Positions 1 through 64,000 of a stretch of 64,000 bases of DNA are shown here, in pieces. The position numbers and the translations under genes were made by a program. The notes below the pieces were generated by a model that saw only the letters and a program-made list of their open reading frames with translations, ran no database searches and was not told where the DNA came from. This DNA comes from Methanohalobium evestigatum Z-7303. GTDB taxonomy: Archaea > Halobacteriota > Methanosarcinia > Methanosarcinales > Methanosarcinaceae. The stretch spans positions 496,001 to 560,000 of the forward strand of contig NC_014253.1 of assembly GCF_000196655.1 (NCBI RefSeq), read 5' to 3'. Each line of letters begins with the position of its first letter. Position 1 is the first letter of the stretch.

Positions 1-186
1 AGTGGCAAGATGCATTACACCAAGCGAATGTTCAAAACGAGTATGGTTTGCACCCGGATAGACGAGTGAAGATAGACCCAGCTGTTTGATTCTTCTCAAC
101 CGCTGCATGAGTGATGTATCTATCAGTTTCAGTGAGAGTTCATCCAGTTCAATGTATCCATGTACTGGGTCACGAATAACTTTCAT
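1..186 (-). CDS. HD-superfamily phosphohydrolase (N-terminal part)
   Basis: The gene starts at the ATG at 186-184 on the minus strand and runs off the left edge, leaving 62 residues. It begins [18 protein letters not shown] and contains [10 protein letters not shown] followed by [15 protein letters not shown]. The R-x-x-R-I-x-Q-L-G and H-T-R-F-E-H-S-x-G segments are the N-terminal signature of the archaeal/bacterial HD-domain family related to dGTP triphosphohydrolase, which binds metal and hydrolyses nucleotide phosphates. The rest of the HD metal motif lies outside the window, so substrate and intactness cannot be judged. It is divergent from cofD, with a 68-bp shared promoter region. Confidence 0.85.
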
Positions 187-254
187 ATTTTTATAAATCG
201 GTTTCATTATATAATGGTGTTTTGATTATTGTTATAAAAACATAGAGGATTAGC

Positions 255-1181
255 ATGATTGTTCTATCAGGTGGTACTGGAACCCCAAAATTGCTGAACG
301 GATTAAGAAATATTATACCTGAAGAGGACATTACAGTAGTGGTCAACACCGGCGAAGATATAAGAATATCAGGTAATCTGATATCTCCTGATGTGGACAC
401 TGTATTGTACCTATTTTCCGATAAACTCGATACTGATAAATGGTGGGGTGTTGCAAATGATACATTTACAACACATGAGACAATGAAAACAAACGGATAT
501 GATGAAGGCATGATGCTTGGAGATATCGACCGTGCAACCCATATCATGCGTTCGGAATACCTCCGAAATGGAGATATTCTGACTCAAGCCACATCCAAAC
601 TTGCAAATAATTTTGGCATAAGAGCAAATATATTACCCATGTCTGATGACACTGCTACTACAATTATAAAAACACCTTCCGGAAACCTGCATTTTCAGGA
701 TTTTTGGATAAAGGAGAAAGGTGAATTAGACGTTTACGATGTTTTTATAGATGGTATATCGAATGCATCTATCTCACCAGCCGTCCTTGATGCCTTTGAA
801 AATGAAGATGAGGTATTAATCGGACCCAGTAATCCGATAACAAGCATTGGACCTATTCTTTCCCTACCGACAATGAAAGAAATACTAAAAGACAAGAAAG
901 TTGTAGCTGTAAGCCCGATAATCGGTCATGAACCTGTTAGCGGTCCAATAGCAAAGCTTATGCATGCTAATGATATGGAAGTATCCTCTATAGGAGTAGC
1001 AAAATGTTACAAGGAATTCCTGAACGCTTTTATCATTGATAAAACCGACCATTTCAAAGAAACCGATTTTAAAAATGAAGGTATTGAATGCTATATCAAA
1101 TATGCCGATACCCTGATGAAGTCCACAGATATAAGCATCAATCTTGCAAAACAAATCAGGAAAATATTTGATGAAATCTGA
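255..1181 (+). CDS. cofD: 2-phospho-L-lactate transferase (coenzyme F420 biosynthesis)
   Basis: CofD joins the phospholactyl (or related three-carbon) unit to the deazaflavin Fo, giving F420-0, the precursor of the hydride carrier F420. The 308-aa protein opens with MIVLSGGTGTPKLLNGL, the family's nucleotide-binding loop (residues 1-17). It also carries the family segments NTGEDI and PDVDTVLYLFSDKLD near residue 30-60 and SPIIGHEPVSGP near residue 218. Length is normal for the family. It starts at ATG 255 and is the first plus-strand gene, divergent from the HD hydrolase. No other F420 gene is in the window. Confidence 0.95.
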   Translation: MIVLSGGTGTPKLLNGLRNIIPEEDITVVVNTGEDIRISGNLISPDVDTVLYLFSDKLDTDKWWGVANDTFTTHETMKTNGYDEGMMLGDIDRATHIMRSEYLRNGDILTQATSKLANNFGIRANILPMSDDTATTIIKTPSGNLHFQDFWIKEKGELDVYDVFIDGISNASISPAVLDAFENEDEVLIGPSNPITSIGPILSLPTMKEILKDKKVVAVSPIIGHEPVSGPIAKLMHANDMEVSSIGVAKCYKEFLNAFIIDKTDHFKETDFKNEGIECYIKYADTLMKSTDISINLAKQIRKIFDEI

Positions 1182-1281
1182 TACAAATAAATACAGTATA
1201 TCATGGATAAAAATATTTTAATAAAATTCCAATAATCCAAATTTACCCAGCAATAAATAAAAACTAAGGAAGGGATTCACG

Positions 1282-1866
1282 ATACTAAATCATATTAAAA
1301 ACAAAATCCGGAATTCATTTAAACCCATCGCAAAATCCTTACCGTTTTCCCCGAATTTATTAACCGTGATCGGTCTCGGTATAAGTATAATTGCAGCAGT
1401 AATGTTTGGTACCGGCAGAGTCTTTATAGGTGGAATACTTATCCTTTTAAACGGTTTCTTTGATATCCTTGATGGTGCAGTTGCAAGAGAGAACGGCTGG
1501 ATGACACCATTTGGTGGGTTACTGGATTCTGTCTGTGATAGATATGCAGACGCTATAATATTTATAGGCATCATATACGGTGCGATAGTCGGGAGCATAT
1601 CTGACCCAGTTTTATTAAACATACCACTGTGGTTGTGGTGTATTATAGCACTGATAAGTTCATATATTGTAAGTTATACCCGTGCACGTGCAGAAGCTGC
1701 CGGTGGAAAAGGCATGAACATTGGAATTGCTGAACGTCCAGAACGGATGATTATTCTTACCGCCGGTGCATTTGTCGGTTTGCTTGCGCCTGCCATTGCT
1801 GTGATTGTCATCCTTACCCATATTACGATAGCACAAAGACTTTTACACGCCAGAAATACACTGTGA
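1282..1866 (+). CDS. CDP-alcohol phosphatidyltransferase (archaetidylinositol-phosphate-synthase-like)
   Basis: This is a membrane enzyme that moves a phospholipid head group between CDP-activated lipid and an alcohol. The signature D-G-x2-A-R-x8-G-x3-D-x3-D is complete (DGAVAR at about 1471-1488, then GGLLDSVCD), and several hydrophobic helices follow. The only usual start codon, GTG 1366, would cut off the conserved segment SPNLLT and the N-terminal helix. The reading frame stays open upstream to a TAA at 1258-1260 and encodes a family-like N-terminus (HIKNKIRNSFKPIAKS). A strong ribosome-binding site (AAGGAAGGG, 1266-1274) precedes ATA 1282, which I take as the likely but non-canonical start. 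The head group cannot be told from sequence; inositol phosphate is the usual archaeal case. Confidence 0.8.
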   Translation: MLNHIKNKIRNSFKPIAKSLPFSPNLLTVIGLGISIIAAVMFGTGRVFIGGILILLNGFFDILDGAVARENGWMTPFGGLLDSVCDRYADAIIFIGIIYGAIVGSISDPVLLNIPLWLWCIIALISSYIVSYTRARAEAAGGKGMNIGIAERPERMIILTAGAFVGLLAPAIAVIVILTHITIAQRLLHARNTL

Positions 1867-1870
1867 TACA

Positions 1871-2380
1871 ATGAATATTACCATCATCGGTATGGCTGGT
1901 GCCGGCAAAAGCACTATTGGAAAATCAATGGCGAAAAAACTTGGATATAGATTCATCGATATTGACAAACTGGTTGAAAAAAAATCCGATAAAAATTTAC
2001 AGGAATTAATAGACACCCATGGAGATAATGCATTACTGGAACTGGAAGAGCAGACCGTACTTGAACTCCGGTTAAATACAGAAGATGAATGTATCATATC
2101 TCCCGGTGGCAGTATAGTATATTCCGATTCAGCGATGGAGTTTTTGGACAAGTACTCAACAATTGTATTTCTTGATGTATCGTTTGATGTTATAACAAAA
2201 AGGTTATCGAATTCCGCCACCAGAGGTATGGTAGGTATTAAAAACAAAAGTCTTGAGGATTTATTCCGTGAAAGACGAAAACTGTACAACAAATATGCTA
2301 ATATCACAGTAAAACTAAACAAACATAATAGAGTATCAGAAACAGTGAACAAAATTATAAAACTATGTTTTAACAGTTAA
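1871..2380 (+). CDS. Shikimate-kinase-like P-loop kinase
   Basis: A 169-aa small-molecule kinase of the AroK/AroL (SKI) P-loop superfamily. Visible are Walker A GMAGAGKST (residues 7-15), the acidic pair in FIDID (D30, D32), a Gly-Gly substrate loop in SPGGSIVYS and a lid-like stretch RLSNSATRGMVG. Methanogens normally make shikimate 3-phosphate with an unrelated GHMP-family kinase, so shikimate may not be the substrate. It starts 4 bp after the CDP-alcohol transferase ends, so the two are probably co-transcribed. Family is fairly sure; reaction is not. Confidence 0.75.
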   Translation: MNITIIGMAGAGKSTIGKSMAKKLGYRFIDIDKLVEKKSDKNLQELIDTHGDNALLELEEQTVLELRLNTEDECIISPGGSIVYSDSAMEFLDKYSTIVFLDVSFDVITKRLSNSATRGMVGIKNKSLEDLFRERRKLYNKYANITVKLNKHNRVSETVNKIIKLCFNS

Positions 2381-2462
2381 TACCTGTTCCAATAACCTTA
2401 AAACAAATCGATGTTTTTAATTGCCTGATAAATGAATATAAAAATAAGGAGAGGATTATAAA

Positions 2463-2711
2463 ATGCAGTACCTTGCAGATGTAACTGTTGAACTTAAATC
2501 AGGGATGCTTGACCCAGAGGGTAACACTATCAAAAGGGCACTCGGTCATCTTGGATACGAAACTAATGATGTGAAAACTGCAAAAAAATTCACAATCGAC
2601 CTTGATGCTGAATCTTTTGATGATGCAAGACAGAACGTAGATGAGATGTGTCAAAAATTGATAGCAAACCCGATTATCCACAACTATACCATTGATTTGA
2701 GGGAAGCCTGA
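2463..2711 (+). CDS. purS: Phosphoribosylformylglycinamidine synthase, PurS subunit
   Basis: PurS is the small bridging subunit of the three-part FGAM synthase (PurL, PurQ, PurS) in de novo purine synthesis. At 82 aa it has the family's usual length. Its sequence shows the family pattern VTVELKSGMLDPEGNTIKRAL, then LGYETNDVKTAKKFTIDL, and ends near NPIIHNYTIDL. A GGAGAGG ribosome-binding site lies just before ATG 2463. Its TGA overlaps the ATG of purQ by one base, so the two are translationally coupled. purL is not in the window. Confidence 0.93.
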   Translation: MQYLADVTVELKSGMLDPEGNTIKRALGHLGYETNDVKTAKKFTIDLDAESFDDARQNVDEMCQKLIANPIIHNYTIDLREA

Positions 2712-3409
2712 TGAGAATTGCCATAATCCAGTTCGGTGGTACCAACTGTGACCGTGACGTATTGCATGTATTAAAAAATGTCATGAATGTAGATGCTGAA
2801 CTTGTATGGTTTAAAGATAAAAACCTTGATCGTTTTGATGGGGCTGTAATTCCGGGAGGATTCTCATACGGTGATTACCTGCGAGCAGGTGCAATAGCAG
2901 CAAGAACACCAATAATGGACTCTGTAAGAAAAATGGTATCAGAAGGAAAACCAGTAATCGGTATATGCAATGGATTTCAGGTGCTTACTGAATCCGGTCT
3001 TCTGGACGGTGCACTTACTACAAACAGTTATCCAAAATTCCTCTGTGAATGGACTCATCTAAGAGTTGATAATACAGATACGCCGTTTACTTCAAGGTTT
3101 GAAAAAGGAGATGTCATCCAGATACCAATAGCCCACAAAGAGGGATACTTCTATGCTGACCAGTCTGCAATATCTGATTTAAACAAAAACAATCAAGTAG
3201 TTTTCAGATATGTAGATGAGGACGGTACATCAGATGATGAATCAAATCCAAACGGTTCAAAAGAAAATATTGCCGGTATAACCAACTCAAGCAAAAATGT
3301 AATTGGACTTATGCCGCATCCTGAAAGGGCGTCTGAAAAAGTGCTGGGTTCAGAGGATGGTTTAAAAATCTTCCAGTCAATGGTTGATTATATACAAACC
3401 CTACAATAA
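2711..3409 (+). CDS. purQ: Phosphoribosylformylglycinamidine synthase, PurQ glutaminase subunit
   Basis: PurQ hydrolyses glutamine and passes ammonia to PurL in purine synthesis. The 232-aa protein is a class-I glutamine amidotransferase. The nucleophile is C86 in GICNGFQVL, the oxyanion region is PGGFSYGDYLRAG, and the catalytic His and Glu are in LMPHPERASE near the C-terminus. Length is normal. It overlaps purS by one base and its end converges with rnhB. Confidence 0.95.
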   Translation: MRIAIIQFGGTNCDRDVLHVLKNVMNVDAELVWFKDKNLDRFDGAVIPGGFSYGDYLRAGAIAARTPIMDSVRKMVSEGKPVIGICNGFQVLTESGLLDGALTTNSYPKFLCEWTHLRVDNTDTPFTSRFEKGDVIQIPIAHKEGYFYADQSAISDLNKNNQVVFRYVDEDGTSDDESNPNGSKENIAGITNSSKNVIGLMPHPERASEKVLGSEDGLKIFQSMVDYIQTLQ

Positions 3410-3419
3410 TCATTATTCT

Positions 3420-4076
3420 TTAACCATCATTTTTGTCCAGTAATTTTTGTGCTGTTTTCCAGCTATGTCTAACTATATCTGGTAGTGATCCATATCTTTT
3501 AACCCAGTCTAAAAGAAATTGTTTCGTTTTCGGGTCAGACGGATAACCACTGCCAAAATCAACACCAAATTCTTCTTTCAAATTGTTTACCAGCTCATCA
3601 CGCCTGACCTTGGCAATTATTGAAGCCGCCGATACCACAGAATATACAACATCCGCCTCATGTTCAGAAATGATTTTTATATTTTCAGAAGCGGTTTTAT
3701 TGCTTTTTGAATATTCACTGCGTATTTTTTCTGCAAAACGTTCGGGTTTGACATCAGCAGAATCCACATAAACCAGTTCAGGGTTTAAATTTTCCACAAC
3801 CCTTGAAAAACCAAGAACCATGATATCATTCATGCTCATTACATTCCTGAGTTCATCTATCTGGGAGGGAGTGATTTCAAAGATAAAATAATTATCTACA
3901 TATTTTTTGATTTTATGAGCAAGTTCTTCCCGTTTTCTGGGAGATATTTTTTTGGAATCGGTCACTCCAAGGTTTTTTAGAGAATTAATTTTGGCTTCAT
4001 CAACCACTACACCTGCAATACACATGGAGCCTATAACAGGACCCTTGCCAGCCTCATCGATACCTGCAACTTTCAT
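3420..4076 (-). CDS. rnhB: Ribonuclease HII
   Basis: RNase HII cuts RNA in RNA-DNA hybrids, including single embedded ribonucleotides. The protein starts MKVAGIDEAGKGPVIGSM, where D7 and E8 are metal ligands. VYVDSAD supplies the third acidic residue, and SAASIIAKVRRDE with GSGYPSDPKTKQFL completes the family pattern. I chose ATG 4076, giving 218 aa. A longer in-frame opening to 4208 exists, but it runs back into the secretion gene upstream and lacks family similarity. It lies just downstream of the TadC-like gene on the same strand. Confidence 0.94.
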   Translation of the reverse strand: MKVAGIDEAGKGPVIGSMCIAGVVVDEAKINSLKNLGVTDSKKISPRKREELAHKIKKYVDNYFIFEITPSQIDELRNVMSMNDIMVLGFSRVVENLNPELVYVDSADVKPERFAEKIRSEYSKSNKTASENIKIISEHEADVVYSVVSAASIIAKVRRDELVNNLKEEFGVDFGSGYPSDPKTKQFLLDWVKRYGSLPDIVRHSWKTAQKLLDKNDG

Positions 4077-4096
4077 TATAATCTCGACATCCTGTA

Positions 4097-6349
4097 TTAG
4101 ATAAATAATGTAAATATAAAGTATCCTATTGTTACCATTATAATTGAATGTTTCAGTCCTGACATAACACTGCCTTCTCCCATGACACCTGCCATGAGAC
4201 CCGAGCACAAGCCTTGTATTACTGCTGAATGTTTGAATATTCTTGTGTATTTATCAAGGTCAAAGCTTCCAAGCATACCCATTTGCTGAGCACCAGATGA
4301 TGTCATCTGTTCGCCTGCTTCAGCCATTTCTGTCAAAAATGTGGTGGATATAACATAGATGACACCAACAAAAACCATGTAGGATATGTATATGATAACA
4401 ATATAAATCATCATGTTCATGGAACGTTCGCGCTTCATTTCCTCTTCAGAAGATGCATCTCTGGCTGCCACCATGAGCACTTCTCCAATATCACCACTTG
4501 ATTCGTTCGCTTTGGTGATAAGTGTCATTGAACGTGAAACAACCTGAGTTTTTAAACGGTTTGCAAATCTTACCAGTGCATCGTTGAGTTCCATACCCCA
4601 TGAGATGTCTTTCCAAATTTTCCTTGTCTCATCACTAAGACCTTCATTATCGGTTTTTACCATGAGCTTGATTGAATCCTGGAGAGTCATACCCGTTTCA
4701 ACGGTACTGGCAAGTTTTTTCAAAAAGTCAGGAAAATTTCCATCAAGTTTTTTCTGTCTTTTGGATTTTGTTTCATGAAATATAGCCAATGGAACAATTA
4801 TGATATATGTAGCGATTACAAGACGGTCATCAAGAAAATCGATAGTTTCTGACATTGTAGTAAATGTATCCATATTTGTGGCAACAAAAATTAAAAGCAA
4901 TATAACCGCAACCGGAGAAGTCACAGCCACTGATAAAAGAGGATTATTAAAAAGAGGTTTTAATGGGTTCTTTAGGAAATTCTTGTATTTAACTCGTTGC
5001 TTGGATTTGATAAAATTTTCATAACACTGTCTTTTCTCAACCTTTTCTTTGGTTTCATTTATCAATTGTCCATTTTCATCGTATTCTGGCTCAAGATAGG
5101 ATGGTATTTCAGGAATTCCATGATCAAAGATTTCATTTGTCTGTAGGTAGGCAGGTTCTCCGAAATCCTCTGGTGCCATTATACTAATCATTACTACAAA
5201 CATTACAGAACCGATAGGTAGAACCGCATAAATTACCGCATAAACCATCAATATAGAACCAGAACCCATAACAGTCATCATGATACCCATGATAATTATA
5301 AACAAAGGACCTGCTACGAATGCTGTTACATAGGATTCAGCCAGTAACCCAAGTGTTTCAAGAAAACCCTTCTGGTCATCAATTGCTTTTTTCAAATATT
5401 GGTCAGATTTGTCCTGGAAATATTTAGATATACTTCCGCCACTATCAATCACGGTCAAAAGGTTGTGTAAAAGATCTTGGAACCTATCAGATGGTGTCAT
5501 TTCACTGACGTTGGATATTGCAGTTCTTAAATCGTGTCCAAAATAATCCATTTCTCTGATTATAGTTTCGACTTCTTTTGATGCTTCACCATAGGTATTG
5601 CTTGACCTTGACAATGAATCAAAGACGTTTATTATATTCATTCCGCCTTTGCTCAGTGCATACATAAACGTTACTGCATAGGGGAGATGGCTGTCTATAT
5701 TCCGTTTACGTTCACTCGCCTGAAATCCGGGATAAACCAGAAAAAGTGCATATGTCATTCCACCAAGCGTTATTGTTGTAAAAACAACTATAAACAGTGA
5801 CAGAAATATTTCCTTAAAATTGAGCAACCATGCAGTTGACGGACCAAATGTAAGATTAGTAAGATTATCAGGCAAACCTATTACAGCAATGAGCATATAT
5901 GCGGCAAAGATACCCAGTATTGCCCCTGTCAGACCACTGACAACCGAATAGAAAATGGCATTTGAAATATACATTTCATATGAAGTCGGTATACGTGCCT
6001 GTTTAAGCTGGAGCTGTAGCCTTGCATATTTTTTCTTTTTTTCTTTCATCTTCTCCCCTAAAAGAGCAAAGGGGATTTTTTTGAAAATGGTCAAAAACAA
6101 CCTGGCTTGCCGATCAAGGTTGTTTATTCTGGACGAAATTTTGTCAGATAAACCTCTTTCATTATCTTGATGGTTGTTGGATTGAAATCTATTTTTAAGA
6201 TTTTTAAAAGATAATCTCTTTTCATATTCTGATGTATCTGGTGATTCTGTATTATCCGAAAATTCCTGGCTCTGAGTATCAGATTCTGATACAACCGAAT
6301 CATTATCCACTTCATCCAGAAATTCATCATTTTCTGTAGTTCCATCCAA
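4097..6349 (-). CDS. Type II/IV secretion system membrane platform protein (TadC/FlaJ family)
   Basis: A 750-aa integral membrane protein, probably the platform of a type IV pilus or related secretion machine. Two T2SF-type regions are visible, roughly residues 210-345 (PYAVTFMYALSKGG...DSGGSI) and 530-660 (FPDFLKKLASTVETG...ESSGDIGEVL). Each is followed by hydrophobic segments, and there is a charged, Ser/Asp-rich N-terminal 70 residues. The start is TTG 6349, with GGTG as ribosome-binding site at 6357-6360; no in-frame ATG or GTG precedes it. It follows its ATPase partner by 21 bp. No pilin, archaellin or prepilin peptidase is near, so archaellum versus pilus cannot be settled; the gene order alone resembles archaeal pilus loci. 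Confidence 0.87.
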   Translation of the reverse strand: MDGTTENDEFLDEVDNDSVVSESDTQSQEFSDNTESPDTSEYEKRLSFKNLKNRFQSNNHQDNERGLSDKISSRINNLDRQARLFLTIFKKIPFALLGEKMKEKKKKYARLQLQLKQARIPTSYEMYISNAIFYSVVSGLTGAILGIFAAYMLIAVIGLPDNLTNLTFGPSTAWLLNFKEIFLSLFIVVFTTITLGGMTYALFLVYPGFQASERKRNIDSHLPYAVTFMYALSKGGMNIINVFDSLSRSSNTYGEASKEVETIIREMDYFGHDLRTAISNVSEMTPSDRFQDLLHNLLTVIDSGGSISKYFQDKSDQYLKKAIDDQKGFLETLGLLAESYVTAFVAGPLFIIIMGIMMTVMGSGSILMVYAVIYAVLPIGSVMFVVMISIMAPEDFGEPAYLQTNEIFDHGIPEIPSYLEPEYDENGQLINETKEKVEKRQCYENFIKSKQRVKYKNFLKNPLKPLFNNPLLSVAVTSPVAVILLLIFVATNMDTFTTMSETIDFLDDRLVIATYIIIVPLAIFHETKSKRQKKLDGNFPDFLKKLASTVETGMTLQDSIKLMVKTDNEGLSDETRKIWKDISWGMELNDALVRFANRLKTQVVSRSMTLITKANESSGDIGEVLMVAARDASSEEEMKRERSMNMMIYIVIIYISYMVFVGVIYVISTTFLTEMAEAGEQMTSSGAQQMGMLGSFDLDKYTRIFKHSAVIQGLCSGLMAGVMGEGSVMSGLKHSIIMVTIGYFIFTLFI

Positions 6350-6370
6350 ATTATCACACCAGAATACGGA

Positions 6371-8449
6371 TTATTTAAGACCGATTTTTTGCAATAGTTT
6401 TTCAGGTGTTGCCTGATAGGACTTGATTATCTCTGATATTTCCTTGAAATCCCTGATATCGTTGTTTACCATATAATCCAGTATTTTTTCACGGTACTGG
6501 AGTTCTTCATTTATCTGGGCAGCATTCCAGCCCCTTCTTCTCTGAATTTCGTAGATGCACTGGGATTCGCCTGTCCTCTGGAATGTGTCTCTTGCTGAAT
6601 CCCAGACAAAAATATCATTTGTCCTTAAGTTTCTGGTATTGGGGTCTATATCAACAATTTCTACAATTTTTAGGTTCTTTCTTGCCCGTTTGCCACTGAC
6701 ATAGGTCTGTGCCTGAATAGTCATTATATCCAGTGCCTGTATCATGTTTCTGGGTACACTTATAGGCGGATTTTCAAGCCGGTGGATTGCTGAAGGAACA
6801 GAATCTGCATGCATGGTAGAAAACGTGGTATGCCCTGTGGACATTGCCTGGAAAAGTGTCAGCGCCTCTTTACCTCTTACCTCTCCCACAATAAGGTATT
6901 CAGGACGCTGCCTAAGAGCCGCCCTTAACAAATCATACATATCCACAGCACCACGCTCATCAGCCGTAAATGAGTCCCTTGTAACTCCGGGAATCCAGTT
7001 TGTGTGCGGTAGTTTGATTTCACGGGTATCTTCAAGTGTTACTACCTTCGCCTTTTCAGGTACAAAGAGAGATACTGCATTTAAAGATGAGGTTTTACCT
7101 GAAGCAGTACCCCCTGCATAAATGAGACTTTTGTTATTTTCAATACAAAGCCAGAGATATGCCATCTGTTCTGAAGAAAAAGTACCCCAATCGATAAGGT
7201 CGATTGGAGTTATCGGTACTTCACTGAATTTACGGATGGTAAATGTACTCCCATGTGTAGTTATTGTAGTACTGAGAGTCATCTGAACTCTGGAACCATC
7301 CGGCATTGAAGCATCAACCATCGGCTCAGCCAGTGATATATGCTTTCCGCATTTCTGTGCAAGACGTATTATGAAAGAATCAAGTTCATCTTCTGTAAAT
7401 GCAATGTTTGTGGCTATATTGTGATATATCCTGTGATACAAAAACAGTGGAATATTGTGACCGTTACCTGATATATCTTCTATATAATCATCATTCATCA
7501 GCGGGTCAATTTTACCGTATCTGACAAAATCACGCTTTATATAGTAGGAAATTTTTTCAAGCATCAGGGGTGTTACATCAATAGCATAATCCTTAATGAT
7601 AATACGTATTTTTTCATCCAGTACTGCTTCCTTATCATCTTTATTTTCAATATTTTCAACCAGTAAGGCATTACGCAACCGGTCTTTAATTTCTGTCAGA
7701 AACGTCGTTTCAAAGTCACTCAGTTCGGGCTCTACAAGATAGTAAAGATAGTCGTTTATTTCAGGATTAAAAAGTATTACAACAAATGCATAGGGTTCAT
7801 TTACCCAATATCTATCAATTTCTTCATAGCCTTCTACACCTTTAAAAACAGATAACGGACCATGCTCATCGGGGTTATATGCTTCAATTTCAAAGGTTTC
7901 TTGTTTGAAAAGGTTTCTTACTTTATCAAAAAACGTTAATTCTTCTGATGCGGATTCTTCAAAAGATTCATCAGATTTTGAGGATGATTCTTCTGCACCC
8001 GGTCTTAGTTTTTTGGATTTTTTTTCATGGATTAGACTTTTTACTAGGTTTTTTCCAGATTTATCACTTTCTTCACTTTCATTTTCCTTTATCCCAGATT
8101 CATCTGATTTTTCTTTATTTGTTTCAAATCCTGATTCAGGTGTCAAAATATCAAAATTTTCTTCATGTTCTTCATCTGATTCGTGTTTATCAGACAGCCA
8201 TAAAGATGTGTTTTCAACATCTTCTGAAGGTGTCAGAATATAATCCTCTTTATCGAAATTTTCATCATTTGCATCATCTGAATCTGATGAACCTGTATTG
8301 TCAGATTCTTCAGGAGCAAATATCTTAGGTCCAGATTCACCGGATACCTGTGTACCAGATGAGTTTGTAGAATTAACAGGGCTATCATAAACCTTGTTTT
8401 TATCAGTATTATCAGGTTGTGATTCTGGACCGTTTTTGTCACCCATCAT
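6371..8449 (-). CDS. Type II/IV secretion ATPase (TadA/GspE/FlaI family)
   Basis: A cytoplasmic hexameric ATPase that would power the adjacent membrane platform. Walker A is GGTASGKT (446-453), the Asp-box region includes TLEDTREIKLPH near 471, Walker B is YLIVGEVRG (about 518-526), and the His box is GHTTFSTMHAD (539-549). The first 170 residues are a Ser/Asp/Glu-rich tract that looks disordered; it adds to an otherwise standard core of about 520 residues. GGTGA precedes the tandem ATG start at 8449. The next gene downstream, 21 bp away, is the TadC-like protein. Confidence 0.9.
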   Translation of the reverse strand: MMGDKNGPESQPDNTDKNKVYDSPVNSTNSSGTQVSGESGPKIFAPEESDNTGSSDSDDANDENFDKEDYILTPSEDVENTSLWLSDKHESDEEHEENFDILTPESGFETNKEKSDESGIKENESEESDKSGKNLVKSLIHEKKSKKLRPGAEESSSKSDESFEESASEELTFFDKVRNLFKQETFEIEAYNPDEHGPLSVFKGVEGYEEIDRYWVNEPYAFVVILFNPEINDYLYYLVEPELSDFETTFLTEIKDRLRNALLVENIENKDDKEAVLDEKIRIIIKDYAIDVTPLMLEKISYYIKRDFVRYGKIDPLMNDDYIEDISGNGHNIPLFLYHRIYHNIATNIAFTEDELDSFIIRLAQKCGKHISLAEPMVDASMPDGSRVQMTLSTTITTHGSTFTIRKFSEVPITPIDLIDWGTFSSEQMAYLWLCIENNKSLIYAGGTASGKTSSLNAVSLFVPEKAKVVTLEDTREIKLPHTNWIPGVTRDSFTADERGAVDMYDLLRAALRQRPEYLIVGEVRGKEALTLFQAMSTGHTTFSTMHADSVPSAIHRLENPPISVPRNMIQALDIMTIQAQTYVSGKRARKNLKIVEIVDIDPNTRNLRTNDIFVWDSARDTFQRTGESQCIYEIQRRRGWNAAQINEELQYREKILDYMVNNDIRDFKEISEIIKSYQATPEKLLQKIGLK

Positions 8450-8461
8450 TTCACCATAAAG

Positions 8462-8701
8462 AGTAACTGCTCAATAAAATGTAATAATTAATTCAGACAA
8501 GTTAATGTTTTTTATAACATCATTATTATTGTTATAACTGTATTATTACATAAAATATTATTGGAAAAATATAAAACTATGTAGTAGAACTTAAATATTT
8601 TTGAATGATGTATAAAATAGAACAAAAATATTAAATCCAAAGTTGGGTATGTTGCTCTATAACTTATCAATAACTTGAAAAATTAAAAGAGGACTCCTTT
8701 T
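8462..8701. other. Intergenic promoter region between the pilus ATPase and pheT
   Basis: A 240-bp, strongly AT-rich region between divergent genes. It holds several TATA-like stretches (for example near 8545-8560 and 8600-8610) and the pheT ribosome-binding site GAGGACTCC just before ATG 8702. I see no RNA gene, long inverted repeat or open reading frame worth calling here. Confidence 0.5.
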
Positions 8702-10324
8702 ATGCCAGTAATAACCCTGAATTATGAAGATCTTGAAAGTCTTACATCAGTCGACAGGGATACCATAGTTGAGCAGATCCCCATGATGGGTGCAGACATT
8801 GAACGAATAGAAGACGAATATATAGATATCGAATTTTTCCCTGACCGACCTGATTTATACAGTGTAGAAGGTGTTGCTCGTGCCTTGAGAGGTTTTCTGA
8901 ACATTGAAACCGGTTTACAGGATTACAGATTGGATTCATCAAATATTGAAATTGAGAAGGATGAAGACATTGAACATATTCGCCCCTACCTTGCATGTGC
9001 TGTTATCAGAAATGTCAATTTCAATGCAAATTCCATAAAATCTTTGATGGATTTACAGGAAGATTTACACTGGGGAGTTGGGCGCGACAGAAAAAAGGTT
9101 TCTATCGGTGTACACGACCTCTCAAATATCACCCCACCTTTTAGATATATGGCTGCTGACCCGGATACAAAATTTATCCCGCTTGATTTTACAGAACCAA
9201 TGTCAATGAACCAGATTCTTGAAAAACATCCCAAGGGCATGAAGTTTGCATATATTCTTGAAGGTTTTAATGAATACCCTATAATACTTGATGCTGACGA
9301 TAACGTTCTTTCATTTCCACCCATAATTAACAGCACCCGCACTCAGATAACCGAGAATACAACAGACCTTTTTATTGATGTTACCGGGCTGAGTGAGTCG
9401 GTATATGTTGCCCTCAATGTGCTGGTTACTGCACTTGCAGAACGTGGAGGAAGTGTCGAATCAGTAAAAATTATAGATTCTGATGGTAATGAAAAAACCC
9501 TACCTGATTTAGAACCTTTATCCTGCGAACTTGAAGTATCAGAAATCAATTCATTGATAGGAACTGAACTGTCCCAGGATGAAATATTAAAGCAGCTCCA
9601 GAGAATGCGTTATGGTGCTGATATAAAGAATAATAAATCAATTGAGGTTAAAGTACCCCCATACCGTGCTGATATTCTGCACAATTATGATATTGTTGAA
9701 GATATTGCAATTGGGTACGGGTATGATAATATACAGCCGGAATTTCCTGAAAGTGCCACATTTGGTAGCGCTCATGAAGTGTCGGTTACCAGTGACAACA
9801 TATGCGAAATCATGACAGGTCTCGGATATTCTGAAGTTATGTCTTTCACTCTGAGTAATGAGCGGGTGCATTTTGATAATATGTGCCGTAACAGAACAGA
9901 TGATGTAACCTATGTCATGCATCCAATAAGTGAAGACCAGACAATGGTCAGGACAACAATACTTCCAAACCTTATGGAAATACTCTCCATGAACCAGCAC
10001 AGGGAGCTCCCACAATCCATCTTCGAGTTTGGGGATGTGGTAATAAACAATAAAATCCACAGAAATCTGGCTGCGGTATCTATTCACCCTGAAGTAAACT
10101 TTACCGATATAAGAGAGATTGTGGATGCTGTCATGCGTGAGAGAATGGTTGAATATGAAGTAGAAGAGTCTGATGACCCTGCATTTATAGGGGGCAGGCG
10201 TGCTGACATATTGGTAAATGGGAAAAAGGTTGGAGTCATGGGAGAAATCTACCCTCAAGTAATTACAAACTTTGGATTAGGTGAACCTGTTATAGGGTTT
10301 GAAATGGAAATTATGGATTACTAA
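8702..10324 (+). CDS. pheT: Phenylalanyl-tRNA synthetase, beta subunit
   Basis: The beta subunit of the (alpha-beta)2 enzyme that charges tRNA-Phe. At 540 aa it has the archaeal/eukaryotic length, without the bacterial N-terminal EMAP-like domain. Visible are the N-terminal [21 protein letters not shown], the B3/4 editing region (about 95-270, including [17 protein letters not shown]), the B5 domain with [26 protein letters not shown] (about 320-345), and a synthetase-like C-terminal fold. pheS is not in the window. The ribosome-binding site GAGG lies about 9 bp upstream of the ATG. Confidence 0.95.
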
Positions 10325-10333
10325 TAATTATAT

Positions 10334-10598
10334 TTAGTAATACTTTTCAATCCCTTCTCTTTCCTTTTTCAGGTTGTTCCAAGATACAAGATTATATACA
10401 ACCATTAATATTAGCGAAAAATTTAGTAAAATTGCTGCAATGGTGCCAAGATTTAAAAGGTCATCTTTTATATCCATGATTAGCGATTTAAAACCACTGT
10501 CCTTTTTGTACTGCGGATGCATGATATCCAATTTATCATCACTGTATCCAAGATCCAGAGAACGTCCTAATGCATGTCTGGATAATCTGACTGCTCTC
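10334..10598 (-). pseudogene. C-terminal remnant of a matrixin-type zinc protease, membrane-anchored
   Basis: Read on the minus strand from about 10598, an open frame encodes SRHALGRSLDLGYSDDKLDIMHPQY, followed by a transmembrane segment (LGTIAAILLNFSLILMVVYNLV) and a charged tail. The spacing matches the metzincin motif H-E-x-x-H-x-x-G-x-x-H...DIMYP, but the residues are H-A-L-G-R-S-L-D-L-G-Y. The general base Glu and two of three zinc ligands are therefore changed. The frame has no start until TTG 10531, after the motif. Upstream it abuts the end of the TnpB element. The probable N-terminal half is at 12222-12698, beyond that element. Confidence 0.65.
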
Positions 10599-10599
10599 C

Positions 10600-10760
10600 C
10601 AAGATGAAGTCATGGGGTTCTCTTGGAACCACGAGAACCTCAACCTTTGACGAGGTTGAGCATTTGCTGATTCATAGACGGTACTTGCGAACTGATACCG
10701 GGACCAGTCGTAGAGGTACCATCTCCACAGCCGTTCATTCCCGCGAGCCCCACGGTATGC
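10600..10760 (-). ncRNA. Predicted omega-RNA (reRNA) covering the tnpB 3' end
   Basis: TnpB nucleases use an RNA transcribed from the 3' part of tnpB through the element's right end, whose last bases come from flanking DNA and act as guide. Here the stretch after the tnpB stop is rich in pairing. AACCTCGTC and GACGAGGTT-like segments straddle the stop, GTTCTCGTGG and CCAAGAGAAC can pair, and the terminal hairpin ends near 10600. The call rests on position and on knowledge of the family; the 5' end is a guess. Confidence 0.45.
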
Positions 10761-11989
10761 GTAGTTGGATTATAGTACGATGATTTTGTCAGTATATTGG
10801 CTGAAGCGTTGAGGTCCCTGTCTATTTCCAGACCACAGTTACTGCAGTGAAACGTTCTGTCCTCTAATTTCAGTTTTTCTTTCTTCTTAGTACCACAATA
10901 GGAACAGACCTGAGTAGTGTTATCGGGATCTACTTTGTCTACAATCTTACCTCTTTCAGCAGCTTTGTAGGTCACGTGCTGGACCAGTTTGTTCCAGCCT
11001 ACATCCGATATAGATTTGGCTAATCTGTTGTTTTTTACAAGATTTTTTATTTTCAAATCTTCGAATACAATCAAATCATATCTTTCCACCAACAACTTAC
11101 TCAAACAATGCGAGAAATGGTTTCTTGCAGATGCTACTTTCCTGTGAATTCTGTTCACTTTCTGTTTCTGCTTGTTATAATTGTTTGATTTGAATTCCAT
11201 TTTCGCCAATTTCTGTTGTTCCTTAGCCAGTCTTTTCTCAGCTTTCCTGAGGAATCGTGGAGGTTCGACAAAATCATCGTCTGAAGTTGTTATGAAAGAT
11301 TTGAGTCCTATATCAATGCCAACAGCGTTTGTAGGAGTAGATGGAACTGGATTATCCGGTAGCTCTACGGTCAGATAAGCGAACCATTGTTTGCCTTCCT
11401 TCTTGAGGGTACAGGTCTTCAGTTCGCCGTCTGGCAATCTATCAATATCAATTTTGATGGGTTTTGATTTACCGGTTATTTTGGATAGGTATAACTTGTT
11501 ATCTTCAAGTTTCCATCCGTTCCCATGCTGTTTATATCTGAAACTACTGAAATCTTCTTTACTCTTGAACTTCGGGTGACCTTTCGGAAGGATTCCGCCA
11601 TATTTGATGAAGCCAGAAGAATTATTTCCACACGGGACATCTTTTCTCTTGACGAACTTCCCTTTTTTAGGTTTTGTATTCTTCAGTCTGCCTTTTTTCA
11701 AATCATCGAAGAACTTGTCATAGGCAAAACATAATCTCTGGAACACGTCCAATCTTACTGATGAATGTATAGGATAATCCAGATTTTTCAGATGGTTTTC
11801 CAGTGATGAATTAGATACCGATAAACCGAACCTGTCGTATAATTCTACTTTGATAGATAGAAGATGGTTCCAGATTAATCTGCAGTATTCCAGAGTATCA
11901 TCCAGTTTTTTCTCCTGTTCAGGTGTAATATGTATCTTGAACCTCAGATTCCTGCAGTTTTGACCTTCTTTGCGGACCATCAACTCCAC
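10640..11989 (-). CDS. tnpB: TnpB RNA-guided endonuclease (RuvC-like, IS605 OrfB family)
   Basis: A 449-aa TnpB, the transposon-encoded ancestor-type relative of Cas12 nucleases. The three RuvC acidic residues are all present: D226 in GIDIGLKSF, E310 in LIVFEDLKI and D392 in DRDLNASANIL. The zinc ribbon is C362/C365/C382/C385 (CSYCG...CSNCG). The N-terminal helix-turn-helix region (RFKIHITPEQEKKLD) is intact, and there is no stop or frameshift, so it may be active. The start is either GTG 11989 or ATG 11980, behind GGGTGGAG. No tnpA is adjacent. Confidence 0.93.
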   Translation of the reverse strand: MELMVRKEGQNCRNLRFKIHITPEQEKKLDDTLEYCRLIWNHLLSIKVELYDRFGLSVSNSSLENHLKNLDYPIHSSVRLDVFQRLCFAYDKFFDDLKKGRLKNTKPKKGKFVKRKDVPCGNNSSGFIKYGGILPKGHPKFKSKEDFSSFRYKQHGNGWKLEDNKLYLSKITGKSKPIKIDIDRLPDGELKTCTLKKEGKQWFAYLTVELPDNPVPSTPTNAVGIDIGLKSFITTSDDDFVEPPRFLRKAEKRLAKEQQKLAKMEFKSNNYNKQKQKVNRIHRKVASARNHFSHCLSKLLVERYDLIVFEDLKIKNLVKNNRLAKSISDVGWNKLVQHVTYKAAERGKIVDKVDPDNTTQVCSYCGTKKKEKLKLEDRTFHCSNCGLEIDRDLNASANILTKSSYYNPTTHTVGLAGMNGCGDGTSTTGPGISSQVPSMNQQMLNLVKG

Positions 11990-12221
11990 CCACTTACTTG
12001 ATACTGATTATATGTTTTGAAACTATATAAAATTTACATAATGCTAGCGATTATACCATGAAATATAGAGTTAATTAGAAATCAACGAGGTTTTTCATCA
12101 TTTTTTAAACGAATTTTAAAGATATTGGTAAATTTTCAATTTACCAAGTTTAAGTTTGAATCTAAATTTCTAATTTAGAGTATTCTGATTCAAAGAGCAT
12201 GAGTAAACTCATGGGCTTTCT

Positions 12222-12698
12222 TTATCCCTGCACTACGTTTATCGTAAACATCGTCTGGTCACTATATTGATTCCACACACGGTATCTGTAGGAACCCACT
12301 TCTAAAAGTATATCAGAATTTAGTATACTGTTTCCAGAAGTATCAAGTTCAGACACTACTGCAGTGTTTTTTTTGAGATTTTCATTATCCAGATGCTTTA
12401 CCCATCCTATCCTAATGTCGGGATTTTTTGAATCCACCAGTTTGAATTCAGGAGTAAAACCCAAATGCCCGTTTCCACCCTGTTCCCAGTATTCGAGAGA
12501 CTTTTTCACCTGTTCATAATAGGTGGATTTGTAATGTGACGGGACGTTTTCATCGTCAATATAGACGGTTATCGGTGATTCATCCCATGGATTACTATAT
12601 TTAACAGGATATTCATTTTGTGCTGTTGTAGATACACCAGAAGCCATTAAAACAAGGGCAACAATCCCCAGCAAAAGGATAGTATTGGTTTGCAACAT
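12222..12698 (-). pseudogene. N-terminal part of a matrixin-type secreted protease, truncated by the TnpB element
   Basis: A 158-aa reading frame with a signal peptide (residues 1-27, LLLGIVALVLMASGVSTTAQ), then NPWDESPITVYIDDENVPSHY, KSLEYWEQGGNGHLGFTPEF and SKNPDIRIGWV. This is the layout of the pro-catalytic part of archaeal matrixin-like (peptidase M10/M12-type) proteins: YEQV...ALxYWE, then an edge strand before the zinc motif. It stops at TAA 12222-12224, right where the TnpB element begins and before any HExxH motif. The expected remainder, with a degraded motif, is at 10334-10598. Product, if made, would be secreted and inactive as a protease. Confidence 0.6.
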
Positions 12699-12775
12699 TT
12701 ATATCGGAAAATAATTTCCATTGATTTTTATAAAAAGGTTTTGATGAAAAATGAGAATAAAAATTTGATATCTGT

Positions 12776-12794
12776 AAAAAATAACAGAAAAAAA
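12776..12794 (-). terminator. Oligo-T termination signal after tRNA-Arg
   Basis: Read on the minus strand, the tRNA is followed at once by seven T (12794-12788) and then six T (12781-12776). Archaeal RNA polymerase terminates at such T runs without needing a hairpin. Confidence 0.55.
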
Positions 12795-12894
12795 TGGCGG
12801 GCTCGCCGCGATTTGAACACGGGTCAATGGGTGTCTTCGCAACTTTATTGTTGCACCGAAGCCCATTAGGATGTCCTGACTACCCTACGAGCCC
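12795..12894 (-). tRNA. tRNA-Arg (anticodon TCG) with a 23-nt BHB intron
   Basis: The acceptor stem is GGGCTCG/CGAGCCC with G73 and an encoded CCA (12797-12795). The T arm is CCGTG-TTCAAAT-CGCGG. The anticodon loop, after removing an intron, is CTTCGGA, giving anticodon TCG. The intron at 12833-12855, at the usual 37/38 position, forms a bulge-helix-bulge: CTTC pairs with GAAG, GCAAC pairs with GTTGC, and two three-base bulges carry the cut sites (GG^T and AC^A). A TATA-like TATTATTAAA lies at 12921-12930. The EndA enzyme encoded at 54746-55810 would remove the intron. Confidence 0.9.
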
Positions 12895-12965
12895 ATTACA
12901 GCCCCATACAATTGCAACAATATTATTAAAGTTTTTCATTGAAACAATCCTTTTTCAGAAATTAA

Positions 12966-13724
12966 TCAGATGAAACCAATAATAAGTCTAATGGCTACAA
13001 CCCAGAGAACGATGCCAAACATCTGATTAATGGTTTTTGACTTCAACCTGTATATCATAAAATATGAACCTACCTGTGCACCGAGAAAGCCAGCTAAAGA
13101 TGAATATACCAATAAACCAGCATCAAGGCTTCCAGTACTTGTACCGATATGTCCCAAAAACCCGGAAATTGATGTAAACACAATGATAAATAAAGAGGTC
13201 GCAGAAGCGGTTTTTATATTGTATCCAAGATATACCAACAATGGGACTATAAATACCCCTCCACTTAATCCCAGCAAACCTGCAACAATTCCTATCATAA
13301 AACCCGATATCAGACTAATAATCACATTTTTTCTGGTTCCTCTACCAGTACACTTTAGATGTCCTATTCTGGAACTGGTAAATACCATATGAATCCCTAT
13401 TAACAGCAACAAAACAGCAAATATCAATATCAGTAAATCCTGAGGTGTGCTTTTTGAAAAATAGGCTCCTATTGGTGCTCCTGCAACTGATGTTAATATT
13501 AAAGGTATTGCAGTTTTAAAATCCACCATCTTTTTTTTAGTGTAAAAAATGGTTGCTGAACCTGTAGCAAACGTGTTTATCAGTAGTACTGTTGGAATAA
13601 CAATATGCAAATCTATGCCTATCCAGTATAGGAGAGGAACATAGATTGTGGAACCGCCTGTGCCAATAATTGAAAACAGTATTGCAAGGAAAAAAACAAT
13701 TATAGCGATTAAAAACGGCTCCAT
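12966..13724 (-). CDS. TauE/SafE (DUF81) family membrane permease
   Basis: A 252-aa polytopic membrane protein with about eight hydrophobic helices. The family hallmarks are the two inverted repeats with Gly-rich starts, SIIGTGGSTIYVPLLYWIGI (about residues 18-37) and AGLLGLSGGVFIVPLLVYLGY (about 148-168). Members export or import sulfur-containing anions or other organic anions; substrate cannot be read from sequence. It stands alone, between the tRNA and the divergently oriented nitroreductase. Confidence 0.88.
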   Translation of the reverse strand: MEPFLIAIIVFFLAILFSIIGTGGSTIYVPLLYWIGIDLHIVIPTVLLINTFATGSATIFYTKKKMVDFKTAIPLILTSVAGAPIGAYFSKSTPQDLLILIFAVLLLLIGIHMVFTSSRIGHLKCTGRGTRKNVIISLISGFMIGIVAGLLGLSGGVFIVPLLVYLGYNIKTASATSLFIIVFTSISGFLGHIGTSTGSLDAGLLVYSSLAGFLGAQVGSYFMIYRLKSKTINQMFGIVLWVVAIRLIIGFI

Positions 13725-13978
13725 TATTTATCCCTGTGGTATTAATTCACTAATTTTTCAACACACTGTCCCAGCAAATTTACCAAAATTTTATCTCACT
13801 ACAATTCAACATAACCAACTCCAACTTTTTAGATTTATCTATCGATTATAAATGTTGATGGTTAATATTGCAAAACACTTGATAGACATTTTCAACAATT
13901 ATTTATAAATTCGCAGCATCAGTGTATTTAAAAGGGGAGTAGGGAGTATAAATATAATGAAAGTTTTGAGGTTATTGT

Positions 13979-14581
13979 ATGGCTGAAGAAAATATTGAAG
14001 AAAATCCAGTTATTGAAGCTATAAAATCACGCCGTAGTGTAAGGGATTATATTGATAAACAGGTCTCTGAAGATACTGTTAACCAAGTTATAGATGCTGG
14101 TATCCATGCACCCACAGCACTGGGTCTACAACCCTGGAACTTTGTAGTTATTAGTGGTAAAGACATTATAAAGGAGATATCAGACCACATAAAACCAATG
14201 GTGCAGGAACATCTCAAGGACAGTACTGAACAACTGGCCAAAGACCTGAAAGAGAAAATGAAAAACAAAGATTTCAATCTATTCTATGATGCCCCAATTC
14301 TGGTGCTTGTAATGCACAACAGGGACGACAAACTGGCTGACTATGACTGTGCTCTCTGTGCGGAAAATATGATGCTTGCAGCCCATTCGCTGGGTCTGGG
14401 TAGCTGCTGGATTGGTGCAGGTGCTTTTATACAGCAGAGCCCTGAATTGCTGGATGACCTTGATATACCACATGATTTCGAGATAGTGGCACCGATAATA
14501 CTGGGTTATCCAAGAAGCACACCATCTCCTATTGACAGATGCGAACCAATGGTATCATGGATATACAAGAAAAAAGATTAA
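13979..14581 (+). CDS. Nitroreductase-family flavoprotein
   Basis: A 200-aa FMN-dependent oxidoreductase of the nitroreductase superfamily. IKSRRSVRDYIDKQVSEDTVNQVIDAGIHAPTALGLQPWNFVVI (residues 15-58) is the FMN-binding N-terminal signature. CALCAENMMLAAHSLGLGSCWIGA (about 122-145) is the second conserved helix, and the C-terminal GYPRSTP supports the fold. The natural substrate is unknown. It starts at ATG 13979 behind a GAGG site, and is followed 27 bp later by a membrane-anchored unknown. Confidence 0.9.
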   Translation: MAEENIEENPVIEAIKSRRSVRDYIDKQVSEDTVNQVIDAGIHAPTALGLQPWNFVVISGKDIIKEISDHIKPMVQEHLKDSTEQLAKDLKEKMKNKDFNLFYDAPILVLVMHNRDDKLADYDCALCAENMMLAAHSLGLGSCWIGAGAFIQQSPELLDDLDIPHDFEIVAPIILGYPRSTPSPIDRCEPMVSWIYKKKD

Positions 14582-14608
14582 AAAGTATTCCATTTTATAG
14601 GTAATTAT

Positions 14609-15202
14609 ATGAGATTCAGAAAAATACCGATTGGAATTGTCATCATACTGATAGCAGCTGCATCCATCGGTATTTATGAAATCTCAATATCCAAAAAAAC
14701 ATTAAGCGAACCCAGAGAAGTTGTAGAAGATGGTGAAAAACATCTGATTTTTTATGATAATAGTAATAAGCGAATACTGACTATCTCGATGCTGTATCAT
14801 CAGGGATACAACAACAAAACCGGTGAAATACCATTAAGGGTTGCAGCCTCTCACAGTGAAAATACTGTTATAGAAAGCATGGATTTAACAGTCAAATATC
14901 CAAGAAGAGGGTCATGGATAGAAAAACGCGGTGATGTATTTTTGAAAACTCCCGATGGTTTTCCGTTCCCTGAAATACATTTTGAAAGAACAGAGAATTT
15001 TAACACCCGACTTGAAATCCCTGATATGAGCCCTCAAGGAAAGGGAACCGTTACTCTGCACTTTTTATTAAAACCTGCATGGAAAATTGAGGATAGTGCA
15101 AATATTACAGTTAATGTTAACACCGTTCTTAGTGAAAACCGATTATTTGGATACAAATACCATGCTCAAAAACAGACAACTTTAAAAATACCATCTGATT
15201 AA
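14609..15202 (+). CDS. Hypothetical membrane-anchored extracytoplasmic protein
   Basis: A 197-aa protein I do not recognise. It has a short basic start (MRFRKIP) and one hydrophobic segment at residues 8-27 (IGIVIILIAAASIGIYEIS), so it is probably anchored with its bulk outside. The remainder looks beta-rich and has no cysteines. The C-terminal half (VNVNTVLSENRLFGYKYHAQKQTTLKIP) suggests an Ig-like or sandwich fold. It follows the nitroreductase by 27 bp in the same direction and may share its transcript. Confidence 0.6.
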   Translation: MRFRKIPIGIVIILIAAASIGIYEISISKKTLSEPREVVEDGEKHLIFYDNSNKRILTISMLYHQGYNNKTGEIPLRVAASHSENTVIESMDLTVKYPRRGSWIEKRGDVFLKTPDGFPFPEIHFERTENFNTRLEIPDMSPQGKGTVTLHFLLKPAWKIEDSANITVNVNTVLSENRLFGYKYHAQKQTTLKIPSD

Positions 15203-15391
15203 AGATTATATTTAATGGACAGCTTTTTTGAGTTTGGATTAATATGAACAGAAAAACTGTCAACCGTTTTTCAAAATGCAATGGAATAAAAAAATTACTG
15301 CCATAAAAAAATTACTGCCATTTTGATATTTCTGATTTTCCAATTAACCATGAAAACTGTCATAATGGCTAAACTGTAGATTGCATTGAAA
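15203..15391. other. Intergenic region with a 17-bp tandem repeat
   Basis: The region between the convergent membrane-anchored unknown and the FeoA/DtxR remnant holds two exact adjacent copies of ATAAAAAAATTACTGCC (15286-15302 and 15303-15319). No gene is visible. The repeat is short and could be a slippage product. Confidence 0.6.
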
Positions 15392-15830
15392 TTAATTATT
15401 ATCCACTCTTACAAATACATAATCCTCCATCTCCTTGTCCACAGCATAACGGGTTTGGTCGAGATCGAAGACATAGGACGGATATGACTGTAACTGAGTT
15501 ACCGGCATTCCCGGAAGAATGCCCATTGACATTAGTTTCTGCAGTTTCCCGTTATCCTGAATCACAAAGTATGCGATTTTACCCTTTTGATTGAGTTTTA
15601 ATGCAGAAAGCGGTCTGACAATATTGCTTACTTCTTTATCATCCTTTTTACAGCATTCACCTTTTGGTATGGGATTGCCGTGAGGACAAGCTCTTGGATG
15701 ACTGAGCAGTATGCAGACCTTGTCATCAACGCCGTCATGCAAAATATGCTCGAATCCTCATACTGATTTGTGAACGCCTTCCTTTTTATCCAGAACATCT
15801 ACATGGCGTCTGACAACACTTTTTGCATTA
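15392..15830 (-). pseudogene. Broken DtxR/MntR-type metal regulator (FeoA-like C-terminal part)
   Basis: The last 116 codons read HDGVDDKVCILLSHPRACPHGNPIP, then a FeoA/SH3-like domain (IAYFVIQDNGKLQKLMSMGILPGMPV...). This is the dimerisation segment and SH3-like domain of iron/manganese-dependent repressors; HPxxCPHGNPIP is diagnostic. Just upstream the same frame reads SVVRRHVDVL..., then meets TGA at about 15763, then GFEHILHDGVDDKV, so a stop interrupts the metal-binding helix. I find no winged-helix DNA-binding domain further upstream. The gene is probably a remnant; an independent short FeoA-type product from an internal start is possible but unlikely. Confidence 0.7.
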
Positions 15831-16136
15831 AAGAAGCCAGTAAAGATGAACCGGATGTATTATTATAATTTATCTAATTCATCAAACCCTTATTCGAGAA
15901 ATCGGTTCACAGATAAAGAACCTGAAAACATATTCTTAAGCGGGAGTCTTTGATAGATACGAACTCGACAAATAGGTATTTTATCCTGTTCTTGAACATC
16001 TTGGATTCAAAGTTGTCTGGAAAGGATTAAACGAGGATACAGCAGAAATTCAAAAGGTATGAAAGGAAAAATACTTTAATAAACACCCCATATATAATCA
16101 GTATAAGGGTTAAAAGAATAATTTTCGGGGTCTTAT
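15831..16136. other. Intergenic region with faint coding remnants
   Basis: A 306-bp stretch without an intact gene. On the plus strand, 15945-16062 reads GVFDRYELDK, a TAG, then VFYPVLEHLGFKVVWKG and NEDTAEIQKV before a TGA. This looks like the end of a lost protein gene, but I cannot name the family. The last part holds the promoter and a GGGG ribosome-binding site (about 16127-16130) for the UPF0182 gene. Confidence 0.45.
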
Positions 16137-18896
16137 ATGCAAAGTTTCAAACCAATTTATTTGTTTATAGCATTACTGGCGATCATATTGGGGATTGGTC
16201 CATTACTTGGAATATACATGGACTATCTCTGGTTTGGCATGGTCGATTATACATCCGTATTTACAACAATACTGCAATGGAAGATAGTCACTGTAATTCC
16301 GGGATTTATACTGGCTTTTATATTTCTGTATATCAACATTAAATTTGCCAGAAATTCCATAGATAAAATACTTACCGACAAACAAATCGCTTATGAAAAA
16401 ATTGATTATCGACTATTCTTAATTGGTACTGTTTTCCTCTCATTCTTATTCGGACTTGTTTTTAGCGGCAACTGGAGAACTATCCTTCTATATCTTAATA
16501 GTACACCTTTCGGAATACAGGATCCAATTCTTTTAAATGATGTCGGATTTTATATATTTCAACTTCCATTCTTCCATATGCTAAGGGGAGTACTACTGGG
16601 TCTGGTAATAATTACATTAATTATTGCCGGTGCTCTTTATGTATACAGACTTCAACCTGTATTACTGACCCAAAGAGATGACACCGAAGAACCCTATGAT
16701 ATAAACCCTGAGATAAATATAAAAAACATAATGGACAAGGTTCCCAAAAGGGTACTGGTGCATGTATCTGTTCTCCTTGCTTTTATATTCGCCTTAATTG
16801 CTGTTGGATTCTTCCTGAACAGATATGAAATCTTGTTCACCCAGCAGGGTGCCGTTGCTGGTGCTGGTTATACAGATGTCTTTGTTAGATTGCCCATCTT
16901 CACAATACTGACTGTATTATCTGCCCTTACTGCAGTTGCACTACTGGCAAATATTAAACTAAAGAATATAAAAGTTCCACTTATTGGAATAGGTTTGATT
17001 GTCCTATTTGTTTTGGCGAGTGCTTTTGTGCCCAGTGTTTATCAGCAATATGCAGTAGAACCAACCGAACTTCAACGCGAGGAACCATTCCTTGAACACA
17101 GTATAAACTTTACAAGAGAAGCTTATGGTTTATCAGATGCAGATGTGAACCAACTGGATGTCGATACAAACATAACCAATAGAGACATAGAGGAAAATGA
17201 AGATATCATATCGAACATAAGGATATGGGACCATCGAGCACTTAGACAGTCCTACAGACAGCTCCAACAAATACGTACATATTATACATTCAATGACGTT
17301 GATATAGATAGGTATAGAACAGATGAAAATTATCAGCAGTATATGCTTGCAGTCAGGGAACTGGATATTGATGGACTTCCACCACAGGCAAGAAACTGGG
17401 TTAACGAACGGCTCATATATACTCATGGTTTCGGTATGGTAATGAATCCAGTAAGTACAAAGACCGCAGATGGTCAGCCTGAACTTGCACTTCAGGACAT
17501 ACCTCCAAGAGGCGATTTTGAAATCGAAAACCCACGGGTATACTATGGCGAAAGTACGAATGAATACAAGATTGTTAATACACTACGACAGGAATTTGAT
17601 TATCCAAGAAGTGAGGGAGGAAATGTATTAACAAATTATGACGGGAAAGGCGGAGTACAGATGGATTCATTCTTTAAACGCCTAGCATATGCCTTCCGAT
17701 TTGGTGAGCCGAAGTTCATTTTAAGTGAGTATATAACTGATGATTCCAGGGTCATGTATCATCAGCATATAGAGGAAAGAACCGATAAAATAGCACCATT
17801 CCTTGAATATGACAGCGATCCCTATCCTGTTATCCATGATGGAAGAATCCACTGGATAATTGATGCCTACACTACTGCATCAAGGTATCCCTACTCGGAT
17901 ACTTATTACGGTTCAGAAATGAGTGGTATAAATTACCTACAGAACCCTGTTAAAGTGGTAATCGATTCCTATGATGGTAGTGTTGATTACTACATAATAG
18001 AAGAAGAGCCCGTGGTAGAAACATATTCCAAGATATTCCCGGATTTGTTTAAGTCATATGAACAAATGCCAGAAAATCTCAAGCAGCATATAAGGTATCC
18101 TGTAGATTATTTCGAGGTACAGATGGAACTGTACAGAAACTACCATATGACAGACCCTGTAACATTCTACAACAGGGAAGATTCATGGGATATACCTGAG
18201 GAGCAGTATAGAGGTACAAGTACTAAAATGGAGCCATATTACATGATTACAAGGCTTCCAGGTAGTGATGAACTGGAATATATCCTTTTGCAGCCATTTA
18301 CACCACGTGAAAGACAGAACATGATTTCCTGGATTGCAGCAAGAAGTGATGAACCACATTACGGTGAAATAAAAGATTACCGAATGCAAAAAGGAGAACT
18401 GGTATATGGTCCAACTCAGATAGAAGCCCGTATAGACCAGAATCCCGAGATTTCAGAACAATTGACACTCTGGGGCCAAAGCGGTTCAAATGTTATAAGA
18501 GGAAACCTCCTTGTGGTACCAATAGGTAATTCAATACTTTATACAGAACCTATATTCATAAGCGCTGAAGAATCAGAGATACCAGAACTTAGAAGGGTTG
18601 TTGCTTCATCAGGTAATAGAGTTGTAATGTCAGTTGAACTCAGGCAAGCTCTTGAAGGACTCGCTGAAGGTCGCGTAGATGGTATTGACCCCGGAACTAT
18701 ACCCGGCGAACCCGTTGTTCCAAGGACAGCTCAACAACTGGCACAACAGGCACTGGAACATTATGAAACAGCTCAAGAACACCTAAGGGCAGGTAACTGG
18801 TCAGCCTATGGAGAAGAAATAGAACAGATGAGAGACGTACTAAATCAGCTATCTCAAGAACTTGAAGATGTCAATACTACAGAAACAGGACAATAA
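16137..18896 (+). CDS. UPF0182 family large membrane protein
   Basis: A 919-aa protein of the UPF0182 (COG1615) family, function unknown. The first 310 residues carry about seven transmembrane helices, including the conserved MDYLWFGMVDYTSVFTTIL and DVGFYIFQLPFF. The remaining 600 residues form a large domain, presumably outside the membrane, with YTHGFGMVMNP, YYGE, SFFKRLAYAFRFGEPKFI and YGPTQIEARIDQNPEIS. The C-terminus has a Gln/Glu-rich helical tail. The size agrees with the family (900-1000 aa). It is a lone gene flanked by a remnant region and the convergent fasciclin gene. Confidence 0.92.
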   Translation: MQSFKPIYLFIALLAIILGIGPLLGIYMDYLWFGMVDYTSVFTTILQWKIVTVIPGFILAFIFLYINIKFARNSIDKILTDKQIAYEKIDYRLFLIGTVFLSFLFGLVFSGNWRTILLYLNSTPFGIQDPILLNDVGFYIFQLPFFHMLRGVLLGLVIITLIIAGALYVYRLQPVLLTQRDDTEEPYDINPEINIKNIMDKVPKRVLVHVSVLLAFIFALIAVGFFLNRYEILFTQQGAVAGAGYTDVFVRLPIFTILTVLSALTAVALLANIKLKNIKVPLIGIGLIVLFVLASAFVPSVYQQYAVEPTELQREEPFLEHSINFTREAYGLSDADVNQLDVDTNITNRDIEENEDIISNIRIWDHRALRQSYRQLQQIRTYYTFNDVDIDRYRTDENYQQYMLAVRELDIDGLPPQARNWVNERLIYTHGFGMVMNPVSTKTADGQPELALQDIPPRGDFEIENPRVYYGESTNEYKIVNTLRQEFDYPRSEGGNVLTNYDGKGGVQMDSFFKRLAYAFRFGEPKFILSEYITDDSRVMYHQHIEERTDKIAPFLEYDSDPYPVIHDGRIHWIIDAYTTASRYPYSDTYYGSEMSGINYLQNPVKVVIDSYDGSVDYYIIEEEPVVETYSKIFPDLFKSYEQMPENLKQHIRYPVDYFEVQMELYRNYHMTDPVTFYNREDSWDIPEEQYRGTSTKMEPYYMITRLPGSDELEYILLQPFTPRERQNMISWIAARSDEPHYGEIKDYRMQKGELVYGPTQIEARIDQNPEISEQLTLWGQSGSNVIRGNLLVVPIGNSILYTEPIFISAEESEIPELRRVVASSGNRVVMSVELRQALEGLAEGRVDGIDPGTIPGEPVVPRTAQQLAQQALEHYETAQEHLRAGNWSAYGEEIEQMRDVLNQLSQELEDVNTTETGQ

Positions 18897-18911
18897 AAAA
18901 TAAAAAGAGGT

Positions 18912-19316
18912 TCATTCGGGGTTTAATAACCTATCTATCGAATGTATCACACCATTGGTACACTCGATATCTGAATGAACCACTTTTGCGTTATTTACAT
19001 TTACATCATCACCTGATTCTTCGGCTATAATATCCCCACCTTGCAGAGTTCTCATTGATTTTAATTGGACAGCATCCTGTAACATGGCTTTCCCGCCTGT
19101 TATATGATAGAGAAGAATTTGTTTCAATTCTTCTTTGTCTGCAAGGAGATTATCCAGTTCCTTTTCAGAAAACGTTGAAAAAGCATCATCATCAGGTGCA
19201 TAAAGTGTAAATGGCCCCTTATTGATTAATAAATCCTTGAGTCCGGCTGTTTCTAACGCATTTAAAAGAGTCTTGAACGAACCGCACTCTCTGGCGGTTT
19301 CAATTATATCATCCAT
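18912..19316 (-). CDS. Fasciclin (FAS1) domain protein
   Basis: A single 134-aa FAS1 domain: FKTLLNALETAGLKDLL, the H1 box GPFTLYAPDDDAFSTF (about 34-49), the YHI motif in LLYHITGGKA, and the H2 box HSDIECTNGVIHSIDRLL near the C-terminus. FAS1 domains mediate adhesion in secreted proteins. Here there is no signal peptide or anchor, so it may be cytoplasmic or leave by a non-classical route. It converges with the UPF0182 gene. Confidence 0.93.
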   Translation of the reverse strand: MDDIIETARECGSFKTLLNALETAGLKDLLINKGPFTLYAPDDDAFSTFSEKELDNLLADKEELKQILLYHITGGKAMLQDAVQLKSMRTLQGGDIIAEESGDDVNVNNAKVVHSDIECTNGVIHSIDRLLNPE

Positions 19317-19398
19317 AATATCCCCCTATTGAGTATATTAATAGGAATTAAGAAAATAAAATATGATAAAGTTAATGGTAAACCGTTATAAATTATTC

Positions 19399-22233
19399 TT
19401 AACCCCAGAATTGTTTGGTTCGGGCATATTTTCGTTCAGCCTCCATTATATCTCTGTAAAAGGCTTCTTCATCCTGCCTCATCTTTTGTATGACTCTGGA
19501 AGCTGTATCCGGCCCAATTCCCCTGCTTGCAAGGGCTATCACGGCTTTTTTGCCATGGGTGAGTACAATGCTTGAATTGCGATAAACCCTTTGGATTCGT
19601 TTTGTTTCTTCTCTGGATGTAACACTGTCCTGTTTTTTGACAAGTTTTATCTCGTCCTCTTCCCAAGGTTTAAGAGCAGCCACCATTTTGGATTCGCAGA
19701 CTGGACACTGAATAACTTCTGGAACGTTTTTAACCTTTCTTCTGGATGTCCATTTTTTACAGTTGACACAGAACAGTATAACCCGGTCGTTCATGATTCG
19801 TTCTTTTAAAGCCATTACAATTGACCTGTCCGCCTTGTCAGCCGCAACCAAATCCTTTCTTACAGCAAAACCGGCTGAACCTATAGGTGTTGGCTCACTT
19901 ACAAGGATTGAAATCTCTCCGGAATTTAATTTTGTCAGTATATCCTTTGCACCATCGACATTAAGCATATCATGAAAAATCTCTCTTACTACTTCATCAT
20001 ACATCCATGTTTCTTCATAGATATCAAGAAGTTTTTTCATACTGATGCGGTCGTAATCTATATCCTTGCTCAATGCACCGAATTTTTTCGCGACATGTAC
20101 CATCTTCCACTTCATCACGGTGGTGTTTTTCAGTGTCATCTCAATTATCGGTTCAATATGTTCGGGCTGTATTCCCAGAATCATATCTTTTACAAGGTCG
20201 GCACTAACCCTTTTAGGAAGTTTTAACTTAATCCTGTACGGATCAATCTCCTGACCCACACTGCTTCCGAACCTGGCGGCAAGAAGGGATGTTAGCACTT
20301 TTGCAAAGGTTTCATTTGTGGTGTGACCAAAACATGAATTGATTATTACAGCATCTTCATCCACGTCCTCTTCAATGACTACCGTTCTGCTGTCAGGAAG
20401 AGGGTAATTATTTGATAATTGTTCGCGTACAAGTCCTATAACATTTAAAACTGCATTTGTATTGATGGTATAATTCTCTCTCAGATTTTTAGATATTGTG
20501 GAGTCATCACAATCTTGCTTTATGTAGGACGAAATTCTTTCTCTTATACCACCTACATCCTGTGCCACTTCATAGGGTACTGGAATTTCTTCACCTACCC
20601 AGTTGGGAACTTCTCCTGTTCCATTAAACGGTTCAACCTTTATACGGTTATGGTCGGTATTCATTTCTACAATTCGCCACATATCACCTTTTGTAATGAA
20701 AACTGCACCTGGTGATGCAAAATTGACAACAAAAGCCTCATCCAGCATGCCTACTGTTTTGCCGGTTACTATATTATAAACTTCAAATTTTTTTTCATCG
20801 GGTATCATGGAAAGGTTTTCATAATAATAATTCCAGGTCTTTTTCCTTCTGCTGACAATTCCAGGTTTATCACTCCACAGCATCCTGTAACCGATAAGTT
20901 GGCTGACAACACCATTCAGCACCTCTATTTTTAAATCTTTAAAGGGATAGGCTCTTGTGACAATTTCATGTATTTTATCTACTGTTATCTCTCCAAAATC
21001 CAATACTATCCCACAAATCTGATTAGCCAGCACGTCCAGAGGATTGTAATGAGGTAATATATCCTCTATCCTTCCGTCAAGAGTAGCTTTTGTTATAGCC
21101 ATAGATTCTGTATTGTCATCAGGACCTGTGGATATTATCGTGCCTCTTGACACTTCATGTATCTTGTGTCCTGCTCGACCGACTCTTTGCAGAAGACGTG
21201 AAACCTGTCTTGGTGAACCATACTGTATAACATGGTCTATATTCCCTATATCGATACCAAGTTCCATAGACGAGGTGCAGATAAGACCTTTCAGATTTCC
21301 GTTTTTAAAAGAATCTTCAGCTTCTAATCGGGCTTCAAAGGATAAAGAACCGTGATGTACACTGATAGGTGCATCAATTATGTTGAAACCCGATGCCAGA
21401 GATTCAGCACTCTGTCGGGTATTTACAAATATTAGTGTTGATTCATGTTTTTCAACTATATCCTGAATACTTCGAAGGTGTGATGCAAATTCTGGGTCAA
21501 ACCCGGTTTTTCTGGATATTTCTATGTCTTTCTGGGTTGTTTCAGGATATAATATATCAAACTCCATCAGGCTTAGCATGGGGACTTCTACAACCGATAT
21601 ACTGCGATCTTTTCCTGCAAGGAAGCTGGCTATAAGATTGGGATTACCCACGGTAGCTGATAACCCGATTCTTTTAAAATTACCCGAAATTTCCACCAGC
21701 CTTTCAAGCCCCAGAGTGAGTTGTGAACCCCGTTTGGATGTACCCATCTCATGGATTTCATCGACAATTACATGCGTCACATATTCCAGATTCCCTCTCA
21801 ACCGTTTCCCGGTAAACATCGCCTGTAACGTCTCTGGTGTAGTTATCAGCATATCCGGTGGATTCTGGGACTGCTTCTGACGTTCATGTTTTGAAGTGTC
21901 TCCATGACGAACCATTACCCGAATCCCGAGATATTCACCCCACCATTTGATGCGTGAAAGCATGTCACGGTTAAGTGCACGCAAAGGTGTTATATAGAGT
22001 GCAGATACTCCTTTTCTCTCATCATCACTCTTTTCAAGTATTTTATTAAAAACCGGCAACACCGATGCCTCAGTTTTTCCAGAGCCGGTTGGAGCTATCA
22101 GTAATGTATTATTGTCTTTAAGGATAACAGGAAACGCTTTTTCCTGTGGTTCAGTAGGCGAGACAAAACCCTGTTCTTTAAGTGCCTGCTGAATTTTTGG
22201 ATGGAATGAATCAAATATATTATCAAAATTCAT
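19399..22233 (-). CDS. Lhr-type ATP-dependent DNA helicase
   Basis: A 944-aa superfamily-2 helicase of the archaeal Lhr group, likely acting in DNA repair or recombination. Motif I is [10 protein letters not shown] (47-56), motif Ia TPLRAL, motif II DEIH (158-161), motif III SATVGN and motif [10 protein letters not shown]. The Lhr winged-helix and core region follow ([20 protein letters not shown]). The C-terminal part carries a four-Cys zinc site (CVNCKKW...CPVCESK) and a helical end with [15 protein letters not shown], an HhH-like segment. It lies 15 bp downstream of a metallophosphoesterase. Confidence 0.93.
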
Positions 22234-22248
22234 GATTGGTATTGATTT

Positions 22249-23079
22249 TTATCTCTTCTTGGTTTTAACTTTTCGTGATGTTCTTTTTCTTGTCATGCTT
22301 GATTTACGTATATTTTTCAAAACCCCAAGATACATACCATCAAGCAGATAAACTTCTGAATCATCAAGTTCAAATGTTTTTGTAGAAAATACTGGACCTA
22401 ATAAATCCTCATGTAATGACTCATTAAAAGCTATACCGCCACAAAGCTCATTGAACGCAGGCATTACAAATACAATGGGATTATTCCATGATTGATAATC
22501 AAGACTTTGATAACGGGATAACTCATCAAAATTGAACTCTGACCTTATCCATGACGGCTCTATTGTTGGATGACCGAGCGAATCTGTAAACCTTACTGTT
22601 GGATGGTTGTGTGCAGTAACTACATACTCAGTTTGTAATAATTCAAAAGCAGGCCAAGTGTGTCCATGGAAATATCCAACTCCATCAATTACTGCACCCT
22701 TTGATGAGTGAACTTTTATATCATTATTTTCATGCAACAATGATTCTATACCTGAGTCATGGTTACCCGGTAGTATATCCACAGATGCGTGTTCTGTTAA
22801 AGCATCAAGGAAATAGGGGACTTCATTTTTCTCCTGCCATGAAGTTCGGGGTACGTTGTGTTTTACATCTCCAAGAAGAACAATCCTGTCAGGGTCTGTC
22901 TGTTCAGCATATCCTTTTAGCCTCTCAAGACGTTTTTCTGTCTGGCTTGGTATTGTTATTCCGCTTTTATAAAGGTCCCATTCAATACCAAGATGTATAT
23001 CAGCGACCACAAGTACCTTTTCGGTATTGGAAACTGTTAATGCCGGACGGTCTATAAGTGGAGTGATGTCTATACTCAT
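22249..23079 (-). CDS. Calcineurin-like metallophosphoesterase linked to Lhr helicase
   Basis: A 276-aa binuclear metal phosphoesterase. The motifs are VADIHLG (D27, H29), LLGDVKH, PGNHDSG, HGHTWP and TAHNHPTVRF, the full metal set. The C-terminal RKSSMTRKRTSRKVKTKKR is a basic tail that could hold nucleic acid. Archaeal genomes often keep this gene beside an Lhr-type helicase, suggesting a joint role in nucleic-acid processing; that role is inference. Confidence 0.9.
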   Translation of the reverse strand: MSIDITPLIDRPALTVSNTEKVLVVADIHLGIEWDLYKSGITIPSQTEKRLERLKGYAEQTDPDRIVLLGDVKHNVPRTSWQEKNEVPYFLDALTEHASVDILPGNHDSGIESLLHENNDIKVHSSKGAVIDGVGYFHGHTWPAFELLQTEYVVTAHNHPTVRFTDSLGHPTIEPSWIRSEFNFDELSRYQSLDYQSWNNPIVFVMPAFNELCGGIAFNESLHEDLLGPVFSTKTFELDDSEVYLLDGMYLGVLKNIRKSSMTRKRTSRKVKTKKR

Positions 23080-23246
23080 GTTACTGGATACTACCTGATA
23101 AAAACATGATATATCTATCGGTGATTTGTATCAGTTGTTTATTTAAATTAGTTACTACAGATATACCACTAAATATTTACAAATTCAGTTAATATATTGG
23201 TGCATCAAAATATAATTATTTTATATTAACAATGGGTGCGTGGATA

Positions 23247-25193
23247 ATGGAAGAAACGATTGAATCAAAACTTGAAGAATATGAACTAATAAATCCCCCT
23301 GAAGATTTTGTAAAACAAGCCAATATAAATGACCCTGAGGTATATAAAAGAGCTGAAGATAACCCAGAAAAATTCTGGGAAGAACTTGCAGAGCATATCG
23401 ATTGGTTCGAAAAATGGAAACGTGTCCTTGGATGGGAACCTCCACATGCAAAATGGTTTGTTGGTGGAAAACTCAATGCATCGTATAATTGCATTGACCG
23501 GCATATAAACAAACGTGGTGAAAAGACCGCTATCCTCTGGGAAGGTGAAAAAGGAGACATCCGCAAATATACATATAATGAACTCTTAGAAGCCACTTCA
23601 AGATTTGCAAATGCACTGAAAAATCAGGGTGTTGAAAAAGGAGATATTGTCACCATATATATGCCCATGATACCTGAAGCGGTTATAGCCATGCTTGCCT
23701 GTGCCAGAATCGGTGCTCCTCATAGTGTAGTTTTTGCCGGTTTTTCGGCTGATGCTCTTGCAGACCGAATAAACAATGCAGAAAGTAAATACGTTATCAC
23801 AACAGATGGTTATTATAGACGTGGAAAGATTCTGGAACACAAAAACAAAACCGATGAAGGGATTAGTAAAGCAGAAACTGTAGAAAAAGTCATTGTTGTC
23901 AATCATCTTGATAATGAAATAGAGATAAAACCCGGAAGAGATGTTTGGTGGCATGAAATAATTGAATCTGCAGATTCTACCTGTGAACCCGAAAAAATGG
24001 ATTCTGAAGATATGCTGTTTTTAATGTACACAAGCGGTACTACCGGTAGTCCGAAAGGTATTGTCCATACAACCGGTGGGTATATGGTTGGTACTCATGT
24101 TACAGCAAACTGGGTTTTTGATTTAAAAGAGGATGACATATACTGGTGTTCAGCAGATGTTGGATGGATTACCGGTCACTCGTATATTGTTTATGGTCCT
24201 CTTTCAAATGGCTCGACCATATTCATGTATGAAGGTGCACCGGATTATCCGGATAAAGACCGATTCTGGGAAATGATTGAAAAACACAAAATTACAATAT
24301 TTTACACAGCACCAACCGCAGTCCGAGCCTTTATGAAATGGGGGTCTGAATGGCCTGAGAAACATGACCTTTCATCATTAAGACTGCTCGGAACCGTGGG
24401 TGAACCAATTAACCCTGACCCATGGTGGTGGTACTACAAAAACATTGGATATGAAAAATGCCCGATTGTTGATACATGGTGGCAGACCGAAACCGGTATG
24501 ATATTGATAACACCACTACCCGGAATAACACCCATGAAACCAGGTAGTCCGACAAACCCGTTCCCTGGTATAAAGGCTTCAGTTCTTGACGATGAAGGCA
24601 ATAAAATAGAACCGGGTCATGGTGGATATCTTGCAATAGAAAGACCTTGGCCCAGTATGATTCGCACGGTTTATGGGGATGAAGAGCGGTTTATCAACAC
24701 CTACTGGAGCAAATGGGGTCCTGATAAATATATGACCGAAGACGCTGCCCGGTTGGATAATGACAATTATTTCTGGATTCTGGGTCGTGTAGATGATGTT
24801 ATCAATGTCGCTGGACATCGTCTTGGTACTATGGAATTGGAAAGTGCGTTGGAATCACATCCTGATGTTGTTGAAGCTGCCGTTGAAGGTATAAAAGATG
24901 AAATAAAAGGAGAAGCAGTTTTTGGTTATGTCATATTGAGTTCGGGGTCAAAAGAAGATGAGAAACTCAAGCAGGAATTAAGGGATAAAATTGTTAAAGA
25001 CATAGGGCCTATTGCAAAACCAAAAGGAATTGTATTTACGGACGACCTTCCGAAAACAAGAAGCGGTAAAATAATGAGAAGAATTTTGAAAGCCATTACA
25101 AACAATAAAGATGAAGGCGACACTTCTACCCTTCAAAACCCTGAAATCGTAGATGAGCTTAAAAGAAAAGTTAAAGAATTAGATGTGAATTGA
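23247..25193 (+). CDS. acsA: Acetyl-CoA synthetase (AMP-forming)
   Basis: It activates acetate, or a similar short acid, with ATP and CoA. The 648-aa protein shows the AMP-binding motif LMYTSGTTGSPKG, the A5 motif DTWWQTETG, A7 and A8 segments DAARLDNDNYFWILGRVDDVINVAGHRLGT, and the catalytic lysine in PKTRSGKIMRRI near the C-terminus. I chose ATG 23247 over ATG 23232 because GGTG lies 8 bp before it; the longer form adds five residues. The substrate could be propionate. It precedes dys, with a 38-bp gap. Confidence 0.92.
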   Translation: MEETIESKLEEYELINPPEDFVKQANINDPEVYKRAEDNPEKFWEELAEHIDWFEKWKRVLGWEPPHAKWFVGGKLNASYNCIDRHINKRGEKTAILWEGEKGDIRKYTYNELLEATSRFANALKNQGVEKGDIVTIYMPMIPEAVIAMLACARIGAPHSVVFAGFSADALADRINNAESKYVITTDGYYRRGKILEHKNKTDEGISKAETVEKVIVVNHLDNEIEIKPGRDVWWHEIIESADSTCEPEKMDSEDMLFLMYTSGTTGSPKGIVHTTGGYMVGTHVTANWVFDLKEDDIYWCSADVGWITGHSYIVYGPLSNGSTIFMYEGAPDYPDKDRFWEMIEKHKITIFYTAPTAVRAFMKWGSEWPEKHDLSSLRLLGTVGEPINPDPWWWYYKNIGYEKCPIVDTWWQTETGMILITPLPGITPMKPGSPTNPFPGIKASVLDDEGNKIEPGHGGYLAIERPWPSMIRTVYGDEERFINTYWSKWGPDKYMTEDAARLDNDNYFWILGRVDDVINVAGHRLGTMELESALESHPDVVEAAVEGIKDEIKGEAVFGYVILSSGSKEDEKLKQELRDKIVKDIGPIAKPKGIVFTDDLPKTRSGKIMRRILKAITNNKDEGDTSTLQNPEIVDELKRKVKELDVN

Positions 25194-25231
25194 TTTTTGG
25201 TATCAAATTGAGATTGAGATGAGGACAGGTA

Positions 25232-26197
25232 ATGCATTCCAAAAACGACGCAAATACAACGTGTAAAAAGCTTGACAGAGAAATCAGACAGGCTGAGATT
25301 ACCTCAGATATGAACGTGGACGAACTTATAAAAGGTATCAGTGGCTGTGCATTTGGAGCAGGCAGACTTTCAGAAGCAGTAGATATATACTGTGAAATGC
25401 TTACAAAAGATACTACCAAATTTTTCGGTCTGGCAGGTGCAATGGTACCTGCAGGAATGCGTAAAATAGTAGTTGACCTCATACGTGACGGTTATATCGA
25501 TGTACTGGTCACAACTGGTGCCAATATGGTACACGACCTTGTTGAGGCTCTGGGGCTTCACCATTACAAAGGTTCAGCTCATTCCAACGATACGGAACTA
25601 AAAAACGAGGAAATAAACCGGATATATGATGTATATCTTCCAGAAAACCATTTTACAGAATTTGAAGAAAAAATGCAGTCAATACTGGAAGATGTGAGTG
25701 AGGAACCTGTATCCATCAGACAATTCCTTACACATATAGGCAACCATCTTGAAGATGATGATTCAATATTAAAAGTTGCAGCCGATATGAATGTTCCTAT
25801 ATACTGTCCAGCAATCCAAGATTCCATGATAGGTTTGCAAGCTTGGCTGTACAAACAGACCAATAAACTCAATGTTGATGCTTTTGACGATATGAAAGAG
25901 TTAATAGACATCTGTTATGATGCCGAAAAATCCGGTGCTATGTTAATAGGCGGTGGTGTTCCCAAAAATTACATCTTTCAATCCATGCTTGTAACACCGA
26001 AAGAGCTTGATTATGCCATACAACTTACAATGGACACTCCTGAAACAGGCGGCTTAAGCGGAGCTTCCCTTGATGAAGCCCGATCATGGGGCAAAGTCGG
26101 TGAATACGCACAATCATTGACAGTACATGCCGATGCTACAATAACACTTCCCATCATTGTTGCAGCCGTAAGAAGCAGGATAGAGAATAAAAAATAA
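25232..26197 (+). CDS. dys: Deoxyhypusine synthase
   Basis: It transfers the aminobutyl group of spermidine to a lysine of initiation factor aIF5A. The 321-aa protein has the NAD-binding segments [47 protein letters not shown] and [18 protein letters not shown]. The active-site lysine corresponds to K288 in SWGK. Length fits the archaeal family. An aIF5A gene is not in the window. It is followed 11 bp later by pyrF in the same direction. Confidence 0.94.
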
Positions 26198-26208
26198 AAG
26201 GTGCTTTT

Positions 26209-26862
26209 ATGGAAAAAAACAACCAACTCATACTTGCACTTGATGTCACCGAGAAGAATAAAGCACTTGATGTTGCCGAAAAAGTCTATGAATATGTGGA
26301 CGCAGTTAAAATCGGTTATCCCCTTGTCCTTAAAACTGGAATTGGAATTATAGAAGATATTTCATCCCGTGTACCGGTCATAGCAGATTTCAAAGTTGCA
26401 GATATTCCCAACACCAACCGCCTTATCTGTGAACAGGTTTTTAACTCAGGAGCTGATGCGGTCATTGTCCACGGATTTACCGGTCGTGACAGTCTTGATG
26501 CATGCGTCGCGACAGCAAACGAATATAACCGACAGGTGTTTGTCGTGGCTGATATGAGCCATCCCGGAGCTACTGAATTCTTCCAGCAGGTTTCGGAAAA
26601 AATCGCAAAAATGTCATTAGATACCGGTGTTTCAGGGGTTGTTGCACCTGCAACCCGAACTAATAGTGTTGAAAATATACGAAAAATTATAGGAAACGAA
26701 CTTGCCATAATTTCACCAGGTGTAGGCGCACAGGGAGGAAGTGCTTCAGATGTCATCAATAAAGGAGCTGACTGGGTGATTACAGGACGGAGTATATACC
26801 AGTCCGATTCACCTGATACTGAAGCCAAAAAGGTTGTTCAGGAGATTAAAAATAGGAACTAA
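26209..26862 (+). CDS. pyrF: Orotidine 5'-phosphate decarboxylase
   Basis: It decarboxylates OMP to UMP in pyrimidine synthesis. The 217-aa barrel starts with [19 protein letters not shown]. The catalytic D-x-K-x-x-D motif is D60-F-K62-V-A-D65, and the phosphate-binding end [27 protein letters not shown] is intact. Length is typical of archaea. It is probably co-transcribed with dys, 11 bp upstream. Confidence 0.96.
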
Positions 26863-27136
26863 CTATCAGGGAAAAAGTTAAAAGTGAAATTGAAAATAGT
26901 GTTAATAACTTGCCTGTGATGAGAAATAGAGCTGAATTATGATGAGCCCTATGAGTGCTGAGGCAAATACCTACTATTTTACCCATACTTAACTATCCAG
27001 ATATAAACACATAAACTCTTATTTTTAACCAGAAAATACATAAAAGAAGATGCATATCTGGGTATAATTTGATTTATCAGGATTTTTAATTATACTAATC
27101 GAATAATCCACCATATAAAATTTCCAGAGGAGCCCA
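26863..27136. promoter_or_regulatory. Promoter region of the pyruvate carboxylase genes
   Basis: A 274-bp gap with no gene. It is AT-rich with TATA-like stretches. A spaced inverted repeat with one mismatch, ATCCAGATAT at 26995-27004 and ATATCTGGGT at about 27054-27063, could be an operator. GGAG precedes ATG 27137. Confidence 0.35.
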
Positions 27137-28876
27137 ATGAGAGTAAAATTAACAGACACCATACTAAGAGATGCCCATCAATCACTGCTTGCAACGCGTA
27201 TGAGAACACGTAATATGCTACCGATTGTAGATAAACTGGATGAAGTAGGCTACCACTCCCTTGAAATGTGGGGAGGCGCTACTTTTGACAGCTGTATAAG
27301 GTATCTCAATGAAGACCCTTGGGAAAGGCTGAGAGAACTCAAAAAACATATGCACAATACACAAGCTCAGATGCTTCTTAGAGGACAAAACCTTGTCGGG
27401 TATAGACACTATCCTGACGATGTTGTTGAAAAATTTGTTACAAAAGCCTACGAAAACGGAATAGATATTTTCAGAATCTTTGATGCAGTAAATGATGTCC
27501 GGAACATGGAAACCGCCATAAATACAGCCAACAAACTCGGAGCTCATGTGCAGGGTACAATTTGCTATACCATAAGTCCGGTGCACACAACTGAAAAGTA
27601 TGTAGAACTGGCAAAAGAACTCGAGCAAAGAGAATGTGATTCATTGTGTATCAAAGACATGGCAGGTCTGCTGTCACCCCATGCTGCAGAAGAACTTATA
27701 AAATCCATCAAGAAAAAGGTATCCTTACCCATTTCACTCCACTGTCACTGCACTTCAGGCATGGCTCCAATGACCTATATGGCAGCTTGTGAAGCAGGTG
27801 TAGATGTACTTGATACTGCATTATCTCCGTTTTCAGGAGGAAGCTCCCAACCCCCTACAGAGTCTATGGTAGCTGCACTTCAGGGCACACCCTATGATAC
27901 TGGACTTGATCTGGAAGCCTTTACAGAAATTGCTGAATATTTCAAGCAGGTTAAAGAGGAATACAGAAGCATAATGGACCCGATATCAGAACAGGTAGAC
28001 ACTAATGTACTGATTTATCAGGTACCAGGTGGTATGCTTTCCAACCTTGTATCCCAGTTGAAAGAACAGAATGCACTTGGAAAATACAAGGATGTTCTGG
28101 CTGAAATACCAAAAGTGCGTGCAGAACTGGGTTATCCACCGCTTGTAACCCCTACAAGCCAGATTGTTGGCACACAGGCAGTATTGAATGTTGTAATGGG
28201 TGAACGCTACAAAATGGTGCCAAAAGAAGTTAAAGATTATGTTCGCGGGTTTTACGGCCAGCCACCACAGCCAATTAGCAGTGAGATGATTGCCAAGATT
28301 ATAGAAAATGAAGAACCATTTACTGGTCGTCCTGCTGATTTACTGGAACCAGAATATGAAGAAAAGAAAAAAGAAGCAGAAGACCTCGGCCTGGTAAGAA
28401 ACGAAGAGGATGTTCTTACTTATATACTCTACCCATCTATAGCACCCAAATTCCTCAGAGGAGAAGCTGAAGAAGAACAACTCGCACCGGTTGAGACCGA
28501 AAAACCACCTCAAAAATCTTCATCCCCTGATACAGGTATACCTACAGAATTCAAGGTAACCATTGACCAGGAAGTATACAATGTTAAAGTAGAACCTGTA
28601 GGCGGCTCTGTTGTTTCAGTTACAGAAGAGGATACATCACATACCCCTGACCCGGAAAATGTTGAAGGTGCTGTCACCAGTTCCATGCAGGGTACTGTAC
28701 TTTCAGTACACATGAACGTAGGAGATACAGTTAACGAAGGCGACCCGGTTTGTGTAATTGAAGCCATGAAAATGGAAAGCACTATAACCGCTTCACATGG
28801 TGGAGTTGTTAAGGAAATATATGTCTCCGAAGGAGATGCAATATCATCAGGAGATTTACTGGCTTCAATCGTATAA
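27137..28876 (+). CDS. pycB: Pyruvate carboxylase subunit B (carboxyltransferase plus biotin carrier)
   Basis: It carboxylates pyruvate to oxaloacetate with carboxybiotin made by PycA, feeding biosynthesis. The 579-aa protein has the HMGL-like barrel (residues 1-260, starting VKLTDTILRDAHQSLLATRMRT), the conserved carboxylase domain (about 280-440), a Pro/Glu linker, and a biotinyl domain whose acceptor is K545 in EAMKMES. The two-subunit layout is the archaeal type. pycA follows directly, then birA, whose product would attach the biotin. Confidence 0.95.
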   Translation: MRVKLTDTILRDAHQSLLATRMRTRNMLPIVDKLDEVGYHSLEMWGGATFDSCIRYLNEDPWERLRELKKHMHNTQAQMLLRGQNLVGYRHYPDDVVEKFVTKAYENGIDIFRIFDAVNDVRNMETAINTANKLGAHVQGTICYTISPVHTTEKYVELAKELEQRECDSLCIKDMAGLLSPHAAEELIKSIKKKVSLPISLHCHCTSGMAPMTYMAACEAGVDVLDTALSPFSGGSSQPPTESMVAALQGTPYDTGLDLEAFTEIAEYFKQVKEEYRSIMDPISEQVDTNVLIYQVPGGMLSNLVSQLKEQNALGKYKDVLAEIPKVRAELGYPPLVTPTSQIVGTQAVLNVVMGERYKMVPKEVKDYVRGFYGQPPQPISSEMIAKIIENEEPFTGRPADLLEPEYEEKKKEAEDLGLVRNEEDVLTYILYPSIAPKFLRGEAEEEQLAPVETEKPPQKSSSPDTGIPTEFKVTIDQEVYNVKVEPVGGSVVSVTEEDTSHTPDPENVEGAVTSSMQGTVLSVHMNVGDTVNEGDPVCVIEAMKMESTITASHGGVVKEIYVSEGDAISSGDLLASIV

Positions 28877-28906
28877 TCATAAACAAAGTAAATGGCAGGT
28901 AAATAT

Positions 28907-30388
28907 ATGTTCAAGAAAATACTTGTTGCAAATAGAGGAGAAATCGCCATAAGGATTATGCGCGCATGTCGTGAACTTGATATTCCTACTGTTGCAGTTT
29001 ATTCTGAAGCTGATAAGAACGCTCTTTTTGCTAAATACGCTGATGAATCCTATCCCATCGGTCCGGCGCCTTCGAGCAAAAGCTATCTTGATATCAATAA
29101 AATACTGGATGTTGCAGAAGAAAGCGGTGCAGATGGTATACATCCGGGATATGGTTTTTTATCAGAAAACCCAGAGTTTGCAAGAGAGTGTGAAAAACGG
29201 GGTATCACATTTATCGGTCCGTCCAGCGATGTAATCGAAAAAATGGGTAGCAAAATTTCAGCCCGGAATATAATGATTGATGCCGGTGTTCCGGTTGTTC
29301 CGGGTACTGAAGAACCAATAGAGGATGTGAACACCGCCATAGATATTGCAGAATCGATAGGGTTCCCTGTTATTATAAAAGCCTCTGCAGGCGGCGGTGG
29401 AATCGGGATGAAAATTGTCCATTCACGGGAAGATTTTGAAAAAGCTCTAAATTCCATCCAGTCAATAGCATCTTCGGCTTTTGGTGACTCCACTGTATTT
29501 ATTGAAAAATATGTTGAAGAACCGCGTCACATTGAAATCCAGATTCTTTCGGATAAATACGGTAACACTATATACATTTCAGATAGAGAATGTTCTATCC
29601 AGAGACGTCATCAGAAACTGATAGAGGAAGCTCCATCACCCATAATGACCCCTGAACTGCGGAAAGAAATGGGTGAAGCTGCTGTGAAAGCGGCAAAAGC
29701 GATAGGTTATGAGAACGCTGGTACGGTTGAATTCCTCTATTCAAAAGGTGAATTTTACTTCCTTGAAGTCAATACACGCCTTCAGGTAGAGCATACCATC
29801 ACTGAGATGATTAACGGTATAGATATTGTAAAAGACCAGTTATACATTGCATGCGGTGAAAAATTACCCTACAAACAAGAAGATATGGATATCAGAGGGT
29901 CAGCAATTGAATGCCGAATAAATGCTGAAGATCCGTTAAACGATTTTGCACCTTCTCCCGGAAAAATACGAAGATACCGGTCAGCAGGTGGTCCTGGTGT
30001 ACGGGTAGACAGTGGTGTGCATATGGGATATACTATATCTCCGTATTATGATTCAATGATTTCAAAGCTTTGTGTCTGGGGTAAAAACCGTGACGAAGCC
30101 ATAAACAGGATGAAGCGTGCATTGTTTGAATATGTCGTTGTTGGTGTTACAACAAATATACCCTTCCATAAAGCAATACTTGAAAATGATGCATTCCGCA
30201 GAGGAGAACTTACCACCCATTTTATAGACACACATGATATCCTTGAAGACGTTGAAAAAATTGTTGACAAGGAAGCAAAACGCAACATGACCCTTGCATC
30301 AGCTCTGGATAATCAAAACCAGAAGGTTGCTGCTGTCACCAGTGCGGTTAATGCCTACCTTGATGGGTACAAAAAACAAAACCAATAA
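28907..30388 (+). CDS. pycA: Pyruvate carboxylase subunit A (biotin carboxylase)
   Basis: It carboxylates the biotin on PycB using ATP and bicarbonate. The protein starts [21 protein letters not shown], the standard family start. The ATP-grasp glycine loop [12 protein letters not shown], the metal-binding [16 protein letters not shown] and the C-terminal [13 protein letters not shown] are all present. I chose ATG 28907, giving 493 aa, because it matches the family start and has AGGT upstream; ATG 28892 would add five residues. It lies 30 bp after pycB. Confidence 0.95.
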
Positions 30389-30417
30389 TTTTGTTGTTCA
30401 ACCAGAAATATATAATA

Positions 30418-30479
30418 TGTCGCTCAATTATATTGTAAATGAATAGAGTGTGATTGTGGTGGGATATAATTGAGCGACA
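30418..30479. promoter_or_regulatory. 16-bp perfect inverted repeat framing the birA start (putative operator)
   Basis: TGTCGCTCAATTATAT at 30418-30433 is matched exactly by its reverse complement at 30464-30479, with 30 bp between. A TATA-like TATATAAT lies directly before the left arm (30409-30416), so the left arm would sit between TATA box and transcription start. The right arm covers the TTG start codon of birA. Because BirA has a DNA-binding domain, self-repression is a reasonable guess; an RNA hairpin hiding the start is the alternative. Confidence 0.6.
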
Positions 30480-31447
30480 GAAAAGAAGATATTTTAAACA
30501 TCCTAAAAAATTCTGACCAGAAACCTGTTTCAGGTGAAGAATTGGGTGAACAATTGGGAATAAGCAGAACTATGGTCTGGAAGTATATAAAATCTTTAAA
30601 AGATGATGGATATAATATTACATCTTCCACTAAAACTGGTTATATATTAAATTCTTCACCTGATATGCTCTATTCTGAAGAAATCCTCTCTGGGCTCAAA
30701 ACCAGTATTATAGGAAATAAAATATATCATTTTGATGAACTGGAATCAACCAACGAAGAAGCCAAAAGATTAGCACCTGATGAAGATGAAGGAACTGTCA
30801 TAATCTCAGAAACCCAAAAAAGTGGACGAGGTCGAATGGGAAGAGATTGGACATCACCTCGTGGAGGAATATATATGTCGGTTATTCTAAAACCGACAAT
30901 TCCGGCATCTCATGCCTACCATCTAACCCTTGTTGCAGGTATTGCTGTTGCAAATGCTATCAGAAATCTTGGTATTAACGCCTGTATTAAATGGCCGAAT
31001 GACATTCTTATAAACAACAGAAAAGTTTGCGGGATTCTTACAGAAATAAACGCCGAAATTGAAAAAATCGATTATATAGTGCTGGGTATGGGAATAAATG
31101 CAAATGTTGATACAGGTATGTTTTCCAGTGAACTAAAAGAAGGGTCGACCTCTTTAAAATCTGAACTTGGTAAGCCAGTAGAACGTGTATCATTTGTACA
31201 AAATCTTTTATATGAATTTGAACAGGAATACATAAAATTTAAATCAAAGCCATTTAACGATATTGTTGATGAATGGATATCTCTGTCTGACACTATCGGC
31301 AAAGAGGTATCAATAATGACACCATCCAAAATGGTAGAAGGAAAAGCAATAGGAGTTACAAAAAATGGTGCTCTTATTGTCAAAAAAGATGATGGTGAAA
31401 AAGAAGAAATAATAGCAGGCAGATGTATATATACACGAACAAGTTAA
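30470..31447 (+). CDS. birA: Bifunctional biotin ligase / transcriptional repressor BirA
   Basis: It activates biotin as biotinyl-AMP and attaches it to the carrier lysine, here most likely K545 of PycB. The 325-aa protein has an N-terminal winged-helix domain (residues 1-62, EELGEQLGISRTMVWKYIKSL), the catalytic loop GRGRMGRDW (119-127), the KWPNDILINNRKVCGILTE segment, and a C-terminal SH3-like cap. It starts at TTG 30470 behind GGTGGG. The start codon lies inside one arm of a long inverted repeat. A repressor role follows from the HTH domain. Confidence 0.95.
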   Translation: MSDRKEDILNILKNSDQKPVSGEELGEQLGISRTMVWKYIKSLKDDGYNITSSTKTGYILNSSPDMLYSEEILSGLKTSIIGNKIYHFDELESTNEEAKRLAPDEDEGTVIISETQKSGRGRMGRDWTSPRGGIYMSVILKPTIPASHAYHLTLVAGIAVANAIRNLGINACIKWPNDILINNRKVCGILTEINAEIEKIDYIVLGMGINANVDTGMFSSELKEGSTSLKSELGKPVERVSFVQNLLYEFEQEYIKFKSKPFNDIVDEWISLSDTIGKEVSIMTPSKMVEGKAIGVTKNGALIVKKDDGEKEEIIAGRCIYTRTS

Positions 31448-31454
31448 GGGTTAT

Positions 31455-32033
31455 ATGAGACAGAATACGAAACTGAAAACATTTGTATCCCTGCTGATAA
31501 TACTCATGATACTACATTCCGGGGTCACAGTTGTTTCATCCCAATCAGAAGAAGATGATAGTGTCCCTGTTGTTCTGATTAATGGCACAAAGATTTTCAT
31601 CAAATCCGATGAAAGCCATTCGTTCTATCAGGGATATAAGCTCCAAATAAAAGGAGTGAATCAGGAAGATGAAAGATTATGGCTCGAGCTGTCGTTGAAT
31701 GGTAGAAGTGTTAAAAGTGATGTTGTTCATGAAGGCGAACATTTTACGTATAAAAGAGATTCTACAGTTATATTAAACGCTACAGTGGATAAAATATACT
31801 CAAATCCTGAAAATGAACTTGTTACATTCAAATCGGTTTACCAGTATCTTGACCCTCAATTAGAAACCCCGAAATTGAACAACTCAGAAAACCCTGCAAA
31901 TAGTAGCAACGATACTAATTCCACTAATAATTCAAAAGGGGGAGACGGTTACTTACAGACAGCAATTACAATTGCTGGAACGATTTCCATTGGTGTTATT
32001 GTAGTTTACATATTATACAAAAACACAACTTAA
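31455..32033 (+). CDS. Small S-layer-type surface protein with membrane anchor
   Basis: A 192-aa protein with a signal peptide (residues 1-30), a beta-rich module, an Asn/Ser/Thr-rich spacer with many N-glycosylation sequons (about 145-165), and a C-terminal transmembrane helix (TAITIAGTISIGVIVVYILYK). The module segment YQGYKLQIKGVNQEDERLWLELSLNGRSV resembles EEGYSIHIIEVDINGDSVFVELRKDGDQI of the S-layer protein at 39234-41831, so it is likely a half-size S-layer-family domain. It starts 8 bp after birA and may be co-transcribed. Confidence 0.7.
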   Translation: MRQNTKLKTFVSLLIILMILHSGVTVVSSQSEEDDSVPVVLINGTKIFIKSDESHSFYQGYKLQIKGVNQEDERLWLELSLNGRSVKSDVVHEGEHFTYKRDSTVILNATVDKIYSNPENELVTFKSVYQYLDPQLETPKLNNSENPANSSNDTNSTNNSKGGDGYLQTAITIAGTISIGVIVVYILYKNTT

Positions 32034-32039
32034 GATATA

Positions 32040-32960
32040 TCAGAGGTCTCCACGTTCCATAAGTATCTTTAAATCCTCAAGGCTTAAGCGACCACTTTTA
32101 TCAAGTTTTTCTTTGGCTTCTGTATATTTTTCATCTTGGTTTTTTTCATCTTTTTGAAGTTGAATATCATCCAACTGTTTTAGATACCTGTCGAGTTCTT
32201 CACGAAGTTGTGATATTTCGGTTTTTAATGGGTCTATTTTACTTTTTAGCGGAGACATTAACGAATACTTATTCTTTATATCTTCATGATATGAATCCGC
32301 TTCTGCACGAACTTCATCTGCTTTATTGAAATATTCCACCATTTGCAGATGATACTGCTGGGATTCATCCGCAAGTTGTTGAATCTGGTCGTTCAACTCA
32401 TTTATATTATCATCGAAACTGGTGTTGTAGATTTCCTGTATTTTATGGTGGATATTATTTGCTTCCTGAGCAGCTTCCAGTCTTTTTTTAAGGTTTTCCA
32501 GTCTTTCAAAAAGGTCAATCTCATGATTGAGAGGTATATCCTCATTCAGGAATTTGTTAAGTTCCTGAGAATAAGCTTTTGAGAGTGTTTCTTCAGTCCC
32601 CTTTGAGATGTCATTTAATTCATTTCGCTTCTTCTTAAGCTGGGCTATCTCATTAGCTTTGCTTTTGTTCTGTTTCTGAATCTCATCCCGTTTGGACTTT
32701 AATTCAGTGATTTTTTTGTTATTTTCATCCCGTTTGGACTTAAAGTCCTGTGCCTGAGAAACAAGGTCTTTTACCTTTGTATTTAATTCATTCCTTTTTT
32801 CTTTTAATTCATCAATGTTATTTCGATATAATTTTAGGTCTTTAAAAATAGTATTGAGATTTTTCTCTTTTTGGCTTATCTGTGTCCTCAACTGGTTTAT
32901 TTTATCCTTTAATTCACGTTCAGACATATTTGAAATGTCTGAATTTTCTGTAGCCTCCAT
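32040..32960 (-). CDS. Coiled-coil protein (COG1340-like)
   Basis: A 306-aa, almost wholly helical protein. Residues 10-240 are heptad-rich in Lys/Glu/Asn/Leu, for example LKDKINQLRTQISQKEKNL and ELKSKRDEIQKQNKSKANEI. A conserved-looking non-coil stretch follows, including KLDKSGRLSLEDLKILMERGDL at the C-terminus. Archaea carry a family of uncharacterised coiled-coil proteins of this kind, loosely SMC-like but without ATPase domains. It lies 12 bp after a second coiled-coil gene and was probably transcribed with it. Confidence 0.75.
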   Translation of the reverse strand: MEATENSDISNMSERELKDKINQLRTQISQKEKNLNTIFKDLKLYRNNIDELKEKRNELNTKVKDLVSQAQDFKSKRDENNKKITELKSKRDEIQKQNKSKANEIAQLKKKRNELNDISKGTEETLSKAYSQELNKFLNEDIPLNHEIDLFERLENLKKRLEAAQEANNIHHKIQEIYNTSFDDNINELNDQIQQLADESQQYHLQMVEYFNKADEVRAEADSYHEDIKNKYSLMSPLKSKIDPLKTEISQLREELDRYLKQLDDIQLQKDEKNQDEKYTEAKEKLDKSGRLSLEDLKILMERGDL

Positions 32961-32972
32961 CTAACTACCCCC

Positions 32973-33620
32973 TTATTGTTCAACATTTTTCCAGTATTCA
33001 ATGCTTTCTTCATGACTACTAATACGCTTCTCCAGCCATTTATATCGGGGGTTCAGGTCATTTAATTCTTTTTTCAATTTATCGTATTCTTTTTCGTATT
33101 GTTTATCTGAACCCTTTATTGATTCAATTTCATTACTGGTCTCTATTACAGAATCAATCTTTGATTTTATATCCGATAGTTTTCTATTTGCTGTCTCATC
33201 ATTTAATGATATTTCAGATATACTATCGTTTATCTCATCCACAATTTGTTTTTCTTCATCAGAAGATATAGATGTTTTAAGTTTGGATATCTTTTCATCA
33301 ACCGAACTCAGTATTTCTTTATGTTCAGAATCCTTTATAGATGATTGCAATTCATTGAGTGTTTTTTGTGCCTGATATAGAATTTGCTGACGTTTTTCCC
33401 TTAAAACGTCTCTGCGCCCAACAACATATTCCTTGTTTTTCTTTGCTGATTCCATCTGTTCATTGATGGATTCGATTCTTTCATTAAGTTGTTCAAATTC
33501 CTGTCTGTATTTGTTCAGGAAATTTTGATGCTTTTCTATAACTCCTGAAACCAGTTCACTTTTATCCATTATGGTTACACTGGTATTATCATTACCTGTT
33601 GTACTTGTCTCTGTATCCAT
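32973..33620 (-). CDS. Coiled-coil protein
   Basis: A 215-aa, Lys/Glu/Ser-rich protein that is coiled coil for most of its length. Two long helical stretches (about 25-100 and 150-210) flank a central LKTSISSDEEKQIVDEINDSISEIS. The conserved-looking core is ESAKKNKEYVVGRRDVLREKRQQILYQAQKTL. No catalytic motif is visible. It sits directly upstream of the larger coiled-coil gene in the same direction, suggesting the two proteins interact. Confidence 0.72.
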   Translation of the reverse strand: MDTETSTTGNDNTSVTIMDKSELVSGVIEKHQNFLNKYRQEFEQLNERIESINEQMESAKKNKEYVVGRRDVLREKRQQILYQAQKTLNELQSSIKDSEHKEILSSVDEKISKLKTSISSDEEKQIVDEINDSISEISLNDETANRKLSDIKSKIDSVIETSNEIESIKGSDKQYEKEYDKLKKELNDLNPRYKWLEKRISSHEESIEYWKNVEQ

Positions 33621-33675
33621 AGTTATACTCCTATCCCCACTCTTTATAAGAAGTTTATATAATATTTAACAATTG

Positions 33676-33966
33676 TTATACTCTAAATATCTGTGCATGT
33701 GGAACGTCATTTATTCGGATTACATTCTCAGGGTCAACTGCACTACATTTGATGGCACAAGCAACCGATTCCTCTCCGAAAATGTTTGCTGTTGTCGCTA
33801 CTGAAAGCGCTTCAATAACTTCATTTTCAGATGCTGTTTTACCTTTGTAAAACTGTTCAGATATTTCTACTGTAAGGTTTCCCTCTTTTAATGTTTTGCC
33901 CAGAATATCTTCATCACATACTGCGACTACATAATATCTACTGGACTGATGTATTTTAAGGTACAT
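33676..33966 (-). CDS. DUF424 family protein
   Basis: A 96-aa protein of the archaeal DUF424 family, function unknown. It reads MYLKIHQSSRYYVVAVCDEDILGKTL, LTVEISEQFYKGK, and ANIFGEESVACAI near residue 60, all family-typical. It starts 13 bp after the MCM gene ends, so it is probably in the same transcript, and may relate to replication or to translation; neither can be shown from sequence. Confidence 0.85.
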   Translation of the reverse strand: MYLKIHQSSRYYVVAVCDEDILGKTLKEGNLTVEISEQFYKGKTASENEVIEALSVATTANIFGEESVACAIKCSAVDPENVIRINDVPHAQIFRV

Positions 33967-33979
33967 ATCATCACTTATA

Positions 33980-36900
33980 TCAAACCAATCTAATATGGTC
34001 TTTATCCGGTGACAACAGGTCTCCCTGTCGTCTCATTCTGGTAACCAGTTCTTCGGCATGTTCTCGATCTATTTGCTCTTCTTCTGCTCTGGAATAGACT
34101 TCCTCAACAGGAGCACCCTTTTTATCAGAATGCTCATCAGCAAGTGATTGTATAATTTCTCTTATTACTTTTATCTTATCTCTCTGACTCTTGGACGTTC
34201 CTGTCTCAATAACGTCCACATCAAACGCACCGGTATCAGGGTCTACTCCCACCTGTTTGAGGCATGTATACACAAGATTTGTTGTGCGCTTTGCATCTTC
34301 CAGAGTGGCTACACTGCTAAGACGAACACGGGCACTTGATTCGGTAAGTCTTACCAGTGCCTCCAACTGTCTTGCAGTAACCGGTACCGGTGCATCCTTA
34401 TCTTCACCCATTTTACGCAGGTTCATGTAAAACTCTATCAGGTGGTTGCGTGCATCATCCTCAAGTATAGGATATACATTTCTTCTGGCATAAGCCACAT
34501 ATTTTCTCAATTTTTCCACATCAATCGGAGGACTAATTACATCCATCTGGGAATCAATCTGCTGTTGACTGACTTCTGACACAGGATTATTTGATCTCTG
34601 TTCCATCATTTCCCCAGCATAATGTGCCTTGAGAATATGATTGGCAATTCTTCTATCCTTATCATCATCCGGTACATCAAGAAGTACAAAAATTAAATCG
34701 AAACGAGAAATCAGTGCAGGAGGCATGTTTATCTGGGTGGCAATACCTTCGTATCTATCAAAACGTCCGTATTTTGGATTTGCTGCACCAAGCAGAGCAC
34801 ATCTGGATTTTAATGTAGCTATTATACCCGCCTTCGCAACTGATACCGTATTACCACACCATACCGGTTTGCCGTTCCTCCTTACATAAAGAACATGGTT
34901 AGGTACTTCCACACAGTAAATTTTTCCTTTATAGGGTTTCTTCTCAATATGGTAGTTCCCATTTGTATTGATGCTTGGATGATTACCTCCCTCACGGATA
35001 AAAGATACCTCATATATATCATTAGATATAACACTTGACCGGCCTTCAGGAACTTGGATTATTTCTCCTTTATTTACAACGACATAATTATTTGCAGAAT
35101 AACCCATTTTAAGTGCAAGTTCCTGCATATCATCAGCTAACCGCTTTGAACTGGTAATATAAGCCATTTGCCCGGTTTCACATCTGATATATCCGTCACC
35201 AAGAACCATTGCATCAACAAATATTTTTATTTGCCCAGGACAAAGTTTTTTCACATATTCAGGAACAAATTTTTCATGGCATTTTCCAAACATGGAAAGA
35301 TATTTTGCAAGTTGTTTTGAATGTATACTAAATGAATGCCCATCATAACTCCATTTAAAACCAAGCCTATCCAGACTATTCTGGATTTTTTGGATTTTTC
35401 CAGATGTTTTCTGTGTTATCTGCACAGAATAGGGAATTCCATTCATGTATTTTACTGAACCTTCAGGAAGATAATAACCAAGAAATTCAAGCCAATCATT
35501 CATTTTAACAGTAATTGATTCAGTTTCTATCCCTGAACAATTCTGATTGACATACTTGACTATAGATGGTATTTCAAATGTTTCGATGCGTTCACCATCC
35601 CAGTATGCATTTTTCTTAAAACGCATCCTTTTATGTAGAGGTAATGAATCCATCCGGTGAAGGTCGAATCCTGTCCATTCATTAGCACGTTTGTTGATAT
35701 CAACATACATGTTGTGGTTTGGTGTAACAGCAAGGTCAACCTGACGTGATTTAAGATAATACATATCCCCCTCATAATCAGAAGCTACATACATTCCAGG
35801 GACTACATATTCTAGTTTTCCATCTGGTGTAAGTGAAGCAACTCTTTCTCCTTCAATTACATCTTTAAAAAATTTCCATCCGTTTTCAGTTAGAATTTCT
35901 GTCTGGTCATCATAACATTGCTGTTCCATTGCCTCATGAAGTGAACTTTTATCCTCTGAACTCATTTTGTCAAGTTCATCAACAGCAGCTACACCCATAT
36001 CTGCCATGACAAGTGCACCTGCTTCCAGTGTCCACCTTCCATCACCCAGTTCATCCCTTACCGCTGATGCTGTCAGACCACTGGATGACGCACTTTTACC
36101 TGAAGTGAACACTCCTCTTGGAGCAAGTTTTTCCATATAACGCAGCATCTGACTTTTTGCTATACCCGGGTCTCCAACTATAAGAATATGGATATCTCCT
36201 CTCACTCTTGAACTATCAGGTAATGCTTTGGTAACGCCTGAAAACAATTGAAGAGCAAGTGCTTCCTTAATGTTTTCATAGCCATAAATCGATGGAGAAA
36301 TAGATTTTGCTACCTTTTCATAAATCTGGGGGTCTTTGCTCAACTCAAGGATTTCCTCTTCATCTTCAGGAGTTATTTCAAGTTCCTCGAATTCTTTATT
36401 CACGTATTCTATTGAATTTGCATGCAACACAAGGTCATAAAAAGGCGATTTGCCATCACGCAGGGTACGCTGATGAGAACGAAGGACTCCATTAATTATT
36501 ACCCTATCACCCGGGGTAACGATTCCAGCAAGGTCATCATCAACATCAATATCGAGGCTCTGGGGCTGTTCTCCTCCTCTTAAATTTTCAGGGGATTCCT
36601 GTATCTGAAGTTTCTGGGCGTCTACAAAAGTAGATTTATCAACAAGCGTTTTGAATGGTCCCTTTCTGCCACAGGTTTCATTTTCACATTCATGGGGTTC
36701 TGTAAATTTCTGGCTTGTCTGGGGTATGTAGGTAACATGCTCGCATCGCATACAGTAAAAAGCTGCGTTTGTTATTTTGGGGCGCACTTCTGTAGCTTTA
36801 CGTATCATCCCTTCAACCGCTACAGATTGCATGAGATGTTTGCTTCTAAGATTCCTTATCGTAATTTTATTCGGATTATTAATTATCCGTAAATGCACTT

Positions 36901-37150
36901 CCTCAAGAGACTTATCAACCGGAAGTACTAGTTCCTCTCCTTCTCTTAAAACCTCCTCTGCAGCAGGTATTATCTCGTCGGGATTTACAATTAATTCATC
37001 TGCAAGTTCCTGATCAAAATTTTCAATATCGTAATAATTCACTGTTAAACTGCGTTGTTCAGGATATTCATTTGCAAGATGAAGTATCTCATCCCAGTAA
37101 TAACGTCTAAAAAAAGTGCCGAACCTTTCTTTCCATCCTTCTTCTGCCAT
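33980..37150 (-). CDS. mcm: MCM replicative helicase precursor, intein-containing
   Basis: The minichromosome maintenance helicase unwinds DNA at archaeal forks. The N-terminal domain has a zinc site (CMRCEHVTYIP...CENETCGRKG), then a beta-hairpin region. The AAA core has Walker A GDPGIAKSQML, Walker B MGVAAVDELDKM and the arginine-finger motif SRFDLIFVLLD, followed by a C-terminal winged helix. An intein of 356 residues (412-767) splits the AAA core between HEAMEQQ and TVSVAKAG; without it the protein is 700 aa, the normal length. I chose ATG 37150 (MAEEGWKERF); TTG 37162 would add four residues. Confidence 0.95.
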   Translation of the reverse strand: MAEEGWKERFGTFFRRYYWDEILHLANEYPEQRSLTVNYYDIENFDQELADELIVNPDEIIPAAEEVLREGEELVLPVDKSLEEVHLRIINNPNKITIRNLRSKHLMQSVAVEGMIRKATEVRPKITNAAFYCMRCEHVTYIPQTSQKFTEPHECENETCGRKGPFKTLVDKSTFVDAQKLQIQESPENLRGGEQPQSLDIDVDDDLAGIVTPGDRVIINGVLRSHQRTLRDGKSPFYDLVLHANSIEYVNKEFEELEITPEDEEEILELSKDPQIYEKVAKSISPSIYGYENIKEALALQLFSGVTKALPDSSRVRGDIHILIVGDPGIAKSQMLRYMEKLAPRGVFTSGKSASSSGLTASAVRDELGDGRWTLEAGALVMADMGVAAVDELDKMSSEDKSSLHEAMEQQCYDDQTEILTENGWKFFKDVIEGERVASLTPDGKLEYVVPGMYVASDYEGDMYYLKSRQVDLAVTPNHNMYVDINKRANEWTGFDLHRMDSLPLHKRMRFKKNAYWDGERIETFEIPSIVKYVNQNCSGIETESITVKMNDWLEFLGYYLPEGSVKYMNGIPYSVQITQKTSGKIQKIQNSLDRLGFKWSYDGHSFSIHSKQLAKYLSMFGKCHEKFVPEYVKKLCPGQIKIFVDAMVLGDGYIRCETGQMAYITSSKRLADDMQELALKMGYSANNYVVVNKGEIIQVPEGRSSVISNDIYEVSFIREGGNHPSINTNGNYHIEKKPYKGKIYCVEVPNHVLYVRRNGKPVWCGNTVSVAKAGIIATLKSRCALLGAANPKYGRFDRYEGIATQINMPPALISRFDLIFVLLDVPDDDKDRRIANHILKAHYAGEMMEQRSNNPVSEVSQQQIDSQMDVISPPIDVEKLRKYVAYARRNVYPILEDDARNHLIEFYMNLRKMGEDKDAPVPVTARQLEALVRLTESSARVRLSSVATLEDAKRTTNLVYTCLKQVGVDPDTGAFDVDVIETGTSKSQRDKIKVIREIIQSLADEHSDKKGAPVEEVYSRAEEEQIDREHAEELVTRMRRQGDLLSPDKDHIRLV
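34850..35917 (-). other. Intein with LAGLIDADG-type endonuclease domain inside MCM
   Basis: The intein starts at C (codon 35917-35915) in CYDDQTEILTENGWKFFKDV and ends VLYVRRNGKPVWCGN, before extein Thr. The first residue Cys, last residue Asn and following Thr are the splicing residues. The penultimate residue is Gly, not the usual His, which is known in some inteins. LEFLGYYLPEGSVKYM and FVDAMVLGDGYIRC look like the two LAGLIDADG blocks, with acidic E and D in place. The site, just after Walker B, is essential, so splicing must work for the host to live. Confidence 0.9.
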
Positions 37151-37211
37151 ATTAATCCACAAGGTTATTGTTATAAAATGATTCGAATATATATCAAGGT
37201 ATTAAGCATTC

Positions 37212-37910
37212 TCAATTTTTTATCCGGCGCTGAATAATTCTTAAAACTCCTCGCAGGGTCTGAACTTCTCTATTTGTTAGCTGGGCTCGTCCAAAAACCC
37301 TTCTAAACATAAGAAGTGTTTTATCTTTTTTATGAGATGGGTATTCAAGTTGCTTCAATAACTCATTCAGATGATTATGTAAAAGTTTAAGGTCAAATGG
37401 GTCAGCAAACGGTTTTTCTCCGCTCTGGATATTGCTCAATTCATAGAAAATTACAGCTGCCGAATGAGAAATGTTCATTATTGGATATTCTTCATTTGCA
37501 GGTATATGAACTATCATATCACACAATCTAAGTTCATCGTTTGTAAAACCGTTATCCTCACGACCGAACAGAATAGCCACTTTTCCGTCCATACCTTCCA
37601 ATCTGTTTTTTAATTCTTTTGGTGTATAAGAAGGGTTACGTATATGTTCATCATCCTTTGAAGATGTCATACCCGTGGTTCCAACCACCAGACTGGCATC
37701 TTTGACTGCCTCTTTAAAAGTATTGGTTACTTTTGCATTTTCAAGAATATCTCTTGCATGTGAAGACATTGCACGTGCTTCACCTTTTAATTTACACGGA
37801 TTTACAAGCACAAGTTCACATAAACCAAAATTCTTCATTACCCTTGCTATTGAACCTACATTACCCTGATAGAGAGGTTCAACAAGTACAATTTTTATCT
37901 GTAATACCAT
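37212..37910 (-). CDS. TrmJ-like tRNA 2'-O-methyltransferase (SPOUT family)
   Basis: A 232-aa RNA ribose methyltransferase of the TrmH/SPOUT class, group 1. VLVEPLYQGNVGSIARVMKNFG (residues 8-29) is motif 1. KVAILFGREDNGFTNDELRLCD and YPIMNISHSAAVIFYEL are motifs 2 and 3, forming the trefoil knot that binds AdoMet. The C-terminal part (RVFGRAQLTNREVQTLRGVLRII) is the helical extension of TrmJ. Archaeal TrmJ methylates position 32 of tRNA; that target is inferred from the family. Confidence 0.88.
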   Translation of the reverse strand: MVLQIKIVLVEPLYQGNVGSIARVMKNFGLCELVLVNPCKLKGEARAMSSHARDILENAKVTNTFKEAVKDASLVVGTTGMTSSKDDEHIRNPSYTPKELKNRLEGMDGKVAILFGREDNGFTNDELRLCDMIVHIPANEEYPIMNISHSAAVIFYELSNIQSGEKPFADPFDLKLLHNHLNELLKQLEYPSHKKDKTLLMFRRVFGRAQLTNREVQTLRGVLRIIQRRIKN

Positions 37911-37943
37911 TTTATCGTTTTTATGGGCTGTTATTATACTGTT

Positions 37944-38141
37944 TTAATTTTTAAGTGTTATTGCACCGGGTTTACATACACTTACACACATCCTGCATCC
38001 GAGACAATAACTTGGGTTTCCAACTTCTGCAACTTTTTTTCCGTTGCGGTCTTTTAACAAAAAGATTTTGGGTCCTTTGAGGCAGGCTTTTCTGCAGGCT
38101 CCGCATCCAGTACACTTATTTTTATCTATCGTGATTTCCAT
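37944..38141 (-). CDS. 2[4Fe-4S] ferredoxin
   Basis: A 65-aa ferredoxin with two cluster motifs: C10-x2-C13-x2-C16-x3-C20 and C46-x2-C49-x2-C52-x3-C56. All eight cysteines are present. The insertion between motifs is a little longer than in the classical clostridial form. It lies alone between the TrmJ-like gene and the divergent siroheme-type protein; an electron-transfer partnership with the latter is possible but not shown. Confidence 0.93.
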   Translation of the reverse strand: MEITIDKNKCTGCGACRKACLKGPKIFLLKDRNGKKVAEVGNPSYCLGCRMCVSVCKPGAITLKN

Positions 38142-38381
38142 TGATTATCACATTTTTGCTATTAATATTCATCTCACAACCTTATTAATCAAAAATATTA
38201 TGAGCCATATTTGCATTTAATATTTAATATACAACCGTTTTACATTTTATAATAAAACAGGTATATTAAAGACATAAAAGTTCCTACTATTTTAGTGGGA
38301 GATTGCAGGGTAATAATTGATATAGATTAAGACAATAAATAAATATTGTAATAACATAATAAGAATGGGGAGTGATTAATA
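38142..38381. promoter_or_regulatory. Divergent promoter region between ferredoxin and siroheme-type reductase
   Basis: 240 bp of very AT-rich DNA between divergent genes. It holds several TATA-like tracts and a short inverted repeat, GTTTTA (38238-38243) with TAAAAC (about 38254-38259). GGGGAG lies about 12 bp before the downstream ATG 38382. No RNA gene or reading frame is evident. Confidence 0.4.
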
Positions 38382-39044
38382 ATGGCAGAGAAAGATTTAC
38401 TCGAAAAAGGAGCAATTCTGCAAAGAGATAAAGAAACCTATGCTATAGCACCACATATACCAGGTGGAATTGTCTCTGCAGATATGCTCAAAAAAATAGC
38501 AGATGTAGCAGAAAAATACGATGCACAGGCTCTTAAAGTAACCTCATCCCAGAGAATTGCCATTGTAGGTTTAAACGAGGAAGACCTCGATGATGTGTGG
38601 TCTGAACTTGAAATGCAACCCGGTGCTGCAATAGGTGTCTGTGTAAGAAGTGTTAAATTTTGCCCCGGTACAACATTCTGCAAACGCGGACAACAGGATT
38701 CTGTAGCTCTCGGATTAAAACTTGATGAGAAATATCATGGTATGGAACTTCCAGGAAAGATGAAAATGGGTGTAGCAGGATGTATGAACTCATGTTCTGA
38801 ACCTGCTGTAAAAGATATCGGTATCATGGGTACTTCAAAAGGTTACACTCTGATGCTTGGCGGCAGTGCAGGTCTTAAACCCAGGATAGCAAATACCGTT
38901 GCCACAGAACTTTCTGAAGAAGAAGTAATCCAATACGTTGACAGGATTATTGAATTCTACAAATCCCAGACCAGCAAGAAACGTCTTGGTCAGGTTATCG
39001 ACAATATGGGTATTGAAAAATTCAAAGAAGAAGTAGGACTTTAA
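38382..39044 (+). CDS. Small sulfite/nitrite-reductase-like protein (Dsr-LP type)
   Basis: A 220-aa protein with a ferredoxin-like substrate half domain (residues 1-75, AIAPHIPGGIVSADMLKKIA...VTSSQRIAIVGL), then the siroheme/[4Fe-4S] motif C94-x5-C100 and C134-x3-C138 (KFCPGTTFCKRG and AGCMNSCSEP). It is about half the size of a full sulfite reductase, matching the short dissimilatory-sulfite-reductase-like proteins of methanogens. These lack a proven role; sulfite reduction or siroheme handling are candidates. It is monocistronic by spacing. Confidence 0.85.
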   Translation: MAEKDLLEKGAILQRDKETYAIAPHIPGGIVSADMLKKIADVAEKYDAQALKVTSSQRIAIVGLNEEDLDDVWSELEMQPGAAIGVCVRSVKFCPGTTFCKRGQQDSVALGLKLDEKYHGMELPGKMKMGVAGCMNSCSEPAVKDIGIMGTSKGYTLMLGGSAGLKPRIANTVATELSEEEVIQYVDRIIEFYKSQTSKKRLGQVIDNMGIEKFKEEVGL

Positions 39045-39233
39045 AACAATTTAGATTGTTGATTGGAATATAAAATTTATATTTACTTTTTCTTTTCAAA
39101 TAGAACTATCATCGAAAATTTTATTATCCATGTTGAAGATTATAGTATTGGGGAGTAAGTAAATTACAGATATGGATATTTAAAAATAATATTTTCTTTA
39201 ATTGTTCCCCTTTAAATATGGGAGTGTGATGGT
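39045..39233. promoter_or_regulatory. Promoter region of the S-layer gene
   Basis: A 189-bp gap, AT-rich, with TATA-like stretches and a GGGAGTG ribosome-binding region just before ATG 39234. The long leader would suit a strongly expressed surface protein. No other feature is visible. Confidence 0.4.
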
Positions 39234-41831
39234 ATGAAATTACATAGTAAACTAATACTTACAGTATTATTCATCTTCGGGTTAATTGCCACTGCAGGTA
39301 TATCCACAGCCGCAGATAATTCAACAGGAAACAGAATATGGGACGCAAATGAGAACGTAAGTCGGGATTATACATGGACTGCCATGAGTTATTCCGGATT
39401 CTATTACGACCTTGACACAAACGAAAGTTCTGAAACACTTACAATAAACCTTGATAGTGACAGTAGAAATGTAAACGATGGTGACCTTGAGTATACGACC
39501 AAACCGATTGAAACAGAATTTGAATACAACGAATTTGGTTCGTATGAGGTTATCGGTTTCATGGCTGAGAGATATTTTGCCGGTTATACTGATAATACCA
39601 CATTCACTGATGAAGATGTAAGTCTAATGTCAGATGGTCAGCTTGCAAAGGTTCTAACTGATACTGATGATAGAGAATCGTTTTTTGCAGGTTCTGAACT
39701 TGAACTTGAAGAAGGGTATTCAATTCATATAATAGAGGTTGATATTAATGGCGATAGCGTTTTTGTAGAACTGAGAAAAGATGGTGACCAAATAGATAGC
39801 GGTATTGTATCAGGTGGTGATGTCTATACCTATGAAAAAGATCTAGGTTCTGCCGATGATGTACCCATTATTGCTGTAAATTTTGATAACATTTTCAGAG
39901 GCACAGAAACCAACGCTGTGTTTGTAGAGGGCATATTCCAAATTTCTGAAGATTATACCGAAGTCGATGATGGAGACAACTATGGAAAAATGGAAGTTGA
40001 CTCTGTCACTTCTAATGAAATTACAATGAGTAATGATGACTCAATAACACTTGGCCAAGGCGATGACATCAACATAATGGGCAGACTCAATTTTATTGTT
40101 GCAGATGACAGCACACTTAGATTCGGTCCATATGTGGATATATCAGAATCCGGAACATATGAACTCAGGGGTACCGTTACAGAAAATGAAAACTTCGAAT
40201 GGACGCCATTAAACTTTGAAGGGTTTTATTATGACATTGATGAAGGATTAAAAACCGAATCTATTGAAGTCACACGTGATAAAAGAAATATAGACGATGG
40301 TGACCTTCTTTATACAACAGAGCCTGCAGAAGTTGAGTTTGAATTCGGTGATTTCGGATCGTATGAGGTCATCGGTTTCATGGCTGAAAAATACTTTGCC
40401 GGTTACACAGAAGATAACACCACATTCTCTGACGAAGATGTCAGTCTTATGTCTGATGGACAGCTTTCCAAAGTCTTAATTGACGACGATGAAACAAAAT
40501 CCACATTCTCAGGTTCATCACTGGTACTTGAGGAAGGATACAGACTTCGCATCGTGGAAGTTGACCTTGAAGGAGATAGTGTATTTGTTGAATTACATAA
40601 AGATGGAGAACAAATAGATAGTGGAGTTGTTTCAGGTGGTGATGTCTATACCTATGAAAAAGATGTAGGTTCTGCCGATGATGTACCCATTATTGCTGTA
40701 AATTTTGAAGACATTTTCAGAGGCTCAGAAACCAACGCTGTGTTTGTAGAGGGCATATTCCAGATTTCGGAAGATTATACCGAAGTCGATGATGGAGACA
40801 ACTATGGTAAAATGGAAGTTGACTCTGTCAGTTCTAATGAAATTTCAATGAGTAATGACGACTCAATAACACTTGGTCAGGATGATACTATCAGCATAAT
40901 GGGCAATATCAATTTCAAAGTTGCAGATGATTCAGATACTGTAAGATATTATCCATTTGTGGAAGTTACCACTGGTCCTGGTGATATGTTAACCATAGAC
41001 CTACCAGACACCATTACCCAGGATTCAACTGTTACTATAACTATTGAATCGCGCGGTGCAGCTGTACAGAATGCTGTTGTAATGGTTGATGATGAAAATA
41101 TAGGAACTACTACAAGAGAAGGAACTATTGAATATACTCCAGAAGATACCGGTACATTCACTGTTACCGCTGAAAAACAGGGATTTGTTTCAGCAAGTAA
41201 AGAAATTGAAGTTATAGGTCAGCAGGAGAACAGGATGAGTGTTGATATTTCACCTGATGAAATATTTGCAGGTGATATAATTACCATAACTGTAACAGAA
41301 GCAATCGGTAATGAACCGATAGAAAATGCAGAAGTTACATATGACGATGAATCGATTGGTGACACATCAGCAGACGGGACTATAAACTACACCACTAACG
41401 ATCCCGGGGTACACAAAGTAACTGCATCTAAAGATGGATATCAGGATGGTGAAGAGAATATCGAAATACTTGAATCCGGTGCCCAGTTCAGTATCTCGGA
41501 CCTGAACATATCGCCATCTGAAGTCGAAGCCGGTAATCCGGTTTCAATAACAGTTAATGCAACCAATATCGGCAATATGGGAGGAGACTATACCATTGAA
41601 CTCATGGTCAATGGAACAATGGAAGATTCAGAGCAAATAAATCTGGATGCAGGTAATTCTACAACAGTAGAATTTACACATACAGAAAATGAACCCGGTA
41701 ACTATTCGGTTGAGGTTGATGGACAAACTGGTACATATACAGTTACACCCAGTGGAGTACCTGGAATTGGTGTATTTGGGTTAATAGCTGTATTGACAAT
41801 CGCCTACCTGTTCAGAAAACGACAAAAGTAA
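39234..41831 (+). CDS. S-layer protein with two tandem S-layer modules and archaeosortase-type C-terminus
   Basis: An 865-aa surface protein: signal peptide (1-26), two S-layer family modules (about 35-305 and 310-605), two Ig-like repeats (about 610-695 and 700-775, sharing TTREGTIEYTPEDTGTFTVTAEK-like motifs), a CARDB-like domain (about 780-845) and the ending PGIGVFGLIAVLTIAYLFRKRQ. That ending is the PG-x-G/TM/basic pattern cut by archaeosortases. The two S-layer modules are repeated with an 822-bp period. Acidic composition suits a salty habitat. It is likely a structural or accessory cell-wall protein. Confidence 0.9.
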   Translation: MKLHSKLILTVLFIFGLIATAGISTAADNSTGNRIWDANENVSRDYTWTAMSYSGFYYDLDTNESSETLTINLDSDSRNVNDGDLEYTTKPIETEFEYNEFGSYEVIGFMAERYFAGYTDNTTFTDEDVSLMSDGQLAKVLTDTDDRESFFAGSELELEEGYSIHIIEVDINGDSVFVELRKDGDQIDSGIVSGGDVYTYEKDLGSADDVPIIAVNFDNIFRGTETNAVFVEGIFQISEDYTEVDDGDNYGKMEVDSVTSNEITMSNDDSITLGQGDDINIMGRLNFIVADDSTLRFGPYVDISESGTYELRGTVTENENFEWTPLNFEGFYYDIDEGLKTESIEVTRDKRNIDDGDLLYTTEPAEVEFEFGDFGSYEVIGFMAEKYFAGYTEDNTTFSDEDVSLMSDGQLSKVLIDDDETKSTFSGSSLVLEEGYRLRIVEVDLEGDSVFVELHKDGEQIDSGVVSGGDVYTYEKDVGSADDVPIIAVNFEDIFRGSETNAVFVEGIFQISEDYTEVDDGDNYGKMEVDSVSSNEISMSNDDSITLGQDDTISIMGNINFKVADDSDTVRYYPFVEVTTGPGDMLTIDLPDTITQDSTVTITIESRGAAVQNAVVMVDDENIGTTTREGTIEYTPEDTGTFTVTAEKQGFVSASKEIEVIGQQENRMSVDISPDEIFAGDIITITVTEAIGNEPIENAEVTYDDESIGDTSADGTINYTTNDPGVHKVTASKDGYQDGEENIEILESGAQFSISDLNISPSEVEAGNPVSITVNATNIGNMGGDYTIELMVNGTMEDSEQINLDAGNSTTVEFTHTENEPGNYSVEVDGQTGTYTVTPSGVPGIGVFGLIAVLTIAYLFRKRQK

Positions 41832-41832
41832 T

Positions 41833-41864
41833 GGAGTTAGTCTTTAACTCCTATTCCTTTTTTT
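41833..41864 (+). terminator. Hairpin plus T-run after the S-layer gene
   Basis: GGAGTTA (41833-41839) pairs with TAACTCC (41845-41851) around a five-base loop, and seven T follow at 41858-41864. It lies directly after the S-layer stop codon and could also act for the convergent HAD gene. Confidence 0.6.
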
Positions 41865-41866
41865 AA

Positions 41867-42508
41867 TTATTCCAAATCAATGAGGTATTGTTTTAGACAA
41901 TCATGATTTTCAACAATTACATCTGCATTTTCAAGTTTATTTCTATCTATGTATGTTGGAATTGCTACACAGTATAACCCTGCTCTTTTTGCAGATTCTA
42001 CCCCAAGCATTGCATTCTCAAATACTATGCATTCACCTTTTTCTACACCTGATTTCTCAACAGCCCTTAAATATGGTTCAGGTACAGGTTTCCCGTTTTC
42101 CACATCATTTGCTGTAATGATGACATCAAACACATCAGGATACAGTTTTTCAAGAATATCCTTTACAATAGAATCCTCTGCTCCAGAAACAACACATAAG
42201 ATGTATTTGTTTTTCAGTGCATCCAATAAATCCTTTAGCCCTTCAAAAGGTTCCAGTTTTACAATTTTGTTAAATTCCTGCTCGTATTGTTGTATTATAC
42301 CATCAAGATTAAACGAATCAGGGTTTTTGTTATCCTTTATCAGCAAATCACGTACAATATCAATAGTTCTGGAACCTTCATGCTCATAGATATCCTGCTT
42401 GTTAATTTGCACTCCGATATTATCAAACGCTACTTTCATAGCTTCTACATGATAGGGCATGGAATTTACCAGCACTCCATCCATATCAAACATAAGGGCT
42501 TTTAACAT
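41867..42508 (-). CDS. HAD-superfamily phosphatase / beta-phosphoglucomutase-like
   Basis: A 213-aa HAD hydrolase with motif I MFDMDGVLVNS (nucleophile D8, acid D10), a helical cap (about 15-85), motif II VVSGAEDS and motif III/IV GKPVPEPYLRAVEKSGV with FENAMLGVESAKRAGLYCVAI. The cap type fits the beta-phosphoglucomutase/phosphoglycolate-phosphatase subgroup. Substrate cannot be assigned. It is monocistronic and converges with the S-layer gene. Confidence 0.88.
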   Translation of the reverse strand: MLKALMFDMDGVLVNSMPYHVEAMKVAFDNIGVQINKQDIYEHEGSRTIDIVRDLLIKDNKNPDSFNLDGIIQQYEQEFNKIVKLEPFEGLKDLLDALKNKYILCVVSGAEDSIVKDILEKLYPDVFDVIITANDVENGKPVPEPYLRAVEKSGVEKGECIVFENAMLGVESAKRAGLYCVAIPTYIDRNKLENADVIVENHDCLKQYLIDLE

Positions 42509-42651
42509 AATTATCCATCCCTAGTTAGTGGTTTTTGTATAAAAAACATAATTATAAACGTCATAGAGGACATATATGCAACAGTAATAAATAACTCACT
42601 GATAATAAACTATTCTGAGAGTGTATTTACAATATTATTAAGTGCGATAAT

Positions 42652-43380
42652 ATGGCAGATAAATATTTCATTGGAACTTCTGGATGGCAATATGACCACT
42701 GGAGGAATGTGTTATATCCTGAGAAACTGGGTAAAAAGAAATGGCTGTCCTATTATGCGGAACGTTTCAATACCGTAGAAGTAAACAGTACATTCTACAA
42801 TCCAATAAAACCAAAGACATTTTCCAGATGGTACAATGAAACTCCTTCTAATTTCAAATTTACAATCAAAGGATACCGAGTAATAACTCATTTCAAGAAA
42901 CTACATGATGTAGAAGATGACATCAAAGCTTTTTATGAAAGGGCTGCCCCGCTACAACATAAGCTTGGATGTGTATTGTGGCAATTACCCTCGAATCTTC
43001 ACAAAAACATGGAACTTCTGGAAGAGTTCTGCAAAAACCTTGACAAACGCAAAAACAATGTCATCGAATTCAGACATGTATCATGGTTTACAGAGGATGT
43101 ACAATCTCTACTTCAAAAATATAAAATCGGATACTGTATAATATCTTCTCCTGAATTACCCGAAATAATTACTGTAACATCCAATATCCTGTATATGCGT
43201 TTTCACGGAATAAACAACTGGTACACTGAAAAGTATGGTAAAGAAAAACTAAAAGATTATGCGTCAAAAATCAAAAAAACCGATGCCAAAAAAGTCTATT
43301 GTTATTTCAACAATGATGAAAATGGCTATGCTGTCCATGATGCCTATAATCTTAGAGAACTTCTTACCCAAGATTACTAA
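42652..43380 (+). CDS. DUF72 family protein
   Basis: A 242-aa TIM-barrel-like protein of the DUF72 family, function unknown. FIGTSGWQYDHWRNVLYPEKLGKKKWLSYYAERFNTVEVNSTFY (residues 6-49) is the family signature. KGYRVITHFKKL, LGCVLWQLPSNL, EFRHVSWF and YMRFHG follow in the expected order, and the ending YCYFNNDENGYAVHDAYNL is complete. It is followed by a decayed universal stress protein gene. Confidence 0.93.
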   Translation: MADKYFIGTSGWQYDHWRNVLYPEKLGKKKWLSYYAERFNTVEVNSTFYNPIKPKTFSRWYNETPSNFKFTIKGYRVITHFKKLHDVEDDIKAFYERAAPLQHKLGCVLWQLPSNLHKNMELLEEFCKNLDKRKNNVIEFRHVSWFTEDVQSLLQKYKIGYCIISSPELPEIITVTSNILYMRFHGINNWYTEKYGKEKLKDYASKIKKTDAKKVYCYFNNDENGYAVHDAYNLRELLTQDY

Positions 43381-43615
43381 GCAGATAACCAAACATAATG
43401 TAAAGGATACTAAACCAACTCGGTCATAATATGGTGATGTTTAATTCTGCATCTGATTATGTAGAAAAAATCGGCAAAAACAAAGGATTGGAGGTAAAGT
43501 CCTACATACATTGAAAGGCATCCTGTCAAGAGATTGCTGATTTTTCCAGAGAAAATAACATTGACCTGATTGTAATGAGAACACCCAGTAAAAGCAGTAT
43601 AGAAAATTTTTTGCA

Positions 43616-43623
43616 GGTGGTGT
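43616..43623. repeat. Target-site duplication, left copy
   Basis: GGTGGTGT occurs at 43616-43623, immediately before the IS, and again at 44389-44396, immediately after it. Eight base pairs is the target duplication size of the IS6 family. Confidence 0.9.
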
Positions 43624-44388
43624 GGTACTGTTCAGTTAATGCATATTTCCCATTGATAAGGAGTATATAGATTTAGGGATTGATGTTTTCTGATATAATT
43701 ATGATACGCGATGTACATATCAATCCAGTTATTGATATGCTGAACGAATCCCTGTTTATGTGGGAAGTATTTATCGAACACCTTGACCCTTCTTTTGAAT
43801 GATTTGAACCATCTTTCGATATAATTCCTGATATCACCGGATATTACAACCCTCTTAATATCGAGTCTTTCCAGAGCTTTGTACCATGGTCCACCATCCA
43901 CAACTGCCATCTGAGGCAGTTGTCCGTACATTTTTTTCAAATCCTTAAAGAAAGACTTTGTAGTCAGGTAGTTCCTTGTGGGATAGATTCTGGCATACAC
44001 TATCTTTTTAGAATCGGGGTTTATAGCCGCGTATAGGAACCAGTACTCACTGCCAAGCTGTACTTTAGTCTCATCCACTACTATGGTTTATGGCAATTCT
44101 CCATCATAAGGCTGTACACACCATCCGAACTTCTGTACCCAGTAATGTACTCCTCTGTAGCTTATCGGTTCAGACATATACGATAATAGTTCTGAAGTTC
44201 TCCTCAAACTTAATCCCTGTTGATACAGGAGTATGGATAATGCTATAGCTTTCACATCTCTTCTTTTCCTTTCCACGAAAGATTTAATATCTACCGGTAT
44301 CAAATCTGATAATGCCTCTAAGTTCATCATTCATCCCCCCTTAAATAGGAGGATGAATCCCCTATTTATTTCTTAACTGAACAGTGCC
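43624..44388 (-). mobile_element. IS6-family insertion sequence (765 bp)
   Basis: The ends are inverted repeats: GGTACTGTTCAGTTAA at 43624-43639 and, reading inward from the other end, GGCACTGTTCAGTTAA (44388-44373), 15 of 16 matching. GGCACTGTT is close to the usual IS6/IS26/IS240 tip. It is flanked by exact 8-bp duplications and contains one transposase gene with a stop. It has landed in a UspA gene. Confidence 0.93.
43632..44330 (-). pseudogene. IS6-family DDE transposase, interrupted by one in-frame TAA
   Basis: Read as one frame from ATG 44330, this is 232 residues with a single stop, TAA at 44090-44088, between VQPYDGELP and TIVVDETKVQ. That length is normal for IS6 transposases. The N-terminal part has the HTH-like region (LRRTSELLSYMSEPISYRGVHYWVQKFG). 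The DDE residues are in VVDETKV, AVVDGGPWY and NYIERWFKSFKRR, all present. TAA is not the pyrrolysine codon, so readthrough is not expected. The copy would need a transposase in trans to move. Confidence 0.9.
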
Positions 44389-44396
44389 GGTGGTGT
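44389..44396. repeat. Target-site duplication, right copy
   Basis: GGTGGTGT, identical to 43616-43623; together they frame the IS. Confidence 0.9.
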
Positions 44397-44660
44397 ATCA
44401 GAAAAGGTTATAAAAAATACAAATTCAGAAGTACTTATGTACCATATTTATCAACTATTACCTGTCTTAAAACGATGTAGTTTTAGTTATAAGATTTAGA
44501 GATACATCTGTATGCTCATCATTTATATATAATTAATTGGATACGGAAATGTTTAAATATAATTAAAACTACAATCCTGCTAACTTAATGATTTTAGAAC
44601 CCCAAATAAGCAATTAATTGCTACTATATTAACCTTTTATTATGTCAGGAGGTATATTTT

Positions 44661-45440
44661 ATGAGCATGGAGTATTTTTCTGGAATATCAGATGCAATGA
44701 GAATAACCTTTGTACAGGTTATGATATTATCAGTAATAGCTATAGGTATATTCCTGTATGGAATGTATTTGAACATTAAAAAATGGGGACTTGGAACCAC
44801 CGGATATGCACAGGAACCCGGTGGCGGAGGTATAACAGTCTTCCCAAAAACGTTCGCATCACAGGTTGCCAAAAAGGGTGACTGGAAAATAATCCTTAAA
44901 ACCTTAGTGCTGGATATCATATTACAAAGACGGATTATAAGAATAAGTAAGTTCAGATGGTTTATGCATATAAGCATTTTTGTAGGATGGATGACATTAT
45001 TTTTACTGTCATTACTGATGTTTTTAATAGAACTTCTAAGCCTTTCTGGTGTTAATATTCACCCAGAAGCAATAAGGCAGATGCTACAACCATGGAACGA
45101 TTTGTTCAGCTATATCCTGTTATTGGGAATAGGCATAGCAATCTTTAGAAGATTGTTTGTTAAAAGAGCAAGAGAGAGTACAATATCCTATGATGCAGTC
45201 CTGTTAGCTGGACTTACATTTATTGTAATCACAGGATTTGTTGCACAGGGTATCAGAATTGGAGATTTCTGGGCATTTGGAATAGACTGGGGTATAAATG
45301 CAGCACCCCAAATGGCACTATTTCATGCAGTAGTATCACTACTGTTTTGTATAGCCTACATACCGTTCAGCAAATATATACACATGATAGCAACACCTCT
45401 CACAATTCTTGCAAATATAGAAGCAGAGGAAGGTGAGTAA
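44661..45440 (+). CDS. hdrE: CoB-CoM heterodisulfide reductase, cytochrome b subunit HdrE
   Basis: HdrE is the membrane b-type cytochrome that takes electrons from methanophenazine and passes them to HdrD. The 259-aa protein has about five transmembrane helices, including [18 protein letters not shown] (about 15-32), [20 protein letters not shown] and a C-terminal [22 protein letters not shown], with histidines positioned for heme. AGGAGGT lies 8 bp before ATG 44661. It ends 5 bp before hdrD. This pair marks methanogens with cytochromes. Confidence 0.94.
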
Positions 45441-45445
45441 TTACA

Positions 45446-46684
45446 ATGGCTAAAAAACAACCATCAATAGACACCAAAGGAATAACCGCTGTACAACTTA
45501 TGGAACTGGATTCCTGTACAAGGTGCGGAGAATGCGTTCAGTGGTGTCCTACATATTCCGCATCCGGTCAGGAACCGGGACTCGCACCTCGAGATAAAAT
45601 CCTGAGGTGGAGAGACTATATGAACAAATCCTATGGACTAAGAGCAAAACTCTTTGGTCCAAAGGAGATATCAGAAGAAGAACTCGATGAGTTCTCATCC
45701 GACCTATATCAATGTACAACCTGTGGAATCTGTGAAACAGTATGTGAATCAGGTATTGACACCATAAATCTCTGGGAAGGTATACGTGCAAATCTTGTAA
45801 AACGTGGACAAGGTCCCTACGGAAAACAGAAATATTTCTTTAAACTTGTATCCGAGTATGGTAACCCGTACATGGAACCCGCTGAAAATAGAACTGCATG
45901 GATGCCTGAAGATATAGAAGTTAAAGAAACCGCTGACATTGTATATTATGGTGGATGTACTGCAGAGTATAAACAAACCAAACTTGCCGTTGCTACTGCA
46001 CGCGTTCTTAATAAACTTGGTATTGACTTTGCCATGCTTGGTGAAGATGAACTTTGCTGTGGTTCACCTCTCCTTAGAACCGGCCAATCCGAGCTAGAAA
46101 ACATTGCCAGAGACTGTACAATCAAAAATGTCGAAAATATAAAAGCCAAAGGTGCAAGCAAAGTACTTTATGCATGTGCAGGATGTTACCGTACTTCTAT
46201 TGTAGATTGGCCTAAATTATATGGAAAACCGTTACCATTTGAAATTGTACATATTACAGAATTCCTTGCTGACCTTATCAAACAGGGCAAAATCAAATGG
46301 GAAAAATCCATCAACAAAACTGTCACCTATCATGATCCCTGTCACATGGGTCGCCACGTTGGTACATATGATGCTCCAAGATATGTACTTGAAAATATAC
46401 CAGGAATCAAACTGATAGAAATGGACAGAATAAAAGATTACAGCCGTTGCTGTGGTGCAGGAGGAGGTATGAAAGCTGGTATTCCAGACCTTGCACTTAA
46501 AGTTGGTGAAGAGCGTATAGAAGATGCTCTTGAAACCGATGCAGACATACTCTCAAGTGCCTGTCCATTCTGTAAAAGAAACCTAGCAGATGCAAGGGAT
46601 TCAGTAGATGCAAAAGATATGGAAGTAGAAGACGTTATTGTTCTTGTTGCAGAAGCACTTGGACTTGAGGTAGAAGGGGAATAA
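45446..46684 (+). CDS. hdrD: CoB-CoM heterodisulfide reductase, catalytic subunit HdrD
   Basis: HdrD reduces the CoM-S-S-CoB heterodisulfide, the terminal electron acceptor of methanogenesis. The 412-aa protein has two [4Fe-4S] ferredoxin motifs (C24/C27/C30/C34 and C90/C93/C96/C100) and two cysteine-rich CCG domains ([14 protein letters not shown] and [14 protein letters not shown]), which bind the active-site clusters. Length and layout are standard. It is directly downstream of hdrE in the same operon. Confidence 0.96.
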
Positions 46685-46709
46685 CCAAAACCCTTTTACT
46701 CTTTTTAAT

Positions 46710-46955
46710 TTATACATTTTCATATTCTGACAGATATAATTTCAATTCATCAATTACTATTTCTTTGGGAATCCATACACCATTGATGTTGGAATCCAGC
46801 AGTAAATATGCATCTCTTACTTCATTGAGAATGGTTGATTCTGGACCTAATTCAATTCCTTTGTAATCCAGGTATTTTCTGGGTATTTTTAGGTGTCTTT
46901 CACGCGTTGTCGTGTTTTCAACTATGACCTTTTTATGGTCTAATGATACTAACAA
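46710..46955 (-). CDS. Small hypothetical protein
   Basis: An 81-aa protein I do not recognise. It is charged, with no cysteines, signal or membrane segment: MLVSLDHKKVIVENTTTRERHLKIPRKYLDY, then a beta/helical tail ending KEIVIDELKLYLSEYENV. Codon use looks ordinary for the region. It converges with hdrD, 26 bp away. Being real is supported by its clean frame and isolated position, not by family similarity. Confidence 0.5.
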   Translation of the reverse strand: MLVSLDHKKVIVENTTTRERHLKIPRKYLDYKGIELGPESTILNEVRDAYLLLDSNINGVWIPKEIVIDELKLYLSEYENV

Positions 46956-47199
46956 TATACTCCCCCAGTAATTCTATATCATTCACAGATTACAAATTAG
47001 ATATAATTAACCCAATCCACATAAATATTTTTTTAATAAAATGAAATTGAAACTAAATTTTAGTATATATAATACCCAAAATCTAAATAATACTACTGCG
47101 CATATAAATTTAGAAAGCTACAGTTAATACACTCCACACAGCCATAATACTTTGGCTCATTTTTCACTGTAGCTTTCTAAATTTATACTCACAGATTAG
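46956..47199. other. Intergenic region with a long inverted repeat
   Basis: A 244-bp gap between two minus-strand genes. Its right part is dominated by the 22-bp inverted repeat listed separately. The left part is AT-rich and should hold the promoter of the small gene at 46710-46955. No coding frame is apparent. Confidence 0.5.
47103..47187. repeat. 22-bp perfect inverted repeat with nested hairpin
   Basis: The arm at 47103-47124 begins TATAAATTTAGAAAGC and is matched exactly in reverse complement at 47166-47187, with 41 bp between. Inside, AGCCA (47140-47144) can pair with TGGCT (47152-47156). It lies 13 bp downstream of the lipoprotein gene's stop (minus strand). It could be a transcription terminator hairpin or a small non-autonomous element; no T-run follows on the minus strand. 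Confidence 0.8.
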
Positions 47200-47631
47200 T
47201 CATATTTCTATAGGTCTTAAAATATCATTCATTTTCCATCGGTTATCTTCTACAACAAATTCAATTGTATGAGTTTTTGTTCTTTGTATATCAAAAGCAT
47301 TCACATTCCAGATAACATCCACAGTCAGTATTACTGAACCATTTTCATCAGAACTGCCAGTTATTTCATAGCCATTTATGCGAAACGTTGCTTCTGAAAT
47401 TCTATTCAAATTATGAAATTCATCTCTGGTATAATCATCTTTTACATCAGATGACAACAATTCATCATAGATATTGTTAAACTCACTTGAATTGTAATAT
47501 GAAATGTAATCATCCAACGTCTCTTCAGGTGTTGATTCTGGTCCCCCTATACAACCACTAAAAGAAACCGCGCTCAAAAACGCTATTAATAATGCTAAAA
47601 CAAATTTTTCTATAATATCCCCTTTATCCAA
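47200..47631 (-). CDS. Predicted lipoprotein, NTF2-like fold
   Basis: A 143-aa secreted protein. Residues 1-26 form a signal ending in the lipobox-like FSGC, so the Cys near residue 26 may be lipid-modified, followed by a short linker. The rest (PEETLDDYISYYNSSEFNNIYDELLSSDVKDDYTRDEF...VEDNRWKMNDILRPI) looks like the NTF2-like domain that occurs in many small archaeal and bacterial lipoproteins. Function unknown. It is divergent from the DUF116 pair. Confidence 0.65.
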   Translation of the reverse strand: MDKGDIIEKFVLALLIAFLSAVSFSGCIGGPESTPEETLDDYISYYNSSEFNNIYDELLSSDVKDDYTRDEFHNLNRISEATFRINGYEITGSSDENGSVILTVDVIWNVNAFDIQRTKTHTIEFVVEDNRWKMNDILRPIEI

Positions 47632-47717
47632 AATATGCGTTAAACCCTGATATAATGTTTCGTTTGATTTAATTTATACGTAGCATTTAAATATAGACAT
47701 TAACCTTTTTTGGATAT

Positions 47718-48365
47718 ATGTACATTCCTTATGCACTTCTTGGTAGGGTATTTGTGTATCTTGTTGTTGCTGTTATAATTTTAACTTTGATATCACTGTT
47801 AATTGGAATATACAGCTACAAGAAAAATAAATCACTGTTTCCAAATTTTATATTTTTCATGCTGTACTTTTTCTACTCACCCGCCAAACTGATTTGCAGA
47901 ACGTGTTCTATAAAAGAGTCAATTGTAGATGATATTATTATTGAGGTAGGAAACGCTGTAATGCTTGAAAGATTCAAACAGGTTAATGGTAAATGTGCAG
48001 TAATTCTTCCCCAATGCCTCAGGCATCCAAACTGCAAAGCCAGATGCGACCCCATAACCGGTTATGAATGCGAAAAATGTGGTCTCTGCGACATAGGTAC
48101 CATATGTGAAGCTGCCGAAAAGTATAATTTCAAAGTATTTGTAGTGCCCGGTGATAGTTTTGTCAGAAAAATTATAAAATCCTACAGACCCCATGCATGT
48201 ATAGGAGTTGCATGTCATATGGAATTAACTGAATCAATGCAGGAAGTATCCAAATACATGCCTGTACAGGGTGTATGGTTGTTAAAAGATGGATGCTACA
48301 ACACAGAAGTTGATGTAGATGAAGTAATAAGAAAAATGGAGATGTGCAACAATAATGCTTTATAA
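47718..48365 (+). CDS. DUF116 family protein (first of two)
   Basis: A 215-aa protein with an N-terminal hydrophobic anchor (residues 8-30, LLGRVFVYLVVAVIILTLISLL), then a DUF116 domain: VILPQCLRHPNCKARCDPITGYECEKCGLCDIGTICE, where eight cysteines cluster (about 95-130), then FKVFVVPGDSFVRKII and CIGVACHMELTESM. The cysteines suggest a metal or Fe-S site; function is unknown. Its end overlaps the next gene by 11 bp. Confidence 0.85.
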   Translation: MYIPYALLGRVFVYLVVAVIILTLISLLIGIYSYKKNKSLFPNFIFFMLYFFYSPAKLICRTCSIKESIVDDIIIEVGNAVMLERFKQVNGKCAVILPQCLRHPNCKARCDPITGYECEKCGLCDIGTICEAAEKYNFKVFVVPGDSFVRKIIKSYRPHACIGVACHMELTESMQEVSKYMPVQGVWLLKDGCYNTEVDVDEVIRKMEMCNNNAL

Positions 48366-49053
48366 TCTAATTGGTATTGCATTGTTCTTTTTTATAATCG
48401 TTTCAATTATACTAACGACAACCGCCTTGCTGGTTGGTCGTATAAACCTAAACAGAAACGTCTGGCTTGCAGGATTTTTTGTAAACATCCTTGATTTTTT
48501 TTATCTCCCAATCAAAATCCTTTTTCAAAAATTTAGTGATTCTTCCAAGCTTGATAAATTAATGGTAAGCCTCCGAAACACTGCCAATAAATCAAGTTTC
48601 AAAAAAACCCGAAACCGTCTGATACTGGCGCCTCATTGTATGCGTTCTCTTGATTGTCCTGCATCATCAACAAGGTTTGGGATTAAATGCATATCCTGTA
48701 ATAAATGTATATTAGCCAGTATCAAAAAAGATGCTGAAAATTATAATTATAAACTCTACATTGTTGCAGGTTCTTCATATATCCGGCATATTGTCAAAAA
48801 AGAACCTGTAGATGGTGCGCTGTTACTTGCCTGTTATTATGAACTAAACAAAGTTATGAGGTATCTGAAGCAAAAAAACATAGTAACCTACGGTGTTCCA
48901 CTGTTGGAAGACGGATGTTACAATACAACAATTGACTACAATAACCTGAAAAAAACATTAAATGATTTGAAAATGAGTGAGGAGAGTAAGCTCCCTTCTG
49001 TTACTGCAAAAGTTCCGCATCATGTAGACGATGCAGAACGGCTCATCAAATAA
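48355..49053 (+). CDS. DUF116 family protein (second of two)
   Basis: A 232-aa paralog of the preceding gene, with the same plan: an N-terminal transmembrane segment, LILAPHCMRSLDCPASSTRFGIKCISCNKCILASIKK, then YKLYIVAGSSYIRHIVKKEPVDGALLLACYYELNKVM and LLEDGCYNTTIDYNNL. It keeps fewer of the clustered cysteines (about five) than its neighbour. The 11-bp overlap implies translational coupling. The RNase P RNA gene converges immediately after its stop codon. Confidence 0.85.
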   Translation: MLYNLIGIALFFFIIVSIILTTTALLVGRINLNRNVWLAGFFVNILDFFYLPIKILFQKFSDSSKLDKLMVSLRNTANKSSFKKTRNRLILAPHCMRSLDCPASSTRFGIKCISCNKCILASIKKDAENYNYKLYIVAGSSYIRHIVKKEPVDGALLLACYYELNKVMRYLKQKNIVTYGVPLLEDGCYNTTIDYNNLKKTLNDLKMSEESKLPSVTAKVPHHVDDAERLIK

Positions 49054-49059
49054 CGAGCG

Positions 49060-49320
49060 CTTGCAGCGACGGTATTCAGCTTAGCGTCAATTAAAATTTT
49101 CCGGGCACATTTCCCGGAACTGACTTGCACCCACGAGGATTCGCCGTTCCATTCGCCACCATGCGACCTCAACCATCAGGTATCACCGCATTGACATGGG
49201 GCGATAGCGTTTCTGTGCCATTGCCCAGGCTCTCGCCTGACGCCCTTTACAGGCGTTCGTGTATTTTTACGGTGGGGAGACTTTCCTCAGGTCAACAGAC
49301 CCGGCGGCCGTCCTTCCTCT
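49060..49320 (-). ncRNA. rnpB: RNase P RNA
   Basis: On the minus strand the conserved core is clear: GAGGAAAGTC with following TCCCC (49288-49274), and ACAGAAA (49216-49210). The ends can pair as helix P1, GACGG (49312-49308) with CCGTC (49072-49068). P3 is GGGTC/GACCT just before the GAGGAAAGTC core. The block is much richer in G+C than its surroundings. It is the catalytic RNA that trims the 5' ends of pre-tRNA. Exact ends are estimates. Confidence 0.9.
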
Positions 49321-49483
49321 CTCATTCTCAATTATAGGTTAAATTTAAATTGATTATGTACTTAAATCTATTGGCTCTGGCATCACAGCGTTACATTAAT
49401 ATGCCACAATCCATGTATTAGGTTCAGAATTAAAATTAAAACCAAATAATTATTTTTAAATCACTTTTAACCGAGGTTTTAAC
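49321..49483. promoter_or_regulatory. Promoter region between rnpB and the MMP9 operon
   Basis: AT-rich intergenic DNA serving the divergent rnpB and MMP9 genes. TATA-like tracts are visible near 49340-49350 (for rnpB, minus strand) and about 49430-49455 (for MMP9), and CGAGG lies about 10 bp before the TTG start at 49484. Confidence 0.45.
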
Positions 49484-50629
49484 TTGAATAATGAATTATT
49501 TAATTTACAGGTAGATAACATCTCACTCAAAAATCCGATTGCACTCGGTCCGATGGCTGGCGTTACAGACAGCAACTTTGCCAACAAGTATGCAAAAAAC
49601 GCAGGGCTTGTAATACTTGGCGGCTTTAATCTGGACGATAAAACAAATGAAGCCGCATCCAGAATGGCTGAAAGAGGACGTGAAGAGTTTATCACTGACA
49701 ATCCGTTACAGTTTTTAAAAGAGGAAATAAACAATGTGGATACTGGTAGTGTAGTGGCTGTAAATGTAAGAAGTGCTACACCCGAGCCTCTTATAGAAGC
49801 TGCACAAATAGCAAAAGAATCAGATGCAATTCTTGAACTGGATGCTCACTGCAGGCAGGAGGAAATGGTTAATATCGGTGTCGGAGAGGCGCTGATGCAT
49901 GATACCTCAAGACTTGCAGATTGGATCCAAAAGATAAAAGAAACAGGGGTTGTGCTCTCTGTTAAAATACGTGCAAATGTTGTTGATGATGTTGAATTAT
50001 CAAGACAAATCGAATCTGCAGGAGCAGATATACTACACATCGATGCCACTCTTGAAGGAAAAAACACTGCAGACCTGAAAGCAATACGAAAAATCCGGGA
50101 TTCTGTCAGAATGACCCTTATAGGAAACAATTCTATTACCGAATTTTCGGACGCAAAGGATATATTCTCCCGGGGTGCTGATTTGGTTTCAGTGTCAAGA
50201 GGAGTTATGGACAATCCCTACCTTATCGATGAACTTGTTGAGAGTGTTAACGATTTCCAGAATAAAACCGGCTGGTACAACGCTCCAAAACACATATGTG
50301 CAGGAGAAGGAGACCTACGTGGTTTAACATTTTGCTGTCCTCCGATTAAACCCTGTGCAGTTCAGAAAAAACTTAATAAACTGGGTATTTCTCCTGAAGA
50401 ATTCAAAAATCTGAAAATGGAATTTTCCAAAGGTTCAAAACTTGAATTCGGTGACAGCACCTGTTTTGGCTCACTTGCCTGGTGCTGCAAACTGACCAAA
50501 TTCTGTCCTATACGCGACGGTGTACTGTATATGCTGGATATGTCAGGACCCGAATATATGCGTCTTAAAAAAGAACTGGCGGATTATATTCTGGATAACG
50601 CAAACATCCCTGTAAATGAGACAGAATGA
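49484..50629 (+). CDS. Methanogenesis marker protein 9 (dihydroorotate-dehydrogenase-like barrel plus Cys-rich domain)
   Basis: A 381-aa protein whose first 265 residues are an FMN-type TIM barrel close to tRNA-dihydrouridine synthases and dihydroorotate dehydrogenases (NPIALGPMAGVTDSNFANKYAKNAGLVILGGF). The C-terminal domain is rich in cysteine: GLTFCCPPIKPCAVQKKL and FGDSTCFGSLAWCCKLTKFCPIRDGVLY, the methanogenesis marker 9 pattern. Such proteins track with methanogenesis, but their reaction is unknown. It starts at TTG 49484 behind GAGG. Its end overlaps the CitG-like gene by four bases. Confidence 0.88.
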   Translation: MNNELFNLQVDNISLKNPIALGPMAGVTDSNFANKYAKNAGLVILGGFNLDDKTNEAASRMAERGREEFITDNPLQFLKEEINNVDTGSVVAVNVRSATPEPLIEAAQIAKESDAILELDAHCRQEEMVNIGVGEALMHDTSRLADWIQKIKETGVVLSVKIRANVVDDVELSRQIESAGADILHIDATLEGKNTADLKAIRKIRDSVRMTLIGNNSITEFSDAKDIFSRGADLVSVSRGVMDNPYLIDELVESVNDFQNKTGWYNAPKHICAGEGDLRGLTFCCPPIKPCAVQKKLNKLGISPEEFKNLKMEFSKGSKLEFGDSTCFGSLAWCCKLTKFCPIRDGVLYMLDMSGPEYMRLKKELADYILDNANIPVNETE

Positions 50630-51573
50630 ATATTAAAACCTATTTACCAGAGGATGAGTACAGCGGAGATAAAATAGCATCTTATATTACCCGCTGTGCT
50701 CAGCTTTCAATGGTTCTTGAAGTATCAGCATTCCCGAAACCGGGAAATGTTGATAGAGACCACAATTATATTGATACCTATTACGAACATTTTATGGCAT
50801 CTGCCATTGGAGTTTATCCGGTTATTGAAGATGCATCAAAATCCAGTCACGGTATCGGCAAACTTATAAAACGTTCTGTCAGTGAAAGCGTGAACTGGCA
50901 GAAAGGCGGAAATACTCATTTTGGAGCATTCATTTTACTGATACCTCTTACAATGGCTGCAGGAAAGATTATGGCACACAAATCCCAATTTTCATTAAAT
51001 GAACTCATAAATTGTGCCCATGATCTGGTTAAAAATACCGATGTTCTGGATGCTGTGGATTTCTATGAATCTTTCAGGCTTGCCGGTGTCCGTGTCAATA
51101 ATGTAGATGATTTTGATTTGCAGGATGAAAACTCAATTGATTCATTGTATGAGCAAAATATTACACTTTATGATCTGATGGAAATTGCAAAAAACTACGA
51201 TATAGTTGCAAATGAGTGGTCAGAAGGATTTAACAGATGCAGCCAGTGTGCTGAAATCATAATTGAGAAAATGAAAAATAACTATAACAATATCAATAAC
51301 ACTATCGTTTATGCCTTTTTAAAAATACTTTCTGAAAACAAGGATACCTTCATCGAAACAAAATTTGATACAGAAACTGCTGTATATGTATCAACAAAAG
51401 CTTCAGAAATAATCTCAGCTCTTGAAGAACAGAATACTGATTTTGAATCCATGATACCAGATATCCAGAAATTTGACAGGGAACTTCTTGATAAAAAAAT
51501 AAATCCTGGTTCTACAGCAGACATAACTATAGCTGGTCTGTACATTGCCTTACTTGGAGGTATCAGATTTTGA
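50626..51573 (+). CDS. CitG-like triphosphoribosyl-dephospho-CoA synthase family protein
   Basis: A 315-aa protein of the CitG/MdcB family: LEVSAFPKPGNVDRDHNYIDTYYEHFMASAIG, GKLIKRSVSESVNWQKGGNTHFGAFILLIPL and PGSTADITIAGLYIALLGG. In bacteria the family makes a CoA-derived prosthetic group, but archaea lack citrate lyase, so here it probably builds another cofactor. Relatives occur beside DUF447 in C1-carrier gene clusters (from memory). It overlaps both neighbours by four bases, so the three genes are one operon. Confidence 0.82.
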   Translation: MNIKTYLPEDEYSGDKIASYITRCAQLSMVLEVSAFPKPGNVDRDHNYIDTYYEHFMASAIGVYPVIEDASKSSHGIGKLIKRSVSESVNWQKGGNTHFGAFILLIPLTMAAGKIMAHKSQFSLNELINCAHDLVKNTDVLDAVDFYESFRLAGVRVNNVDDFDLQDENSIDSLYEQNITLYDLMEIAKNYDIVANEWSEGFNRCSQCAEIIIEKMKNNYNNINNTIVYAFLKILSENKDTFIETKFDTETAVYVSTKASEIISALEEQNTDFESMIPDIQKFDRELLDKKINPGSTADITIAGLYIALLGGIRF

Positions 51574-52169
51574 ATCAGAATAATATTAACCTTAAGGAAT
51601 ACGGCATATACGATGGCATATCAGAAACAATTATTACCACTGGGACAGATTCACCAAACGCTGCTCCAATGGGGTTAATTCGCAAAGATGACAGGATACA
51701 AATCAGACTTTTTAAAGGCTCACAGACGTATGAAAATGTAGTAAATGAAAAATGTCTTGTCGCAAATGTGGTCATTGACCCGGTTGTATTTGCTCGTTCT
51801 ACATTTACCAATCTCTGCGATGAAGAATTTGATACGGTTTCTGTAAATAACAGGAAGCATCCGTTCTTAAAAAACGCCCTGAGCTATGTAATATTTGAAT
51901 GCAGTGATATAAGATATACAAAAAATACACTGGTTGCAGATGTCTTACCACTGTATGCCTGTATAAACCGGAATGTTATCAAAGCCCCAAACAGGGGTTT
52001 TAATGCTGTACTGGATGCTTTAATCCATGCAACACGCTACCGAGTATTTGATGATGAAAAGTATCTGAATATGGTATATGAACTCAATAACACGGTTAAA
52101 AAATGCGGTGGATCAAAGGAAAAACGGGCAATGAAAATTTTGTATGATTATTTAAATATTGAACATTGA
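51570..52169 (+). CDS. DUF447 family protein
   Basis: A 199-aa protein of the DUF447 family, flavin-reductase-like split barrel in appearance: YGIYDGISETIITTGTDSPNAAPMGLIRKDDRIQIRLFKGSQTYENV, then CLVANVVIDPVVFARSTF and FNAVLDALIHATRYRVF. Function unknown. It starts at TTG 51570, four bases before the end of the CitG-like gene. Shared neighbourhood with MMP9 and CitG-like proteins suggests one cofactor pathway. Confidence 0.85.
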   Translation: MNQNNINLKEYGIYDGISETIITTGTDSPNAAPMGLIRKDDRIQIRLFKGSQTYENVVNEKCLVANVVIDPVVFARSTFTNLCDEEFDTVSVNNRKHPFLKNALSYVIFECSDIRYTKNTLVADVLPLYACINRNVIKAPNRGFNAVLDALIHATRYRVFDDEKYLNMVYELNNTVKKCGGSKEKRAMKILYDYLNIEH

Positions 52170-52171
52170 AT

Positions 52172-52843
52172 TTACCGCAATCGCTGTAAAACCTTTCTTT
52201 TTATTGTTGAGAGTGTATGTTTGAAAACAACACTTACAGGTACTTTTTTACCCCCTGCACTGATTGTACCATTTTTTATGGCTGAAATTATTGCTTCTGG
52301 TGTGTTTTCAGATACTTCCACTATGGTATAGGTCTGTCCTACTGTATCGGGTATATGGGAATCACTTCCACCCGCTTCCGGTATATTATGGAGTTGAGCC
52401 GCTCTTCTTGCTTCATCGTTGGGTTTGTCTGTAAAACAACGTGAATTTAGCACCTCTACAGCATCGATATCTATCCCGTCTACAAAACCTATACCTTGAG
52501 AGGATATTTTAAAGGGATGAGGTACAATAACAACTCCCCCTGATTTTCTTGCGGCTTTTATGGTTTCTTCAGGAGTTAAATGAGGTTCAATATTTTTGTC
52601 CACACCAAGCACAAGGATATGACCTTTTGTGGACGTTACCTCTATACCGGGTATTACTGTTATCTTTGACCCAAGTTTTTTTGCTACTTTTAAACCTTCA
52701 ATACCACCCTCAACAGTATCATGGTCACAGATTGCCACAGCATCAAGTCCATTTTTTTCAGCAAAACTGATTATGGATTCCAGTTTGGAATTGCTGTCTT
52801 TTGAAAAACAAGAATGTACATGAACATCAATTAGTAACCGCAT
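52172..52843 (-). CDS. PHP-domain metal-dependent phosphoesterase
   Basis: A 223-aa PHP protein: motif 1 DVHVHSCFSKDS (residues 6-17), motif 2 AICDHDTVEGG, motif 3 PGIEVTSTKGHILVLG, motif 4 HPFK and SDSHIPDTVGQTYT near the C-terminus. All metal-binding His/Asp are present. Substrates in this family vary, including nucleotides and histidinol phosphate. I chose ATG 52843 because the family starts with L-x-D-x-H-x-H at once; a longer frame to 52969 runs through an intergenic stretch. Confidence 0.9.
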   Translation of the reverse strand: MRLLIDVHVHSCFSKDSNSKLESIISFAEKNGLDAVAICDHDTVEGGIEGLKVAKKLGSKITVIPGIEVTSTKGHILVLGVDKNIEPHLTPEETIKAARKSGGVVIVPHPFKISSQGIGFVDGIDIDAVEVLNSRCFTDKPNDEARRAAQLHNIPEAGGSDSHIPDTVGQTYTIVEVSENTPEAIISAIKNGTISAGGKKVPVSVVFKHTLSTIKRKVLQRLR

Positions 52844-53058
52844 ATAAAATAAAAAGCCACATGAGTTTATAAATATTTGGCAGGTAAAAATAACAATATG
52901 GAATTCATGGAGGAGCGAACGGGTTTTTAAGATGGAGGTATGTATGGGAGAGGGTAGGATGGAGAACATCAGAACAGAGCAGAAACCCGTTCGTAATTAT
53001 ACTAATGATATAATGATAGATATAACTTTCGCCCTGATACGAACAAATTTTAAAAGAT
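52844..53058. other. Intergenic region with structured purine-rich element
   Basis: A 215-bp gap between the PHP gene and hflX. It has a TATA-like TTTATAAATATTT at 52867-52879, placed correctly for the PHP gene on the minus strand. It also holds the 52916-52993 inverted repeat listed separately. No convincing protein-coding frame is seen. Confidence 0.5.
52916..52993. repeat. 11-bp inverted repeat enclosing a purine-rich loop (candidate structured RNA)
   Basis: CGAACGGGTTT (52916-52926) is matched exactly by AAACCCGTTCG (52983-52993), around 56 bases that are nearly all purine on the plus strand, with GGAGG and GGGAGAGGG runs. The element is richer in G+C than typical intergenic DNA here. 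It may be a small RNA, or the 3' end of the hflX transcript; nothing identifies a known class. Confidence 0.5.
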
Positions 53059-54315
53059 TTAATCCACAAATATTTCCCTTTCATAAATCTGTGCTTTGTG
53101 AATTATTTCATCTCTGGCTTCAAGGTCTACTTCAATGTAGTCACCATAATCGATATTGTGGACCACCCCTTCTTCAAAAAGCCATGATACCGCAGCCATT
53201 CCATCATCTGACATCGGAAGTGATACACTTGTACGCTTCCATCCGGGTACCTGCTGGTTGATTTGTTTTTTGAGGTTGTCAAGCCCGTATCCTGATTTTG
53301 CAGAGATAAAAACAGGGTTTGGTGCAAGGTATTCTATTTTATCAAGTTTTTTGTTGAGTTCATCACTTTTTATTGCATCCACTTTGTTCAGTACTGTTAT
53401 AATGGGTGCACCTTCGGATTTATTCCATAGTATTTCATGGGATGTGGCAAGTTTTTTGCGGATTTTTTCCGCATCTTCTGCAACATCAACAACAAGAAGA
53501 ATTACATCAGTAAGGAATATCTCATCAAGTGTTGAACGGAATGCATCTATCATCCAGTGTGGGAGATCTTCAATAAAACCGACCGTATCAGTAAGCAGTA
53601 CATGTCTGCCACCAAGATTTAGAGAGCGTGTCACTGGTGAAAGAGTAGTAAAAAGCATATCTTCCACCCTTACATCTTCATCAACAATTGTATTAAATAA
53701 TGTACTTTTACCTGCGTTGGTATAACCCGCCAGTGCCACAAGGGAAAAACCCTTATCATGCCTGAATTTTCGTAGAGACTCTCTGTCCTTTTTGGCGGTT
53801 TTTAATTCGTTTTTAATTCTGCTGATTCTATTTTTAATATCCTGTTCATAGGAATCTTCATATTCACCAAGGCTCATGAACCCAGGACGTTCTTCCTGTT
53901 TAAGCAGAGAAACAATGTTTTTTGCTTTGGGAAGTTCATATTCAAGTTGTGCAAGTTCTACCTGTAGTTTTGCCCTCTTAGTTGTTGCTCTTGTTGCAAA
54001 TATTTCCAGAATGAGGTGAAACTTGTCGATAACTTCACATTTGCAGGTTTCTGATACATTGTATATCTGTATGGTACTGAGCTGATTGTAAAAAATCACC
54101 TTTTCTGCATTGTATTCATTTACAAGTGATGCCAGTTCATCGACTTTACCCCTGCCCACCTGATATCTTCTGTCAGGATTTTTGGATTGTGTTATTTCTC
54201 CTACTATACAATAACCGGCAGATTTTGCGAGCTCTTCTAATTCAAAAAGTTTATCAGAATTTTCTGATTCATTACTCCTTGGCTCATTCCTCTGGACAAG
54301 GATTACTGATTTCAT
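53059..54315 (-). CDS. hflX: Ribosome-associated GTPase HflX
   Basis: A 418-aa GTPase that binds ribosomes and may rescue stalled or damaged ones. The N-terminal HflX domain has the glycine-rich segment RYQVGRGKVDELA (about 49-61) and LAQLEYELPKAKN, then a coiled linker. The G domain has G1 GYTNAGKST (about 197-205), G3 DTVGF, G4 NKVD and G5 SAK. All GTPase motifs are intact. It is followed by the PHP gene on the same strand. Confidence 0.94.
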   Translation of the reverse strand: MKSVILVQRNEPRSNESENSDKLFELEELAKSAGYCIVGEITQSKNPDRRYQVGRGKVDELASLVNEYNAEKVIFYNQLSTIQIYNVSETCKCEVIDKFHLILEIFATRATTKRAKLQVELAQLEYELPKAKNIVSLLKQEERPGFMSLGEYEDSYEQDIKNRISRIKNELKTAKKDRESLRKFRHDKGFSLVALAGYTNAGKSTLFNTIVDEDVRVEDMLFTTLSPVTRSLNLGGRHVLLTDTVGFIEDLPHWMIDAFRSTLDEIFLTDVILLVVDVAEDAEKIRKKLATSHEILWNKSEGAPIITVLNKVDAIKSDELNKKLDKIEYLAPNPVFISAKSGYGLDNLKKQINQQVPGWKRTSVSLPMSDDGMAAVSWLFEEGVVHNIDYGDYIEVDLEARDEIIHKAQIYEREIFVD

Positions 54316-54343
54316 AAAACCACTAGATACATTATGTTACAGA

Positions 54344-54736
54344 TTAGGATATATCAAGTTCTTGAATAAGGAGATTTCGAGCACTTAAAGATATATGATG
54401 TGCCATTTCTATCGCAAGTCTTTCACTCAAAGATTCCTGATATTTAAAATTCTTTGAAAACATACTTGTTGCCACCCACTCCGGTTTATTATACATATCC
54501 CCTTTTTCGGCAACAATCGTTCCATCATATTTTATTTCTTTAACAGTATCTTCAATTATCCTGACCACATCTGTTACCTGTGGTGCCGAATCCATCCAGA
54601 ACGGTTTGATTTTAACCTGATTTACTTTCTCAACATGGTCTGCAGAAGATACAACAGAAACTGCTGCACATACCATATAGTAACCGTTTTTTATTTTATG
54701 TCGCCCCGATATGTCAACAGCAATAATATCCCACAT
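54344..54736 (-). CDS. DUF2209 family archaeal protein
   Basis: A 130-aa protein that I assign to DUF2209 with moderate confidence. It starts MWDIIAVDISGRHKIKNGYYMVCAAVSV, with D8 in an RNase-H-like first strand, and continues KYDGTIVAEKGDMYNKPEWVATSMFSKNFKYQESLSERLAIEMAHHISLSARNLL. The conserved Asp plus late Asp/Glu could be a nuclease-like site. It lies 9 bp after endA on the same strand, hinting at RNA-related work. Confidence 0.65.
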   Translation of the reverse strand: MWDIIAVDISGRHKIKNGYYMVCAAVSVVSSADHVEKVNQVKIKPFWMDSAPQVTDVVRIIEDTVKEIKYDGTIVAEKGDMYNKPEWVATSMFSKNFKYQESLSERLAIEMAHHISLSARNLLIQELDIS

Positions 54737-54745
54737 GTTATCTTC

Positions 54746-55810
54746 TTACATTTTTACTCTACCAATATCGATATATTCAAACCCTTTCTCTTTTTCTACT
54801 GCAAAAAGCATGCGTTTTTTGACGCTGTTAGCCAATCTGATTGCCCTTGACATAACAGGAAGTATAAATTCATAATCATTCGGCAACGCATGGACAAGAT
54901 ATTCTGAATGTGGTATATTATTAGAAGATTCAACCTGTTTATAAACTCTGAAATGAGTTCCGAATTTAAAACCTGTCTTTGGAACCAGTCCCCGATTCCT
55001 CAGGTCACTATAAACTCTGCATTTGCGGGGAAATTCTGATTCTATAAAAGATGCCCTTTTTGAGAATTCACTAAAATTTAGATGATTTCCATTTTTCCTG
55101 TCATTAACCTGTATAATGTTATTCTCAAGCAGATATCCTGATTCCACAAGTGATAATTGCAGATGTTCAGGGTCGAGCAATTTACCGTAGAATCCATTTT
55201 CATGTATTGTATTGGATGACTCCCCATCCCAGATAAGAACCCTGTCCTCCATCAATGAAGCACTGGTTGTTAAATCCGGGTAAAGTTTCTTCATATCTCC
55301 TTTAATGTTTACCTTTTTAGCTTCATAAAAGGTTATATCACTTTCCTCATCAACGATTGCAAGAATTAACTGCTTGTGGACGTTATCAGCTGTTTCAAGT
55401 AACTTTTGCAGGTCTTTGAGAGATAGAGGTATTCGTTCAGAATGTACATGAATATAACTCCTTGGCTGTGATTTTCCGGGATGTCCTCCTCTGGGATACA
55501 CCCTGAAGTCCGTAACTCCCGGCTGGATATACAACCCTCTTTCACGTATATCCTTGTAAACAATGTATTTTAGTTCAAAATACTGCTGCCTAAGTGACGC
55601 CTTTTTAAAAAAATCAGTAAAATCCAACCCTTTTTCGTTTTCCTGTGCTTTGATTTTGTTGCGGTAGAGAAGATAAGCAGCCTCCACCAGACTTAATTCA
55701 AGTTTGTTTCCTTTTGGCCTTCCAAAATAACCACTTTTGTATAATTCATCTATACCTTTCTCGTCAACCAGTACTCTATCATTTGTTAGTTCACCTATCA
55801 AATAAGTCAC
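54746..55810 (-). CDS. endA: tRNA-splicing endonuclease EndA (two-repeat homodimer type)
   Basis: EndA cuts bulge-helix-bulge introns from tRNA and rRNA precursors. The 354-aa protein has two repeated halves, the euryarchaeal two-domain form that works as a homodimer. The second half has the catalytic set: Tyr in GTHFRVY, His in NIPHSEYLVHALP and Lys in SVKKRMLFAV. The first half keeps the fold (GVTDFRVYPRGG...RSYIHVHSE). A likely substrate, the intron-bearing tRNA-Arg, is at 12795-12894. Confidence 0.93.
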   Translation of the reverse strand: MTYLIGELTNDRVLVDEKGIDELYKSGYFGRPKGNKLELSLVEAAYLLYRNKIKAQENEKGLDFTDFFKKASLRQQYFELKYIVYKDIRERGLYIQPGVTDFRVYPRGGHPGKSQPRSYIHVHSERIPLSLKDLQKLLETADNVHKQLILAIVDEESDITFYEAKKVNIKGDMKKLYPDLTTSASLMEDRVLIWDGESSNTIHENGFYGKLLDPEHLQLSLVESGYLLENNIIQVNDRKNGNHLNFSEFSKRASFIESEFPRKCRVYSDLRNRGLVPKTGFKFGTHFRVYKQVESSNNIPHSEYLVHALPNDYEFILPVMSRAIRLANSVKKRMLFAVEKEKGFEYIDIGRVKM

Positions 55811-55827
55811 CCGGATAAATTACGATT

Positions 55828-57303
55828 TTAAAAATTATCAGACCTGAATATACAATCAACAAATGACGATGCAAACGCTTCATAGGAAACTGCTTCAAGG
55901 TGAGCATACGAACCCATAGTGTTGTTTACTGTTAAACCGTCCCATCCACTGACTATTCCTGTACCTCTGGAAAGTTTGATTGCAAAATTTGAGTTTGACG
56001 GGAGGTTGGTTATCTCTGAATGATGAAACTCGTGTCCTCTGAACGAATTTCCTGCTTTTCCAATAACAGAATCGCATTTAAACATCCCGATGTTATAACT
56101 TACAACCCGTGTGTGCCCCATAAGGGTATGTCCCGGAAGTGCCCCCACCATGTTATAGGTCGATTCCTGCATTTCTGCCATATGATACTTTCCTTTGTGT
56201 TTGTTCTGGACACCTGTGGTCATTTTTTCGGTAAGATACATAAGCCCACCGCATTCAGCATAAATGGGCAACCCCTGTCCAGAAGCTTCTTTAATATCGT
56301 TTCGTATGGACTCATTGGATTCGAGTTCGTCCCCGAATAGTTCAGGGTATCCGCCGCCAATATACAATCCGTCAACCTTGGGTAGATGAGCATCATGGAT
56401 AGGACTGAAATATTTAATCCTTGCACCTTCCAGTTCGAGTAATTCAATATTGTTGTGATAGTAGAAGTTAAACGCTTCATCAAGCGCAATGCCGATTGTC
56501 GGTTTGTAGTTTATTTGATTAGGTTTGAATAATGTATATTCGGGTTTTTCAACAGGAGACGCATTATGTGATATTTCTATGATTTTTTCAATATCCACAT
56601 TTTCTTTAATGATGCTTTCAATACTGTAAATTCTTTTTCTAAATTCACTATCTTTTTGTCGTCCTTCAATTGCAGGAACAAGTCCCAGATGACGCATCGA
56701 TATCTGCATCGAATCGTCTCTGGGTATTATACCAAGAACCGGCACTCCCGTATAATATTCAATCGCATCCTTTGCCTTTTTAGCATGGCGTCCACCTCCT
56801 ATATTATTAAGGATTACACCGGCAATATTTACATCCGGGTCAAAATTAACATATCCGTTGACAATCGCAGCTGCCGAGCGTGTAATACTTCTGGCATTGA
56901 TTATAAGAACCACTGGACAATCTAATGTTTTTGCAATCTGCGCGGTACTACCTGTATCACTGAAACTTTCAAGACCTTCAAAAAGCCCTCTCACACCTTC
57001 TATAACAGCCAAATCCGCTTTTTCGGATTCAAACGCGTGGGTAAATACATCCAGTATTTTATCATCATCCATCAGATAACCATCAAGGTTGCGTGCTTTA
57101 ATACCTGTAATCTCTGAATGGTAGCTTGGGTCTATATAGTCCAGACCTACTTTAAAAGGCTGGGGTCTGTATCCCTGAAAAGTAAGAGCTGCCAATAATC
57201 CACTGGTTATAGTAGTTTTACCCGAGGATGAACGGTCTGCAGCCAGTAGAACTCTGGGCATTGGTATTTTTATTCGGTTCTTATCGTTTTTTTGTTGTGA
57301 CAT
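55828..57303 (-). CDS. cfbB: Ni-sirohydrochlorin a,c-diamide synthase
   Basis: CfbB amidates two acetate side chains of Ni-sirohydrochlorin with glutamine and ATP, the second step of F430 synthesis. The 491-aa protein has a P-loop domain ([19 protein letters not shown], about 21-39, and PSYHSEITG), and a C-terminal class-I glutaminase domain with nucleophile Cys in [14 protein letters not shown]. Start at ATG 57303 overlaps cfbC by 34 bp; ATG 57261 ([11 protein letters not shown]) is an alternative without overlap. The cfb context separates it from cobyrinate synthases. Confidence 0.93.
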
Positions 57304-58151
57304 GATTTTGTTTCTTGTTTGCTTTGCTTTCTTGCAAGTTCCCGTAACTGTTCATCATCCATTGAATTCGGTAAAACCGAATCTGGCTCTGTTTTTGACA
57401 TTATTTTTTGTGCCAGTTCCCGATAAACCTGTGCAATCTTTGAATCGGGTGCTATATCCATTACAGAATAACCCTCGCGTTCACAATCCTGGACAATCTG
57501 TTCTTTGGGGATGAATGACAGAAGTTCACTTCCTATCTCATGAGCAAATTCTTCTACTATTTCTTTCTCATTTGTGACATCGCGTGAATTACATACAATT
57601 CCATTTAACGGTGTATTGATTTTTGAGAGACCACTGCATATATTGTTTGCAGCATACATCGGCATATATTCCCCTGAGGTTATTATATAGGATTCATTCA
57701 CCATACCCTTTCTTACCGGTGCCACAAATCCCCCGCACACTATATCTCCGGGAACATCATAGATTATAAGATCCATTTCTTTCATGGAATCTGAGATTCT
57801 TTTCAACTGATTGATAGCAACAATAATTCCGCGTCCTGCACAACCTATACCGGGTTCTGGACCTCCAACTTCTACACATTTAACTCCGTTGTATCCCTCA
57901 AATACAACATCCTCTTCATTTAAACCCTCACCATCACGCAAAAGATCAAGTATTGTAGGAATTCTTTTACCACCAAGCAAAGTTATGGACGAATCACTTT
58001 TTGGGTCACATCCGATAATCATAACTTTGTATCCTTCATCAGCGCATGCAGCCGCAACATTTGATGCTGTACTCGATTTACCGATGCCTCCTTTACCATA
58101 CAAAGCTATTCGTTTCTGTTTCTGATTGTTATCATTGGTTTTATTGTTCAT
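57270..58151 (-). CDS. cfbC: Ni-sirohydrochlorin a,c-diamide reductive cyclase, reductase component
   Basis: A NifH-like ATPase that delivers electrons to CfbD in the ring-reduction step of F430 synthesis. The 293-aa protein shows the P-loop [19 protein letters not shown] (residues 18-36). Its [4Fe-4S] ligands are the Cys in IGCAGRG and in GDIVCGGF, shared across the dimer. Nitrogenase genes proper are absent, and cfbD is immediately upstream (14 bp), which fixes the assignment. Confidence 0.94.
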
Positions 58152-58165
58152 CCTACCACTGAATT

Positions 58166-59293
58166 TTATTCATTTATTATCTCTCTTAATGTTGCTCCGA
58201 ATTCAGATTCAACAATATAATCTACACCAAGTGTTTTGGGATGAAGGTCTACTTCTACTATGACATGGTCATGACCCATATCTTTTAATGGAAAAACCTG
58301 TCTTGGACCATTGGTAACAGATACAATTTCCATGTCGGATAAATTGTCCATTGGAATAGCATGAGGGACTCCAGAGATGACCGCAAAATCATAATCGCTG
58401 TATTTTTCTTCAATCAATCTGTTGATTTCATCTCCTGTTATTGGATACTCATCCATTCCACCTATCAGTTCGTGGACATCTACATCGTTCTCATTAAAAT
58501 CGTCCATGATATTTTGGGCATGCTGGCGAACACGGGGCAAACCAACATTATCATTAGTATTTGCCATGTTTACAATATTTGATTCCTTTCCCAACTTTGA
58601 AGCCACCTGATTTACCGCCAATGTTATGTCTGCAAACATATAACCGGTCTCTTTTTTGGCATTCATGATGGTTATTCCGCGTTTACCCTCTTTTAAAAGC
58701 TCAATGATGCGTTTGCCTACCCGATACTTTACATCCCCTCTTGATGGTTCAAGATACTGCTTACTTGCTGCACCATAACGTTTTTCTACACTGGTAGCCT
58801 CTTCAAGCAGATATTTCTGTCTTTCAAATTCGGTCCTATCAATGATTCCTGCATCCAGTGCAGATTCAAGGGCAAAAAGCACTCCTTTTGTATTATCACT
58901 GTAGCCTGCATGTACTTCCACTTCAATAACCGGAATATCCAGATTTGCATCCAGAACCGGTTCATGTAAATCTTCACCGATAATCATACTCGCGCATGTA
59001 CCCACTATACCGATAAGACCCGGATTGAACAGGTCAACTGCTTTATTGATTACATTTACAAGCTCGTCATGACCCCCAAACACGAAACAGTTTTCATCAA
59101 GAGCTGTTGTCAATACATGAATTCCGTCCTCTTCCAGCAACCGTGCATGTTTAAAAGAACATCCCGGAGGACCGTGAAGGATTGCTACATCCACATTGAG
59201 GTCTCTTAGGGTATACAGCGCAGCTACTATTGAACTGGGACGTGGATGGATAATTGAAAGTTCTTTGGTTTTGGGATTTGTACTCATGTTCAT
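58166..59293 (-). CDS. cfbD: Ni-sirohydrochlorin a,c-diamide reductive cyclase, catalytic component
   Basis: A NifD-like protein that with CfbC reduces the Ni-tetrapyrrole by six electrons and closes the lactam ring. The 375-aa protein has [35 protein letters not shown] and [15 protein letters not shown], with cysteines for an Fe-S cluster, and the C-terminal [12 protein letters not shown] and [19 protein letters not shown]. It is shorter than nitrogenase NifD, as the family is. It follows cfbE by 12 bp. Confidence 0.93.
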
Positions 59294-59305
59294 CCTCTTA
59301 GTATT

Positions 59306-60697
59306 TCACCTGAAACATTTAACATTTGATATTATAAGGTTGTCAGATACATGGCTTGAATTTACAATTTCAAAAGCAACTTTTAAACCTTCATCAAGGG
59401 TTGATGTATGATATGCATCTTTTAATTTAATGTTATGCAATCTATCTCCGACAAGTATCAACTGGTCGATGTCGCTACTTCTGAGATTTACAAAATCGTA
59501 AGTTTTTTTCAGGGACAAGCCTTCACATACCTGTGCAGATTCTTCACCCATTACCATTACAACCTTACCACTACATTTTTTATCGAGTGCATAATCGAGT
59601 GATTTATCAGCTGACGTTACATCCGTACCTGAATTGGAATTGTCGATTAATATGCAATTATTAAACGTTTGTTCACGCATTCTTCCCTGCAGTCCTGAAA
59701 ATTCGACAAGCGTTTTTTTAATCACTGATAATTCCACACCTATATTGTAAGCTGTAGATACAGCAGCCGCAATTGCAGTTGTATATGATTCGATATCATA
59801 ACTGTAGCCGGTGTTTATTGAGATGGTTTCATTCGGTAATCGGATTATTATATCATTGTTATCCAGTATTAGATTTAAATCCCCTTGAGAGTCAGGATAT
59901 TTACCGTCATTAAATTCAAAAATACTATTAAATTTTTTAGCAGAATGATTAATTAATCCCTTTGTATCGGTATTTATTAACAATTTGCTACCTGACTTTG
60001 CATAATTTATCATCTGGGTTTTGGCACTACTCGCCCATCGATTTTCCTTTGCAATTTTATAGTCCTGTTCAAGTGTCGTTATAATGTTAAAATCAGCAAT
60101 ACCTGTACCACCCAGTGAAACCTCGAAAATGTATGCATCAGGATTTAATTTTTCAGAAAATGACCTATCCATTACCTGCAGTATATTCCCCGGTGTAATA
60201 CTCAAACCGTCATAGATAGTTTCAGGTAATCCCTCTTTCCAGTATTCCACCCCTCTTGATGAATGAAGTACTACATCCAATTTTCTTGATAATATATCGG
60301 CAAGAAGAGAAGATGTGCTTGTTTTTGCCCTTGTACCGGTTACTTCTATGATTGTTTTATCCTCAAGCCTTTTGTCATCAGACAATATTTTCCCAACAAT
60401 CCAATGATGGGTTGCTATATCTACATTTTTGGCAATTGCCTGTTTTAACATCGGGTATTCAGGGTCAAGGTGTATCGGAGTTATCAAAAGATCGAGATAA
60501 TCTACAGGAAATGGTTTTTTGTAGGTACTGATATTGTTTATTTTCAGGTTAGAAAGAGTATCATCATCTTCTGTATTATAAACATCCACCGCATGTACGT
60601 TATAACCCAGTTCAGAAAGTTTTCTGGCTATTATTGCCCCACCGTGGGTAAGGTCAAGTACTGCGATGTTTTTATATTTACATGCACCTGATATCAT
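59306..60697 (-). CDS. cfbE: Coenzyme F430 synthetase (MurC-like)
   Basis: CfbE closes the six-membered carbocyclic ring of F430 with ATP, the last step. The 463-aa Mur-ligase-like protein starts KNIAVLDLTHGGAIIARKLSELGYNVHAVD (a Rossmann-like N-terminus). The ATP loop is unusual: VTGTRAKTSTSSLLADIL (about 117-134), with T-R-A-K-T-S in place of G-K-T/S. Later segments include FEVSLGGTGIADFNI and DNSNSGTDVTSADKSLDYAL. It is followed 12 bp later by cfbD. Confidence 0.9.
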   Translation of the reverse strand: MISGACKYKNIAVLDLTHGGAIIARKLSELGYNVHAVDVYNTEDDDTLSNLKINNISTYKKPFPVDYLDLLITPIHLDPEYPMLKQAIAKNVDIATHHWIVGKILSDDKRLEDKTIIEVTGTRAKTSTSSLLADILSRKLDVVLHSSRGVEYWKEGLPETIYDGLSITPGNILQVMDRSFSEKLNPDAYIFEVSLGGTGIADFNIITTLEQDYKIAKENRWASSAKTQMINYAKSGSKLLINTDTKGLINHSAKKFNSIFEFNDGKYPDSQGDLNLILDNNDIIIRLPNETISINTGYSYDIESYTTAIAAAVSTAYNIGVELSVIKKTLVEFSGLQGRMREQTFNNCILIDNSNSGTDVTSADKSLDYALDKKCSGKVVMVMGEESAQVCEGLSLKKTYDFVNLRSSDIDQLILVGDRLHNIKLKDAYHTSTLDEGLKVAFEIVNSSHVSDNLIISNVKCFR

Positions 60698-60717
60698 GAG
60701 TTTTCTGTTAAAATAAA

Positions 60718-61122
60718 TTAATCCAGGGCTTCCTGAGCCCTGTTATATACAAGTTCTGCCAGTAGGTCATCACTGCCAAGAGGATTTCCATATACAATTG
60801 GAATTTCAGTACCGTTTAGTTTTATACTACCTTCCTTTGAATCCGGATCAATTCCCAGTATTTCAGGTATATCCTGGGTTATATGCACTCCTGATGCAAG
60901 GAACACTGGTACTGCTGCAATTTTTGATATCCCTGTTCCTTCAAAGGACTGCAATGCCTCTTCAACAGTTGGCTCATTTTTTTCCATAAAACCTGCTCTT
61001 ACAACTACATCCTCATGTTTATCTGCTATGCGGTTGGCTATATCTGTTACTACCTGTTTATTGTATGGAAGTTTGCTTCCGTGTCCTATGGCAAGAATGC
61101 CTAACTTACTGTTTTCACTCAT
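60718..61122 (-). CDS. cfbA: Sirohydrochlorin nickelochelatase (CbiX small type)
   Basis: CfbA inserts nickel into sirohydrochlorin, the first committed step of F430 synthesis. The 134-aa protein is the small single-domain CbiX form, which works as a homodimer: [15 protein letters not shown] (His 14 region), [16 protein letters not shown] and [18 protein letters not shown], with two metal-binding histidines in all. It can also use cobalt in vitro in relatives. First gene of the cfbA-E-D-C-B cluster. Confidence 0.93.
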
Positions 61123-61191
61123 TTTATAACCTCATGTTGTATTTGTAACACTGTAAGTTATAATAATGTTACTTATATTTTATTCATTTCC

Positions 61192-62463
61192 ATGGATATA
61201 CATTCTGGAAACATATTATCAAGATTTAAGAATAGGGAATTAATAAATATCTGTCAAATCACTATATGTATTATCGGAGGGGTAATTGTTAAAGAAGGTA
61301 AATATAGAATCGGAATGTTTTCATGGGAAAGTCTACATGCTGTTAAAGTAGGGGGAATCGCTCCGCATGTTACAGAGCTTTCAGAGGCTCTTGCTGAAAA
61401 GGGACATGAAGTACATATTGTTACCCGTAACGATGGCAACCATGATGCACACGATATAATAAATGGTGTACATTATCACAGGATTGTATATGACCCTTCT
61501 GGAGACGTGATACATCAAATGAACAAGATGTGTGATGCGATGTATTCAACGTTTCTGGAGGTTAGAGATGAATATGGAGAGTTCGATGTTTTACACGGTC
61601 ATGATTGGCATCCTGTAACTGTGTTATGCAGGTTAAAACATGAGTTAGGTCTGCCTTTTGTCCTCACCTATCACAGTACAGAATGGGGAAGAAATGGTAA
61701 TCGACACAATCCCGACCCGATTGCCCAGGAAATAACACAAAGAGAATGGCTGGGAGGATACGAATCAAGTGAGGTAATAGTAACATCGCAAGTACTCTAC
61801 GATGAAGTTGTATACCTGTATCAGATACCGGATTACAAGATATCCATTGTTCCAAACGGTACACATATTAACAAAATAAGAAGGAATATAGACCCCGGGA
61901 GTGTCAAGAAAAAATACGGCATACATCCACTTGCTCCGATTGTGCTTTTTATCGGACGTATGAATTATCAAAAAGGTCCCGATTTGCTGGTGGAATCTGT
62001 TCCAATGATATTAAACCACCGACAGGATGTCCAGTTTGTTTTTATTGGAGAAGGGGATATGCGCAGTCATTGTGAATATCTTGCAGAAACACTGGGTGTT
62101 TCAGATTCATGTCATTTCCTCGGATATGCATCTGATGAAGCTGCCATTGACTGGTATAATGCCTGTAATGTTGTGTGTATGCCCAGCCGTAATGAACCGT
62201 TTGGAATTGTCGTTCTTGAAGCATGGGATGCGGGTAAACCTGTAGTTGCCAGTGATGCTGTAAAACTCGTGGACAATTTCAAAAACGGTGTGGTTGTTTA
62301 CAAATATCCAGAATCCATTGCTTGGGGAGTAAATTATGTAGTTGACGGATTAGGTGATGATTCAATGGGTAATTTTGGAAGAGAACTGGTAGAAACCAAA
62401 TACAACTGGACTACCATAGCAGTGGGTACACTGGAGGTATATAACAGGGTTATACAGGTTTAA
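61192..62463 (+). CDS. Glycosyltransferase family 4 (glycogen/starch-synthase-like)
   Basis: A cytoplasmic glycosyltransferase of GT-B fold: MFSWESLHAVKVGGIAPHVTELSEALAEKGHEVHIVTRN, DVLHGHDWHP, the nucleotide-sugar region LFIGRMNYQKGPDLLVESV and the E-x7-E motif in NEPFGIVVLEAWDAG. Substrate is unknown; sugar storage or surface glycan is likely. ATG 61192 gives 423 aa, but the first 33 residues are unlike the family and a strong GGAGGGG (61276-61282) lies inside them. The true start may be near 61285-61291, where no normal start codon exists. Its end overlaps the convergent DUF2150 gene by four bases. Confidence 0.88.
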   Translation: MDIHSGNILSRFKNRELINICQITICIIGGVIVKEGKYRIGMFSWESLHAVKVGGIAPHVTELSEALAEKGHEVHIVTRNDGNHDAHDIINGVHYHRIVYDPSGDVIHQMNKMCDAMYSTFLEVRDEYGEFDVLHGHDWHPVTVLCRLKHELGLPFVLTYHSTEWGRNGNRHNPDPIAQEITQREWLGGYESSEVIVTSQVLYDEVVYLYQIPDYKISIVPNGTHINKIRRNIDPGSVKKKYGIHPLAPIVLFIGRMNYQKGPDLLVESVPMILNHRQDVQFVFIGEGDMRSHCEYLAETLGVSDSCHFLGYASDEAAIDWYNACNVVCMPSRNEPFGIVVLEAWDAGKPVVASDAVKLVDNFKNGVVVYKYPESIAWGVNYVVDGLGDDSMGNFGRELVETKYNWTTIAVGTLEVYNRVIQV

Positions 62464-63098
62464 ATCGGTTCAAAATCTCCGCTACCATCATCTTCTTTAT
62501 AGCTATCTGCCCCTACCATAGCAGCAGCAATTGAATCGATTCCATCCAGCCATTCTGCAACCAGACCATATGGAAGCTCATCGAATATATTCTCGGGTAA
62601 TTGCTCTCCTCCTATCACCCGTGCTCCGGTTTCAGCTATAAACTGCATTGCTACTTGGAGGTCTTCAGAGTCCTCAGCATCAACTGCCGCTTTTATCAGT
62701 TCATCAATTTTTGCTTCTTTATCATATTCATCCATGATATAAACTTCACATGCAGCAATTGCTGCCATAAGTGACGTTTGTAATGACTCTATCATAAGGT
62801 CAATATCTTCTGAGATGGAATCTATTTCTTCAAGGACAATTTCACGAATTTGGGATATAATATCGAGTGTATCTTCTTTTGAGAGGATATTTCTTTCGTA
62901 TTGTGCAATTACTTTAAGACATGCAAGTATTACATCATCCTGCATATAGACAAAAATTGCACTTTCTTTTTCGGTCTCCTCATCAGATTCCTTGAATTCA
63001 AAACCGCTTTCTTTAACCTTGTTTATCCAGTTATTCCAGCGCTTTTGTGTATAAAATTCATTATTTACGTGTTCTTTTTGTGCACTTGAGTTTGGCAT
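62460..63098 (-). CDS. DUF2150 family archaeal protein
   Basis: A 212-aa, acidic, helical protein that I place in DUF2150 with moderate confidence. It reads YTQKRWNNWINKVKESGFEF, then SAIFVYMQDDVILACLKVIAQYERN, SLQTSLMAAIAACEVYIM and AMQFIAETGARVIGGEQLP. Function unknown. The ends carry low-complexity acidic stretches (SDEETEKES; YKEDDGSGDFEP). It is followed on the minus strand side by no gene, and starts about 90 bp from UPF0179. Confidence 0.68.
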   Translation of the reverse strand: MPNSSAQKEHVNNEFYTQKRWNNWINKVKESGFEFKESDEETEKESAIFVYMQDDVILACLKVIAQYERNILSKEDTLDIISQIREIVLEEIDSISEDIDLMIESLQTSLMAAIAACEVYIMDEYDKEAKIDELIKAAVDAEDSEDLQVAMQFIAETGARVIGGEQLPENIFDELPYGLVAEWLDGIDSIAAAMVGADSYKEDDGSGDFEPI

Positions 63099-63190
63099 TT
63101 GTTAACCTCAAAAGTGTTTTTTCTACTTTTATTATTCGATATTTTTGTTTTAATACTAAAATATAATCGTCAATTTGATTTGATTATAGA

Positions 63191-63640
63191 TTACAAACTA
63201 AGTTCTACCTTTTTTAGTGATTTCCCACGCAGACACTCATCTACATCATCCATCACATTAACAATTGTACATTTATCTCCGCTTTTTAATCCTTTTGGAT
63301 AACAGTAACCATAAAATTCGCAGTTAATTTCACTGCATTTAATCGGTTCAAAGTTTATTTTGGCTCCGGGAACTGCCTTTTTTGACTCGATTGTAGCCAC
63401 AACAGGTGTTCTGGAAACTTCCACAACCATAACACCCTGGTCATGTAAGTAACATCCATGAACTGTACCATTACGGATTTTTTCTACTCTATACTTACGC
63501 CCTGCTTCAAGATTGTTACAGGTACCCTTAATTTTACAACCACTGCAATCTGGAGATTCACCCCAGTATATAAATTCCTGACCTTCTTTTGCAAGTCTGC
63601 AACCTACAAGTGTCACTTTAGTGCTTTCATTATTCACCAT
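63191..63640 (-). CDS. UPF0179 family protein
   Basis: A 149-aa archaeal UPF0179 protein with paired cysteines: YWGESPDCSGCKIKGTCNNLEAGRKYRV (about 25-52) and PIKCSEINCEFYGYCYPKGLKSGDKCTIVNV (about 99-129). These two Cys groups could hold zinc or an Fe-S cluster. Function unknown. Length and spacing agree with the family. It lies between egsA and the DUF2150 gene, all on the minus strand. Confidence 0.9.
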   Translation of the reverse strand: MVNNESTKVTLVGCRLAKEGQEFIYWGESPDCSGCKIKGTCNNLEAGRKYRVEKIRNGTVHGCYLHDQGVMVVEVSRTPVVATIESKKAVPGAKINFEPIKCSEINCEFYGYCYPKGLKSGDKCTIVNVMDDVDECLRGKSLKKVELSL

Positions 63641-63676
63641 TTAATCACCGATTAGCGTTAACAATCAAAAATATAT

Positions 63677-64000
63677 TCATGAAATTACCTTAGTGGTCTT
63701 TGCTACTGCTTCTGCCGCATCACGTGTCAAACCACTTGTTCCAAGTATTGTATATCTTTCCTGACGAATTGTATGCGAAATAAGGAGAGCCTCTATTATA
63801 TATTTATCTTCAACGCCCAGTTCTTCTGCTGTTGTAGGCGCTCTTATTTTTTTGAGTCCATCACGAATCATCTGCCAGTCTCCGCCATGCAGATACATCA
63901 TCATTATTGTACCCACCCCGCATTGCTCACCGTGAAGAGCCGACCCAGGTGCTATTGAATCAAGTGCATGGCTAAACATATGTTCAGAGCCTGAAGCAGG
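63677..64000 (-). CDS. egsA: sn-Glycerol-1-phosphate dehydrogenase (C-terminal part)
   Basis: This enzyme makes sn-glycerol 1-phosphate, the backbone of archaeal lipids. Only the last 107 codons are present; the gene begins beyond the right edge. The visible part starts [37 protein letters not shown], where the histidines in SEHMFSH and LHGEQ bind the catalytic zinc. It continues with [12 protein letters not shown] and ends at [16 protein letters not shown]. The stop is at 63677. Confidence 0.93.

What the first reader, a model, noticed from the sequence alone, without database searches (positions are those of the whole stretch)
10334..12698. A matrixin-type protease gene that is both split by a TnpB element and has lost its zinc motif
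The signal-peptide half (12222-12698) and the C-terminal, membrane-anchored half (10334-10598) lie on the same strand either side of a TnpB element. In the second half the expected H-E-x-x-H-x-x-G-x-x-H reads H-A-L-G-R-S-L-D-L-G-Y. Each altered codon is one base from the functional one (GAA to GCA, CAT to CGT, GGT to GAT, CAC to TAC). Decay by point mutation has therefore gone along with the insertion.
Basis: partly seen in the sequence, partly recalled or inferred. Interest (0 to 1): 0.6.

Follow-up and report, generated by a model that had tools for sequence, protein, structure and literature searches.

The report
TnpB element inside a matrixin pseudoprotease
A membrane-anchored protease-like gene that had already lost its zinc-binding active site in this archaeal genus was later cut in two by a common TnpB mobile element in this one genome, so the dead active site is mostly older than the break, not a result of it.

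Summary
A matrixin-type (Pfam PF00413) gene on the minus strand is split by a clean 1657-bp TnpB element (10587-12243) inserted after TTTAC, and its zinc motif reads HALGRSLDLGY. A sister species (Methanohalobium sp. MAG, JAHENT01) has the empty site with both flanks 95% identical. Its uninterrupted 235-codon ORF reads HALGRSLGLGY. So three of the four motif losses (Glu to Ala, His to Arg, His to Tyr), with identical codons, predate the insertion. Only Gly to Asp is private to this genome. The two copies show purifying selection (omega 0.35, p = 0.0015 against 1; N half 0.25). Both genomes also keep a canonical HEFGHALGLGH paralog in the neighbourhood conserved in related genera. Essentially all of the ~108 other Methanosarcinaceae copies read HExGHAxGLxH. 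The gene was therefore a genus-level pseudoprotease, later interrupted by an ordinary IS200/IS605-type TnpB element. After the insertion the separated C-terminal half seems to have drifted: 7 of the 9 changes polarised there fall on this lineage, against 2 of 13 in the N half (p = 0.007). Modest interest.

The parts
12244..12698 (-). N-terminal half of the pseudo-matrixin gene: signal peptide and start of the metzincin-like domain (151 codons + 2 bases)
   Evidence: 94.5% nt identical to the intact ortholog over this flank; reading frame open
12244..12248 (-). TTTAC immediately 5' of the element left end (putative target / transposon-associated motif)
   Evidence: Direct reading and empty-site comparison; other copies sit after TTTAC, ATTAC or TTTAT
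10587..12243 (-). TnpB element, 1657 bp, IS200/IS605-type, no tnpA; left end GATAAACG..., right end ...GGGAGAGCAGTCAG
   Evidence: Absent from the sister-species locus; the same ends occur in independent copies; 1657 is not a multiple of 3
10640..11989 (-). tnpB ORF, 449 aa, intact, with RuvC-type motifs VGIDIG / VFEDL / IDRDLNA
   Evidence: PF01385 E 9.5e-29, PF07282 E 3e-22; NF040570 guided_TnpB 284 bits against a cut-off of 100
10567..10586 (-). 20 nt after the right end (ATTATCCAGACATGCATTAG): expected omega-RNA/reRNA guide; covers the codons LSRHAL of the pseudo-active-site helix
   Evidence: Position by analogy with ISDra2 TnpB (PMC8612924); TAM + 19 nt matches with 0 mismatches only the empty allele of G001
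10544..10576 (-). Degenerate zinc motif HALGRSLDLGY
   Evidence: Codons read; family form HExGHAxGLxH in essentially all of the ~108 other copies
10334..10586 (-). C-terminal half: remnant of the active-site helix, Met-turn DIMHP, transmembrane segment, basic tail, stop codon
   Evidence: 95.2% nt identical to the intact ortholog over this flank; no start codon of its own before the TTG at 10531

Best explanation
A two-step history. Step 1: a second copy of the family's single-pass, secreted/membrane-anchored matrixin lost the catalytic Glu and two of the three zinc-binding His residues (HExxHxxGxxH to HALGRSLGLGY) before the two sampled Methanohalobium species split. It stayed an intact, constrained ORF, that is, a pseudoprotease with probably a binding role (decoy, chaperone or regulator of the active paralog; inferred). 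Step 2: in the lineage of this window an IS200/IS605-type TnpB element inserted 3' of TTTAC, just upstream of the codon of the pseudo-active-site His, and broke the gene. The part downstream of the insertion then drifted (for example the private Gly to Asp). Shown: empty site, shared motif losses, purifying selection on the pair, active paralog. Inferred: binding function, neutrality after insertion, TnpB guide targeting of the empty allele.
For: Empty site with 95% identical flanks, and exact junctions. Intact 235-codon ortholog reading HALGRSLGLGY with identical GCA, CGT and TAC codons. Pairwise codon ML: omega 0.35 (p = 0.0015 against 1), N half 0.25 (p = 0.0006); active paralog 0.17, pheT 0.13, SafE-like 0.14. 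Simulated neutral drift over the same distance gives about 59 aa changes and 3.1 stops, against 24 and 0 seen. The canonical paralog HEFGHALGLGH is present in both genomes and lies in the ogt/HAD/AtwA neighbourhood conserved across related genera, whereas the pheT and SafE neighbours occur only at the Methanohalobium pseudo locus. About 108 other family copies keep HExGHAxGLxH. 37 of 45 near-invariant family columns are kept, and losses cluster at the active site. After insertion: 7 of 9 polarised C-half changes fall on this lineage against 2 of 13 in the N half, p = 0.007.
Against: Only two genomes carry the pseudo copy, and the intact one is a MAG. Omega of the C half alone is 0.76, not different from 1 (p = 0.65, 83 codons), so constraint is shown only for the ectodomain and the whole. 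Omega (0.35) is higher than for the active paralog (0.17), although codon counts do not separate them (Fisher p = 0.16). Polarising changes by distant family frequencies is crude. The structure model was too poor to use (mean pLDDT 53).
Confidence: 0.82

Rival explanations
1. One reading: an active matrixin was broken by the TnpB insertion and then decayed by point mutation, including all four motif positions.
For: Gly to Asp is private to the interrupted copy, and the C half shows excess change on this lineage.
Against: Three of the four motif changes, with identical codons, are in an uninterrupted ortholog at the same locus.
Confidence: 0.04
2. The duplicate was already a decaying pseudogene in the common ancestor, merely without stops yet; neither genome has a functional product.
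For: Omega is raised relative to the paralog and pheT; C half 0.76, not different from 1; long branch of 1.49 changes per column.
Against: Omega of the N half 0.25, p = 0.0006, and of the whole 0.35, p = 0.0015. No stop or indel over 705 bp between the two copies; neutral expectation is 3.1 stops, P(0) = 0.04, and 59 against 24 aa changes. 37 of 45 near-invariant family columns are kept.
Confidence: 0.1
3. The element is removed from the transcript (IStron-like self-splicing group I intron), so the protein is still made whole.
For: Same orientation as the gene; both exon-like halves free of stops.
Against: No Rfam match of any kind in 8500-14500 at E up to 0.5. The element ends are ordinary IS200/IS605-type ends shared with copies elsewhere. 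C-half changes accumulate on this lineage.
Confidence: 0.01

Closest known systems
Matrixin family metalloproteases (MEROPS M10A / Pfam PF00413), Methanosarcinaceae single-pass copy
   Same: Signal peptide, metzincin-like domain with PW-D-PITV, YW-GGNG, first His of the motif, Met-turn DIM-P, C-terminal transmembrane segment; the intact ortholog scores above the Pfam cut-off.
   Different: Catalytic Glu and two of the three zinc His are lost; gene interrupted in this genome.
Substituted-HExxH zincins / pseudoproteases (e.g. inactive ADAMs, CLCA members; PMC3650047)
   Same: Non-random loss of HExxH in a retained ORF beside an active paralog. Glu to Ala and His to Arg are among the over-represented substitutions reported there.
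   Different: Archaeal matrixin, genus-restricted, function untested; this copy is additionally broken.
IS200/IS605-type TnpB elements without tnpA (IS1341-like), cf. ISDra2 TnpB (PMC8612924)
   Same: Insertion 3' of a T-rich TAM, no target duplication, intact RuvC-type TnpB, right end abutting a would-be guide.
   Different: Nothing unusual seen; one of about 85 TnpB-like loci in this genome.

Membership tests
Matrixin (M10A) | Sequence match to the family over the whole domain | tested here: met
   Intact ortholog PF00413 E 3e-9, 37.4 bits against a cut-off of 24; canonical paralog 1.2e-16; the family profile hits solved MMP catalytic domains, MMP-14 E 3.5e-10.
Matrixin (M10A) | Zinc-binding/catalytic motif HExxHxxGxxH | tested here: not met
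   HALGRSLDLGY in the window, HALGRSLGLGY in the ortholog: an evolutionary relative, not an active protease.
Matrixin (M10A) | Met-turn downstream of the motif | tested here: met
   DIMHP in the window and G001 against DIMYP in most relatives.
Conserved pseudoprotease | Intact ORF with the inactive motif under purifying selection | tested here: met
   G001 ORF of 235 codons; pair omega 0.35, p = 0.0015. Only two genomes; C half alone inconclusive.
Conserved pseudoprotease | No proteolysis; binding function | not testable with these tools
   Needs protein work.
IS200/IS605-type TnpB element | TnpB with HTH, OrfB and zinc-ribbon/RuvC domains | tested here: met
   PF12323, PF01385, PF07282; NF040570 over the cut-off.
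IS200/IS605-type TnpB element | Clean insertion 3' of a short TAM without target duplication, ends shared among copies | tested here: met
IS200/IS605-type TnpB element | RNA-guided cleavage of the empty allele | not testable with these tools
   TAM and target are intact in G001, but activity was not tested.
IStron (group I intron + TnpB) | Group I intron core in the element | tested here: not met
   No Rfam hit at E up to 0.5.

The most novel reading that the evidence does not exclude
After the insertion, the truncated 158-aa secreted N-terminal fragment of the pseudoprotease is still made and still under selection in this organism, while only the detached C-terminal part drifts: a pseudoenzyme cut down to a soluble fragment by a mobile element.
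Probability: 0.12. Interest if true: 0.4.

Novelty: new member of a known kind. Interest (0 to 1): 0.3.

Why it matters
It separates two events that look like one in a single genome: active-site loss in a duplicated gene, and later interruption by a mobile element. It adds an archaeal, genus-restricted matrixin pseudoprotease with an active paralog in the same cell, a small natural case for asking what inactive zincins do.

Tried and rejected
ARAGORN without introns and Rfam found nothing at the neighbouring tRNA; ARAGORN with introns did. IStron reading rejected. TnpB guide acting on the active paralog rejected: no TAM+guide match with up to 3 mismatches elsewhere in either genome. A wider genus sample was sought in genome contigs; only the same MAG and one Methanohalophilus homolog came back. 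AlphaFold model from a two-row alignment too poor (mean pLDDT 53), so no fold search was run. A 'split' copy in G069 is a contig break with a 55-base overlap. Two apparent motif exceptions (L068, L146) were parsing errors. No paper held combines Methanohalobium evestigatum with TnpB.

Full report
What is there. The window lies in a 2.41-Mb genome of two contigs (2,242,317 and 163,915 bases). The sizes fit Methanohalobium evestigatum Z-7303 from memory (a lead, not a test). The one other genome of the same genus, G001, is the Methanohalobium sp. MAG JAHENT01. On the minus strand, between pheT (8702-10324, convergent) and an intron-containing tRNA-Arg gene, lies a gene broken into 12244-12698 and 10334-10586 by a TnpB element.

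The empty site. In G001 the same locus is colinear and the gene is whole: 705 bp, 235 codons, no stop, no indel. The window differs by a clean insertion of 1657 bp (10587-12243) directly after TTTAC. Other copies in both genomes share the left end GATRAACG... after TTTAC, ATTAC or TTTAT, and the right end ...GAGAGCAGTCAG or close variants of it. This defines the element independently. Its TnpB is intact and a member of the RNA-guided TnpB family. It has no tnpA; a few Y1 transposases exist elsewhere in the genome. About 85 TnpB-like loci occur genome-wide, so the element is ordinary. By analogy with ISDra2 (PMC8612924), the roughly 16-20 nt after the right end would be the guide. Here that is ATTATCCAGACATGCATTAG, the codons around the first motif His. 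TTTAC plus 19 nt of it occurs without mismatch only in the G001 empty allele, with no further match at up to 3 mismatches in either genome apart from the element junction itself.

Family. The intact ortholog and the canonical paralog are matrixins (PF00413 E 3e-9 and 1.2e-16), and a profile of the family matches MMP catalytic domains of known structure. 98 of 112 family genomes carry the gene. In the ~108 other copies fetched, the motif is HExGHAxGLxH. Most canonical copies outside Methanosarcina-like genus g7 and its near relatives sit next to ogt, an HAD-type gene and AtwA, and so does the canonical paralog of both Methanohalobium genomes. Neither pheT nor the SafE-like neighbour of the pseudo copy lies next to the gene in any other genome. 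In the tree the two pseudo copies form a pair (100/100) on a branch of 1.49 changes per column, old or fast, with uncertain attachment.

When the motif was lost. Window: CAT GCA TTA GGA CGT TCT CTG GAT CTT GGA TAC. G001: CAT GCA TTA GGA CGT TCT CTA GGT CTT GGA TAC. Ala, Arg and Tyr are shared; Asp is private to the window. Three of the four losses therefore predate both the species split and the insertion. Lenart et al. (PMC3650047) report Glu to Ala and His to Arg as over-represented in substituted-HExxH proteins, with roles as decoys or accessories of active paralogs suggested but unproven.

Selection. Pairwise codon ML between the two copies: N half omega 0.25 (p = 0.0006 against 1), C half 0.76 (p = 0.65), both 0.35 (p = 0.0015); active paralog 0.17, pheT 0.13, SafE-like 0.14. 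Neutral simulation over the same distance expects 59 aa changes and 3.1 stops; 24 and 0 are seen. This supports a constrained pseudoprotease, though a less constrained one than its paralog. Polarised by the family, N-half changes fall on the G001 side (11 of 13) and C-half changes on the window side (7 of 9), Fisher p = 0.007, or 0.04 with a stricter count. This fits drift of the detached C half after insertion, with the N half still constrained or the insertion recent. Numbers are small.

Verdict. The finding is real. The causal coupling is mostly wrong: active-site loss came first, in a retained paralog, and the insertion came second.

Noticed in passing
window 12795-12894, minus strand: tRNA-Arg(TCG) with a 23-nt intron in the anticodon loop, identical in the sister species; missed by ARAGORN without the intron option and by Rfam.
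   Followed up: partly
L039:10981-11339 (G001): A 359-bp internally deleted, non-autonomous relative of the same TnpB element (left end + right end, no tnpB ORF) inserted at a site that is empty in the window near 3439-3440: a reciprocal insertion polymorphism.
   Followed up: partly
whole genome G000: About 85 TnpB/Cas12f-like TNB-domain matches but only a few Y1 transposase (TnpA) matches in 2.4 Mb.
   Followed up: no
genomes G020, G105, G106, G107, G113, G114, G116, G122, G126, G128, G130 (genus g7): Second matrixin copies with HELGHALGL[DNE]H; those sampled in the tree form their own clade within genus g7; matches in G114, G119, G122 and G126 contain one in-frame stop.
   Followed up: partly
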